From positions 1-46,471 of the forward strand of contig NZ_JALVAO010000070.1 in the NCBI RefSeq assembly GCF_027011145.1: DNA of 46,471 nt, in the 5' to 3' direction. Shown here one piece after another: positions 1-46,471 of the stretch. Within the stretch, counting starts at the first letter, position 1, and each line of letters starts with the position of its first letter. Position numbers and translations under genes: made by a program. Below the pieces are notes generated by a model, which saw only the letters and a list, made by a program, of their open reading frames with translations, was not told the DNA's origin and did not search any database. The DNA comes from Thermococcus sp. GTDB taxonomy: Archaea; Methanobacteriota_B; Thermococci; Thermococcales; Thermococcaceae.

Positions 1-632
1 GCGAGGAGGTTCTCAAAAAGGCCGAGTTCACGGAGAGATTCAGCTACGGTTATCCGCCTAACAACTCTGCCGACTGGGCTTGGATACAGCACATGCTCGC
101 GAGCGCGAAAGAGAACGGCAGAATAGGGATAGTCATAGACAACGGGGCACTCTTCAGGGGCGGGAAGGAGAAAAAGATAAGGGCGAAGGTTCTCAACGAG
201 GATCTCCTTGAAGCGGTAATTCTCCTCCCCGAAAAGCTGTTCTACAACACCGGAGCACCGGGGGCAATAATGATCTTCAACAGGGCGAAGCCGGAGGAGA
301 GGAAGGGAAAAGTCCTCTTCATCAACGCCTCGCGGGAGTACGAGCAACACCCTGAGGTCAGGAAGCTCAACCGCCTCGGGGAGAAGCACATCGAGAAGAT
401 AGTTGAAGCTTACAGGGGGTTCAAGGAAATTGAAGGCTTTTCAAGGGTTAGGAGTACAGAGGAGATAAAGGAGAACGACTACAACCTCAACGTGACGCTG
501 TACGTCTTCCCGATGGAGGAAGAGGAGGAGATTGACGTTAAAGCCGAGTGGGAGGAGCTGAGGAAGATTAACGAGGAGCTTGCTAAGGTAGATGAGAAGA
601 TTGAGGGGTATTTGAGGGAGCTGGGGTATTGA
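1..632 (+). CDS. hsdM: Type I restriction-modification DNA methyltransferase subunit M, C-terminal part
   Basis: This gene is cut by the left edge; the reading frame is open from base 3. It encodes the C-terminal part of the N6-adenine methyltransferase subunit of a type I restriction-modification complex. The visible part begins just after the expected catalytic NPPF region, with ADWAWIQHML, then GRIGIVIDNGALFRGG, the LLPEKLFYNTGAPGAIM segment typical of HsdM, and a charged C-terminal helical tail that normally contacts HsdS. S-adenosylmethionine and catalytic motifs lie outside the window. It is followed after 9 bases by a PIN-domain gene and then hsdS, so it is the first visible gene of an hsdM-PIN-hsdS transcript. 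Family assignment is secure. Confidence 0.9.
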   Translation, partial: EEVLKKAEFTERFSYGYPPNNSADWAWIQHMLASAKENGRIGIVIDNGALFRGGKEKKIRAKVLNEDLLEAVILLPEKLFYNTGAPGAIMIFNRAKPEERKGKVLFINASREYEQHPEVRKLNRLGEKHIEKIVEAYRGFKEIEGFSRVRSTEEIKENDYNLNVTLYVFPMEEEEEIDVKAEWEELRKINEELAKVDEKIEGYLRELGY

Positions 633-641
633 GGTGATATT

Positions 642-1358
642 ATGGAAACTATTAATGCTCCTCTCGCCTCTTTCTTTGAACTCTCTGACTCGGATATTGT
701 TGTTATCTTGGACACAAACATTCTACTTGACATCTTAGAGAAGAGAAACAAAAAAGTCACTGATTTCTATAAAAAATGCCTTCTCCCCTTTAACAAAAAA
801 GGAATAATCACCCTCGGAACCACTATCTATAACATCGCCGAAGTTTTAGACAAAGAACTCGAACTTAACTTTCAAATGGAGCTTCTCAAGAGACGGCTGA
901 CTGCTGATGAAATCATAAGGACTTCAAGGAACAGGCAACAGCTATCCCGAGAAATTAATAACATGAACGAGGAACTTAGGGAGAAGTTCTATAAAAAAAT
1001 TAACAATAAGCTTAGGACAATATTGAGAAATACGAAGATTTTTGGGTTAGATGAGATTACTCCAGATGACTACGCGATTTTACACGACTTAATATTAAAT
1101 GGTCATCTTCAATCACAAGATGCCATGATAGTACTTACTACATACAAAGCAAGAGAGTACAGCTCCATTTCGTCATTGATAACAAAAGATGGCTATTTAG
1201 TGGATTCACCCCTAGTAAACCGCTATATTGAAGTGTACCACCCACTTCGTAATAAGGACGTGGAATCGTTCTTGGAGGCTATTTCAACTATTAAGGCGGA
1301 TCAGCAGACACTAAAGATGGTCGAGAAAATAAAAAGATCCCTGGAGGTTTTAAAATGA
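642..1358 (+). CDS. PIN-domain-like protein inserted between hsdM and hsdS
   Basis: A 238-residue protein starting at an ATG preceded by GAGGTGAT. Residues about 20-32 read VVILDTNILLDIL, the first acidic motif of PIN-fold ribonucleases; later acidic residues (DEITPDDYAILHDL, LQSQDAMIVL, SLITKDGYLVDSP) are spaced like the remaining PIN metal ligands. It is longer than VapC toxins (about 130 residues), with a helical insert at residues 85-130. The coding sequence is much more AT-rich than hsdM or hsdR, suggesting separate acquisition. Its stop overlaps the hsdS start (ATGA), so the two are probably translationally coupled. No antitoxin-like gene precedes it. Nuclease activity is inferred from the fold signature; a role as an extra effector or regulator of the restriction system is a guess from position. 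Confidence 0.7.
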   Translation: METINAPLASFFELSDSDIVVILDTNILLDILEKRNKKVTDFYKKCLLPFNKKGIITLGTTIYNIAEVLDKELELNFQMELLKRRLTADEIIRTSRNRQQLSREINNMNEELREKFYKKINNKLRTILRNTKIFGLDEITPDDYAILHDLILNGHLQSQDAMIVLTTYKAREYSSISSLITKDGYLVDSPLVNRYIEVYHPLRNKDVESFLEAISTIKADQQTLKMVEKIKRSLEVLK

Positions 1359-2536
1359 CAAGATTCAAGAAAACTCCAATCGGTGAGATTCCCGAGGATT
1401 GGGAGGTTGTAGAGCTAGGAGATCTCTTGGATTTGAAAAATGGAAAAAGACCGATATTTTCAGAAAAAGGCTCAATTCCGGTGTATGGAGCAAATGGAAT
1501 TATGGGATACACTGATACTCCCCTTGTTAAAAAGGGCAAAGTCCTGATAATTGGACGTGTAGGAGCCTCTGGTGAAGTACATCTTGCAGAAGGACCCGTG
1601 TGGATAAGTGACAATGCAATGTATTCTAGTAAAATAGAGAGTAAACTTGTTGATATTGAATATCTTGGGGCACTGCTAAAGTATATCAACCTCCAAAAAC
1701 TAGCAACAAAAAATGTTCACCCATTAATAACAAAAAAGATTTTAATGCCCTTTAAAATCCCCCTCCCACCTCTCCCCGAGCAGAGGAAAATCGCCGAGAT
1801 ACTCAGAACGGTTGATGAGGCCATCGAGAAGACCGACGAGGCAATAGAGCGGACGGAGCGCCTAAAGAAGGGCCTGATGCAGAGGCTCTTGACCAGGGGT
1901 ATCAAGCACGAGCGGTTCAAGAAGACCGAGCTGGGCGAGATTCCAGAGGAGTGGCAAGTGGTAAGGCTTGAGGAAGTAGCTGAAAGAAGAAATGAAACAG
2001 TAAAACCGGATAGTATAGAAGAAGTTCCTTTTGTTGGTCTAGAGCACATTGAACCAGGAAGAATTAAACTGTCTCAATGGGGAAGCTCAAGAAATGTTAA
2101 AAGTTTAAAGTCAAAATTTCATTGTGGAGACATTCTTTATGGTAAACTGAGGCCCTATCTAGATAAGGCAGTCATTGCAGAGTTTAATGGTATTTGCTCA
2201 ACTGATATTATTGTGATAAGAACAAAGAGTAGCAAAACTATACCCGAATATCTAATTTGGATCATACATTCTAAAAGGTTCATTGAATACGCTAAAAAGA
2301 CCATGAAGGGCGTTAATCACCCAAGAACTTCTTGGAACTCAATTAAACAATTTCAACTCCCCCTCCCACCCCTTGAGGAGCAAAAACAAATCGCCGAAAT
2401 CCTCTCGACCGTTGATAAGAAGCTCGAACTCCTGAGGCAGAGAAGGGAGAAGCTTGAGCGCGTTAAGCGCGGGCTGATGAAAGATTTACTGACGGGAAGG
2501 AGGAGGGTAAAACATTACGGTGACCAAAAAATTTAA
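1355..2536 (+). CDS. hsdS: Type I restriction-modification specificity subunit S
   Basis: A 393-residue HsdS that chooses the DNA target for the methylase and nuclease complex. It is an internal duplication: each half has an N-terminal GEIPEDWEVV or GEIPEEWQVV motif, a target-recognition domain, and a conserved coiled-coil segment starting PLPPLPEQRKIAEIL or PLPPLEEQKQIAEIL and ending KKGLMQRLLT or KRGLMKDLLT. TRD1 spans about residues 20-125 and TRD2 about 205-330. The two TRD-coding parts (about 1420-1755 and 2000-2355) are AT-rich, whereas the shared helices are GC-rich, the usual mark of TRD exchange by recombination. The start overlaps the PIN gene stop and has GGAGGT upstream. Confidence 0.95.
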   Translation: MTRFKKTPIGEIPEDWEVVELGDLLDLKNGKRPIFSEKGSIPVYGANGIMGYTDTPLVKKGKVLIIGRVGASGEVHLAEGPVWISDNAMYSSKIESKLVDIEYLGALLKYINLQKLATKNVHPLITKKILMPFKIPLPPLPEQRKIAEILRTVDEAIEKTDEAIERTERLKKGLMQRLLTRGIKHERFKKTELGEIPEEWQVVRLEEVAERRNETVKPDSIEEVPFVGLEHIEPGRIKLSQWGSSRNVKSLKSKFHCGDILYGKLRPYLDKAVIAEFNGICSTDIIVIRTKSSKTIPEYLIWIIHSKRFIEYAKKTMKGVNHPRTSWNSIKQFQLPLPPLEEQKQIAEILSTVDKKLELLRQRREKLERVKRGLMKDLLTGRRRVKHYGDQKI

Positions 2537-2541
2537 ATATA
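2524..2541 (+). promoter_or_regulatory. Candidate archaeal promoter (BRE/TATA) at the end of hsdS
   Basis: CCAAAAAA followed by TTTAAATATA overlaps the last codons of hsdS. The TATA-like core would place a transcription start near 2562-2567, upstream of the structured RNA candidate and not close to the next large gene at 3023. Inferred from sequence only. Confidence 0.5.
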
Positions 2542-2586
2542 CTACATGGAAAGGTTATATCAGTCCCGGTGGGTTTCCTCCTCTTG

Positions 2587-2712
2587 ATGACAAAAGGCAT
2601 GCTGCCCCCAGCAATAGTTACAGCATTGGTGGAGGTGACAGACATGGTTTTCAAAGTTACAGAGAACGTCCCGAAAGTGGGGGCGGCCCTCCTCCGGGTT
2701 GTGGGGGCGTAG
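2587..2712 (+). CDS. Possible 41-residue hydrophobic peptide overlapping the structured RNA
   Basis: An open frame from ATG 2587 to TAG 2710-2712 would encode a peptide beginning MTKGMLPPAIVTALVEVTD and ending VGAALLRVVGA, hydrophobic and possibly amphipathic. It lies about 20 bases after the predicted transcription start, but no strong ribosome-binding site sits at the usual distance (the nearest GGTGG is about 14 bases away). Its last third coincides with the 5' side of the RNA fold at 2677-2809, so the reading frame may be accidental. I do not recognise it; coding status is uncertain. Confidence 0.2.
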   Translation: MTKGMLPPAIVTALVEVTDMVFKVTENVPKVGAALLRVVGA

Positions 2713-2809
2713 GGACCAATGCTTTCGAGGGGGAAACCCAGGGCTACAGCCCGGGAGGGCTGTCCCTAGGAGGGCGTGGTGATAGGGGTTCGAATCCCCC
2801 CGCCCCCAC
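2677..2809 (+). ncRNA. Unclassified structured RNA with a tRNA-like T-arm and closing stem
   Basis: A GC-rich stretch in otherwise AT-rich DNA folds contiguously. P1: GTGGGGGCGG 2677-2686 pairs perfectly with CCGCCCCCAC 2800-2809. P2: CCCTCCT 2687-2693 with AGGAGGG 2768-2774. P3: GGGTT 2696-2700 with AACCC 2735-2739. P4: AGGG/CCCT plus ACAGCCC/GGGCTGT, 2740-2767, capped by GGGA. A last hairpin, GGGG-TTCGAAT-CCCC at 2785-2799, stacks directly on P1 and has the exact consensus loop of a tRNA T-arm. A second GTGGGGGCG copy at 2701-2709 could replace the 5' strand of P1. There is no D-arm or anticodon arm, so it is not an ordinary tRNA. A promoter-like site upstream and a T-rich stop downstream suggest its own transcript. 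Function unknown; a tRNA-derived remnant or a regulatory RNA are both possible. Confidence 0.5.
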
Positions 2810-2814
2810 GAAAA

Positions 2815-2839
2815 AGTTTTAGGGGAAAAATTTATTTTT
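2815..2839 (+). terminator. T-rich transcription terminator after the structured RNA
   Basis: Just after the closing stem the sequence has AGTTTT and then TTTATTTTT. Runs of T on the coding strand are the usual archaeal intrinsic termination signal, which fits an RNA ending near 2820-2839. Confidence 0.4.
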
Positions 2840-3022
2840 CAGGACCCCCATTCAGTTAATTTTAAGCTCAATAAATTCAATGATTTCTCAACCTCTTCTA
2901 TAATACGTTGTCTGGTCTGCACAATCAAATGCCTAAACCCCTCCAAAACCTTAAATTTCTCAAGAATAAAATTCCTTACGGTGAGATGAATATAGACTAC
3001 AAAAAGCTAAGGGGCGTATACT

Positions 3023-3409
3023 ATGAGTTCCTTTGATATTGAACATCATCCTGCACTTAAGCCTTTGTGGGACTTTGTGCAAAATATTGAAGAAGTTGTC
3101 TCTTCATCAGATATTGGTATAAGTTCCTCATCTACACTTAAAATAATGAGTCAGTTTGAGATACTTAAGGAAATTGTTGAACTCGAACTAAAGGGTGAGC
3201 CAGGGGGTCAAGTAAATACTGAAATTCTAAACGAGATAGAGATTATTAAGGGGAGACTTGAGGCTATCCTTTCCATAGCTGAGGATAAGCATGATCTCCA
3301 CTTAAAAGCCATTGAATGTGAGCACCTGAGAGAGCTTCTAAGATTTACAATAGTGCTTATAATAATGTTAGCGGGCCTAATTGGTGGTATTAAATTGATC
3401 TTTGGGTGA
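3023..3409 (+). CDS. Small C-terminal membrane-anchored protein inside the restriction locus
   Basis: A 128-residue protein I do not recognise. Residues 1-100 are soluble and mostly helical, with heptad-like stretches (LKEIVELELK, ILNEIEIIKGRLEAIL) suggesting a coiled coil. Residues about 107-127 (FTIVLIIMLAGLIGGIKLIF) form one transmembrane segment at the very C-terminus, so the protein would be tail-anchored with its body in the cytoplasm. It is AT-rich like the PIN gene. Its last bases lie 4 bases before the hsdR ATG and supply its GGTGA ribosome-binding site, implying co-transcription. A 16-codon frame at 2986-3036, preceded by GGTGAG, overlaps its start and could be a leader peptide. A membrane tether or accessory factor for the restriction complex is inference only. 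Confidence 0.6.
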   Translation: MSSFDIEHHPALKPLWDFVQNIEEVVSSSDIGISSSSTLKIMSQFEILKEIVELELKGEPGGQVNTEILNEIEIIKGRLEAILSIAEDKHDLHLKAIECEHLRELLRFTIVLIIMLAGLIGGIKLIFG

Positions 3410-3413
3410 TCCC

Positions 3414-6365
3414 ATGCCTGCTCAAACCCCCGAATACCTCCAGTGCGAGAAGCCCATCCTCGAGCGGTTAAAGGAAAAAGGCTGGACTTACAGGAGGGGC
3501 ATTGAGGTCCTCGAAGATGAAAACGAGCCCCTTCTAATCTCAAGGTTAAAGAATGCGATAGTGAGGATAAACGGAGTTAGCGAGAGGGAAGCGGAGGAGG
3601 CAATCAACCTCCTTAAAGCTACTCCTTTCGGCGTTGAAGGTTCCCGCAGGGTTCTCGACTACCTTAAGAACGGTGTTCCCGTGAAGGATGAGGAAACCGC
3701 TCAACCGAAAAGGCTGATGCTCATTGATTATGAAAACCTCGGAAACAATGAGTTCCTCGTTGCCAATCAGGTCGGCTATCCGTTTAAGACCAAGATACCC
3801 GACATAGTTCTCTATGTTAACGGCATCCCGCTGGTCATAATCGAGTGCAAAAAGCTCAACGTGAGCTGGAAAAAAGCATACGAGCAGATTAAAAGCTATG
3901 AGAAGGAGATGCCCGAGCTCTTCAAGTACGTACAGATCGGCGTTGCGGTTGGGGATAAACCCGTCTATTTCCCAATAGTGCCGTGGCTCAGCAGTGTTCC
4001 AATCTATGAATGGAAAGGGAAAAGCTTTGATGATCTGGACAACCTGGTTGAGCTTTTAAAACCTGAGACCATCCTTGACGTCCTCCGTTACTTCACATTC
4101 TACCGCGAGAGCGGTGGAGCTTTTACAAAGGTTCTGCCGAGGTATATGCAGTACCGAGCGGTTAGAGAGATCGTGAATATTGCCGTCGGTTACGCGAGGG
4201 GCGAGACGGAAAGAAACAGGGGTTTAATCTGGCACTGGCAGGGAAGTGGAAAAACCTTGACCATGATATTCTCCGCATATAAAATCAAGCGCCTGCTCGG
4301 CAACCCCACGATTTTCTTCGTCGTTGACAGGAAAGAACTTGAGAGACAGCTGAGCAATGAACTCAAAGCCGTGGGGCTGAGCTTTGAAGTCATAGATTCA
4401 ATCGAGAAGCTCAGGGAAGTCCTAACTCACGCCGATGGAAAGAGAGGAATATTCATAACGCTCATCCATAAGTTCCGCGCCGAGGATCTCAATGAGGTGA
4501 TGGAGAACCTTAGGAGGAAAAGCAGGAGAAGAAAGACGATAATGAACCGTAAGGACGTCGTGGTTCTCATAGACGAAGGCCACAGAACCCAGTATGGCGA
4601 GCTTGCTTCGACTATGCGCTCGATACTCAAAAGCGCGTCTTTCTTTGCCTTTACAGGAACTCCAATAGCAAAGAAAGGGCGTGACACCTACGCCACCTTC
4701 GGCTATAAGGACAGGCCCTACCTCGACAGGTACTTCATAACGCAGTCCATAGAGGACGGCTTTACCGTGAAGATAGCCTACCAGGCGAGGCTTGAGGAGG
4801 ACGTTCACCTAAAGAGGGAGCTCCTTGAAGCATTTCTCTCATCGAAGCTGGAGGAAATCCCGGAGGAGTACCGCGGAAGGGTAGAGGAGAAGCTCAAGAA
4901 GAGGCTCAACGCGATAAAGGTGTTCCTGAAAAACCCGAAGAGGATCGAAACCATAGCCCGGGACATAGCAGAGCACTATAAGGGGAGCGTGGAGCCGTTT
5001 AAAGCAATGGTGGTAGCGGTTGACAGGGAGTCCTGCGTCTTATACAAGCGCGCTCTCGACAAGTATCTGCCAACGGAGTACACAGAGGTCGTGATGACGT
5101 TCAACCGGGACGACAGTGATGTTATTAAGGAGTATCAAAAAGAGCTTGAAGAGCGTTTCCCCGGAAAAGACATGGCTGAAATCCGCGAGAGAATTCGCAA
5201 GGATTTCAGGAACAAAAGCTTTCCAAAAATCCTGATCGTTACAGATATGCTCCTCACGGGTTTTGACGCCCCCATCCTTCAAACCATGTATCTGGACAAG
5301 CCACTCAAGGAGCATAGGCTCCTTCAGGCAATAGCGAGGACCAACAGGCCCTTCATCAAGAACGGCGAGAACGTCAAACCCTTTGGCCTTATTGTAGATT
5401 ACGTGGGCATATTCAAGGAATTAAAGAGAGCGCTGGAAATCTACGACGAGGCTGACATCGAAGGAGCAACATACAGCGTCGAAGAGATAAAGAAAGAGCT
5501 CAGGAAAAAGATCTCCAAGGCCATGGGATACTTTGATTACCTCGAGCCGAGAAGAGATAGAGAGACGATAATGAACGCGGTTGAGACACTGTTTAGAAAC
5601 AACAAGGGCGAGGAGTTCGGGAGGCTGTACAGGGAGATAAGGAACTACTACAAGCTCCTCAGGGAGGACAGGGACGAGTTCAGAGAGGCCTTCAAATGGC
5701 TCACGGAGGTTTATTATGCATACAGGGCTAAGGTTGATGGTGTTCCGCCGGAAGTTGAACTCAAAGCCGACGAATTCTTCAGGGAGGCCCTTAGGTTCAT
5801 ACACAAGACGGTGGACATAGGGAAGATAAAGGCCGACTTTCCAATAATCGAACTTGACGAAGAGTTCCTCAAGAAAGTAATGAGGGAAAGGGATAAGCGG
5901 AAGGCATTTACTAACCTCCTATTCTCGGTCAGACACTACGTAAACACTCACAAGGGACCTTTAACGGAGGACTTGGTTGAGCAGGTAGAGAGGATAATTG
6001 AAGCCTGGAGACACAAGAAGGAAGAAATCGAGAAGCTCTACGGTGAGCTCCTTGGAATAGCCGGGGAAATAGAAAAGCGCTCGTGGGAGCAGAAAAAGCT
6101 CGGTTTGAACGAGCTCGAATACGCCCTCCTGATGGTGCTCAAGAAGCACGTAAAGACCAATACCAACGAGTTGATCAAAGGGGTCAGAAAGTTGCTCAAG
6201 GAGACTGAAGGGCTTAGGTTCTCCCGTTGGAGGGAGAAAACCGAGATCGTCAGCGAAGTCTCGCGGAAAATTATGCTCTTCATTGTAAGGGAATATAAGG
6301 AGGAATGCGATGACATCATCAAGACGCGCAACGAGCTCCTAGAGGTGCTCAAACGGTGGGGATAA
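3414..6365 (+). CDS. hsdR: Type I restriction endonuclease subunit R
   Basis: The 983-residue motor and nuclease subunit of the type I system, which translocates DNA using ATP and cleaves unmodified DNA. The N-terminal nuclease domain has PDIVLYVNG and VIIECKK (residues about 128-146), the PD-(D/E)XK residues. The SF2 helicase core follows: Walker A WQGSGKTLTM near residue 275, LIDEGHRTQYG (DEAH-type box) near 387, FTGTPI, then TDMLLTGFDAPIL and QAIARTNRP (motifs V and VI) near 615-645. A long helical C-terminal region for complex assembly ends the protein. The ATG at 3414 is chosen because GGTGA lies 4 bases before it; a TTG at 3402 is the alternative. All catalytic motifs look intact. Confidence 0.95.
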   Translation: MPAQTPEYLQCEKPILERLKEKGWTYRRGIEVLEDENEPLLISRLKNAIVRINGVSEREAEEAINLLKATPFGVEGSRRVLDYLKNGVPVKDEETAQPKRLMLIDYENLGNNEFLVANQVGYPFKTKIPDIVLYVNGIPLVIIECKKLNVSWKKAYEQIKSYEKEMPELFKYVQIGVAVGDKPVYFPIVPWLSSVPIYEWKGKSFDDLDNLVELLKPETILDVLRYFTFYRESGGAFTKVLPRYMQYRAVREIVNIAVGYARGETERNRGLIWHWQGSGKTLTMIFSAYKIKRLLGNPTIFFVVDRKELERQLSNELKAVGLSFEVIDSIEKLREVLTHADGKRGIFITLIHKFRAEDLNEVMENLRRKSRRRKTIMNRKDVVVLIDEGHRTQYGELASTMRSILKSASFFAFTGTPIAKKGRDTYATFGYKDRPYLDRYFITQSIEDGFTVKIAYQARLEEDVHLKRELLEAFLSSKLEEIPEEYRGRVEEKLKKRLNAIKVFLKNPKRIETIARDIAEHYKGSVEPFKAMVVAVDRESCVLYKRALDKYLPTEYTEVVMTFNRDDSDVIKEYQKELEERFPGKDMAEIRERIRKDFRNKSFPKILIVTDMLLTGFDAPILQTMYLDKPLKEHRLLQAIARTNRPFIKNGENVKPFGLIVDYVGIFKELKRALEIYDEADIEGATYSVEEIKKELRKKISKAMGYFDYLEPRRDRETIMNAVETLFRNNKGEEFGRLYREIRNYYKLLREDRDEFREAFKWLTEVYYAYRAKVDGVPPEVELKADEFFREALRFIHKTVDIGKIKADFPIIELDEEFLKKVMRERDKRKAFTNLLFSVRHYVNTHKGPLTEDLVEQVERIIEAWRHKKEEIEKLYGELLGIAGEIEKRSWEQKKLGLNELEYALLMVLKKHVKTNTNELIKGVRKLLKETEGLRFSRWREKTEIVSEVSRKIMLFIVREYKEECDDIIKTRNELLEVLKRWG

Positions 6366-7021
6366 AGTACCGCGTAATTCGGAGGAACGTTAAGTATCCC
6401 CGCATCGAGATAAGCCCCCTTGGGGATGTTAAGGTAATAGTCCCGCCAAATGTGAATCCCGAAGATCTTGTGGGGAGAAAGAAAGGATGGATAGAGAAGA
6501 AGCTAAGGGAAATCGAAGAAGCCAGAATGAAGTTTCTTCCGCTTTCCAATAAGCTCCTACTTGACGGTGAATTCTACGAACTCATTGAGTCAGAGGAGTT
6601 CGGGGTTAATCCAAAGTTTCACGTGGTTCTCCTGCCCAAGGACGATTTGGAAACCCTAAAAAGATGGCTGAAGACTCAGCTGAGAGAAGAGCTGGAATTT
6701 AAGGTGAGACTCTTCTCATCGGTCTTCGGAGTAAAGTACAGAAAAATCTACATCCGCTTTCAGAAGACCAAGTGGGCAAGTTGCTCTGAGAAAGGAAATC
6801 TAAGCTTTAACCTGATGCTTATGGCATTACCCGAAGAACTCAGAGACTACATCATAATCCATGAGGTGGCCCACCTCAAGTTCCAAAAGCACTCTCGCAA
6901 GTTCTGGGAACTCGTAAGACAGTATTACCCCGACTACAAACATGCCCAGAAGGGACTCAGGGAGTACTGGCTTGCGCTTCAGTACAATAAAATCTGGAAT
7001 AAACTGAGAGAAATTGCTTAA
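6356..7021 (+). CDS. YgjP-like metallopeptidase domain protein (DUF45)
   Basis: A 221-residue protein of the YgjP/DUF45 family, related to M48-type zinc peptidases. The C-terminal half holds the zinc site IIHEVAHLKFQKHSRKFWELV (residues about 165-185), in which HEVAH is the HExxH motif, followed by the conserved HS.KFW segment; KWASCSEKGNLSFN before it is also a family signature. It starts with GTG inside the end of hsdR (10-base overlap), so it belongs to the restriction operon. This family is often found beside type I restriction genes, but no substrate is established. It may process or regulate the complex (inference). Confidence 0.85.
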   Translation: MGIKYRVIRRNVKYPRIEISPLGDVKVIVPPNVNPEDLVGRKKGWIEKKLREIEEARMKFLPLSNKLLLDGEFYELIESEEFGVNPKFHVVLLPKDDLETLKRWLKTQLREELEFKVRLFSSVFGVKYRKIYIRFQKTKWASCSEKGNLSFNLMLMALPEELRDYIIIHEVAHLKFQKHSRKFWELVRQYYPDYKHAQKGLREYWLALQYNKIWNKLREIA

Positions 7022-7062
7022 AGTTTTTATCCCCTTCCCTTCTTATTCCTCCGGTGAGCCGG

Positions 7063-7233
7063 ATGGATGAAAAGCTCAAGGCCTGCAAAAACTGTCGCTG
7101 GTTCGGGCCGATTGACTCTTACTTCCTCACCTACGGGATGTGCAGGAAGCACATGAAGACCGTCCACATGAACTTCGTCTGCTCAGATTGGGAACCGTTA
7201 TGGGGCTCAGAGGGGAAAGGACGAGAAGAGTAA
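7063..7233 (+). CDS. 56-residue cysteine-rich, probable zinc-binding protein
   Basis: A short gene with ATG at 7063 and GGTGAG four bases upstream. The product has CKNCRWF near its start, then YGMCRKH and a late VCSDWEPLW, giving four cysteines in the spacing C-x2-C...C...C expected for a small treble-clef or rubredoxin-like zinc site. A TATA-like AAAGTTTTTAT at 7020-7030 gives it its own promoter just after the restriction operon. It ends 17 bases before the convergent taw2 stop. I recognise no named family; similar small CxxC proteins are common in Thermococcales. Confidence 0.65.
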   Translation: MDEKLKACKNCRWFGPIDSYFLTYGMCRKHMKTVHMNFVCSDWEPLWGSEGKGREE

Positions 7234-7250
7234 GTACAAATGGCAGATTA

Positions 7251-8096
7251 CTACCTCTTATACACCCTCACGTCCACGACAACGTGCCAGACTCCGGGGG
7301 CGTAGCGCTTGATTACCAGCTCCTTCAGCTTCTCCGCCTCGTAGCCATACTCTCTCGCTATTCTTCTGAAGGTCGCGAAGGGTTCCTCGGGCATCAGCCT
7401 CTCTGGAACAGTGTTGTGGTAGTGTATTATTGCCTCGTCCTTTGCTATGCTCAGGGCCTTGGGTATGAATTCGGCCGTTTTAACGACGTAACCCATCAGA
7501 ATTCTGTCCGCGATGTTTTCCGCCGGGAAGTTGCGGTTGTCTATATTGTAGGGCGTGACCAAATCCTGGACTTCGTTGAGCCAGATGCTCTCGACCAGGA
7601 AGCGGAAGGTGTAGGGGTCCTTCTCGATGGCTATAACCCTGGCCCTTTTGTGGACCGCCATCGGGAGGCTCAAATGTCCGATTCCAGCGAACATGTCAAC
7701 GACGAGCTCCCCCGGTTTGGCAACTTCCGCCATTCTCACGCGCTCCTTAACGTTCGCCGGGGAGAACATGATTCTTGCCACGTCGAGCTTGTACTTCACG
7801 CCGTTTTCAACGTGAACCGTTACAGTGTCATCACCGTAGAGAACCTCGTAGTCCGGCTTTCTCGTCTCGCCGTGGATGTGCCCCTTTCTGAGGACGGTCT
7901 TTACCCCGAGAACCTCCGCGTAAACCTCCGCTATTCTGCGCTTGTAGGGTTCGAGCTCCTTCCTCAGGGGTAGAATCAAAACGTCTCCTATCTGGACCCA
8001 GTGCTTGGGGAGTAAGCTGACCAGCTCAGGCGGAAGCTCTCTAGAAAGTATCTCCCTGATGAGGGGTTTTATGACCTGAGTTCTTTTGGCCCCCAT
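7251..8096 (-). CDS. taw2: tRNA(Phe) 4-demethylwyosine aminocarboxypropyltransferase Taw2
   Basis: A 281-residue Rossmann-fold enzyme of the Trm5/TYW2 family. It transfers the 3-amino-3-carboxypropyl group of S-adenosylmethionine to C7 of 4-demethylwyosine at position 37 of tRNA-Phe, a step of archaeal wyosine synthesis. It has an N-terminal PKHWVQIGDVLILPL and LRKGHIHGETRKPDYEVLYG region, then LVVDMFAGIGHLSLPMA (SAM motif I) and AIEKDPYTFRFL (motif II). The length matches archaeal TYW2 homologues rather than the longer Trm5 methyltransferases, and the usual Trm5 NPP motif is not seen. No other wyosine gene is in the window. It is monocistronic and divergent from 8177. Confidence 0.85.
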   Translation of the reverse strand: MGAKRTQVIKPLIREILSRELPPELVSLLPKHWVQIGDVLILPLRKELEPYKRRIAEVYAEVLGVKTVLRKGHIHGETRKPDYEVLYGDDTVTVHVENGVKYKLDVARIMFSPANVKERVRMAEVAKPGELVVDMFAGIGHLSLPMAVHKRARVIAIEKDPYTFRFLVESIWLNEVQDLVTPYNIDNRNFPAENIADRILMGYVVKTAEFIPKALSIAKDEAIIHYHNTVPERLMPEEPFATFRRIAREYGYEAEKLKELVIKRYAPGVWHVVVDVRVYKR

Positions 8097-8156
8097 TTTT
8101 GTCCCTTCGTCAAAAAGCGATAAGAAAGCCTTAAAAACTTAAAGGGAGGATTTAAG

Positions 8157-8177
8157 ATGAGAACCATCGGAGGTTGA
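8157..8177 (+). promoter_or_regulatory. Six-codon leader ORF coupled to the next gene
   Basis: ATG at 8157 sits behind a strong GGGAGG and encodes MRTIGG, then a stop. Its TGA overlaps the ATG at 8177 as TGATG, the classical arrangement for translational coupling, and GGAGGT lies inside its last codons. A TATA-like TTAAAAACTTAAA at about 8131-8143 is close by, so the RNA could also start too near the mini-ORF for this to matter. Confidence 0.35.
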
Positions 8178-8521
8178 TGACGAAGATGGAGGAGGAGCCC
8201 CCGAATAGTGGGCTGTTTTCAAGGCTCTTTGGTAGAAAGGAAGAGGCACTTCTTGAGCAGAAGCTGAGTGATGAGGCGTATGAAGACTATCGCAGGCTTT
8301 TGATGAGGGCACGACCCGAAGTTGAGGGGTCAAAGTTGACAATTAGACTCGCCGAAGGAATTGTTGAGCTCGACAAAGGCATCCTACGAGTCAAGGCTAA
8401 AGATAAAAAGTCAGCCGAGAAGATTTTGAGGAACCTGCACCACTACGAAGGTCCTCCGAGCATATGGCCGGCCTACGGGCTGAGCTACTCGATTAAGAGG
8501 AAGAGGCGTATGATTCTCTAA
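8177..8521 (+). CDS. Conserved-looking hypothetical protein, 114 residues
   Basis: A small soluble protein not recognised by family. After a flexible N-terminus (EEEPPNSGLFSRLFGRKEE) comes a charged helical part and then a likely alpha/beta segment, KLTIRLAEGIVELDKGILRVKAKDKKSAEKILRNL, ending in a basic tail, SIKRKRRMIL. The repeated beta-strand and helix pattern resembles a small RNA- or DNA-binding fold, but that is only an impression. The ATG at 8177 is chosen because it overlaps the stop of the leader ORF; ATG 8186 is the alternative. It stands alone between taw2 and a C/D sRNA. Confidence 0.6.
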   Translation: MTKMEEEPPNSGLFSRLFGRKEEALLEQKLSDEAYEDYRRLLMRARPEVEGSKLTIRLAEGIVELDKGILRVKAKDKKSAEKILRNLHHYEGPPSIWPAYGLSYSIKRKRRMIL

Positions 8522-8528
8522 CCAAACG

Positions 8529-8540
8529 GAAGCTTTAAAT
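8529..8540 (+). promoter_or_regulatory. TATA promoter for the C/D sRNA
   Basis: AAGCTTTAAATT just after the previous stop codon is a good Thermococcus BRE/TATA match; transcription would start near 8557-8562, exactly at the 5' end of the box C/D RNA. Confidence 0.5.
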
Positions 8541-8560
8541 TCTTCCCTCTTTTAGTTTCC

Positions 8561-8622
8561 TCCGCGGATGACGACCCTTGCCCAGTCTGAACTGTGATGA
8601 CGTCGGTATTAGCTGACGCAGG
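8561..8622 (+). ncRNA. Box C/D guide sRNA
   Basis: All four boxes of an archaeal 2'-O-methylation guide RNA are present in order and at the right spacing: C (ATGACGA, 8568-8574), D' (CTGA, 8587-8590), C' (GTGATGA, 8594-8600) and D (CTGA, 8613-8616). GCG 8564-8566 pairs with CGC 8617-8619 as the short terminal stem. The two 12-base guides are 8575-8586 (CCCTTGCCCAGT) and 8601-8612 (CGTCGGTATTAG). By the D+5 rule they would direct methylation within targets reading ACTGGGCAAGGG and CTAATACCGACG. The targets were not searched; rRNA or tRNA is expected. The RNA lies between its own TATA box and the Cas4-like gene. Confidence 0.85.
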
Positions 8623-8655
8623 GGCGGGGAGGTTCTACCCATGAACCGCCCCTCT
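8621..8655 (+). promoter_or_regulatory. Stem-loop between the C/D sRNA and the Cas4-like gene
   Basis: GGGGCGG (about 8621-8627) pairs with CCGCCCC, and after a GGAG bulge GTTC pairs with GAAC, around a short loop. It ends about 14 bases before the Cas4-like start codon. It could separate the sRNA from the message or affect translation. A 12-codon frame beginning at ATG 8641 overlaps the downstream start. Confidence 0.4.
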
Positions 8656-8668
8656 GGAGGGAAAGACC

Positions 8669-9298
8669 ATGAGCAGTGAGGACAACGACGGATTCATCGA
8701 GTTCTACGCCAGCGAGGCCCTGACCTGCCCGAGGAGGATATACTTCAGGCTTAAAGGCTATCCCCAGAGGTGGCCCGAGAACATGAAAGTAAGGCTCAAC
8801 CAAGGCGTTAAAACCCACAGAATTTTTGGGGATATTCTCAGAGAACGCTTCGGCTTCGAGCTTGAGAAACACCTGGTTCTGCGCTCAAGGAAGCTCGGCT
8901 TTGAAATCCACGGCAGGATTGACGCCTTTCGGGATTTTCCGATAGAGATTAAGGGAAAAACGAGCCTGCCGAAGGTTCCCTATGATTATCACATTGCCCA
9001 GCTCAACGTCTATTTAAGGTGGGCCGAAGCGGAGTATGGATACCTGTATTATATCAAACTCCACGACGAGCCGGCGAAGATAATAGGGAAGCTCGACATG
9101 TCCAGCTTCCCGGTTATTAAAGGGCCGAACTTCAGGGCTTTCGAGATTCCCTACGATGGAAAGCTATTCAAAGAGACGCTAAAGCATTTTTACTCCGTTA
9201 AAAAGGCCTACGAGAATGGAAAACCGCCCGATGGCTGGAGAAGCTATGCCTGTCGCTTTTGTCCCTACCGGTACCTCTGCTATCCGGGGGAGGAGTAG
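8669..9298 (+). CDS. Cas4/RecB-family nuclease, stand-alone
   Basis: A 209-residue PD-(D/E)XK nuclease with an iron-sulfur-type cysteine set. An early cysteine sits in EALTCPRRIYF, followed by GVKTHRIFGD (His), IHGRIDAFRDFPIEIKGKT (the D...ExK active site, residues about 77-96) and IAQLNVYLRW (the QxxxY motif of RecB/Cas4). Three more cysteines, CRFCPYRYLC, lie near the end. Cas4 proteins are 5' to 3' or endo-exonucleases in CRISPR adaptation, but there is no CRISPR array or other cas gene here, so this is probably one of the housekeeping or solitary Cas4-like proteins common in archaea. ATG 8669 is preceded by GGAGGG. Confidence 0.85.
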   Translation: MSSEDNDGFIEFYASEALTCPRRIYFRLKGYPQRWPENMKVRLNQGVKTHRIFGDILRERFGFELEKHLVLRSRKLGFEIHGRIDAFRDFPIEIKGKTSLPKVPYDYHIAQLNVYLRWAEAEYGYLYYIKLHDEPAKIIGKLDMSSFPVIKGPNFRAFEIPYDGKLFKETLKHFYSVKKAYENGKPPDGWRSYACRFCPYRYLCYPGEE

Positions 9299-9355
9299 CT
9301 TAGTCCCGGGTTAATCATGAGAGTCAAACTGCCGGGCATTAGTTGGCGGAACCAC

Positions 9356-9399
9356 CGGTTTTCTAACATGATGCAACAATCGGAGAAGTTAGAAGAACC
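9356..9399. repeat. Inverted repeat between convergent genes
   Basis: GGTTTTCTAAC and GTTAGAAGAACC form an 11-pair stem with one bulged base around a 20-base loop. It lies in the 146-base gap between the Cas4-like gene and the convergent histone-fold gene. The loop contains ATGATG and GGAGA, loosely like a kink-turn, and ACA follows the stem, but the spacing does not fit a standard H/ACA RNA. A two-way terminator or an unassigned sRNA are possible. Confidence 0.35.
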
Positions 9400-9444
9400 C
9401 AACAAATGGTTCGGATATTGAGAATTGGAAGGGAAGAAAGAGAA

Positions 9445-9624
9445 TCAGACGTGCCTGGCGTAGAGGGTCTTTCTGCCCTCGGCCTTTGCCCTCTTCACGG
9501 CTTTCTCGACGAGGGCCTTGATTTCCTCCTCAAGGGCGTCGTAGAACTCAGGGCTGACCCTCATCTCCGGGTCAATGCTCTTAACAAGTTCCTTAACCTT
9601 GGACTTAACTATCAGCTCGGCCAT
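9445..9624 (-). CDS. Small archaeal histone-fold protein (DUF1931-like)
   Basis: A 59-residue protein starting MAELIVKSKVKELVKSI and ending RAKAEGRKTLYARHV. The pattern of short helix, long central helix and terminal GRKTLYARHV loop-strand matches the histone-fold family; the tail resembles the GRKTxxxxD segment of archaeal histones. It is shorter than HMf-type histones (about 67 residues) and resembles the DUF1931 relatives found across Thermococcales. GGAGGTG lies four bases before the ATG; the frame stays open further upstream but no good start exists there. It is transcribed alone, divergent from the cpgS gene. DNA binding is inferred from the fold. Confidence 0.75.
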   Translation of the reverse strand: MAELIVKSKVKELVKSIDPEMRVSPEFYDALEEEIKALVEKAVKRAKAEGRKTLYARHV

Positions 9625-9759
9625 TTTACACACCTCCTTGTTGGCCTTTGAGGCCGTTCTTAGTTTGCCGTTCCCCTTTATAACCTTTCTCCTCGGAGAG
9701 TGTCCCATAGCGGGGAAAAGATTAAATTAACTTGAGGTTACCTGTTCTGAGGTGAGGTA

Positions 9760-11058
9760 ATGAAAAGGCTCGCCCTAATCGACGGCGAGCACTATCCACC
9801 GGTAACGCGCTGGGCCATGGAGAAGCTCGGCAACGTATGCTGCGCCGTCTTCCTCGGGGGTAGTGAGAAGATAGGCTCACCCAAGCGACTTGAGGGGGAG
9901 CTGGGAGTCAAACTTTACCTCGACCGGGACCCGCTGAAGGCCCTTGAACTGGCCCTTCGCGAGAATAATGTTGATGAAGTCGTTGATTTGAGCGACGAGC
10001 CTGTCGTTGACTACGAAATTAGGTTCAGGATAGCGTCCCTCTGCCTGAGACACGGCGTGGTTTACAGGGGGGCGGATTTCGAGTTCAGGCCCGGGGAGCT
10101 GATAAAACCATCAAAGCCAACGATAAGTGTTCTCGGCCTCGGAAAGCGCGTCGGAAAGACCGCCATAGGAAGTTTTGTCGCGAGGGTTCTAAAGGAGAGA
10201 TACCGCCCCGTCGTGGTTACGATGGGCAGGGGCGGTCCTGAAAAGCCCGAGCTAATAGACGGCGAAAGGGAAAAGCTGACACCGGAAAACCTACTCAAGC
10301 TGGCGGAGATGGGCAAGCATGCCGCCTCCGACCACTATGAAGATGCCCTCGTTGCAGGAGTCACGACGATTGGTTGCCGTCGCTGTGGTGGCGGTATGGC
10401 CGGCTTCCCCTTCTTCCACATCGTTCACGAGGGGATAAAACTCGCCGAAGGGCTTCCTCACGACATCATAATCGCCGAGGGAAGCGGGGCAACGATTCCA
10501 CCGGTTTTGGCGGACGGCTACATCACAGTTCTGAGCGCACTCCAGAGGGAGGAAAACGTTAGGGGCTTTTTCGGGCCCTTCAGGATTGGGCTAGCTGACA
10601 TAGCGGTAATCACGATGGCCGACTTAAACCCCGAACGGGCGGAGGCCTTCAAGGACTTGGTTGAGAGAATCAATCCTTCCGCGGATGTGCATCTCGTTGC
10701 CTTTAAACCCCGCCCCCTCGGGGATGTTTCGGGGAAGAGGGTTGCCCTCTTTATGACTTCCAGCCGGGCGCTCGACGGTGCCAGGGAGAAAATTGAGAGC
10801 CTGGGGGCAGAGGTGGTATTTACCAGCGGAAACCTCGCCAACAGGGCGGTTCTTTCGAAGGAACTCGCTGAACTTGAAGGAGTTTCATTTGATGCAGTTC
10901 TCGTCGAGCTCAAGGCGGCGGCCGTTGATACCGTGACGCGGTGGGCCCTCGAAAGGGGACTGGAGGTAATATACCTCGCCAGCGAGCCGGTAAACGTTGA
11001 CGGAAAGAGCCTGAGGGATGCCGTTCTGGACCTGGCGGAGAGGGTGATGGGGGAATGA
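9760..11058 (+). CDS. cpgS: Cyclic 2,3-diphosphoglycerate synthetase
   Basis: A 432-residue enzyme that uses ATP to close 2,3-diphosphoglycerate into the cyclic form, a phosphorylated solute known to stabilise proteins in some hyperthermophiles. It opens with the family N-terminus [20 protein letters not shown]; a P-loop [14 protein letters not shown] is found near residue 127-140, and further conserved stretches are [28 protein letters not shown] and [13 protein letters not shown]. The size fits the family. Its stop overlaps the start of the 2-phosphoglycerate kinase gene (ATGA), so the two pathway enzymes are made from one message. The cyclic product is known in some methanogens; its level in this organism is not shown by sequence. 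Confidence 0.9.
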
Positions 11059-11912
11059 TAATCGTCACCGACCCAGAGCGGAGGATTCAGTTGCCCTTCT
11101 CAAGGGGAATCCTCACGCGCTCGATAACCCTGGCCGGAGTTGACGTTGGTATAGCCTACATAATAGCCAGCGAGGTTCAGAAGGAGCTCGTTGGGAGGAA
11201 GAAACGGGTCGTGAGCACGGACGAGATACGGGAGCTCACCTACCGGAAGCTCCTCGAGCACGGGCTCAAGAAGGAGGCAGAACGCTACCTATTCTGGCGC
11301 GAGTTCAGGAGGAAGAAAATACCCCTTGTTGTGCTCCTTGGGGGAGTTACGGGCGTTGGGAAGTCCACGATAGCGACGGAACTGGCCTTCAGGCTCTCGA
11401 TAAGAACCATAATCGGAACCGACACCGTCAGGGAGGTTATGAGGAAGATAATAGCGAGGGAACTCCTCCCGGATTTGCACGCGTCGTCCTTTCTGGCGTG
11501 GCGCGAGCTGAAGGCCAACAGCCTCATCGAGGGCTTTGAGAGCCAGGTAAGGCACGTCTCGGTAGGTGTTAAGGCAGTTCTTGACAGGGTTCAGCGGGAG
11601 GGCATGAACGCGATAATCGAGGGAATCCACCTCGTTCCGGGCTTTGTTGAGACGGGACAGAATGCATTCATGTACATCCTGACAGTAAGCGACAGAAAAG
11701 CCCTCGAGGCCCACTTCTACGAGCGCTCCCGCTACAGCAAGAGGCCGGCCGATTATTACATAGAGCATATCGACGAAATCCTCTGGCTTCAGGATTACAT
11801 AGTCAGGAAAGCTAAAGAACACGGGGTCAAGGTCATAGAGAACATCGAACTCGAAAGGACGGTAAACGAGATAATGGAGGACCTCATGAAGCGCCTGCGC
11901 GAGGGCCTTTGA
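11055..11912 (+). CDS. 2-phosphoglycerate kinase
   Basis: A 285-residue kinase that phosphorylates 2-phosphoglycerate to 2,3-diphosphoglycerate, the substrate of the upstream cpgS enzyme. The first 90 residues resemble an ATP-cone-like regulatory region ([18 protein letters not shown]). A Walker A motif, [10 protein letters not shown], sits near residue 97-106, followed by [12 protein letters not shown] and [12 protein letters not shown], typical of this family. It overlaps cpgS by four bases. Its 3' end overlaps the convergent metallophosphoesterase gene by 29 bases, a tight tail-to-tail arrangement. Together the pair makes cyclic 2,3-DPG from a glycolytic intermediate. Confidence 0.9.
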
Positions 11913-13398
11913 ACTTCCAGACGCCGAGGAGCCTTCTGCTTCCCCACGTTGCCTGAACCTCGAAGGCTATGACCATGCAGGGGTAAACGTCTATCACGTT
12001 GAAGCTGTTGCCGAAGGGGTTCCTGTGGAGCTCCCAGCTGACGGAACCGGCGTTTATGATAACGGTGTTCTCGACCTTAACCGCGAAGGCGTTGCCACCG
12101 TGTCCCGTTAAAACAAGCTCGACTTCCCTCTCGGTCAAGAGCTTAAGCACGTCTCCAGCGTCCTCAAGAAAACCGCGCTCCCTGCTCCTTGGAATCGGGA
12201 CGACGTTGTGGTGCATGAAAACGACCCGAAAGTTCTCGGCGTTCTCTATTTCCTCGGCGAGCTTTCTCTGGCCGAATCTTCCAACCACGCCTATTTCGGT
12301 TTCGTACTGTGGCGTCGAGACCGGAATGAACGTGAAGCCGTCGAAGGACATCTCTTCCGGCTCGCCGAAGTACTCCGGAAAGAGCTCGTAGCCGAGGTAG
12401 GTCATGTCACTATGACCCGGAACGACGAGCTTTGGAACTCTAATCTTCTCCCAGAAGGTCAAGGCGCGCTCGAAGTTCCTCTCGATTCCCATATCTACGA
12501 CGTCGCCGTTGTGGATTACGATATCGGGCCTCAGCTTCTCGTTTATCAGGTTTATCACGTTTTCAAGGACCTTTTTCCTGAAGTAGACCCTGTCCGAGAC
12601 CTTGCTCTCGCTGAGCTGGACGATTCTGAGCAACCTTTCTCCCCTCGGGACGAAGAGCTTCGGCCTAACCGCTCTGTGCTCGGCTTTAACCTCCTCTCCT
12701 GTAACGCGTCTTATCGTTACCTCAACCCTACCATCGTCGTGAATTGTGACGATGTTGTAGCTGTTGACGTCACCGCGCCTCGTCTTCCTGCAGGAGGTAC
12801 AGCCCGCGTTGTCAACGACCAAATCCTCCACGCGGTAGACGTTGGGAACGTGCTTGTGACCGCAGAGGTACAGAGTTACATCGTTCCTGAGGAGCAAATC
12901 GAGGACGTCTCCCGCGTTAAACAGGACGTTTCTCTCCCTGCCGGTGTTGGGGAGTGGAACGAGGTGGTGGTGGGCTGAGACTATCTTTACCCTCCTGTCG
13001 GAGTACTCCTCAAGCTTTCTCTTCAGCCAGCGGAACTTGTGCTTTCCAATCCTGCCGTCGCTTAAATCCGGAATCGTCGAGTCCACCCAGATGAGAACGC
13101 CATCCTTGAACTCATAAACCCCGTTGAGGGGCCCTATGAAGGTCTCGAAGAGGTCGTAACCAACGTTTCTCACGTCGTGATTGCCGGGAACAACGATTAG
13201 GGGCTTCTGAATCTTCCTGAGCTCGTATTCGGCCCTCTCATACTCCTCCCTGAGGCCGTTGTTGGTCACGTCGCCGGTGTGCACGACGAAGTCGAAGTTG
13301 AGCCTGTTGATTTCGTTCGCTATTAAATCGTAGGCATAGCCCTTGTAGGCGCTCTCGCCGGTTATGTGGGTGTCGCTTATGTGGGCAATCCTTATCAT
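11884..13398 (-). CDS. Double-domain metallophosphoesterase
   Basis: A 504-residue protein with two calcineurin-like phosphoesterase domains. The first (residues 1-230) has the full metal set: [25 protein letters not shown] and LCGHKH. The second (about 265-480) keeps HNGDVVDMG and MHHNVVPIP but has LSESKV in place of the D-x-H motif, VPGHSD in place of GNHD, and LTGHGGN at the end. The second domain is therefore probably weakened or non-catalytic and may bind substrate or the partner domain. No signal peptide is seen, so it is cytoplasmic. The ATG at 13398 is favoured over GTG 13407 and ATG 13404 by spacing to GGAGTGAT. Substrate unknown. It follows the CBS gene closely on the same strand. 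Confidence 0.8.
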
Positions 13399-13403
13399 GG
13401 CCA

Positions 13404-13811
13404 TCACTCCGCCGCTATGGCCGTTTCGAGCTTCCTCCTGCTGGCGGTTAGCAGGTCGCTGAGGCTGAATATCCCGACTATCCTCCTGTTCTCGCTGACG
13501 AGCATGTGCTTTATCCCCTTCTTGGCCATTATGTCAAGAACCTCGCGGAGCGGGGTGTTTGCGTCAACTGTCACGAGCTCCCGCGTCATTATCTCCCTGA
13601 CCGGGGTCGTGTTGGGCTTCCCAGGAATCACGACGCGCCTTATGACGTCCGTTTTTGTGAAAAAGCCAACGACCTCGTTTTCCTCCACCACAACGAGCGA
13701 ACCTATGTCGAACTCCATCATTACCTCGCAGGCCCTTTTCACTGTATCGTCGGGGGAGACTCCGATAAGTTTCCTGGTCATGTAGACCCGAATCGGGGCG
13801 TTCTCGTCCAT
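13404..13811 (-). CDS. CBS-domain pair protein
   Basis: A 135-residue protein made of two CBS motifs. The first begins RVYMTRKLIGVSPDDTVKRACEVM and contains SLVVVEENEVVGFFTKTDVI. The second begins VREIMTRELVTVDANTPLREV and contains HMLVSENRRIVGIFSLSDLL. Such pairs bind adenine nucleotides or related ligands and act as sensors. It has no attached enzyme domain. ATG 13811 has GGTGAT upstream; earlier in-frame codons run into the neighbouring amidotransferase gene and are rejected. It sits between an amidotransferase and a metallophosphoesterase on the same strand with 4-6 base gaps, so the three are likely one operon. Confidence 0.85.
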   Translation of the reverse strand: MDENAPIRVYMTRKLIGVSPDDTVKRACEVMMEFDIGSLVVVEENEVVGFFTKTDVIRRVVIPGKPNTTPVREIMTRELVTVDANTPLREVLDIMAKKGIKHMLVSENRRIVGIFSLSDLLTASRRKLETAIAAE

Positions 13812-13815
13812 GCCA

Positions 13816-14601
13816 TCACCCCAGGGAGAGGCGTTCGATTTTATCTGAATCAACCAGATACGCTGTGCTATTTGGAATCGTCTTCCAGTCTGCCCTGTGG
13901 TATAGCTCAAGCGTGGAACTAGCAACGGCGAAAACATCACCGTCGAGCTCAATGAGCCTCGCGTAGTCCCTGTGAAGGGGATTTTCCCAGTATTCCTTCG
14001 TCATGTAAGCCGTCATGAAGGCCCTCCAGCCTCCATCCGGGAAGAGAAAGAGGGTCGCGGTGTTGAAGGTCGTCCTTGTGAGGGACACCCCAAGGGAGTA
14101 GTGCCTCAAAAGTTCCCCCATCTCGGGCCTTTCTAGGGCCCTGCAGAGATAGGCGGAAAAAACGTAGCTGTCGGAAGAATCTCTTAGGTCGTTCCCTTCG
14201 AAGCCCGCCAGCCCTATTACTTTTTCCTTGTCGAGGTCGCCGTTGTGAAGGAACCAGAAGGAAAAGCCCCTCCTCGTCGAGAACGCGAAGGGTTGGACGT
14301 TGAAGAGACCGAGCGAGCCCTGAGAAGACGCTCTCGCGTGGGCTAGAAGAACGGCTTTCCCACCCTCTCCTAGTAGGCCCAGAAGTTTCGAGAATCCCCC
14401 TTCGTCTTCAAAGACGGCCTTTGATGAGCGGTAGTGATAAACCTCGCCGTCCCTCAGGAGAATGTAGCCCCAGCCGTCCGCGTGTTGCCTTTTACCGCTC
14501 CTTCTGGCCCTGTAGGGGTCGTTCTCGGCGGACTTCCTGAGGGCCTCGATTAAAGGCACAATCCTCTCCCCCGGTCCCCTCGCAAAGAGTATTCTGCACA
14601 C
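13816..14601 (-). CDS. Class II glutamine amidotransferase-like protein
   Basis: A 261-residue protein with the Ntn-hydrolase amidotransferase fold. Choosing GTG 14601 as start puts a cysteine at position 2 (MCRILFARG), the catalytic nucleophile exposed once methionine is removed; the GTG at 14610 lies inside the ribosome-binding site AAGGTGG and would bury it. Other family marks are KRQHADGWGYILL, LLAHARASSQG, FWFLHNGDLD and DSSDSYVFSAYL. There is no synthase domain, as in the YafJ-type relatives, so the acceptor of the ammonia is unknown. It is the first gene of a reverse-strand run with the CBS and phosphoesterase genes. Confidence 0.8.
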   Translation of the reverse strand: MCRILFARGPGERIVPLIEALRKSAENDPYRARRSGKRQHADGWGYILLRDGEVYHYRSSKAVFEDEGGFSKLLGLLGEGGKAVLLAHARASSQGSLGLFNVQPFAFSTRRGFSFWFLHNGDLDKEKVIGLAGFEGNDLRDSSDSYVFSAYLCRALERPEMGELLRHYSLGVSLTRTTFNTATLFLFPDGGWRAFMTAYMTKEYWENPLHRDYARLIELDGDVFAVASSTLELYHRADWKTIPNSTAYLVDSDKIERLSLG

Positions 14602-14634
14602 GGTTTCCACCTTATGTGTCTAGGCCATCAAACC

Positions 14635-14648
14635 CCAAAAGCTTTTAG
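14635..14648 (+). promoter_or_regulatory. TATA promoter for the orphan nuclease gene
   Basis: CCAAAAGCTTTTAG is a typical Thermococcus promoter core; it predicts a transcription start near 14668, supporting translation from ATG 14679 rather than GTG 14649. Confidence 0.5.
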
Positions 14649-14678
14649 GTGGCCCGACGAAAGAGAAGCGGTGGGTTG

Positions 14679-15542
14679 ATGGAGCGCGCGGTTCTCAACG
14701 TAATGTCCCGCATCGGCCAGCACAGAAAACTCTACGAAAGAAACGAGGAGGCGGTAAAGCAACACCTCATAGGCGAGATTATGACCGCCCTCGGCTGGGA
14801 CTGGAGCAATCCCGAGGAGGTAAGGCCCGAGGAGAGGACAGAAGATGGAAGAGCCGACTACGCGCTCCTACTCAACGGGGAGATTGTCGCCTTTCTCGAG
14901 GCAAAAAACCTCTCTGTGAACGTCATAAAGCGGGACGAACCCCTCAGACAGCTCGCCCGCTACTGCTTCAGCAGGGGCGTTAAGTACGGAATCCTCACTA
15001 ACGGTGCCAAGTGGGTCGTCATCAAGGCCTTCGCCGAGGGAACTTCCCTCAGGGATCGCGTCCTCTTCACGGTGGATTTGGAGGAGGAACCCCTTGAGCG
15101 GGTTCTCGTCAAGCTCTCGCTCCTCTCGAAGGAGCGCATAGGGAAGCTGGAGCGACTCGCGACCCTTCTCAGTGCCCTTGAGATTGCCCACAAGAGCCTG
15201 CTAAACGAGGGTTTTGCCGAAGAGTCCCTCCTGAACTACCTCCGGTCAAGGAGCGGGCCTTCAATAGTGCCCGTTGATAAACTGTCCGGCGTTGAGGTTC
15301 CAAGGACCCTCTACGTTTATGAGAACGGCTGGAAGCCAATTCCCCTCCGGGATAGGAGTCTAAAGGGCGTCCTGATGGCGGTTCTCGACTACCTTGAGGA
15401 AAGGTCAAGTGGCGATAAGAAAGATGAAGTTAGAAGGGCCAGAAAACTGCTCTCGAGAATGGAACTGCCCCCCGAGAAGGTAATCCTACTCCTCAGGGAG
15501 ATAGAGCAGGAAGAGAGGATAAGAATTGGGGTGGAAGTGTAG
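14679..15542 (+). CDS. Restriction-endonuclease-like (HsdR N-terminal type) orphan nuclease
   Basis: A 287-residue protein. Residues about 20-140 match the N-terminal nuclease domain of type I restriction enzymes: a LIGEIMTALGWDW start, DGRADYALLLNGEIVAFLEAKN (D...ExK active site near residues 59-80), and a GVKYGILTNGAKWVVIKA motif. There is no helicase. The C-terminal half is charged and helical, with VPRTLYVYENGWKPIPLRDRSLKG before a last helical stretch; I recognise no domain there. It is far from the hsd locus and stands alone, with its own promoter. It may act in DNA repair or defence (inference). The start is set by GGTGGG and by the promoter position. Confidence 0.75.
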   Translation: MERAVLNVMSRIGQHRKLYERNEEAVKQHLIGEIMTALGWDWSNPEEVRPEERTEDGRADYALLLNGEIVAFLEAKNLSVNVIKRDEPLRQLARYCFSRGVKYGILTNGAKWVVIKAFAEGTSLRDRVLFTVDLEEEPLERVLVKLSLLSKERIGKLERLATLLSALEIAHKSLLNEGFAEESLLNYLRSRSGPSIVPVDKLSGVEVPRTLYVYENGWKPIPLRDRSLKGVLMAVLDYLEERSSGDKKDEVRRARKLLSRMELPPEKVILLLREIEQEERIRIGVEV

Positions 15543-15546
15543 TTTC

Positions 15547-16521
15547 TCACACAACCTTCCAGAGTTCGTCGCTTTCGGGTCTCCACGCGGGCCTTTCTTC
15601 ACCGTTCTCAACTATGATGCGCTTGTCCTCAGCTAAAAACTCACCGATGATGCTCGCCGTTATTCCGTTACTTAACAGTTCTTCCACCGTCTTCCTTGCC
15701 AGATCCCTTGGAACTGAGGCAAGAAGAACCCCCGAGCTTATGAGCGCGAGGGGACTTATGCCGAGATAGTTGCAGAGGGTTTTGGTCTCCTCCCGGATGG
15801 GAATTCTGTCGGCGTAAACCCTGAATCCTAGACCGGAAGCATCGGCCATCTCGTGGAGGCCGTTGAGGATTCCGCCCTCTGTGGGGTCATGCATCGCGTT
15901 TGCCACATTCCGTAGAACCCGCGCCTCGGGCAGAACGCTGAGGTAATCGATAAGCGCCGAAGCCCTCTCCAGAAGTTCTTCACCAAGAATGGGGGAAAGC
16001 CTTTCGCGAAGTTCCTCGGCTATTATTGATGTGCCTTCAAGACCCGCCCACTTCGTCATTACTATCGCGTCCCCGGGCTTTGCCCCGTCGGGTCTGACGA
16101 GCTTCTCCGCTTCGCCGAGCATCGTTCCGAGCACTATCGGCCTGTCGAGGCCGGGCGTCACCTCTGTGTGACCGCCAACGACGGCAACGCCGAGCTTCTC
16201 AGCCTCTCGGGATATCTCGTCGATTATTTCCTCCAAAAGTTCCTCGCTGGAATCCTCGGGCAGGAGCACGGTGACCAGAAACCACCTAGGTTCAGCGCCC
16301 ATGACCGCAACGTCGTTTGCGTTGACATGGAGGGCATAGAAGCCTATCCTCCTAGTTGCACCCGTTATCGGGTCACTCGATGCAACGAGCGTTCCCTCAA
16401 CCTTTATTGCAGAGCCGTCTATCCCAACGCCGGGGCCGATAATTACACCCTTTCCCTTCGAAGGAACCCTTGAAAGAACGAGCTTTTCTAGGAGCTCTGG
16501 GGGAAGTTTCCCGGGCTTCAT
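15547..16521 (-). CDS. AIR synthase-related (HypE/PurM-like) protein
   Basis: A 324-residue member of the PurM/HypE/SelD superfamily of ATP-binding enzymes. It has GPGVGIDGSAIKV near the N-terminus, VNANDVAVMGAEPRWFLVTVLLP (the nucleotide-binding NDhaamG-type motif), VVGGHTEVTPGLDRPIV and ANAMHDPTEGGILNGLHEMA, in the order seen in HypE-like proteins. It lacks the C-terminal cysteine of true HypE (the end is DELWKVV), so it is not the hydrogenase maturation enzyme. COG1973-type proteins of this sort are widespread in Archaea with no fixed reaction. ATG 16521 is preceded by GGTGGGAG. It follows ABCE1 on the same strand, about 40 bases on. Confidence 0.75.
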   Translation of the reverse strand: MKPGKLPPELLEKLVLSRVPSKGKGVIIGPGVGIDGSAIKVEGTLVASSDPITGATRRIGFYALHVNANDVAVMGAEPRWFLVTVLLPEDSSEELLEEIIDEISREAEKLGVAVVGGHTEVTPGLDRPIVLGTMLGEAEKLVRPDGAKPGDAIVMTKWAGLEGTSIIAEELRERLSPILGEELLERASALIDYLSVLPEARVLRNVANAMHDPTEGGILNGLHEMADASGLGFRVYADRIPIREETKTLCNYLGISPLALISSGVLLASVPRDLARKTVEELLSNGITASIIGEFLAEDKRIIVENGEERPAWRPESDELWKVV

Positions 16522-16561
16522 GCTCCCACCGGGAAAAGTTATCGGAAGAAAAGAAAAGCCT

Positions 16562-18334
16562 TTAGGTGTAGTAGTACTCACCCTTCTCTTTCTGCTCCCT
16601 GTCCTTAACGCTTCCCTCTTTGTTGGCCCTCGGCCTTCCGGTATCTGGGTCGCGCCTGAAGGTTATTCCCACCGAAGCCAAGAACCTGTTCATGCCCTCG
16701 CGCATGCCCATCGGCTTGCTGGCTCTTCCGAACCTGCCAGGCTGTCCCTCGAAGACTATCAGGCGGTCACTCAGGTAGTCAACCATCATTACGTCGTGCT
16801 CGACTATCAGAGCTGTTTTCTCGTTCTTGGCCATGAGCGAGCGTATCGCCTTTGAAACAGCCAGCCTCTGCTCAACGTCGAGATGAGCTGAAGGCTCGTC
16901 GAGTAGGTAGAGGTCAGCATCGCGTATCAGGCAGGCCGTTATGGCAACCCTCTGGAGTTCACCGCCGGAGAGCTCATTAACGTTCTTGTCGTAGAGGTCT
17001 GGAATGCCCAGGGGATTAAGGAGCTCGCTCTTGTAGAAACTGCTCATTAATTTACTCGCGTCGATTTTGCTCAAAAGCTCGTAAACCGTTCCCTCGTAGT
17101 CGGTCTTTATGTACTGGGGCTTGTAACTAACCGTTAGCGACCAGTCAACTTCCCCCTCAGTCGGTTTTTCAACGCCGGCAAGCATCTTCACGAAGGTTGT
17201 CTTACCGATTCCGTTCGGGCCGACTATTCCGACTACTTCGCCAACGTAGAGCTCTCCTCCCTCCGCCTCCAGCCTGAAGGAACCGTAGTCCTTAACCAGG
17301 GGAGAATATTCAACGAGTATTTCACCCTCCTGGCTCTTTCTTTCGCTCTTCTTGCTGAAGTTTATCTCGTAGGGCCTGAAGCGGACGTTTTCATCGCGAA
17401 GGTAGCCCCTGAGAAACTCGTTTATGCCGTTCCTCGTTGATTTCGGCTGTGAGAATATACCGTAGGCTCCGGGTTTACCGTAGACCACGTGAATTATGTC
17501 GCTCATGTAGTCGAGTATCGCCAAATCGTGCTCGACCGTTAGAACGTTCTTGCCCGAATCGGCCAGCCTTCTTATGATTTTGGCAATCCTGAGCCTCTGC
17601 CTTATGTCGAGGTAGCTCGAAGGCTCGTCAAAGAAGTAGAACTCGGCCTTCCTGAGGAGGGCGGCCGCTATGGCAACCCTCTGAAGTTCACCACCGGATA
17701 GTTGTTTTATGTCCCTGTCGAGTATGTCCTCGAGTTCAAGCTCTTTAACAACTTCCTCAAACCTTCCGCCCTCGTCGGCCCTCTTGAGGAGCTCGCGAAC
17801 CTTGCCCTTAACGGCCTTTGGAATCAAATCAACGTACTGGGGCTTGACAACGGGCCTTATTTCTCCGTTTTTGAGCCTCTCGAAGTAGCTCTGAAGTTCG
17901 TTTCCTCGGAAGGCCTTTATCACGTTGTCCCAAGAATCGTTATCGGAGCAGAGGTTTGGAATCAACTGCCCTGAGAGGATTCTGACTGCTGTGGTTTTAC
18001 CGGTTCCGTTGGGTCCGAGGATGCCAACTACCATTCCCTCCTTCACGACGGGGAGGCGGTAGAGGACGAAACCGTTAACTCCGTAGCGGTGGACGCAGTC
18101 CTCATCGAGCTGTTCGGGCAGGTTGACGATTGTTATTGCATTGAAGGGACACTTATGGACGCAGATTCCACAGCCGGTACAGCTAGCTTCTTGAATTACC
18201 GGCCTGTAGTTCTCCTCGTCTATGACTATTGCCTCACCGCCCATTCTGTTGACTGGACAGACTCGCTCGCAGAGAAAGTGACCGCACTTGTCGGGATTAC
18301 ACTTGTCGTAGTCGATGACCGCTATCCTTGCCAT
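16562..18334 (-). CDS. ABCE1 (Rli1) ribosome-recycling ATPase
   Basis: A 590-residue soluble twin-ATPase that splits ribosomes after termination and joins in initiation. The N-terminal iron-sulfur domain has CNPDKCGHFLCERVCP and CTGCGICVHKCP, eight cysteines for two 4Fe-4S clusters. The first ATPase domain has GPNGTGKTT, LSGGELQRVAIAAALL and YFFDEPSSYLD; the second has GPNGIGKTT, LSGGELQRVAITACLI and LYLLDEPSAHLD. No membrane part exists. All catalytic motifs look intact and the length is standard. ATG 18334 is chosen over upstream GTG codons that lie within the GGTGGTGGGA ribosome-binding site. Essential in Archaea generally. Confidence 0.97.
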   Translation of the reverse strand: MARIAVIDYDKCNPDKCGHFLCERVCPVNRMGGEAIVIDEENYRPVIQEASCTGCGICVHKCPFNAITIVNLPEQLDEDCVHRYGVNGFVLYRLPVVKEGMVVGILGPNGTGKTTAVRILSGQLIPNLCSDNDSWDNVIKAFRGNELQSYFERLKNGEIRPVVKPQYVDLIPKAVKGKVRELLKRADEGGRFEEVVKELELEDILDRDIKQLSGGELQRVAIAAALLRKAEFYFFDEPSSYLDIRQRLRIAKIIRRLADSGKNVLTVEHDLAILDYMSDIIHVVYGKPGAYGIFSQPKSTRNGINEFLRGYLRDENVRFRPYEINFSKKSERKSQEGEILVEYSPLVKDYGSFRLEAEGGELYVGEVVGIVGPNGIGKTTFVKMLAGVEKPTEGEVDWSLTVSYKPQYIKTDYEGTVYELLSKIDASKLMSSFYKSELLNPLGIPDLYDKNVNELSGGELQRVAITACLIRDADLYLLDEPSAHLDVEQRLAVSKAIRSLMAKNEKTALIVEHDVMMVDYLSDRLIVFEGQPGRFGRASKPMGMREGMNRFLASVGITFRRDPDTGRPRANKEGSVKDREQKEKGEYYYT

Positions 18335-18436
18335 TCCCACCACCGGGTTAGGCTGATGGGGAGGATTTTAAAGGGTTGCGGGATTGTTGTCAAACTTAAA
18401 CCCCTGGCATTGTTTCGGCTGTGATGCAAAATGACA

Positions 18437-19079
18437 TCAACCCTCAAGCATAAATAACGCCCTCAGCCTTGCCCTCCCCTTCGTCCGCTCCCTCAAAAGC
18501 TCCATCAGACTCTCCGCTTCGCCCTTCCTCGTCTCGACGGTGAACTTCACAAGCTGGCCGTATTCCTCCCCCACAACCCTCCCGTCGGCGTCCTCAACGG
18601 TTTTCTTTACCGTATGGAAGAGGTTATAGGGGAAGGTAACCTCGAAGCGTTCCGTTTCATAGACCTCAACGATTCCCGCCTTCTCTATGGCCCTGCTTGC
18701 GGCATCGCTGTACGCTTTAACAAGCCCGCCGTAGCCGAGCTTTATGCCACCGAAGTAGCGCGTAACCACGACCACGACGTTGCTTAACTCCCTGTTCTGA
18801 ATGACCTTTAGGATGGGCTTTCCGGCGGAGCCCTTCGGCTCGCCGTCGTCATCGTAACGGACAGCGAAGTTCCTGCCGTCGTTAATAACGGTCGTTAATA
18901 ACGTAAGCCGAAACGTTGTGGGTCGCGTCGCCGTGGTGGTTTTTGATTTTTGCTATGAACTTCCTCGCTTCCTCCTCCGTGTTGGCCGGCGAGGCGTAGC
19001 CTATGAAGACTGACTTCTTGACGATGAGCCTGGCATTTCCAAAGCCCTTCAGCGTTTTGTAGCCCATTTCTCCTATCAT
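18437..19079 (-). pseudogene. IMPACT/YigZ family (UPF0029) gene, frameshifted
   Basis: Read on the reverse strand, the first part begins at 19079 with GYKTLKGFGNARLIVKKSVF and continues to HHGDATHNVSAYVINDRY before a stop at 18882-18884. The rest, in another frame, continues through YDDDGEPKGSAGKPIL, VVVVVTRYFGGIKLGYGGLV and a complete C-terminal domain to 18437. The break is an exact 13-bp tandem duplication at 18878-18903. Removing one copy restores a continuous protein of about 200 residues with AYVINDGRNFAVRYDDDGEP, as in intact family members. IMPACT/YigZ proteins affect translation or stress responses. Either the gene is truly disrupted, or the duplication is reversible, or the sequence has an error. 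Its start overlaps the HAD gene stop. Confidence 0.85.
18878..18903. repeat. Exact 13-bp tandem duplication causing a frameshift
   Basis: GTCGTTAATAACG occurs twice back to back (18878-18890 and 18891-18903) inside the IMPACT-family gene. Because 13 is not a multiple of three, the second copy shifts the frame and brings in a stop. Confidence 0.95.
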
Positions 19080-19522
19080 CTCCTCAGGGTAGCGATGAGC
19101 TTCCTTTCATCGAGGAGCATCTCTATGGCGTCCTTAACGTCCCTGACAACTATGTCGCTGGCTAAAAGGGCATCAACCGTCGCACCCTCGTTACCAATCA
19201 CGCAGAAAGCCAGCTCCGCCTTCTCGAGCATCGCGACGTCGTTGTTTCCGTTTCCAACCGCCACATAGGGAGCGTAACCATCCGCTATTTCGGCCTTCTC
19301 CGCACCGCTTGAGACCCTCTCTATCCTTATCGGAAGCCCCTTAAACTCCCTCTCCAGCGTCCCGAAGGTGTCCGCGCTGAGAACAACTACAGTATACTGG
19401 TCGGCAAGCTTCACAAGAAGTTCCTTAACGTCCTCGGGGACTTTCCCCTCCTTTCCCAGAGTCCCGTTCAGGTCGAAGAGAACAGCGCTAAATTCGAGCT
19501 TTCCATAGCCGGGAATCTCCAT
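19076..19522 (-). CDS. HAD-like soluble phosphatase (P-type ATPase-like)
   Basis: A 148-residue HAD-superfamily hydrolase related to the soluble P-type-ATPase-like phosphatases (COG4087). Motif I is VLFDLNGTLG: the nucleophile Asp is present, but the second Asp of the usual DxD is Asn, as in P-type ATPases. Motif II is VVVLSADTFG and motif IV VAVGNGNNDVAML, with the GNGxND form. There is no cap domain or membrane segment. Start ATG 19522 follows GGGGTGG. The gene overlaps the broken IMPACT-family gene by four bases, so they formed an operon. Substrate unknown. Confidence 0.8.
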   Translation of the reverse strand: MEIPGYGKLEFSAVLFDLNGTLGKEGKVPEDVKELLVKLADQYTVVVLSADTFGTLEREFKGLPIRIERVSSGAEKAEIADGYAPYVAVGNGNNDVAMLEKAELAFCVIGNEGATVDALLASDIVVRDVKDAIEMLLDERKLIATLRR

Positions 19523-19596
19523 AATACCACCCCCTCAAAGTTAAGTGCAAAGTTTTTAAACGATTGGCTCTAACCCCTCTTGGATACATAGGAGAC

Positions 19597-19614
19597 GAGT
19601 TAAAGTATTAACTC
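19597..19614. promoter_or_regulatory. Palindromic site before the PAP2-type gene
   Basis: GAGTTAA and TTAACTC form a perfect 7-bp inverted repeat separated by AGTA, placed just before the ribosome-binding site GGGGGATAAG and near the expected transcription start. This is a common position for a repressor operator. An RNA hairpin is the alternative. Confidence 0.45.
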
Positions 19615-19627
19615 TGGGGGATAAGAA

Positions 19628-20443
19628 ATGAACACATTCCTGGCAAGGCTTCGCGACAGGGATGTCCTCGTTCGGCTCAATGCTTTTATCCTCAGCTACT
19701 TCGGCTGGATAGCCTTCGGGGTTCTGTACGGATATATTGGAAAGTGGAGCGTTGACATAACAAAATACTTCTTGAAACTTCCGCTAACATCTAAGTCTCT
19801 CGTGATTGGGCTCTTGAGCTTTACAAAATCACTAACTCCTCTCTATGACCTGCTCAAGAGTATCTATTATTTCGGGTTCGCAGGTTCAATAGGGTTTATG
19901 GTCTTTTATGTTCTCTTATATTTGCAGGACTTTCAGACGTCCGATGAACTTCTCGCGAGGTACATAATGGCCTACTGCGGAGCGGGGGCAATTTACCTGG
20001 TTTTCCATACGTATGCCCCCCACTACATCTACCACATCCCCGGATATTCAATGGAGAACACCCTACTTACAAGGCAGGAGTTCGTCCTACCTTCGCTCCA
20101 CAACACTTTCGCAGCGATAAATATAATGACAGTATGGAGGTATAGAAAACGCCTTGGGGGCAAAGTCTTGATAGTGATAAATACTCTTATTCCCTTTGCC
20201 ACAGTTCTTCTCGGTCACCATTGGATATATGATGTCATAACAGGCTTTTTACTGGCCATAGCTGTGTCCAGAGTAACCAATGGATGGGCTATCAGGATAC
20301 CCATGTTCATATACTCCCTCGAGCTCAAATCTCTAGAAGCAATCACAATGTTTAACATTGCCCTCGCAACCCTGATGTTTTTAATAGCTTTGGATCCACA
20401 AAAGTGGATTCTCCTCATAAGGAGTATTCTAAACCAACCCTGA
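19628..20443 (+). CDS. PAP2-family membrane phosphatase
   Basis: A 271-residue integral membrane protein with about six hydrophobic segments. The PAP2/phosphatidic-acid phosphatase motifs are present in the second half: RQEFVLPSLHNTFA (the PSxH motif, residues about 155-168) and LLGHHWIYDVITGFLLA (the final His and Asp of the active site). This resembles PAP2_3/inositol-phosphorylceramide-synthase-like proteins, which hydrolyse or exchange phospholipid or polyprenyl phosphate head groups at the outer membrane face. The lipid used here is unknown. A palindrome and GGGGGATAAG lie just upstream. It is divergent from the HAD gene, and the tRNA-Thr promoter follows its stop immediately. Confidence 0.75.
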   Translation: MNTFLARLRDRDVLVRLNAFILSYFGWIAFGVLYGYIGKWSVDITKYFLKLPLTSKSLVIGLLSFTKSLTPLYDLLKSIYYFGFAGSIGFMVFYVLLYLQDFQTSDELLARYIMAYCGAGAIYLVFHTYAPHYIYHIPGYSMENTLLTRQEFVLPSLHNTFAAINIMTVWRYRKRLGGKVLIVINTLIPFATVLLGHHWIYDVITGFLLAIAVSRVTNGWAIRIPMFIYSLELKSLEAITMFNIALATLMFLIALDPQKWILLIRSILNQP

Positions 20444-20444
20444 G

Positions 20445-20458
20445 AAAAGCTTATAAAT
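20445..20458 (+). promoter_or_regulatory. TATA promoter for tRNA-Thr
   Basis: GAAAAGCTTATAAA is a strong archaeal TATA region ending about 25 bases before the mature tRNA 5' end. Confidence 0.6.
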
Positions 20459-20482
20459 TATGGTTCTTTCCCATAGAACGGT

Positions 20483-20559
20483 GCCGGGGTAGCCTAGCTC
20501 GGTAGGGCGGGGGACTCGTAATCCCCAGGTCCCGGGTTCAAATCCCGGTCCCGGCTCCA
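20483..20559 (+). tRNA. tRNA-Thr (anticodon CGT)
   Basis: A 77-base cloverleaf with encoded CCA. The acceptor stem is GCCGGGG with TCCCGGC; the D-arm is GCCTAGCTCGGTAGGGC; the anticodon stem GGGGA/TCCCC encloses the loop CTCGTAA, with anticodon CGT at 20517-20519; the T-arm is CCGGG-TTCAAAT-CCCGG. It has no intron. It reads ACG threonine codons. Confidence 0.97.
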
Positions 20560-20976
20560 TCATTTTACAAGAAAACCGCTTTTTATCGTTATAGTTGCCT
20601 CTGTTTCTTTATCAGACAGGATAATCAAATAAAACTTACCCCCCTTAGGACTTCTCCAAATTTTCTTTGCGTTCTTGACGTTGGAAACATAGAAATAACA
20701 AAGAGCTTTGCCTCCTGTTTTGAGTCTTTCTAATCCAGTTGAGTCCGTTATGCATAAGGTGACTGGTTCTCGAGATGAAACGTCAATAGAAACGGTAAGA
20801 AAACTGCCATCAATTGAAAGAGACTTTGGATAATTTGGATATAAAAAGATATGATAGGTGGCGCTCGACTCAGTAGCCACTACGAAACCGATGAACACCA
20901 CTGCTACCACTGAAAACGCAAAGAGCATCGCGGTCAATTTTTTGGTACCCCTCGCACTCCTTGTTACGTTGAACAT
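20560..20976 (-). CDS. Small exported or membrane-anchored hypothetical protein
   Basis: A 138-residue protein with a basic N-terminus (MFNVTRSARGTKKLT) and one hydrophobic segment, AMLFAFSVVAVVFIGFVVA, at residues 16-34, acting as a signal or anchor. The rest is beta-rich with two cysteines (TLCITDSTG and GKALCYFYV), suggesting a disulfide-linked extracellular domain. No family is recognised. Its stop codon begins one base after the CCA of tRNA-Thr on the other strand. A TATA box at 21008-21020 gives it its own promoter. The composition is AT-rich relative to panB. Confidence 0.6.
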   Translation of the reverse strand: MFNVTRSARGTKKLTAMLFAFSVVAVVFIGFVVATESSATYHIFLYPNYPKSLSIDGSFLTVSIDVSSREPVTLCITDSTGLERLKTGGKALCYFYVSNVKNAKKIWRSPKGGKFYLIILSDKETEATITIKSGFLVK

Positions 20977-21007
20977 ACCACTGCCACCATTAGATAATTT
21001 GCAAAAA

Positions 21008-21020
21008 CCCCTTATAAACC
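21008..21020 (-). promoter_or_regulatory. Promoter of the small exported protein gene
   Basis: On the reverse strand, AGGTTTATAAGGG is a good TATA box about 35-40 bases before the start codon at 20976, giving a short leader. Confidence 0.45.
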
Positions 21021-21104
21021 TTGAAGTTTAAACAATCCAAAACTAGACAGTAGTTACAAAGAAGGGCTGAAAGGCCATAAAATTGGAAGGAATCCAAAAA
21101 GTCG

Positions 21105-21956
21105 TTAAAGGTTGATTCTTTCAAGGACGTTCCTAGCTTTTCTGTTGAATTCTTCCTTATCCTGATATTCCCAGTAGTGCTCACCGCTTGGAAATTCTCC
21201 AGTCTTAACTTCGCGGTTGTAGTCCTGGAGGGCCTTTAAAATAACCCCGTTCAGGTTGGCGTAGCGTTTCGCGAAGGGCGGTGAGTTCTCGTAGATTCCA
21301 AGGACGTCGTGCCAGACAAGAACCTGCCCATCAACCCATGGTCCGGAGCCTATCCCTATAGTCGGTATCGAGACTTCCTCGGTTACAAGTTTTGCAACAT
21401 CTGCTAGGGTAAACTCAAGGACAACGGCAAAGGCTCCCGCCCTTTCAAGGGCCTTCGCGTCCCTGAGAATCTCCTCTATTTCCTCTTCCGTCTCCCCCAT
21501 AATCCTGTAACCACCGAGCCTGAGGTACCGCTGGGGCGTTAAACCCGTGTGCCCCATGACCGGGATTCCCATTCTCACGAGCTTTTTCACGAGCTTCTCA
21601 TAATCAGCACCGCCCTCAATCTTCACCGCATCGGCTCCCGCCTGAATCAACCTTACGGCGTTCCTAACGCCTTCCTCAATGCTCACTTCATAGCTGGAAA
21701 AGGGCATGTCAGCCAAAACCAGGGCTCTCTTTACGGCTTTCGCGACTGCCCTCGTGTGGAATACCATCTGCTCCATGGTCACGTTCAGCGTGTTCTCATC
21801 GCCGTAAACAACCATCCCAAGGGAATCGCCCACGAAGACGATGTCAATCCCTGCCTTATCAGCCAGAAGCGCGGAGGGATAATCGTAGGCGGTAATCATC
21901 GTGATTTTCTCCCTTCCCTTCATCTCGCGGATTTTTTTCGGCGTTACCTCCCTCAT
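21105..21956 (-). CDS. panB: Ketopantoate hydroxymethyltransferase
   Basis: A 283-residue TIM-barrel enzyme that adds a one-carbon unit from methylene-tetrahydrofolate (or an archaeal pterin) to 2-oxoisovalerate, giving ketopantoate for coenzyme A synthesis. Family motifs are clear: [33 protein letters not shown] (metal-binding Asp), [30 protein letters not shown] and [20 protein letters not shown]. The length is standard. It is monocistronic and divergent from the archease gene. No other pantothenate gene is nearby. Confidence 0.97.
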
Positions 21957-22010
21957 GCTACCACCGGTGTCTTTTCGATGGCGGTCTAATTAACGGTTTC
22001 GATTGGTGGG

Positions 22011-22018
22011 GTTTATAA
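22011..22018 (+). promoter_or_regulatory. TATA box upstream of the archease gene
   Basis: GTTTATAA predicts transcription from about 22038-22042. That leaves about 120 bases before the archease ATG, unusually long for Thermococcus, and the frame through this leader is open (a GTG at 22051 is in frame). Confidence 0.5.
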
Positions 22019-22161
22019 GCCAGATGGCGAGAACTAAACGGGGAAACCACGTGAATGAGGAGTGGAAGTTCTTTGAACCTATAAATGTTAATGGGATTTC
22101 ACTCAGAAAACTCATCCGAGAGATGAGAGACGATAGAGAAAGGAGAATTATGGGTGAGGTG

Positions 22162-22593
22162 ATGGAAATGAGAACCTGGGAGCATTACGAGCACACCGCT
22201 GACATAGGCGTTCGCGGTTACGGCTCAACCCTTGAGGAGGCCTTTGAGGCAGTGGCGCTTGGCCTTTTCGATGTTATGGTTGACGTGAGGAAAGTCGAAC
22301 CGAAGGAATGCAGGGAGGTAGAGGTTGAGGAAGAGGACCTGGAGGCGCTCCTCTATTCGTTCCTTGAGGAACTCCTAGTGCTCCACGACATGGAGGGGCT
22401 TGTATTTGGAGACGTAAAGGTCGAGATAGAGAAGACAGAGAATGGGTATAAGCTCAAGGCTAAGGCCTGCGGTGAACCCCTGAGCGAGAAGCACGAGCCG
22501 AAGGAAGAAGTGAAGGCCATCACCTACCACGACATGAAGATTGAGAAACTTCCCGACGGCAGGTGGATGGCGCAGTTCGTCCCGGACCTGTGA
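22162..22593 (+). CDS. Archease, RNA-processing chaperone
   Basis: A 143-residue archease. The core matches the family: [35 protein letters not shown] at the start (with the metal-binding Asp in HTADIG), [14 protein letters not shown] in the middle and [11 protein letters not shown] near the end. Archease helps RtcB turn over and, in Pyrococcus abyssi, improves the specificity of the adjacent tRNA m5C methyltransferase. Here the methyltransferase is next door and rtcB lies about 1.5 kb on. ATG 22162 is chosen by GGTGA upstream and by usual family length. The frame is open back to GTG 22051 or further, so an N-terminal extension of about 37 residues ([20 protein letters not shown]...) could be translated. 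Confidence 0.92.
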
Positions 22594-22602
22594 GGTGGTT
22601 CC

Positions 22603-23541
22603 ATGAGCGCGAGGGACGTCATTAAGGAGTCGAATCCCGAATTCTACGAGCGCTACTCAAAGCTCGAAGACACCGACGAGTTCTGGGAGTTTTTGATAAA
22701 GCCCCTCAGACAGAGCATAAGGGTGAACACCCTCAAGGCCCCGCTGGAGGTTGTCGTTGAGAGAATTAGTGAGGAGTTCGAGCTGGAACCCATCCCCTGG
22801 GTGAGAGAGGGCTTTTTCATCAACGTAGACAACCTCGCGAAGGTTCCGGAGCACGGTTTGGGGCTGATATTCGGTCAGGAGGCAAGCTCGATGATTCCGC
22901 CCGTTGTCCTTGAGCCAAAGCCGGGTGAACTTGTCCTTGATATGGCCGCGGCGCCCGGCTCCAAGACGGGGCAAATAGCACAGTACATGGAAAACGAGGG
23001 GTGTATAATAGCCAACGACCCGAACAGGGACAGGGCAAACGTTCTCATAGCGAACCTCAACAGGATGGGAGTTCTCATAGCGAGGGTCACAACCCGGGAC
23101 GGGGCAAAGTTTGCGCGCTTTGAAAATGCCTTCGACAGGGTTCTTCTAGATGCCCCCTGCTCCTCGGTGGGAATGATAAGGAAGAGCTGGCGCTTCCTGA
23201 GGGAGTGGCGGGAAAAAGCGGTCATCAAGTACATGAACATCCAGAAGAGGCTTATCCTGGCTGGATACAAAGCCCTAAAACCCGGTGGAACCCTCGTTTA
23301 CTCCACCTGCACGATAGACCCTCTCGAAAATGAAGAAGTCGTTGATTACCTGCTCAGGAAGACCGATGCAAGGCTTGAGCCCATCAAACTTCCCGTAAAG
23401 ACCAGCGAGCTCGTTCTGGAGTGGGAGGGAAAGGAGTATTCGCCCGAGCTGAAGAAGGCCCTACGAATCCACCCAAACGACAACGACACGGAGGCATTTT
23501 TCATAGCGAAGATAGTCAAGCCGGGTGATGGAAATGGGTGA
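22603..23541 (+). CDS. tRNA (cytosine-5-)-methyltransferase, NOL1/NOP2/Sun family
   Basis: A 312-residue SAM-dependent m5C methyltransferase. It has an N-terminal RNA-binding part, then the SAM site LVLDMAAAPGSKTGQIAQ near residue 108-125, DAPCSSVG (motif IV, with the product-release cysteine) near 183 and VYSTCTIDPLENEEVV (motif VI, with the catalytic cysteine) near 230. Neighbouring archease and length match the P. abyssi tRNA:m5C enzyme, so tRNA is the likely substrate. GAGGTGG precedes the ATG, nine bases after archease. Its 3' end overlaps the PUA-like gene by eight bases. Confidence 0.92.
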   Translation: MSARDVIKESNPEFYERYSKLEDTDEFWEFLIKPLRQSIRVNTLKAPLEVVVERISEEFELEPIPWVREGFFINVDNLAKVPEHGLGLIFGQEASSMIPPVVLEPKPGELVLDMAAAPGSKTGQIAQYMENEGCIIANDPNRDRANVLIANLNRMGVLIARVTTRDGAKFARFENAFDRVLLDAPCSSVGMIRKSWRFLREWREKAVIKYMNIQKRLILAGYKALKPGGTLVYSTCTIDPLENEEVVDYLLRKTDARLEPIKLPVKTSELVLEWEGKEYSPELKKALRIHPNDNDTEAFFIAKIVKPGDGNG

Positions 23542-23980
23542 GAACCCGAGGGAAGGGATAGGAAAGACTAGCGACGCTGAACTCGTTAAAAAGCTTCTCC
23601 TTGAGAACTACGGCTACGCCCCCGAGTTAATCTACAAAATCAGGGGTAATCACCAGAAGGTCTATGCCTACAAGCCCTGTGAGTTGCAGATAAGCGATAC
23701 CGGGCGGAGGGGTGTTTACTTTGCTAGGATTGAGAGCGACGGTATAAGGCTGACCATCGAGGGTGCCTTCCTCGTCGGGCCCAAAGCAACAAAAAACGTG
23801 GTTGAGCTCGATGATGAGAGGGCAAGGCGTTATTTAGCCGGAGAAAGCGTTGAAATAGACGAGAACATTTACGGCTGGGTGATAGTCAAGTGGCGCTCCT
23901 ATTTCCTCGGCTCGGCAAAGGCCAAGAACGGAAGGTTGCTCAACTACGTTCCCAAGGAGAGGAGATTAAGAATGGAGTAA
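23534..23980 (+). CDS. NOL1/NOP2/Sun-associated PUA-like RNA-binding protein
   Basis: A 148-residue protein matching COG3270-type proteins, the separately encoded C-terminal RNA-binding module of NOL1/NOP2/Sun methyltransferases. Visible marks are ENYGYAPELIYKIRGNHQKVYAYKP, GVYFARIESDGIRLTIEGAFLVG and the PUA-like ending GWVIVKWRSYFLGSAKAKNGRLLNYVPKERR. It overlaps the methyltransferase gene by eight bases, so it probably acts on the same RNA. ATG 23534 is preferred because GGTGA is five bases upstream; GTG 23525 and ATG 23528 are alternatives. The exact substrate is not visible. Confidence 0.8.
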   Translation: MGENPREGIGKTSDAELVKKLLLENYGYAPELIYKIRGNHQKVYAYKPCELQISDTGRRGVYFARIESDGIRLTIEGAFLVGPKATKNVVELDDERARRYLAGESVEIDENIYGWVIVKWRSYFLGSAKAKNGRLLNYVPKERRLRME

Positions 23981-24041
23981 CATTTTCGTCCCTCGAAACA
24001 TTAAAATAAATCTTAGGGTCACCTAAGAAGGGGGTGAGAAA

Positions 24042-25481
24042 ATGGTACCGCTGAAGAGGATTGACAAGATAAGGTGGGAGATTCCCAAGTTCGACAAGAG
24101 AATGCGCGTTCCGGGGAGGGTTTACGCTGACGACCAGCTCATAGAGAAGATGCGCCAGGACAGGACACTGGAACAAGCAGCGAACGTTGCGATGCTCCCG
24201 GGAATCTACAAGTACTCCATCGTAATGCCCGACGGACATCAGGGCTACGGCTTCCCGATTGGAGGAGTGGCGGCTTTTGATGTAAAGGAGGGCGTAATAA
24301 GCCCCGGAGGCGTGGGATATGACATCAACTGTGGCGTCCGTCTCATCAGGACAAACCTCACCGAGAAGGAGGTAAGGCCTAAGATTAAGGAGCTCGTCGA
24401 TACTCTCTTCAAGAACGTGCCGAGTGGTCTTGGAAGCAAAGGCCGTGTGAGGCTCCACTGGACTCAATTGGACGATGTTCTCGCCGATGGAGCGAAATGG
24501 GCGGTTGACAACGGCTACGGCTGGAAAGAGGATTTGGAGCACCTCGAGGAAGGCGGAAGAATGGAAGGGGCTGATCCAGAAGCGGTAAGCCAGAGGGCAA
24601 AACAACGCGGAGCGCCCCAGCTCGGTTCTCTCGGCTCAGGAAACCACTTCCTTGAGGTTCAGGTCGTTGACAAGATATTCGACGAGGAGATAGCGAAAGC
24701 CTACGGCCTCTTCGAGGGACAGGTCGTTGTCATGGTTCACACAGGTTCGAGAGGTCTCGGCCACCAGGTGGCGAGCGACTACCTCAGGATAATGGAGAAG
24801 GCCAATAGAAAGTACGGCATTCCATGGCCCGATAGAGAGTTAGTGAGCGTTCCCTTCCAGAGCGAGGAGGGGCAAAGATACTTCTCGGCTATGAAGGCCG
24901 CGGCAAACTTCGCCTGGGCCAACAGGCAGATGATAACACACTGGGTGAGGGAGAGCTTTGAAGAGGTCTTCAAGAGAAAAGCCGAGGACATGGAGATGAG
25001 CATTGTCTACGATGTTGCACACAACATAGCGAAGGTTGAAGAGCACGAGGTTGATGGAAAGAAAGTGAAGGTCGTCGTCCACAGGAAAGGAGCAACGAGG
25101 GCATTCCCCGCCGGCCATCCGGATGTTCCTAGAGCTTACCGCGACGTCGGACAGCCCGTCCTCATTCCGGGCTCGATGGGAACGGCCAGCTATGTCTTAG
25201 CGGGAGCCGAAGGCTCAATGCGCGAAACCTTTGGCAGTTCATGCCACGGTGCCGGAAGACTCCTCAGCAGGAAGGCCGCGACGAGGCAATACCGTGGCGA
25301 CAGACTTAGAAACGAGCTGTTGAAGAGGGGCATTTACGTCCGCGCGGCGTCGCTCCGCGTTGTTGCCGAGGAGGCTCCGGGAGCGTACAAGAGCGTTGAC
25401 AACGTCGTTAGCGTCGTCCACCAGGCAGGAATAGCCAAGCTCGTGGCTAGGATGAGACCCATGGGTGTTGCGAAGGGATGA
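24042..25481 (+). CDS. rtcB: RtcB tRNA-splicing RNA ligase
   Basis: A 479-residue GTP- and Mn-dependent ligase that joins 2',3'-cyclic phosphate (or 3'-phosphate) and 5'-OH ends during tRNA splicing and RNA repair. Key residues are visible: Cys97 in [10 protein letters not shown], His202 in [10 protein letters not shown] and His233 in [11 protein letters not shown] as metal ligands, and the guanylated His in [13 protein letters not shown]. Some Thermococcales RtcB genes carry an intein after the metal cysteine; none is present here. It has its own promoter-like AT-rich site (about 24000-24012) and GGGGGTGAG before the ATG. Archease, its helper, is upstream in the same cluster. Confidence 0.97.
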
Positions 25482-25484
25482 GTT

Positions 25485-25515
25485 GCTTTTCTTCTTGTTT
25501 CATTGCTTTTTTCTC
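25485..25515 (+). terminator. T-rich terminator after rtcB
   Basis: Repeated T runs (GCTTTTCTTCTTG and GCTTTTTTCTCC) just after the rtcB stop fit an archaeal intrinsic terminator. Confidence 0.5.
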
Positions 25516-25562
25516 CAGGCATATCGACATTTTAGGGGTCCCTAGTGCAAAAATTGAAAAGA

Positions 25563-26489
25563 CTACCTGAGGTCGCTGGTCAAAAAGCGGGCATAGGCGA
25601 GGGCAAAGGGCAGGAGCAACATCACCAGAAGAACCGCTAGGTTGTTGAAGCCGTAGGTGAATGAATCGCCGAGGGGTACGTAATAGTTTGTGAACTCATC
25701 CCCGGCGAAGATGTAGCCAACGAGCTGGACGTAGTGGTGGGTTGGATTTATTGAATGAAGCCTTGAAACCCAGAGGTTGAGCTTTTCCTGCCAGAGTTGA
25801 TGGGCAACCGTCCCCCACGGAGGCTCAGGACCGACTATTTTCGGCGCTATTATCTCAACGACTATGCCGTAGAAGATGGTTAGAAAAATCGCTAGACCAA
25901 TTCCTATGAGCATCGATGTTTCTGGCTTCTTTGAGAGGGTCGAGAGAAGTAATCCAATGGAGAGAAAAACGAAGGTGTATAGGATCGTCACTAGCATCGC
26001 TACAAAGCCCCTCAAGAGGGAATCGCCGTCCAGGGGTATGCCGAGGATGAGCATTACCGCAACCATAACAACGTAGGAGACGATGTAAGTTAAGGCTATC
26101 AGCGCTCCCATCCCCGAGAACTTGCCATTGATTATCTCGTCCCTGTAAACTGGATGGCCGAGGAGGACTTTGATTGTTCCACTTTCAACTTCCCTGTTTA
26201 CAGTATCAGCCCCTAGGGCAGCTCCCAGAACGGCCCCGAGAACACTGATTATCGTCATGTTTATCATGAAGAGCATCGCAAAGGGGGTCTGGTATATCTT
26301 TCCCTCAACGCCCCAGAGGGGAAAGCTATTGGAGCTAACCCTCGGCGTTCCCATCTGTATCAGGTAGTCCTTGGTCGAGTAAACGGCTAGAGCAAAAATC
26401 AGGAGATAGATAAAAATTGTCACGCTGAACCTCTTGCTTTTCACCGAAACGTACAGTTCCTTGAGGGCTATGTTCAAGATTGAACTCAT
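25563..26489 (-). CDS. ABC-2 type transporter permease
   Basis: A 308-residue integral membrane protein starting MSSILNIALKELYVSVKSKRFS, the normal opening of ABC-2 permeases. There are about six membrane segments, with a large extracellular loop after the first. The family segment REVESGTIKVLLGHPVYRDEIINGKF lies between the second and third. Its start overlaps the stop of the NEW3-type surface protein gene by four bases. With the ATPase two genes upstream it forms an export or drug-efflux type system. Substrate unknown. Confidence 0.88.
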   Translation of the reverse strand: MSSILNIALKELYVSVKSKRFSVTIFIYLLIFALAVYSTKDYLIQMGTPRVSSNSFPLWGVEGKIYQTPFAMLFMINMTIISVLGAVLGAALGADTVNREVESGTIKVLLGHPVYRDEIINGKFSGMGALIALTYIVSYVVMVAVMLILGIPLDGDSLLRGFVAMLVTILYTFVFLSIGLLLSTLSKKPETSMLIGIGLAIFLTIFYGIVVEIIAPKIVGPEPPWGTVAHQLWQEKLNLWVSRLHSINPTHHYVQLVGYIFAGDEFTNYYVPLGDSFTYGFNNLAVLLVMLLLPFALAYARFLTSDLR

Positions 26490-28609
26490 CTCCTGCCGAC
26501 CCTCCTCATCAGCCATACAACTATTCCAAACGCCGCGATGAGGAGAACGATACCTACCCATGCCCCACTGGAACCCTGGGTTACCCTGACTGTTATTACG
26601 GTTTGAGTCTTAGCTTGGTCGCCTGCGGCCGTTATAGTTACAGTATAGGTTCCTGCGGGCGTTGATTTGGGAACTCTTATTCTAACCTCTGCCCTTACAG
26701 GACCTTGGGAAACCACAACGTTTCCATTCATCTCAGGACCAACGCGAGGTATCATCTGGGGAACCACTTCCACATCCCAGCCGTTTGGAGCCTGAACGCT
26801 GAACTTGACGTTTGTGACCGGGCCGTCGGAGTCAACCCAAAGCGCTGTCGCGGTTGTCTCACCCGCTCTAACAGTAAGCAGGGGATTATCGACGTTTAGT
26901 GTGAGTGTCGCAGGGTTTTCAACCCGAACTGTAAGGGGAATAGTTTTCCTAAGGGTTCTTCCAGAGACAACGACTTTGACCTTAAGTTCCTCTGAACCAA
27001 CGTTGAAAGGAGGTATGATAATGAGGTACAGGGTGGTGCTTTCACCGCTTCCCACTTTAATGCTCTCAACTGGAGATTCTCCCCTCGGGTCTTGGCTGAT
27101 CAAATAGTTCCATCCCGAAGGAAGCCCCTCAACGGTTATCGTGTACTTATCCTCCTTCGAGCCAAGGTTCTGGATTGTTATTCTTGTACTCCCCCCAGTC
27201 CCGGGCTTTAGTGTTACCACATCGCTTTCTAGTTCGATCTTGAAATAATAGTCGGCCCGCTGGAGTGTGATCTCGAGTGTTTTCTCTTCTCCGTCGGATA
27301 GCTTCAACTTCTCGGTTTTCTGGGAGCAACCCTCACATCCTGCTATCAACGTGTATTGCCCGGGCTTCAACTCAAAGCTGACCGAACCGGCTGGCGATGC
27401 CGTAAGGTTCTTCCCGGCTATGGAAACCCATCCCCTGACGGGGTTGCCGTTCTCATCCCTTAAGACAACCACAAGCTTCGCTGGTTGGCCGAGGTAAGTT
27501 TTGTAGATGTAGATGTTAAGAAAATATGGCTTTCCGTTAATTAACAAGCCAATTTTGTGGTCGCCAAGCGTCGCGTTCCTGGGAATAGAGACCACCAACG
27601 TTGCTGTAGAGCTTCCATCAACCTCAAAAGTCCTGACCCTGTATCCTCCAGCTTTCAGGTAAACATCCCAGCCGGGAGTGGTGTTGAAGGTGGAGAACTC
27701 GACAATACCATTGCCCTCAAAGGAAATAGGAATCTGAATTACGTTTCCCGCCTCCGCTTCAATGCCTCTGTAGGGTATTAAAACCTCTATCCCCCTATAT
27801 CTCACGTGGATTCTTCCAAGAAAGTCTCCAACCGAAAATTGAAGGGTTCCATTGGAAGAGGGTTCAACGTGAAGGGTTAGTGTAATTGTTCCCTTTGGGG
27901 GGACCGATATTCTAGAGACTTCGACGCCATTATAAAAAAACCCTGCTTTCCAGTTGGGGGGTAAGAACACGCTGAGATTAAGAGTTAGCTCCTCCTCCGA
28001 GAGGCTTTCAACGGTTATGGGAACGTCAAAAGGCCCGGAAACCACAACGTCCTCGTAAGGACAAAATACCACATAGCGGGGATTTTTTACTTCGGAAACT
28101 TCTGGAATAGCGTAGATGCTGAGAACTGTTCCATTGTACTCAAGGACAAGTTTTCCAAAGATTAAGGTTTTGTTTGTCTGAACGGATTTCAGCGTTCCAT
28201 TTATGGATACCTCCATACTGTGGTTGTCAACACCGACAACCTCAATGATTGCGCCATCGACGCTAGCTCTAGCCCCGATTTCGGGTTTTAGGGAAGTGAG
28301 GAACCTTGGTTTCACAGAGACTACAAGAAATCCTCCTTCCTCTGTATAACTGCCCATGAGGATTTTAATGCCGTCTTTTTCCATCAGTGAGCCAAAGGAG
28401 AAGGGTTTTAGGCCAACGATATCATTCCCCAGTTTCAGCATTAGGTAGGGACTTCCGTTTATGGATTGAACTATGGTTATCGTGTAGTTTTCAACCTTAA
28501 GCATCTGTCCAGGTGCGAGTCTGCTCTCAAAAACAGTTACGTAAGGCTGTGCACTTACAGTCTGAACTATCAGAAGGAAAAGGAGCAACACGACGAAAAA
28601 GCGCCTCAT
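26486..28609 (-). CDS. Surface protein with NEW3-type repeats and C-terminal anchor
   Basis: A 707-residue exported protein: a signal peptide (residues 1-20, MRRFFVVLLLFLLIVQTVSA), a long beta-rich extracellular part and one C-terminal membrane segment (WVGIVLLIAAFGIVVWL) with a basic end. Residues about 440-670 contain tandem NEW3/Ig-like units (LKPGTGGSTRITIQNLGSKED, RAGETTATALWVDSDGP, VPKSTPAGTYTVTITA). A PEGA/carboxypeptidase-regulatory-like unit lies near 380-450 (DENGNPVRGWVSIAGKNL). It sits between ATPase and permease genes with four-base overlaps on both sides, so it works with the transporter, perhaps as an extracellular substrate-handling subunit (inference). Confidence 0.8.
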   Translation of the reverse strand: MRRFFVVLLLFLLIVQTVSAQPYVTVFESRLAPGQMLKVENYTITIVQSINGSPYLMLKLGNDIVGLKPFSFGSLMEKDGIKILMGSYTEEGGFLVVSVKPRFLTSLKPEIGARASVDGAIIEVVGVDNHSMEVSINGTLKSVQTNKTLIFGKLVLEYNGTVLSIYAIPEVSEVKNPRYVVFCPYEDVVVSGPFDVPITVESLSEEELTLNLSVFLPPNWKAGFFYNGVEVSRISVPPKGTITLTLHVEPSSNGTLQFSVGDFLGRIHVRYRGIEVLIPYRGIEAEAGNVIQIPISFEGNGIVEFSTFNTTPGWDVYLKAGGYRVRTFEVDGSSTATLVVSIPRNATLGDHKIGLLINGKPYFLNIYIYKTYLGQPAKLVVVLRDENGNPVRGWVSIAGKNLTASPAGSVSFELKPGQYTLIAGCEGCSQKTEKLKLSDGEEKTLEITLQRADYYFKIELESDVVTLKPGTGGSTRITIQNLGSKEDKYTITVEGLPSGWNYLISQDPRGESPVESIKVGSGESTTLYLIIIPPFNVGSEELKVKVVVSGRTLRKTIPLTVRVENPATLTLNVDNPLLTVRAGETTATALWVDSDGPVTNVKFSVQAPNGWDVEVVPQMIPRVGPEMNGNVVVSQGPVRAEVRIRVPKSTPAGTYTVTITAAGDQAKTQTVITVRVTQGSSGAWVGIVLLIAAFGIVVWLMRRVGRR

Positions 28610-29532
28610 CGTTCACTCCTCCTGTATATTGTCTTCAAGAAAACGTCCTCAAGGCTGGGTTCCTTAATCTCGAGACTCATTATCGTCACTCCTCTGGAGG
28701 CAAGATAACGGGAAAGCCACTCCCTTATGTCGGAGCGGGCGAAGATTATTGCCCTGTTCGGAGCCATCAGCTTGATTTCAGTTATATCATTGTGTTCAAT
28801 TTCTGGTAGCTTCTCTTTGGTTTCAACAACTATTTCAAAGCCTTCCAGACTCATAAAGCGCCTTTTTATCTCATCGAGCGGTCCGAGAGCCTTAAGCTTT
28901 CCTTCAACTATTATACCCACCCTATCGCTAAGCTCCTCCACTTCACTCAAAACGTGGCTTGAGAAGAAAACTGTCCTTCCGCTCTCTCTGAAATCCCTTA
29001 TGACCTCCTTTACGAGATGAACGCCTTCGGGATCTAGACCACTGGTGGGTTCGTCTAAAATCAAAAGCTCGGGGTCGTTTATTAACGCCTGAGCCAGTAA
29101 CAGTCTCTGCTTCATTCCTTTTGAGAAGGTCTTAACGGGCCTATAACGCACTTCCCAGAGACCCACAGTTTTGAGCACCTCGGTTATTTTTTCTTCTCTT
29201 TCCAGCTTCCCCATCCTGTAGAAGTTTGCAAAGAATTCTAGGTTTTTCCAAGCCGTTAGCTCACCGTAAAGGGTGGCGTTCTCTGGGAGGTAACCTATTC
29301 TCTCCTTAGCCTTTATCGGCTCCCTCATAACGTCCGTTCCTAGTATTTTAATCGTCCCGCTGTCGGGTATAATTATGCCAAGCATACTGAGAATCGTTGT
29401 GGTTTTACCCGCACCGTTTGGGCCGAGAAATCCGAAGACTTCGCCTTCAAATACCGAAAAGCTGAGGTTATCCACGGCTTTGAAGTTTCCATAAGTCTTT
29501 GTAAGTCTCTGAACTACTATTGCTTCTTTCAT
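28606..29532 (-). CDS. ABC transporter ATP-binding protein
   Basis: A 308-residue ATPase of the CcmA/DrrA type. It has LGPNGAGKTTTILSMLG (Walker A), YLPENATLYGELT (Q-loop region), TFSKGMKQRLLLAQAL (signature), LLILDEPTSGLDPEG (Walker B) and the switch His in VFFSSHVLSEVEEL, followed by a C-terminal regulatory domain of about 90 residues. It is the first gene of the three-gene operon with the NEW3-type surface protein and the permease, overlapping the former by four bases. Confidence 0.95.
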   Translation of the reverse strand: MKEAIVVQRLTKTYGNFKAVDNLSFSVFEGEVFGFLGPNGAGKTTTILSMLGIIIPDSGTIKILGTDVMREPIKAKERIGYLPENATLYGELTAWKNLEFFANFYRMGKLEREEKITEVLKTVGLWEVRYRPVKTFSKGMKQRLLLAQALINDPELLILDEPTSGLDPEGVHLVKEVIRDFRESGRTVFFSSHVLSEVEELSDRVGIIVEGKLKALGPLDEIKRRFMSLEGFEIVVETKEKLPEIEHNDITEIKLMAPNRAIIFARSDIREWLSRYLASRGVTIMSLEIKEPSLEDVFLKTIYRRSER

Positions 29533-29634
29533 TCAGGAACACCCCGGAGGTAGTTAAAATAATCAAATTGTGTTATAATAGGTGAGGCATGACTTTTAAG
29601 GATTTTGATTGAGTTTTTGGTGGAGGGAATAAAG

Positions 29635-30099
29635 ATGAAACTCACTCACGTTGACGAAAAAGGCGTTAAAATGGTTGAAGTTGGACACAAGAGGGAGGTT
29701 TTCAGAAAGGCCGTAGCGAAGGGCCGAATCTACCTCAGGCCCGAAACCATCGAGCTCATAAAGGCCGGAAAAACGAAGAAGGGCAACGTGATAGCGACCG
29801 CACAGATAGCGGGGATTCTGGCCGTGAAGAAAACACCAGAGCTTATCCCCCTGTGTCACCCGATACCCTTAACTGGAGTAGACATAACCTTCGAGTTCGG
29901 CGAAAACTACATCGAGGCCACCTGCGAGGTTCGCGCGGTTTATAAGACAGGTGTTGAAATGGAGGCCCTCACGGGCGTTAGCGTAGCGCTCCTTACGATA
30001 TGGGACATGGTCAAGGCCGTTGAGAAGGATGAAAACGGCCAGTATCCAGTGACGAGGATAGAGAACATCCACGTCGTGGAGAAGATTAAACAGGAATGA
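29635..30099 (+). CDS. moaC: Cyclic pyranopterin monophosphate synthase
   Basis: A 154-residue enzyme that, after MoaA, forms cyclic pyranopterin monophosphate for molybdopterin/tungstopterin synthesis; Thermococcales need tungstopterin for their aldehyde ferredoxin oxidoreductases. Family marks are [36 protein letters not shown], and [25 protein letters not shown]. Length is normal. ATG 29635 follows GGAGGG; upstream in-frame codons have no ribosome-binding site. It is divergent from the ABC operon and has a weak TATA (about 29590-29600). Confidence 0.95.
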
Positions 30100-30103
30100 C
30101 CAA

Positions 30104-30116
30104 AAAGGGTTATAAA
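30104..30116 (+). promoter_or_regulatory. Promoter of the 30149 hypothetical gene
   Basis: AAGGGTTATAAAT just after the moaC stop is a good TATA box, predicting a start near 30138 and a leader of about ten bases that contains GGTGAG. Confidence 0.5.
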
Positions 30117-30148
30117 TGACACCCGTCAAGCGACAGTCGGTGAGTGCC

Positions 30149-30661
30149 ATGTATCAGGTGAAGAAGAGCAAATCCGGTTACATCTTTGACCTCCCAAGGG
30201 AGAGAATAGCCTTCATGTTTCTCAAGGATGGGACCTACATAATGTTCCACGACGAAGAGTTCCTCTGCTACTCGCCGAAACCCGTTGAAATCTCAAGGGA
30301 GGAACTGGAGAGGTTCGAGAAAACCGGTGAGATGCCGGAACTGGTAAGGCGCGTTAAGGCCCACGACTTTCCGGAGGAATGCGTCGTCAAGAAACTTCCC
30401 CCGATTGACGAGGACTTAAAACCCTTTAACCCGAACAGGAAGTGTGTCGTTATCTTCACCGGCTTCCAGGACACGGTCATAGACTACATAGAGAGAGACG
30501 GTATAACCTACGCGGTTGCGAGGCTCGTTGATGATCCTGAAAAAATCTGCAGGTTCGTAGGGAAGGGCAACTACAAGGTTGCTGCAGTGAAACTTAAGAG
30601 GAACGAAAAATGCCTGACAAGGGAAGAGTTCCTGAAAGAGCTAGAAAAACTAAAAGGATAA
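30149..30661 (+). CDS. Hypothetical protein, 170 residues
   Basis: A soluble protein beginning MYQVKKSKSGYIFDLPRERI, with alternating strands and helices. Notable segments are TYIMFHDEEFLCYSPKP, KPFNPNRKCVVIFTGFQDTVIDYI and VARLVDDPEKICRFVGKGNYKVAAVK. Four cysteines are dispersed and do not form a clear metal site. I do not recognise a domain. The start at ATG 30149 is set by GGTGAG and by the promoter just before. It ends five bases before the convergent AMP phosphorylase gene. No functional link to its neighbours is visible. Confidence 0.7.
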   Translation: MYQVKKSKSGYIFDLPRERIAFMFLKDGTYIMFHDEEFLCYSPKPVEISREELERFEKTGEMPELVRRVKAHDFPEECVVKKLPPIDEDLKPFNPNRKCVVIFTGFQDTVIDYIERDGITYAVARLVDDPEKICRFVGKGNYKVAAVKLKRNEKCLTREEFLKELEKLKG

Positions 30662-30665
30662 GGCC

Positions 30666-32177
30666 TCAGATGTTCCCTATTCGCTGGAGAACCATCCCCT
30701 CTATTCTTATGGGCTCCGTTCTCCTCGCAAGGACTATGGCCTGGTCGAGCCTCGCCTCGTGTTCGGCGTGAATCGTGAATAGCGGGTCGCCCTCCTTAAC
30801 CTTCTCACCAACCTTAACGTAGAGCTCCAGGCCAGCACCTTTGTCTTCCGGCGCTCCCGCGGCCCTCGCTATTGCCGTTATCGCCCTGTTGTCTATTGCC
30901 GTTACATAACCGCTCGTCGGGGCGGTGAAGGTGTAGGTCTTGTCACCAATCGGTATCTCCTCGGGCTTGATGTTCGGGTCTCCGCCCTGGGCCTCGATGA
31001 TTTCCTTCATCTTCTCCCAGGCCTTTCCGCTCTCAAGGATTTCCCTGGCCATTTTCTTGCCCATCCCTGCCGGGGCAACACCGCCCATCTCAAGGAGGAT
31101 TCCTGCCAGACCGGTGGCCTTCTCTATAAGGCTTCCGGGGCCTTTGCCGGTCATGAGGGCGGAAAGAGCTTCTCTAGCTTCGAGGGCGGGACCAACGGTG
31201 TGGCCTATCGGCTGACCACCGTAGGTTATGGCAACCTCAACGTACTGGCCGAGCCTCTTACCGAGCTCTATGAAGTCCCTTGCAAGTGCTCTAGCCTCAT
31301 CAACAGTTTCTACTTTAACTCCCTTCCCCGTTGGGATGTCGATGAGCACGTACTGACTTCCCATGGCATACTTCTTTGACATTATGCTCGCTAGCATAAG
31401 ACCAGGTGGATCAACGCTGAGAGCACGTTCTGATTTTATTGTTATATCGTCAGCGGGAGCAAGGTTCAAGGCTCCGCCCCAGACGAGGCACGCTCCAACC
31501 TTCTCCACTATCCTCTTTATTTCGTCGAGCGTAAAGCTGACGTTGGCGAAGACTTCAACGACGTCGGCAGTTCCAGCGGCGCTTGTTATTGCCCTTGAGC
31601 TGGTCTTGGGTATTGTAAGACCAGCGGCGGCCACTATCGGGACGACAAGGATGTTGGTCTTGTTTCCGGGGACACCGCCAATGCTGTGGACGTCCATTAT
31701 GGGCTTCCTGTCGATGTCAAGCATGTCACCGGTCTCTGCCATTGCTATTGTCAGGGCCGCTATCTCGTCCATGTCGAGACCGTTTATCTCAAGGGAGGTC
31801 ACGAAAGCACTAATCTCTATGTCGCGGAGCTTCCTGTCAACGATGTCCCTCACTATTGCCTCAATCTCGACCTTCCTCAGCTTTTCACCATGCATCTTCT
31901 TCTTTATATAACGGACGCTCTCCGGTGTTCCGGCAGGAATAACGGCAACTGTCTCTCCTTCAGAGAAATTATGGAGCTCTAAGATGTCTTTACTAACGCC
32001 AACCTCACCTTTGCCAACTAAGTTGCTTATTACAACGCTTCCATAAACTGTCTTCTTGCCTGCCTCGAGCTTCACGAGGTCGTCTGGATGGAGCTTTGCT
32101 TCTTTGGCGTCCTCCTCGTTTATGAGAACCGAATATCTACCGCTGTACAGGTCGAGGATTCTTACCTTCGCTTTCAT
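30666..32177 (-). CDS. deoA: AMP phosphorylase (archaeal DeoA family)
   Basis: A 503-residue nucleoside-phosphorylase-family enzyme. In Thermococcus the homologue converts AMP (also CMP and UMP) and phosphate to the base and ribose 1,5-bisphosphate, feeding type III Rubisco. An archaeal N-terminal extension (residues 1-85) precedes the catalytic part: [40 protein letters not shown] (phosphate-binding) and [18 protein letters not shown]. The length fits AMP phosphorylase rather than bacterial thymidine phosphorylase (about 440). The partner genes (isomerase, Rubisco) are not in the window. Confidence 0.92.
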
Positions 32178-32291
32178 TCTCTCACCCCCGGTGAATTTAT
32201 CTTTTCTTTCATAACTTACTTAAATGTTTTCGAGAAAAGCAAGCCAAAAGAATAACGGACAAAACTGAACAATAAGCAGAGACGTGTAGAA

Positions 32292-32540
32292 TTATTCAGA
32301 CAAGCTCTCTCCGTATTGGACTTTTGAATGAACGACTGTCTCGAAGTCACCGGTTTTAAGAAGTAATCGAATAACATCTTTACTGATCTCTCGAATCGCC
32401 TGTGGAAGAACACCAGAGCCAAACAGATAATACCTAACAACCTCTCCAAGGGGGGCGGTATACAGCTTTCCATCAAACACATAAACTTCCTCCCCTACTA
32501 TTCCCACAAGCTTATTTTTGTAGCCCAGCTTCGCTTTCAT
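32292..32540 (-). CDS. Small hypothetical protein, 82 residues
   Basis: Starts MKAKLGYKNKLVGIVGEEVYVFDGKLYTAPL at ATG 32540, with GGAGGTGGGG just upstream. The first half is beta-rich, like a small barrel, and the second half helical (REISKDVIRLLLKTGDF). No cysteines, no membrane segment and no family I recognise. It is an isolated gene flanked by AT-rich spacers of about 100 bases each. Confidence 0.6.
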   Translation of the reverse strand: MKAKLGYKNKLVGIVGEEVYVFDGKLYTAPLGEVVRYYLFGSGVLPQAIREISKDVIRLLLKTGDFETVVHSKVQYGESLSE

Positions 32541-32638
32541 CGCCCCCCACCTCCAGAATAGAAACCACAACTTATGTTTTAAAATTTAACGGCCGATAAA
32601 GATTTAGTAACAATAAGTTAAACAACAAAAATAGGATA

Positions 32639-32890
32639 TCAAAGGTTTCTAACTTCCTCATCTATTGACTCTTCCAGCGTTTTTTCCCAGTCTTCAACAT
32701 CAAACTGCTCTAGTTCTCCTTCAAGCTCCTCCTTGAGGCTCATAACTCGTCTCTTTAGAGCAGATTTAGTTTCTTCGTCATAAACCACATAGTATGGGTT
32801 GTTTTTTGCTGAGATGTAAAGTATCGCTAGGATTATTACTAGAATGAAAAGGATTATAACAAGCCCATAAAGAATTATCTCCGCCATCAT
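32639..32890 (-). CDS. Single-span membrane protein coupled to minD
   Basis: An 83-residue protein with one N-terminal membrane segment (ILYGLVIILFILVIILAILYI, residues 5-25) and a strongly acidic, helical cytoplasmic tail (SLKEELEGELEQFDVEDWEKTLEESIDEE). Its start overlaps the minD stop (ATGATGG), so the two are co-translated. No family is recognised. A membrane partner or receptor for the MinD-type ATPase is a reasonable inference from the pairing, not something the sequence proves. Confidence 0.7.
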   Translation of the reverse strand: MMAEIILYGLVIILFILVIILAILYISAKNNPYYVVYDEETKSALKRRVMSLKEELEGELEQFDVEDWEKTLEESIDEEVRNL

Positions 32891-33666
32891 CTCTTCCCCC
32901 CGAATATTGCCTTGAAGACCCTCTTAATTGGGCTCTCCGGCTCGGGAGGCTTCCACTTAATTCCCGCAAGTTTGGCCGCGAGCTGTTTGATAGCAATAGC
33001 TGCCGGGCTTGTTGGATTCTTGATGACGAGTGGCACACCATAAGCAGAGGCACGCTTAACTTCCGGATCCTCTGGAATCATCGCTAGAACAGGAACCTCA
33101 AGGATAGCCTCGATTTCCTCCTTGCTGAGCTCGGTCTTCTCGTTGGTGACCCTGTTGAGAACGACACCGAGAGGAAGTGTTCCAAGTTTTTCTGCTATGA
33201 GCTTAGTCTTGAGAGAATCTGTGATCGCAGAGATTTCTGGGTTCGTGACGATTATGAGTTCCTTACCTATAAGCAACGCTGTAACTGAGGTCATCTCGAG
33301 TCCAGCGGGGGCATCGATAAGGACAAAATCTGCCATCTGGCTGATCTCTCTCATGAGCTCCCTTAATCTCTCGGGTTTAGCTTTTTTGACTTTCTCGAGG
33401 CTTAGTCCACCGGGAATTACTTTTACTCCAGCAGGTCCCTCGTAGATAGCGTCCTTAAGATCGGCTTCTCTAGCAAGAACATCATGAAGTGTGATTGGAA
33501 TGTCTTCCATTCCAAGTACGAGGCTAAGGTTTGCCATTGTCAAATCTGCATCGAGGAGAATTACTTCCTTGCCGAACTGGGCCAATGCAACACCGAGGTT
33601 TGCAACGGTTGTGGTTTTACCCGTTCCACCCTTTCCAGATGCAAAAACTATTGAACGCCCTTCCAA
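32887..33666 (-). CDS. MinD/ParA-type ATPase
   Basis: A 259-residue deviant Walker ATPase. It has FASGKGGTGKTTTVANLGVAL (a KGGTGKT P-loop with the signature lysine), VILLDADLTMANLSLVLG, FVLIDAPAGLEMTSV (switch II) and a basic C-terminus. These ATPases position complexes at the membrane or nucleoid. TTG 33666 is chosen as start: GGAGGTG lies six bases before it, and it gives MEGRSIVFASGKGG like related archaeal MinD proteins; codons upstream to 33699 have no signal. The last helix (VFKAIFGGKR) could be a membrane-targeting tail. Archaea of this group carry several MinD paralogues. Confidence 0.88.
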   Translation of the reverse strand: MEGRSIVFASGKGGTGKTTTVANLGVALAQFGKEVILLDADLTMANLSLVLGMEDIPITLHDVLAREADLKDAIYEGPAGVKVIPGGLSLEKVKKAKPERLRELMREISQMADFVLIDAPAGLEMTSVTALLIGKELIIVTNPEISAITDSLKTKLIAEKLGTLPLGVVLNRVTNEKTELSKEEIEAILEVPVLAMIPEDPEVKRASAYGVPLVIKNPTSPAAIAIKQLAAKLAGIKWKPPEPESPIKRVFKAIFGGKR

Positions 33667-33800
33667 AGCCGACACCTCCGGTAAAATCATGATAGGCATG
33701 CACTAATTTAAGGCCTACTGTATATTGCGATTATCGCTTAAGAAACAAATGCTTTTAGCTTTTACGGTAGAAATAAAAAGGAAGAAATTGTCAAAGATGT

Positions 33801-34610
33801 TCATTCAGCTTTTTTACCGGCTTCTCCCTCAACTTTGGCAGTATATGCCCTAGCAGCATCACCGACGGCCTGGAAAAGTTTCAGCATCTCCATCGGGAGT
33901 GGTAGGACGATGACGTTGCTCTTATCGCTGGCTACGTCGCTGATTGTCTGTAGAGTCCTAAGCTGGAGCGCCATGGGATGCTCGCTGATTATTTCAGCGG
34001 CCTCACGGAGCTTCTCGGCGGCCTGTCTCTCCGCCTCAGCAAGGAGAATCCTTGCCCTTCTCTCCCTCTCGGCCTCAGCCTGCTTCGCCATAGCCCTCTG
34101 CATTCCCGCTGGCAACTCGACGTCCTTTATCTCCACGGTTGTGACCTTTATTCCCCACGGGTCAGTTGCCTCGTCAATGATTTTCTGGAGTTGTAGGTTT
34201 AACTTTTCCCTCTCACTGAGGAGCTCGTCAAGGTGAGCCTGACCTATGACACTCCTCAATGTTGTCTGGGCTATCTGGCTGGTGGCCATTATGTAGTTGC
34301 TGACCTGAGTTACGGCCTTAATCGGGTCAACAACGCGGAAGTAAACAACGGCGTTGACCCTGACTGGAACGTTATCCTTGGTAATGGTTTCCTGAACCGG
34401 GACATCGAGGACTCTGGTACGGAGGTCAACTATAACGGCCTTTTCAAAAATCGGGATTATGAAGAACAGACCAGGGCCCCTTGCTCCAACGACCCTACCG
34501 AGACGGAAGATAACGGCTCTCTCATACTCCTTGACTATTTTTATGGCACTGGCCAGTATAATCAAGACAAAAAGCAAAACGATTCCCAAAACTATTGTCC
34601 CAACCGCCAT
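33801..34610 (-). CDS. Stomatin/slipin (SPFH) membrane protein
   Basis: A 269-residue SPFH-domain protein. The N-terminal hydrophobic anchor ([20 protein letters not shown]) precedes the typical [51 protein letters not shown] and [30 protein letters not shown] segments, followed by a coiled-coil tail. Stomatins form membrane rings. The upstream gene encodes its specific protease partner, and the two overlap at a single base region (TGATGG), the conserved arrangement known from Pyrococcus. Confidence 0.95.
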
Positions 34611-35944
34611 CAATTACCACCCCTAACCTTTTCGACGACGAGCGTCAATCCCCTCATCTCAACAACCCTAACCATTTCACCGACCTTAATGGGAGACCCA
34701 TCCTTAGAGACAGCCTTCCAGAGCTCTCCGTGGATTTTTATGACTCCTTCTGGGGTTAGGTCTTCAACGACCTTTCCAATCTCCCCGATGAGTTCTTCCT
34801 TTCCCGTTTCAGGCTTTCTACGGTGGGCCCTGACCACTGCCGCCATTCCAAAGAGGAAGAACAGCGCCAGCAGAACACCCGTGACTATTATGGCAATCCT
34901 GAGGGTTTCGAAGGTTGATGAGTTCACGAGGTAAACACCCCCTCCTTTGCCAAAGAGCAGTAGCCCTCCCAAAACAAAGCTGACCAGTCCGGCGATTGTG
35001 AAAAGACCGAAGGTCGGAGTTAGCGCCTCCGCTATGAAGAAAATCATTCCGAGGATTATTAGGACAAGGCCGGCATCGTTGTAGCCAAAGTAACCCATGC
35101 CGATTACACCCAGAACGAGGAGTATCGCTCCAAGGGTTTCGGGAACGTGCCATCCCGGCGTCAGGAACCCGAAGACTAGTCCGAGCATTCCGACGACGAA
35201 TAGAAGGTACGAAACCGCGGGATTCGCAAGGAACGTGACTATTCTGTAGCTGATAGAGGGGCTCAGTTCTTCGACCTTAACGTTGGTGAAATTGAATGGG
35301 ACATAACCTTTTCCTGCAACGGGAATCTTCGTCCTCATGCCGTTGGCCTTCTTGAGAAGGTCGGGAACGCTATCCGCGATAACCTCTATAACGTGGGCCT
35401 TCAGGGCCTCCTCGGGGGTCAGGCTCAAATCCTCCATGACGAACTTCTCGGCGGCGGTAACGTTCCTTCCGCTTTCTTCTGCAAGAGAACGCATGTATGC
35501 TGTGTAAAAGTTTCTGATTTTCGCGGGAGCGCGTATTATACTGCCATTGGCGGCGTAGCCGAGTATAGGCTCGCAGGCCCCTATGCTCGTCCCAGGGGCC
35601 ATCGCTATCAGATGAGAAGCCATCGCTATGTACGTGCCGGCTGATGCCGCTATCGCTCCTCTGGGGTAAACGTAGATTATAACTGGAACTGTTGAGTTCT
35701 GGATTAGCGAGACTATTCTCATCATGGCATCTCCCTGGCCACCGGGGGTGTTTAGCTCTATTATGAGCGCCTCGGCGTTGTGCTCCTCGGCAGTCTTTAT
35801 GTAACTCGCGAACTGGTCTGCGGTGTACTGGGTAATCGTCCCGTCTATCTTGCCAACGTAGACGACTTTCTGGGGCTCCCGCTGGGCAGATACTGGGGGA
35901 ATGAGCAACAGGGCAATCAGAACTATCAGCAGGGCGCGCCTCAT
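34610..35944 (-). CDS. NfeD-type stomatin-specific membrane protease
   Basis: A 444-residue membrane serine protease like Pyrococcus horikoshii PH1510. A signal peptide (residues 1-20) is followed by the ClpP-like domain. The catalytic pair is visible as Ser101 in [14 protein letters not shown] and Lys142 in [10 protein letters not shown], with [11 protein letters not shown] as the oxyanion region. Four membrane segments (about 235-375) and a soluble OB-fold NfeD domain ([23 protein letters not shown]) end the protein. The family cleaves the stomatin C-terminus. ATG 35944 is chosen by spacing from GGAGTG; ATG 35953 is possible. Confidence 0.93.
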
Positions 35945-36012
35945 GAGTCTCATCACTCCTAGATACCACTCAAACGTTAAAAGCCTTTTGTCCCCAACGG
36001 GAGTTAGGAAAG

Positions 36013-36020
36013 CCATTTAT
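36013..36020 (+). promoter_or_regulatory. TATA box implying a leaderless start at 36044
   Basis: CATTTATA predicts transcription from about 36042-36045, right at ATG 36044; no good ribosome-binding site precedes that ATG, which fits a leaderless message. Confidence 0.45.
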
Positions 36021-36043
36021 ACGTGGAGCCACTAAGCACGATT

Positions 36044-36358
36044 ATGCTCGTCGAAACCTACAAGCGCTTTCGCATTGCAAAAAATGGGGAGAAGGCTAAA
36101 CTTGCAAACCACCTCATAAGGGAAGTGGCAAAGCTCTCCCATGAAGAGCCCTTCTGGGAAGCCGTCAAAAAACTCGGCCTAAAACCTGAGGCCGTAAAGG
36201 AAGCCATGCTCTACCTCGAGGGAAGGGGAGAGATTGAAATAAAACGTTCCTCAGATGGAAAGAGGTTGTGGGTTTTGACCCTAAGGGATATAAGGAAAAA
36301 TCCCGTAAGGCTGGACCGATGGCTGGGGTTGACATCGGGAAGACGAGCGGAGAAATGA
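36044..36358 (+). CDS. Winged-helix-like hypothetical protein
   Basis: A 104-residue protein. Residues about 10-80 (KNGEKAKLANHLIREVAKLSHEEPFWEAVKKLGLKPEAVKEAMLYLEGRGEIEIKRS, described in parts: three helices, then a beta-hairpin ending RLWVLTLRDI) have the layout of a winged helix. ATG 36044 is likely leaderless; GTG 36023 lies upstream of the predicted transcript. Its stop overlaps the start of the DNA glycosylase (ATGA), so it heads a four-gene run. It may regulate that operon or help handle DNA, but I recognise no named family. Confidence 0.6.
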   Translation: MLVETYKRFRIAKNGEKAKLANHLIREVAKLSHEEPFWEAVKKLGLKPEAVKEAMLYLEGRGEIEIKRSSDGKRLWVLTLRDIRKNPVRLDRWLGLTSGRRAEK

Positions 36359-37158
36359 TACGAAATGGCACGTGGGCCTTTAAGGACGGGACATTCTATC
36401 AGGCCCTCAGGCTGGAAAGCGGAAGGGCCGGGATAGTTGCCTACGATGGGGACTTTCACTTTCCTGAAGACTGGAACAGGGCCGAGAGAAAGGAAGCTAG
36501 AAAGAAAATAATCTTTATCTTAGGTCTGAACACGGATTTGGACTCCTTTTATGCCCAGATAAGCGATTCGCCCTTTGAGTTTCTCATTGAGGAGTTTTAT
36601 GGACTGAGTGCTCCTGCCTCCCCAAGTCCCTACCAGGCCCTTGTCGAGGTTATAGCCCAACAGCAGGTTAACTTCGAGTTCGCCCAGAGGACGATTGGAA
36701 ACCTCGTCAAGCTGGCTGGAGAACCGGTTGAAGGGCTCTACCTCTTTCCCACCGCGGAGAAAATTAATGAGTTGGGTGAAAGGCTTAAGGAGGCAAAGCT
36801 TGGTTATAGAGCCGGCTACATAAAGTCCCTCACGGAACTTTACCTTGAGGGAAGGCTGAACCTCAAACTCTGGGACTGGGAAATAGATAGGGCAATCGGA
36901 TACCTCACCAAATTCAGGGGCATAGGAAAGTGGACCGCGGAGCTGTTTCTGGCCTATGGGTTGAGGAGAAACGTTTATCCAGCCGGTGATCTTGGTCTCA
37001 GGAGAGGAATAGCAAAGATTTTCGGAAAGCGCCTGAAGGAAGTCAGAGAAAAGGACGTTCGGGGGATTATAGAACCATACGGGAAGTGGAAGGGGCTTTT
37101 GGCCTTTTACATTCTCTGCTACGACCGAAAAACGGAGATGGAGCGGAGAAAAAGATGA
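36355..37158 (+). CDS. HhH-GPD DNA glycosylase (AlkA/Ogg-like)
   Basis: A 267-residue base-excision glycosylase. The N-terminal beta domain (NGTWAFKDGTFYQALRLE) is AlkA/Ogg-like; SPYQALVEVIAQQQVNFEFAQRT opens the helical domain; the helix-hairpin-helix LTKFRGIGKWTAELFLAYG near residue 182-200 is followed by VYPAGDLGLRRGIAKIFG, whose Asp is the catalytic residue. A lysine in the catalytic helix (as in Ogg1) is not obvious, so a monofunctional alkyl- or uracil-type activity is more likely. Its start and stop both overlap neighbours by four bases. Confidence 0.88.
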   Translation: MIRNGTWAFKDGTFYQALRLESGRAGIVAYDGDFHFPEDWNRAERKEARKKIIFILGLNTDLDSFYAQISDSPFEFLIEEFYGLSAPASPSPYQALVEVIAQQQVNFEFAQRTIGNLVKLAGEPVEGLYLFPTAEKINELGERLKEAKLGYRAGYIKSLTELYLEGRLNLKLWDWEIDRAIGYLTKFRGIGKWTAELFLAYGLRRNVYPAGDLGLRRGIAKIFGKRLKEVREKDVRGIIEPYGKWKGLLAFYILCYDRKTEMERRKR

Positions 37159-37487
37159 GTAGTGTTGTCATAATGCTTGATAGGGAAAAATTCAAGAATG
37201 TTAAAAACAAGGATATAGTTTCGCTCATCGAAGAAAGCCTCCCAAAAGTTGAAGAAACCCTGAAGGCCGAGAGGGAAGAGTTTCTCCGCGAAAAAATTGC
37301 AAAACTTGAAGAAAAGCTGGAAAAGATGAGTTCCGAGATTGAAGAGCTCAGGGAGTTCTACGAAAAGGCGCTAAGGGACAAGGGATTGATGATGGCTGAA
37401 AAGAAGAAGCTGAGAAAGGAAAACGAGGAGCTCAGGGCAAAGCTAGAGGAAAAGCGGAACAAGGCAGGCCAGATTCACAAATTGTGA
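37155..37487 (+). CDS. Coiled-coil protein, 110 residues
   Basis: After a short globular start (MSSVVIMLDREKFKNVKNKD) nearly the whole protein is one long charged coiled coil (LREKIAKLEEKLEKMSSEI, then LRKENEELRAKLEEK). No enzyme motif or membrane segment exists. ATG 37155 overlaps the glycosylase stop. Its 3' end overlaps the inverted-repeat array at 37474-37511. It probably binds a partner, perhaps the next gene's product, which also has a coiled coil; that pairing is inference. Confidence 0.65.
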   Translation: MSSVVIMLDREKFKNVKNKDIVSLIEESLPKVEETLKAEREEFLREKIAKLEEKLEKMSSEIEELREFYEKALRDKGLMMAEKKKLRKENEELRAKLEEKRNKAGQIHKL

Positions 37488-37511
37488 ACAAATTGTTCAC
37501 GGAGCGTGAAC
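37474..37511. promoter_or_regulatory. Array of four alternating TTCAC/GTGAA half-sites
   Basis: TTCAC (37474), GTGAA (37484), TTCAC (37496) and GTGAA (37506) alternate with centre-to-centre spacing of 10, 12 and 10 bases, so each sits about one helical turn from the next. The outer pairs are TTCAC-aaatt-GTGAA and GTTCAC-ggagc-GTGAAC; the middle pair is GTGAAC-aaatt-GTTCAC. The ribosome-binding GGAG of the ribbon-helix-helix-like gene lies in the last loop. It looks like an operator for a dimeric or tetrameric regulator; as RNA, the second and third hairpins would exclude each other and could control translation. Confidence 0.6.
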
Positions 37512-37515
37512 GAAA

Positions 37516-37914
37516 ATGAAGCTCCTTATCAAACCCAATAGGGGCTTTGGAAAAATTGAGGTGGAGCTTGACGAAACTCTGTGGGAGAGAATTGAAGAGC
37601 TTGCCGAGCGCTACAGCCTTTCCCCTGAGAGAGTGGTTGAGATTGCACTGAAGGGGGAGTTCAAAGAACCCCGGGGAGACCTCGAAGAACTTGAGGAAAA
37701 AGTAAAGGAACTCGAAAGAAAAGTCTGGAAACTTGAGATGGAATACGCCCCGCTCAGGTATAAGGCATACGGTCTGAGCGAGGACAACAAAATCCTGGCA
37801 ATTGAACTCTCAGGTTTAATAGCCGAAAACAACCAGCTGAGGCGCTTCCTTAGGCTTCCCCCGAACAGGAATATAGAGCTGAGAAAGCTTATATCCTACT
37901 ACCTCCAAGGCTAA
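37516..37914 (+). CDS. Ribbon-helix-helix-like protein with coiled coil
   Basis: A 132-residue protein. Its N-terminus (FGKIEVELDETLWERIEELAERYSLSPERVVEIAL, described as a beta strand, a helix, a turn and a helix) has the pattern of a ribbon-helix-helix DNA-binding domain. A coiled coil follows (LEELEEKVKELERKVWKLE), and a C-terminal helical part has IAENNQLRRFLRLPPNRN. It starts just after the four-half-site array, as expected for an autoregulator. ATG 37516 is five bases from the end of the array. The last 30 bases carry the promoter of the downstream sRNA. Confidence 0.65.
   Translation: MKLLIKPNRGFGKIEVELDETLWERIEELAERYSLSPERVVEIALKGEFKEPRGDLEELEEKVKELERKVWKLEMEYAPLRYKAYGLSEDNKILAIELSGLIAENNQLRRFLRLPPNRNIELRKLISYYLQG
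37883..37894 (+). promoter_or_regulatory. TATA promoter of the downstream sRNA locus, inside the preceding gene
   Basis: GAAAGCTTATAT lies within the last codons of the ribbon-helix-helix-like gene and predicts a transcription start at about 37915, exactly where the box C/D RNA begins. Confidence 0.55.
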
Positions 37915-37915
37915 A

Positions 37916-37974
37916 ACGCGGATGATGACAGCGAATTGCACTGATGTTGATGACGAGGACTGGCCCTGACGCCG
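37916..37974 (+). ncRNA. Box C/D guide sRNA
   Basis: A complete archaeal C/D guide: C box ATGATGA (37922-37928), D' CTGA (37941-37944), C' TTGATGA (37947-37953), D CTGA (37966-37969), with GCG 37918-37920 pairing CGC 37970-37972 as terminal stem. Guides are 37929-37940 (CAGCGAATTGCA) and 37954-37965 (CGAGGACTGGCC), predicting targets TGCAATTCGCTG and GGCCAGTCCTCG. Only the C' box has T instead of a purine at its first base. Targets not searched. The 3' end abuts a second structured RNA candidate. Confidence 0.88.
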
Positions 37975-38063
37975 TCCCGGACGGGCTGTGAGGAATCCAA
38001 GACGGGATGAGTAAAGGCGATGATATACCCTATGAGCGCCGAGCCTGTCCGGGGCGTTGGACA
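37968..38063 (+). ncRNA. Candidate H/ACA-type guide RNA following the C/D sRNA
   Basis: CCCGGACGGGCT (37976-37987) pairs with AGCCTGTCCGGG (38042-38053) over 12 positions with one G-T wobble, and GACGC (37968-37972) can extend the stem with GCGTT (38054-38058). The interior has a second hairpin, GGCG...CGCC, whose loop starts GATGATAT and ends TATGAG, like the kink-turn or K-loop bound by L7Ae. ACA at 38061-38063 follows the basal stem by two bases, the position of the ACA box. The pocket geometry was not confirmed, and the 5' part overlaps the D box of the C/D RNA. An H/ACA pseudouridylation guide is the best reading. Confidence 0.45.
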
Positions 38064-38082
38064 ATCAACAACTTTTGAAAAA

Positions 38083-38093
38083 ACTTATAAACA
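38083..38093 (+). promoter_or_regulatory. Promoter of the secreted amidase gene
   Basis: AAACTTATAAA is a strong TATA box; transcription would begin near 38113, with GGAGGT following before ATG 38136. Confidence 0.6.
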
Positions 38094-38135
38094 AGAATGC
38101 TCTTTTATTGACACTAACCAACGGAGGTGTCCCTT

Positions 38136-39116
38136 ATGAGGAGGTTTAGTCTCCTGATAATATTCCTCCTCCTGCTCTCTGCCGTGCCGATTTTCAGTGC
38201 AAGTTATGTTGGTGCAGTCCAGACAGACCTGAGTGGGCATACTATTTGTGTCGACGCTGGGCACGGAGGCAGTGACCCGGGAGCAGTTGCCAATGGCGTT
38301 GAGGAAAAGAACATTAACCTTGCAATAGCCCTCAAGGTTGCAAAGCTCCTGGAAGAGGACGGAGCAAAGGTTGTCCTAACTAGGGACGGCGATTACTACG
38401 TTTCACTCTCGGATAGGGTCAAAATAGCCAACTCAAACAACTGCGACATATTCATCAGCATACATGCCAACGCGGCCAGTGACACCTCGGCCAGTGGGTT
38501 TGAGGTGTATCACTACTACGGTTCAACAAAGGGAAACGAGCTGGCAACCTACGTTGATGAAGAAATCGCCAAAGTTATACCTCTCAAGAACAGGGGTGTT
38601 AAAGAGGCTGGCTTTTACGTTCTCAAATATACCTCAATGCCGGCAATCCTCATCGAGACGGGTTTTGTGACCAACACTTATGATGTTGGAATAATAACTG
38701 ACGAAAACTATCAGTGGCGCTATGCTTACGCGATTCTTCATGGAGTCCAGAGGTACTTCGGCGTTCCAGTCCACGACCCACTGCCGACCGTGACGGATAT
38801 AAGGTTTGCAGACCATGGGGACTACTTCAGAGTTGTACTTGACGTAAGCCAGAGCACAGAGTATGAGACGTTCTATTACTACTATGGCTATTACATTGTC
38901 ATCGAGGTTCCAAACGCAACGCTCGCTGACCTGGGCTGGAATTCCGATGGAACGTGGCAGTATACTGAAACGGGCTCCTCAAGTGTGCCCTACATCTATG
39001 CAACGGAGTATGAGGGGACTGTCTACGTGGTTCTGGCACTTGGCTATCCATATCAGGGCTACAAAGACTTCACGCTTGAGAACCCCTACAGGATAGTCGT
39101 TGACGTCTACAGCTAA
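38136..39116 (+). CDS. Secreted N-acetylmuramoyl-L-alanine amidase-like protein (Amidase_3)
   Basis: A 326-residue exported protein. Residues 1-21 are a signal peptide ([20 protein letters not shown]). Residues 35-215 are the zinc amidase_3 fold: [14 protein letters not shown] (His43), [11 protein letters not shown] (metal Glu), FISIHANA (His110) and [11 protein letters not shown] (catalytic Glu). All ligands are present. The last 100 residues, starting [20 protein letters not shown] and ending YRIVVDVYS, resemble an AMIN-like beta domain that binds cell-wall polymers in bacteria. Archaea of this group lack murein, so the natural substrate is unclear: a bacterial competitor's wall, or the cell's own surface glycans or proteins. 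Start ATG 38136 has GGAGGT eight bases before. Confidence 0.9.
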
Positions 39117-40192
39117 ACTGCCCCCACGCTCTCCAATATTTTTGGTATCTCACCGGGCTCAAGGGCGCTCTCGACCATATACCCCTTCTCCACGAGGATT
39201 CTCGAAATCAGCTCTTCTCTAGTGTAACCGTCGAGCGTTCTATCCCCGTAGAACATCAGCTCCGGAAGGAGAATAAGACCGAGTTCAACCTCCGGAAGGC
39301 TTCTAACGGTTCTCAATACGTCTCTGCCAGTAAGCAGTCCGGCGGTTCCGATGTTCCCGCCGAAGAACTCGTTTTTAACGGCGATGACAGGAATCTTTGG
39401 AAATATCCTCCTCAGCTCGGGGTAGGCCAGCTCGCCTGTGAGGATGTAAGTTTTTATGGCCGGCTCTATCTCAAAGGGTCCAACTTCGAGCCTCAGCTCG
39501 CCGAGGAGGGCTTTGAAAATCGGTGGAATCACAACTTTTATTCCCGTTTCCTTTCCAGCTTCGAGTGCAGTCTCCTTGACGAAGACGAGCTCTTCCCCCG
39601 TTAATGGCCTGACGTCCCTGTTGTACCTCGTTACACCGACCGGGAAGAGCCTTACTTCGGCAACTTCCATCGAGGCCAAATCCCCTATTATTTCCCCGAT
39701 GTCGTCAACGTTGTAGCCGGGGGTGAGGATTATGTCCGCTATGACCCGGAAAGTCCTGGCAACCAGCGGGAGAAGGTCTATCAGCTTACCGGCGAGGGGG
39801 CTCCTCATGAGTGCAATCCGCTTTTCCCTCTTTGTTGTGTGAACCGAAATCTGCATCTCATCGAGACCTGCTTTTTGGAGGCTTTCAATTCTCTTCTCAT
39901 CGAGCCCGACGTTTCCGGCCGTGTCTGTAACCCGAATCCAGAGCTCTGGGTAGTGTTCGCTCACGTAGGCGATTCTTTTCTCAAGTTCGGGGTCGTTGAG
40001 CGTATCATGGAAGGAAACCCTGTAAATCATCTCCTTTGGATTTTGACGAAGGTAACAGAAGAGGCAGTAGCTCCCGCAGGGACCGGCTTTACTAGAGGGC
40101 GGAATAACGACCAAATCTTCTCTCTCATCGACTCCATCGAGCTCGTACTTCGTTATCTTCCTTAGCCTGAAGTCCTCGGTGAACTCATACAT
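39113..40192 (-). CDS. Radical SAM protein with DUF512 region
   Basis: A 359-residue iron-sulfur enzyme of the COG1625 type. The radical SAM cluster motif is [14 protein letters not shown] (CxxxCxxC, residues about 38-51). A TIM-barrel part follows ([33 protein letters not shown]). The C-terminal DUF512-type region has [19 protein letters not shown] and a glycine-rich end near [17 protein letters not shown]. In this family a 4Fe-4S cluster cleaves SAM, but the substrate is unknown. It overlaps the amidase gene end by four bases, tail to tail, and is divergent from the kinase gene. Confidence 0.85.
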
Positions 40193-40249
40193 GCCTCGAT
40201 GTTGGAGCAGGCTTTTTAAAAGATTAGCGTAAGAGTTCCGGGGATTGGT

Positions 40250-40783
40250 ATGATAATAGCGGTAACCGGAACTCCCGGGGTTGGAAAAACGACAGTCTCA
40301 AAGCTTTTGGCAAGAAAGCTCGGCTACGAATACGTTAGTTTAAGGGATTACGCGATGGAAAGGGGAATCGGTGAGATGAAAGGCGATGAGCTGGAGGTTG
40401 AGGTGGACGAGTTAGCTTATAACTTCGAGAGGGACTTCGCCGGAAAAAACGTCATCGCTGACGGTCACTTGAGCCACTTTCTCAAGGCCGACCTCGTGGT
40501 GGTTCTGCGCGCCCATCCAAAGCTTGTAGGCGAGAGGTTGAAAGCCAGGGGTTATTCAAAGGAGAAAATTGGGGAGAACGTTGAGGCCGAGCTCGTTGAT
40601 GTAATCCTTGTTGAGGCCCTCGAGGAGAACGAGAACGTTATTGAGGTAGACACGACGGGAAAAACGCCCGAAGAAGTCGTTGATGAAATTCTCAGGCTGA
40701 TTCAGAAGGGCGTTAAAAGAAGGGTAGGCATTGTTGACTGGAGCGAGGTTTACGACGAGGTGATACCATACCTAAGGTTGTGA
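40250..40783 (+). CDS. AK6/Fap7-type adenylate kinase-like NTPase
   Basis: A 177-residue P-loop kinase: [21 protein letters not shown] at the N-terminus (described as GTPGVGKT Walker A), [23 protein letters not shown] (the AK6 Walker B-like segment) and [21 protein letters not shown] (the lid arginine region). The archaeal and eukaryotic AK6/Fap7 proteins act as nucleoside monophosphate kinases and as factors in late small-subunit ribosome maturation with uS11. Nob1, which makes the final 16S cut, is encoded 3 kb away, on the other side of the GH38 gene. Start ATG follows GGTAT-type sequence and is at the canonical N-terminus. Confidence 0.88.
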
Positions 40784-40843
40784 GAGAAAATTTTTGAAGA
40801 GCCGAGTGGAATGATAGTCTGTTCTCTTTGGAGAGTGGTAGAT

Positions 40844-43800
40844 ATGATGGGACTCTCAGAGATTGAGAGAAAAGCATTTGATTTAATGGCAAGTTCCATC
40901 GTAAGATACAAGCCCCTGGATATATGGGAATTCGAGGGAGCCAAGATCACATTGCCTTTTCAACAGAAGGCATTTCCCGGAGATCTTTTTCTGTTTTCCA
41001 GGGAAATCAACGTTCCCAATGATGACCTTAAATGGTTTTTGAAAGTCTCGATGGAAGGAAACGCTCTGGTAAGACTTGATGGAAGGGCTTATGGGACTAT
41101 CGATGACGTCCACACGTACATCCCAATACGTCCCGGAAAACATAGGCTCGAACTTACGGTTTCACCGCTAACAATGTTCGGTTATCACAAGTGGAGAATT
41201 AAAATTGACTACGCAATGCTCATTGGGATTATGTGGGAACCTTACGTTCTAGCCCAGAGATTACTGGATTTGGTCAGTTTTATTGAGGTGCTGGAAGAAA
41301 ATGACCTTAGGGAGGCCCTTATAAAAGAACTCTCCGATATTCTCATAGGAGTTAAAAGTGTTCCCAACATAAAACAGATCACCCTTCTTAGAATGCTTCT
41401 GTACGATGGCGGTTTAGGGATTAAAGAGCTCAAAATAGGTAGATTCGACACGAGAGACGTTAGACCCGACTACATGTTTCTTTCGGCAGTTTATGGAACG
41501 GGGATCATGCAGGGAATATTCGATGATATTCCAAACCAAAGCAGAGAAAAGTACATAGAAGAAATTAATGAAATCCTCCAAAAGTTAGAAAAGGCCCTGG
41601 CGAAGCTGAGAAGGGCATTTCCAAAGATAGGTAAAGCCTACGCTTTTGCTCATTCTCATATCGATGCAGCATGGCTCTGGCCATACAATGAGACAAAACA
41701 GAAAATCCTGAGGACTTTCTCAACAATGGAGAGGCTAATGAGAAGATATGGGATTACGTACATTCAGAGTTCAGCACAATATTATAGATGGCTCGAGGAA
41801 ATGGACAAGGAGCTCTTTGAAAAGGTTAAACGGTACGTAGAGGAGGAAAAATGGATACTGGCCGGAGGAATGTGGGTAGAGAGTGACGTTCAGCTAATAG
41901 ATGGAGAATCTCTCGTTAGGCAGTTTCTCTACGGCCAAAGATACTTCCTTGAAAAATTTGGTAGGATTTCTAAGATAGGTTGGCTTCCAGATACCTTTGG
42001 TTTTTCAGCCTCATTGCCACAGATAATGAAAAAGAGCGGAATCGAGATGTTCGCAACGTATAAACTCCTCTGGAATGAGAGGAATGAATTCCCATATCAC
42101 GCATTTATATGGAGGGGAATTGACGGAACAGAGATTCCCGTTCACATTATGATGAGTTACAAATCTTCAATGACCACCAAGAGCTTGTATAAACAGTGGA
42201 AAAGATACAAAAACAAATATGAGGTCCCGTTTCTACTCTATGCCTATGGATATGGTGACGGTGGGGGAGGAGTTACCTGGGAAATGGTTGAAATGATGAA
42301 ATACATGAACAAAGTTCCATATATTCCAAAAATAACAAAGGGCCAAGAAAAAGAGTACATTTCAGAGCTTAAATCATGCACAGAAAAGATGCCAGTATGG
42401 GAAGGTGAACTCTATGTCGAGGTGCATAGGGGAACATACACAACAAACCTCCGGATGAAAAAATTAATGGCAACCGCCGAGTCAACTCTTAGAAGTGCAG
42501 AAATTTGGAGTTCAATCGCCGAGATGCTGGGATTACTTGAATACCCAAAAGAGAAGCTTGAGGAAATGTGGAAGAGGGTCTTATTGCATCAATTCCACGA
42601 TGTCCTTCCGGGTTCTTCAATAAGGGAGGTCTATGAAGAAGCTACCAAAGATCTGGAAAAGATAATTCAAGAAGGGAAAAGAATAATAGAAAGTTCACTA
42701 CTAACGATTGCTGAAAACAGCGGTTGTTCTCTGGTCTTTAACGATCTTCCATGGGAAAGACGAGAAGTTATTGAAGTTAATGGGGAACATTATCTTGTGG
42801 AAGCTTCGCCGATGGGATGGAAACCCTTTAGACCTATTTCTTCAGAAAATGGGGTCACAGTCAAGAATAATGGCGATACAATAATCCTTGAGAACGAATA
42901 TTTAAAAGCTGTGATTAACGAAGACGGAGAGCTAGTATCACTATACGACAAAGAAAACAAAAGAGAAGCCCTAAGAGGTCCAAGCAATGTCATCATGGCC
43001 CACGTGGACACACCCGGAATGTGGGACGCATGGGATGTTAATGAAGACTTTCTGATTCAGGGAGAGAAACTAAAAACAAGAGAAAAAGCAAAGATAATCT
43101 ATAAGAGCCCTCTTATTGCAGTAGTAAAAGTTGTCAAAGAATACAGAAATTCATTGGTAACTCAGCTAATAAAGCTTCGCAAGGAATCAAAACTCCTCGA
43201 ATTCGAGACAGAAGTTGATTGGAACGACAAAGAGGTTCTACTTAAAGCATGGTTCAACTTCAACACTCACAACTGGAGCTCTTTTTACGACATCCCCTAC
43301 GGAGTGATAGAAAGGCCTGCCGTGAGAAACACACCATGGGAACAAACAAAATTCGAAGTTCCTGCATTAAGATGGGCTGACGTGTGCGATGGGGAATATG
43401 GAGTTGCAATCATATGTACCTCTCGCCACGGATATTCAAACTGGGATTCAAAGATTGGACTGAGTCTACTGAAATCCCCTATTTATCCCAACCCTTGGAG
43501 TGACATAGGAAAGGGGCAATTTACCTATTACCTCTATCCACATAAAGGAGACTGGTTTGATGGAGAAGTGTACAAGAGGGCTTTAGAAGTATGGTCTAAG
43601 CTGAGAGTCGTCAAAACGAAGAAAGACCGTTGTTCTGGGGAGTTCAGTTTCATGAAAACCGACGCAGTTGTAGGGGCACTGAAAAAAGCTGAAGACAACA
43701 ATGGATACATTTTGAGACTCTATAATCCATCGGGAGAAGAAATTGAGGTAACTCTACCAAAAGAGGGAACTGAGCTCGACATGATTGAGGTAAACAGTAT

Positions 43801-43864
43801 TGGGAAAACAGGGAAGAAAATTAGACTGAAGCCCTTTGAAATAAAGACGATCAGAATCTCTTAG
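40844..43864 (+). CDS. Glycoside hydrolase family 38 alpha-mannosidase
   Basis: A 1006-residue retaining alpha-mannosidase. An N-terminal beta domain (residues 1-260) is followed by the catalytic domain: [16 protein letters not shown] (metal-binding His and Asp), [37 protein letters not shown] (catalytic nucleophile region), YGYGDGGGG and [13 protein letters not shown] (a third metal site); a long beta-sandwich tail completes the family order. No signal peptide, so it acts in the cytoplasm on mannosides or manno-oligosaccharides. The codon use is AT-rich and rich in AGA/AAA, unlike its neighbours, suggesting transfer. No sugar transporter or regulator is adjacent. ATG 40844 is chosen because a TATA box at about 40788-40797 would place transcription after ATG 40811. 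Confidence 0.93.
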
Positions 43865-44348
43865 CTCTCTTAGATTTTCTTTTTGGAACTAACCTAACAG
43901 GGCTTCCGCAGTCGGGACAGACTCCTTCTGGAGGCATCTCCCTAAAGTGCTTTCCACACCCTATGCAGACGTAGTTCCAGCGGATTACCCTTTTTATGCC
44001 CCGCTTTAGTGTTCTGAACTCTATGCCAAGAGTTCTGGCTATATTCTGGAGGTTGTAGTCGTCGGTGAGAAGGATTCCTTTGAGCTCGTAGGCCAGCGCG
44101 AGAACCTCAACATCGGCCTCGCTCAGCTCGTTCAGCTCGCCCGTTCTTCTCGCGGCGTCTTTAACGGCCTCGATGCTCTTTAGCGATGGGGCTAAAACCC
44201 TAACCTTGCCCGCGCTGATTAATCCTTCCAGGAAAAGCTTTGATTCCGGGTCCTTTACCTCCTCAACGACCTTTGGAGTGGTTACGCCTTCAACATCAAC
44301 ACCCTGTATAAAGATGGCCGTGTCTATTACCTGAACTTTTCCTCCCAT
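43851..44348 (-). CDS. Endoribonuclease Nob1
   Basis: A 165-residue rRNA-processing nuclease. An N-terminal PIN domain ([10 protein letters not shown] with the first acidic residue; [36 protein letters not shown]) is followed by a zinc ribbon: [11 protein letters not shown] and [12 protein letters not shown] (four cysteines). Nob1 makes the final cut at the 3' end of 16S rRNA. The basic tail [10 protein letters not shown] is typical. ATG 44348 is preceded only by a weak AGGG; upstream in-frame codons overlap the pxpA gene start region and are unlikely. The 3' end overlaps the GH38 gene by 14 bases. Confidence 0.95.
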
Positions 44349-44406
44349 GGCCCTAACTTGGAGAAACCCTTTTTTAGATTTCCGTCGAAAGGAATGCGGT
44401 GGGAAC

Positions 44407-45174
44407 ATGAAGGTTGACCTCAACTCCGATTTGGGGGAGAGCTTCGGCCGTTATAAGCTTGGCCTCGATGAGGAGGTAATGAAGTTCATAAGCTCGGCGA
44501 ACGTCGCGACGGGTTGGCATGCCGGCGACCCGCTGGTGATGAGGAGAACCGTGAGGCTCGCAAAGGAGAAGGGCGTTGCCGTTGGTGCGCACCCGGGTTA
44601 TCCGGATTTGCTTGGCTTTGGAAGGAGATACATGAAGCTTTCACCGGAGGAGGCGAGGAACTACATCCTCTACCAGATTGGGGCGCTTTACGCCTTTGTT
44701 AGAGCTGAGGGGGTTGAGCTACAGCATGTCAAGCCCCATGGGGCACTCTACAACGCCCTTGTGAGAGAAGAGGAACTGGCCAGGGCGGTGATAGAGGGGA
44801 TAGCGGACTTCGATAGGAACCTGATATTCGTAACGCTCTCCGGCTCACGGCCCGCTCAGATAGCGGAAGAGCTTGGCGTTAATGTTGCCCACGAGGTTTT
44901 TGCTGATAGAGCTTACAACCCGGACGGAACGCTCGTCCCACGCTCCAAACCCGGGGCGGTAATACACGATAAGGAAGAAATAGCGGAGCGCGTTGTTTCG
45001 ATGGTCAAAGATGGCGGGGTTAAGGCGATAAACGGCGAGTGGATCGAGCTGAAGGTAGATACAATCTGCGTCCACGGCGACAATCCGAAGGCTGTGGAGA
45101 TAGCAAAGCACGTTAGAGAAGTCCTCGAAAGAGAAGGCGTCAAAATAGTTCCGATGATAGAAATCGTTCGGTGA
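44407..45174 (+). CDS. pxpA: 5-oxoprolinase subunit A (LamB/YcsF family)
   Basis: A 255-residue protein with the family start [19 protein letters not shown], then [34 protein letters not shown] and [13 protein letters not shown]. With PxpB and PxpC it forms an ATP-dependent 5-oxoprolinase that opens 5-oxoproline, a damage product of glutamine and glutamate at high temperature, to glutamate. GGTGGGAAC precedes ATG 44407. The pxpB gene follows after four bases and pxpC after that, so all three form one operon. Confidence 0.95.
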
Positions 45175-45178
45175 GACC

Positions 45179-45850
45179 ATGAAAATCAAACCCCTCGGTG
45201 ACTCCGCCCTTCTGATTTCCTTTGGTGAGACCATAGACGAGGAAATAAACGAAAAGGTTCACGCTCTCACAAGGACCATAGAGCAGGCTAACTTTGAATG
45301 GCTCGTCGAAGTTGTTCCTGCATATTCTTCCCTCGCGGTAATCTATGACCCCACTTTGGTGGACTTCGAGAGCGTTAAGCGGGCCATTGAGGGAATAGAG
45401 ATTGCCTCAGAGCGCTTTGAGGGAAAACTTGTGGAAGTTCCCGTCGTTTACGGTGGCAAATACGGCCCGGATTTGGAGTTCGTTGCAAAATACAACGGTT
45501 TGAGCGTTGATGACGTTATCGAGATTCACTCGAGGCCGGTCTACCGCGTCTACTTCCTTGGCTTTCTCCCAGGGTTTGCTTACCTCGGCGGAATGGACGA
45601 GAGGATAGCGACACCTCGCTTAGAAAAACCCCGCTTGAAAGTTCCAGCGGGTTCAGTTGGGATAGCTGGAAAGCAGACCGGAATTTACCCGCTCGAAAGC
45701 CCCGGCGGCTGGCGACTCATTGGGAGGACGCCGTTGAGGCTCTTCAACCCGGCAAAAGACCCTCCGACCCTCTTTCGGCCAGGTGATAGGGTGAAGTTCG
45801 TACCAATAGATGAAAGCGAGTTTATGGAGTGGGGTGAAGGCGTTGATTAA
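45179..45850 (+). CDS. pxpB: 5-oxoprolinase subunit B (KipI family)
   Basis: A 223-residue cyclophilin-like protein: KIKPLGDSALLISFGETIDEE at the N-terminus, VPVVYGGKYGPDLEFVAKYNGLS, YRVYFLGFLPGFAYLGGMD (family signature), and PRLKVPAGSVGIAGKQTGIYP. It pairs with PxpC to form the ATP-using part of 5-oxoprolinase. GGTGAGACC precedes the ATG; the end overlaps the pxpC start by eight bases. Fully intact. Confidence 0.95.
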   Translation: MKIKPLGDSALLISFGETIDEEINEKVHALTRTIEQANFEWLVEVVPAYSSLAVIYDPTLVDFESVKRAIEGIEIASERFEGKLVEVPVVYGGKYGPDLEFVAKYNGLSVDDVIEIHSRPVYRVYFLGFLPGFAYLGGMDERIATPRLEKPRLKVPAGSVGIAGKQTGIYPLESPGGWRLIGRTPLRLFNPAKDPPTLFRPGDRVKFVPIDESEFMEWGEGVD

Positions 45851-46471
45851 GCTCCTCCGCGTTCCCTCGTTGCTGACGATTCAAGATGCTGGAAGGCCAG
45901 GTTATAGAAAGCTCGGTGTCCCGGTTTCCGGTTTCATGGACGACTATTCCGCGAGGATTGCCAACTACCTCGTCGGAAACCCCGGGGACGCTCCGCTTTT
46001 AGAGTTTCTCCTCAGGGGGCCGGCTCTTCGCTTCAAGTCTTCTGCGGTTTTTGCCGTCGCCGGGGACGTTGATTTGAGGCTCAACGGCGTTCCTGTTGAG
46101 CCGTGGACGAGCCACTGGGCCAAGAGAGGCGATGTCCTTGAGGTTGGGGCCTTGAAAACGGGCCTCTACGGATACATAGCCTTCGCTGGCGGAATAAAGT
46201 GCGAAAAATTACTCGGGAGTTGCTCCGCCTATCCAAGGGCTGGGCTTGGAAGGCCACTAAAGGAGGGAGATGAACTAACCTTTGGATACTCAATCCTGAC
46301 TGGAAAGGAGGGAAAATACCTTTCCGAGGAGCTTAGACCGGATTATTCCAGAAAAGAAATAACCGTTAGCGTTATCCTCGGCCCGGATTTGGAGCACTTT
46401 ACTGAGAGGGGAATTGAAACCTTTCTGAGCGAGGCGTACACCGTAACGCCTGAATCCGACAGAATGAGCTA
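45843..46471 (+). CDS. pxpC: 5-oxoprolinase subunit C (biotin-dependent carboxyltransferase-like), 5' part
   Basis: Partial: the gene runs off the right edge. TTG 45843 is taken as start because GGTGA lies five bases upstream. The product begins IKLLRVPSLLTIQDAGRPGY and continues VPVSGFMDDYSARIANYLVG, AVAGDVDLRLNG, and LGSCSAYPRAGLGRPLKEGD, matching the KipA/PxpC family. About 210 residues are visible of the roughly 320 expected. It completes the 5-oxoprolinase operon. Confidence 0.92.
   Translation, partial: MIKLLRVPSLLTIQDAGRPGYRKLGVPVSGFMDDYSARIANYLVGNPGDAPLLEFLLRGPALRFKSSAVFAVAGDVDLRLNGVPVEPWTSHWAKRGDVLEVGALKTGLYGYIAFAGGIKCEKLLGSCSAYPRAGLGRPLKEGDELTFGYSILTGKEGKYLSEELRPDYSRKEITVSVILGPDLEHFTERGIETFLSEAYTVTPESDRMS

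Follow-up and report, generated by a model that had tools for sequence, protein, structure and literature searches.

A candidate RNA-and-peptide module with a tRNA-like fold in type I restriction loci of Thermococcaceae

Between hsdS and the next gene of a type I restriction locus in Thermococcus sp. lies a structured RNA with a tRNA-type T-arm, into which runs the reading frame of a hydrophobic microprotein. The window analysed here is a stretch of 46,471 nucleotides (contig NZ_JALVAO010000070.1), and its coordinates refer to the plus strand. An earlier note on this window had described the fold at 2677-2809 as a lone RNA; the overlapping frame, an apparent promoter of its own and linked partner genes turn that lone non-coding RNA into a module. 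The structure and the linkage are supported by the comparisons below, and the function is what we infer from them. Taken as a whole, our reading is that of an mRNA with a tRNA-like 3' end, in which translation of the peptide and folding of the RNA exclude each other, serving as a toxin-like or defence cassette, and in our opinion this reading has an even chance of being correct.

The structured RNA and its relatives

The bases at 2677-2809 are as the earlier note had them. There is a perfect 10-bp closing stem, GTGGGGGCGG/CCGCCCCCAC (2677-2686/2800-2809), a T-arm GGGG-TTCGAAT-CCCC at 2785-2799 and a second copy of the 5' strand of the stem, GTGGGGGCG, at 2701-2709, and neither a D-arm nor an anticodon arm is present. 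The tenth pair of the closing stem, however, competes with an inner 8-bp stem, P2 (GCCCTCCT at 2686-2693, AGGAGGGC at 2768-2775), which is conserved in relatives, and the acceptor-like closing stem, P1, is drawn here from 2677-2685 and its partner CGCCCCCAC at 2801-2809. With its fifth pair the T-arm (loop TTCGAAT) spans 2784-2800; that pair is an A-C mismatch in the window as against G-C or U-A in relatives. An inner hairpin at 2741-2766 (stem ACAGCCC/GGGCTGT, lower GGG/CCC, GGGA tetraloop) has its pairs preserved in all five members of the window's group that were compared. The 3' strand of P1 is the 3' end of the conserved element, similarity to relatives stopping within about 14 nt of it. 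On the 5' side, the fold does occupy the proposed extent, but the conserved part begins near 2560, since the reading frame (GTG at 2569 to TAG at 2712) enters the structure. A switch between two folds by way of the second GTGGGGGCG had also been suggested. The alternative pairing is possible in the window's group, in which GGGGGCG of this copy is kept, but it does not define the element, because the repeat is missing in the other group.

Judged by stability alone, the fold departs only moderately from what such GC-rich DNA would give: the minimum free energy is -76.4 kcal/mol (z -2.1), and five of 200 shuffles are equally good. The combination of the T-loop, a 4-bp Watson-Crick stem below it and a 9-bp Watson-Crick closing stem was found in none of 100,000 dinucleotide shuffles, in a test run twice, on the core and on 2540-2840.

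Twelve of 94 Thermococcaceae genomes carry the element, each as a single copy and at the identical chromosomal place; it adjoins hsd genes in 11 of them, and the remaining one (G004) has lost these genes. BLAST of related whole genomes finds it directly after hsdS at 96% identity in G034 and at about 70% in G026, G016, G062 and G021, the last being cut by a contig end. A second, divergent form lies between hsdS and hsdR in G005, G107 (contig QMUE01000023.1), G108, G024 and G091; it was detected by way of orthologous restriction loci that gave no BLAST match, and the G004 member was added by a pattern search. The members are few and fall into these two main clusters, which have architecture and place in common and little sequence outside the T-arm. 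The promoter, the small frame, the closing stem, the inner helix and the T-arm belong to both groups, and in all full-length members the order is TATA box, a frame of 47-58 codons, P1, P2, T-arm and P1'. A T-loop UUCRANU sits on the closing stem in all full-length members except one, which has a 6-nt loop. The peptide profile of one group gave no match to the peptides of the other beyond what shuffles give, so that the relatedness of the groups rests on place and architecture.

Covariation in Thermococcales homologues, which the earlier note had proposed as a check, is present as compensatory changes, in P1 across members and in P2 between the groups. Over P1, P2 and the T-stem of nine divergent members, 95.8% of the cells pair, and eight of 21 pairs have changed on both sides, as against none or one when the partners are slid by 1-3 columns; none of 500 shuffles reached the observed covariation. 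This alignment was put together manually with the pairing as its guide, and its counts lean toward structure, which makes the slide control the fairest guide. Pair 5 of P1 is G-C, C-G or U-G and pair 8 is C-G, A-U or G-U, and pairs 6 and 7 of P2 change from C-G/U-A to U-A/G-C. The window's group taken alone has both-side changes in three pairs. In the second group P1 is followed by an additional hairpin, H1, with double changes in six of its 11 pairs, and judging from the order of the strands P2 would there form a pseudoknot with the H1 loop. A covariance model built from the second group only (R1) gives the window's element 26.8 bits; the background matches that were checked, tRNA-Leu genes, score similarly, and hence the model confirms tRNA likeness and not common descent. 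Overall, the comparison of sequences supports 2677-2809 as a genuine structured RNA that includes a tRNA T-arm.

The element seems to be confined to one family. A phylum-wide DNA search with the sequence of the second group found nothing outside Thermococcaceae, and among 80 hsdR-related loci of other archaea and bacteria (771 kb) it was seen only in one Thermococci contig, apart from a weak match (L143) that is probably a tRNA. Exact matching of two 3'-end DNA patterns to viral contigs gave no match, nor did searches of plasmids and of phages, each with the sequence of one of the two groups. In the same scan of loci, a contig labelled Thermotogota (L090, JAADCS010000131.1) holds an hsdR fragment with 91% identity to Thermococcus hsdR, which looks like contamination or recent transfer.

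The microprotein frame and its promoter

The stop codon of hsdS is at 2536 and the element follows directly. An A-rich BRE-like stretch and a TATA box, TTTAAATA (2532-2539), together occupy 2526-2539 and have the layout of an archaeal promoter; a AAAAANTATAAATA-like sequence precedes every member, and the TATA box of G005, like that of G004, overlaps the stop codon of an upstream partner gene. In T. kodakarensis the distance from TATA box to transcription start is about 23 bp, and 5'-UTRs have a median length of 16 nt (PMC4247193). With this spacing the transcript of the window would start near 2558 and have a leader of near 11 nt. It appears that the element has a TATA promoter of its own.

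The frame that follows (2569-2712; GTG start, TAG stop, ATG at 2587 as an alternative start) encodes 47 amino acids, VGFLLLMTKGMLPPAIVTALVEVTDMVFKVTENVPKVGAALLRVVGA, and in the window both the frame and P1 are intact. In all full-length members the frame starts with GTG about 105-130 nt 5' of P1 and then enters the structure. The final 12-20 codons of the frame also form the 5' strands of P1 and P2, and its stop codon falls inside the fold. The peptides are hydrophobic and most have one TM-like segment; the product, of about 45-58 amino acids, is probably inserted into the membrane. A profile of the small protein finds exactly the 12 carriers among the 94 genomes plus two weak matches, which we dropped as coding noise, as they lie antisense to an apparent nucleotide-sugar epimerase.

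The coding evidence is what separates our reading from the first alternative, namely that the element is a purely non-coding tRNA-like small RNA, a decoy or binding RNA for some protein that recognises tRNA, with an incidental frame upstream. It is true that across the groups conservation is highest in the T-loop and the stems, and that the coding signal of the second group alone is weak: its codon changes follow the trend described next at p 0.06-0.08. In the window's group, however, the changed codons of the frame have a mean BLOSUM score of about 1.5 versus -0.3 in column shuffles (p 0.0002-0.0004), and when the frames are compared such conservative changes are confined to this one, which supports its evolution as a protein. 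Moreover, the frame runs from well before P1 into the structure in every full-length member, and the one member that has two indels retains the same stop codon. We consider the non-coding explanation unlikely, though it deserves to be kept in mind.

A 100-aa ORF at 2520-2822, in another frame, reads the T-arm as GSNPPAP and is judged spurious. There are also minus-strand frames across the T-arm in relatives (L002 1746-1850; L006 9568-9912) with peptides such as GRGDSNPHHHALL; they represent a type of spurious protein that is read from antisense tRNA-like sequence, and such annotations could be used for finding further members.

Partner genes and the restriction locus

In the intervals that separate hsdM, hsdS and hsdR the element has variable passenger genes as its neighbours, and two membrane-protein genes, unrelated to each other, go with it. 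One encodes 286 amino acids, is present in four of the 94 genomes, all of which have the element, and lies directly upstream of the second-group element. The other, of about 400 amino acids, is present in five, again all with the element, and lies directly downstream; its carriers are four genomes of the window's group and G091 (32% identity). G004 has lost hsdM, hsdS and hsdR but retains both the 286-aa gene and the element between the flanking genes, which indicates that the unit can exist without the restriction system. The genome of the window has neither partner gene anywhere. In place of one it has a 128-aa frame which resembles, by eye, the frames that occupy this position in G036 and G090, two genomes without the element; the window copy may thus be an orphan.

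The 286-aa protein begins with a membrane region, in which about five TM-like segments can be recognised. Its C-terminal 58 amino acids match Hfq (PF17209) in Pfam at E 0.004-0.005 and 16.8-17.0 bits versus a cut-off of 27, and the best sequence matches of this domain in the PDB are Hfq as well. The predicted domain is a helix followed by five strands in a model of low confidence (pLDDT 46.8 for the 286-aa protein), with which Foldseek returns Hfq chains at the top (rmsd about 1.0-1.8 A over about 45 residues, E at least 0.046). Each of these three matches is marginal; given that they agree, a Sm/Hfq-like domain is likely. For the ~400-aa protein the predicted structure (pLDDT 71) matched no known fold in a meaningful way and showed no RNA-binding fold.

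The arrangement of these genes bears on a second alternative. A leader-peptide frame that overlaps a structure is the classic layout of an attenuator, and the element could be a cis-acting leader of this kind, in which peptide and RNA together control a downstream restriction or passenger gene. Indeed the element has just this overlap, hsdR or a passenger gene follows it in the direction of the hsd operon, and in four genomes the partner gene begins 15-50 nt 3' of P1'. Against such a role, the apparent promoter belongs to the element itself, the next frame in the window starts only at 3023, 210 nt away, and many orthologous loci have hsdR without the element, for instance G022, where hsdS and hsdR are nearly adjacent. 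A leader role becomes less likely because the element persists in G004 with no same-strand gene close downstream to act upon. In our opinion it is rather improbable, somewhat more so than a purely non-coding RNA.

A few other features of the restriction loci deserve to be recorded. In the hsdM-hsdS interval, where other species have different genes, the window has a variable passenger gene (642-1358) with weak PIN-domain likeness (Pfam E 0.06-0.13). AT-rich palindromes, GTTTATCNATAAAC and GTTAATCCATTAAC, recur 5' of hsdR in a number of relatives (reverse complement of L052 5080-5180, of L054 5139-5195 and of L059 5201; L056 5021-5090), partly within the translated predicted N-termini, and could be operator sites. 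The hsdR of G026 (L007 11110-14069) consists of two overlapping frames of 190 and 795 amino acids, likely a frameshift, and the restriction genes of G075 have a pseudogene-like appearance.

A possible mechanism and comparison with known systems

Returning to the mRNA with a tRNA-like end, we suggest the following course of events. A short gene with its own TATA promoter would give what we take to be a single transcript with two mutually exclusive uses. As a message it would encode the hydrophobic, probably membrane-inserted peptide of some 45-58 amino acids; as an RNA its 3' half would fold in a tRNA-like manner, with the acceptor-like P1 stacked on the T-arm and the inner helix P2 beside them. 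A translating ribosome would have to open the fold, as the closing 12-20 codons also supply one strand, the 5' one, of P1 and of P2. The fold in turn may block or stall translation, or may expose the message to factors that recognise tRNA, such as RNase P or tRNase Z; enzymes of tRNA metabolism or the partner protein might bind it. Most relatives encode a presumably membrane-anchored partner alongside the element, and in one group its Sm/Hfq-like C-terminus might tether the RNA to the membrane.

The peptide would, on this proposal, be harmful or defensive. That the element is toxin-like or defence cargo of the type I restriction locus, the tRNA-like fold silencing a membrane-active peptide as long as neither the host nor an invader disturbs it, is something we can offer only tentatively, as less likely than not. 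To the same degree it is a possible but doubtful step to see here a new archaeal cassette, made of an Hfq-like protein anchored in the membrane (or another membrane protein) and an mRNA whose microprotein frame overlaps a terminal tRNA-like structure, the exclusion between translation and folding acting as an RNA switch for defence or addiction in restriction loci.

Cellular mRNAs with their own coding sequence inside a tRNA-like structure form no established class. Full-text searches of an open-access library, which covers only a minority of the subscription journals, turned up no such element, and searches of Rfam (gathering and permissive), Pfam, PADLOC, NCBIfam and PDB sequences led to no assignment. 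The arrangement, with a partner gene adjoining the element in most relatives, suggests an RNA-and-peptide module that has not been described before. If the proposal is true, membrane-bound Sm/Hfq-like proteins with structured RNA partners would be a novelty in archaea, and an RNA-peptide component would join restriction loci, which are usually seen as protein-only defence. The module is small, single-copy and limited to one archaeal family that has genetically tractable members.

Several known systems are similar in part. The 3' ends of plant viral RNAs such as that of TYMV, and of mascRNA/MEN-beta, likewise have a T-arm stacked on an acceptor-like stem and carry the tRNA-like part at the 3' end of a longer mRNA or lncRNA. 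The present element differs in being a cellular archaeal gene, in that stem and T-arm strand comprise 14-15 nt and not 12, in the coding frame that enters the structure, in encoding no CCA and in having no sequence relation; mascRNA gives a sub-threshold Rfam match only, in permissive mode. Viral tRNA-like structures use pseudoknots (PMC4810234). Type I toxin-antitoxin loci also encode a small hydrophobic peptide, here of about 50 amino acids, and folding of the mRNA could control translation in a like manner; unlike in those loci, a membrane partner protein is linked, and reading of the sequence found no antisense RNA. The C-terminal 58 amino acids of the 286-aa partner resemble Hfq/Sm in sequence and predicted fold, but they are fused to a membrane region and score below the curated threshold of the family. 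Finally, the element sits like other restriction-locus cargo among the passenger genes; it is distinct from such cargo as an RNA-peptide element and in partner proteins for which PADLOC has no model.

A third alternative is that the element is a divergent member of a known RNA family that falls below the curated thresholds, and here the checks suggested earlier were informative. At 2677-2809 ARAGORN finds neither a tRNA nor a tmRNA, and Rfam reports no named family at the gathering threshold. In permissive mode the best match is to the acceptor/T-arm part of tmRNA (RF00023), with 21.2 bits versus a threshold of 47, and tRNA-Sec (RF01852) reaches 28.7 bits, also versus 47, on one relative only (G108). 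As in tmRNA, a tRNA-like domain and a short reading frame are in one RNA; however, the frame has a start of its own and precedes the tRNA-like part, and there is no D-loop, tag-peptide or pseudoknot layout. With tRNA (RF00005) the element shares the UUCRANU T-arm on a closing stem, and it has neither the cloverleaf nor the curated score. Members of the second group end in ACA (ACA or GCA), as an H/ACA guide might, but the window's group has CGA or CAA-like ends and no conserved ACA, and the closing stem surrounds a multi-branched loop, not a guide pocket. Given that the matches rest on T-arm and acceptor only and that D-arm and anticodon arm are missing, we regard a known family as very improbable. 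The least credible explanation is the one once offered for the T-arm, a tRNA gene relic left by a mobile element that integrated at an att site: tRNA genes are common integration sites and a T-arm with a stem does resemble a tRNA 3' end, but the relic is disfavoured because the 3' 31-mer or 28-mer has no parent tRNA gene within three mismatches in the 94 genomes and because compensatory changes maintain the structure across species.

Elsewhere in the window, 8564-8619 matches the Pyrococcus C/D box guide RNA family RF00095 with 46.4 bits, and 6356-7021 is a conserved 221-aa metallopeptidase-like gene, found 3' of hsdR in several loci, whose product we take to be YgjP-type from its HEVAHL motif.
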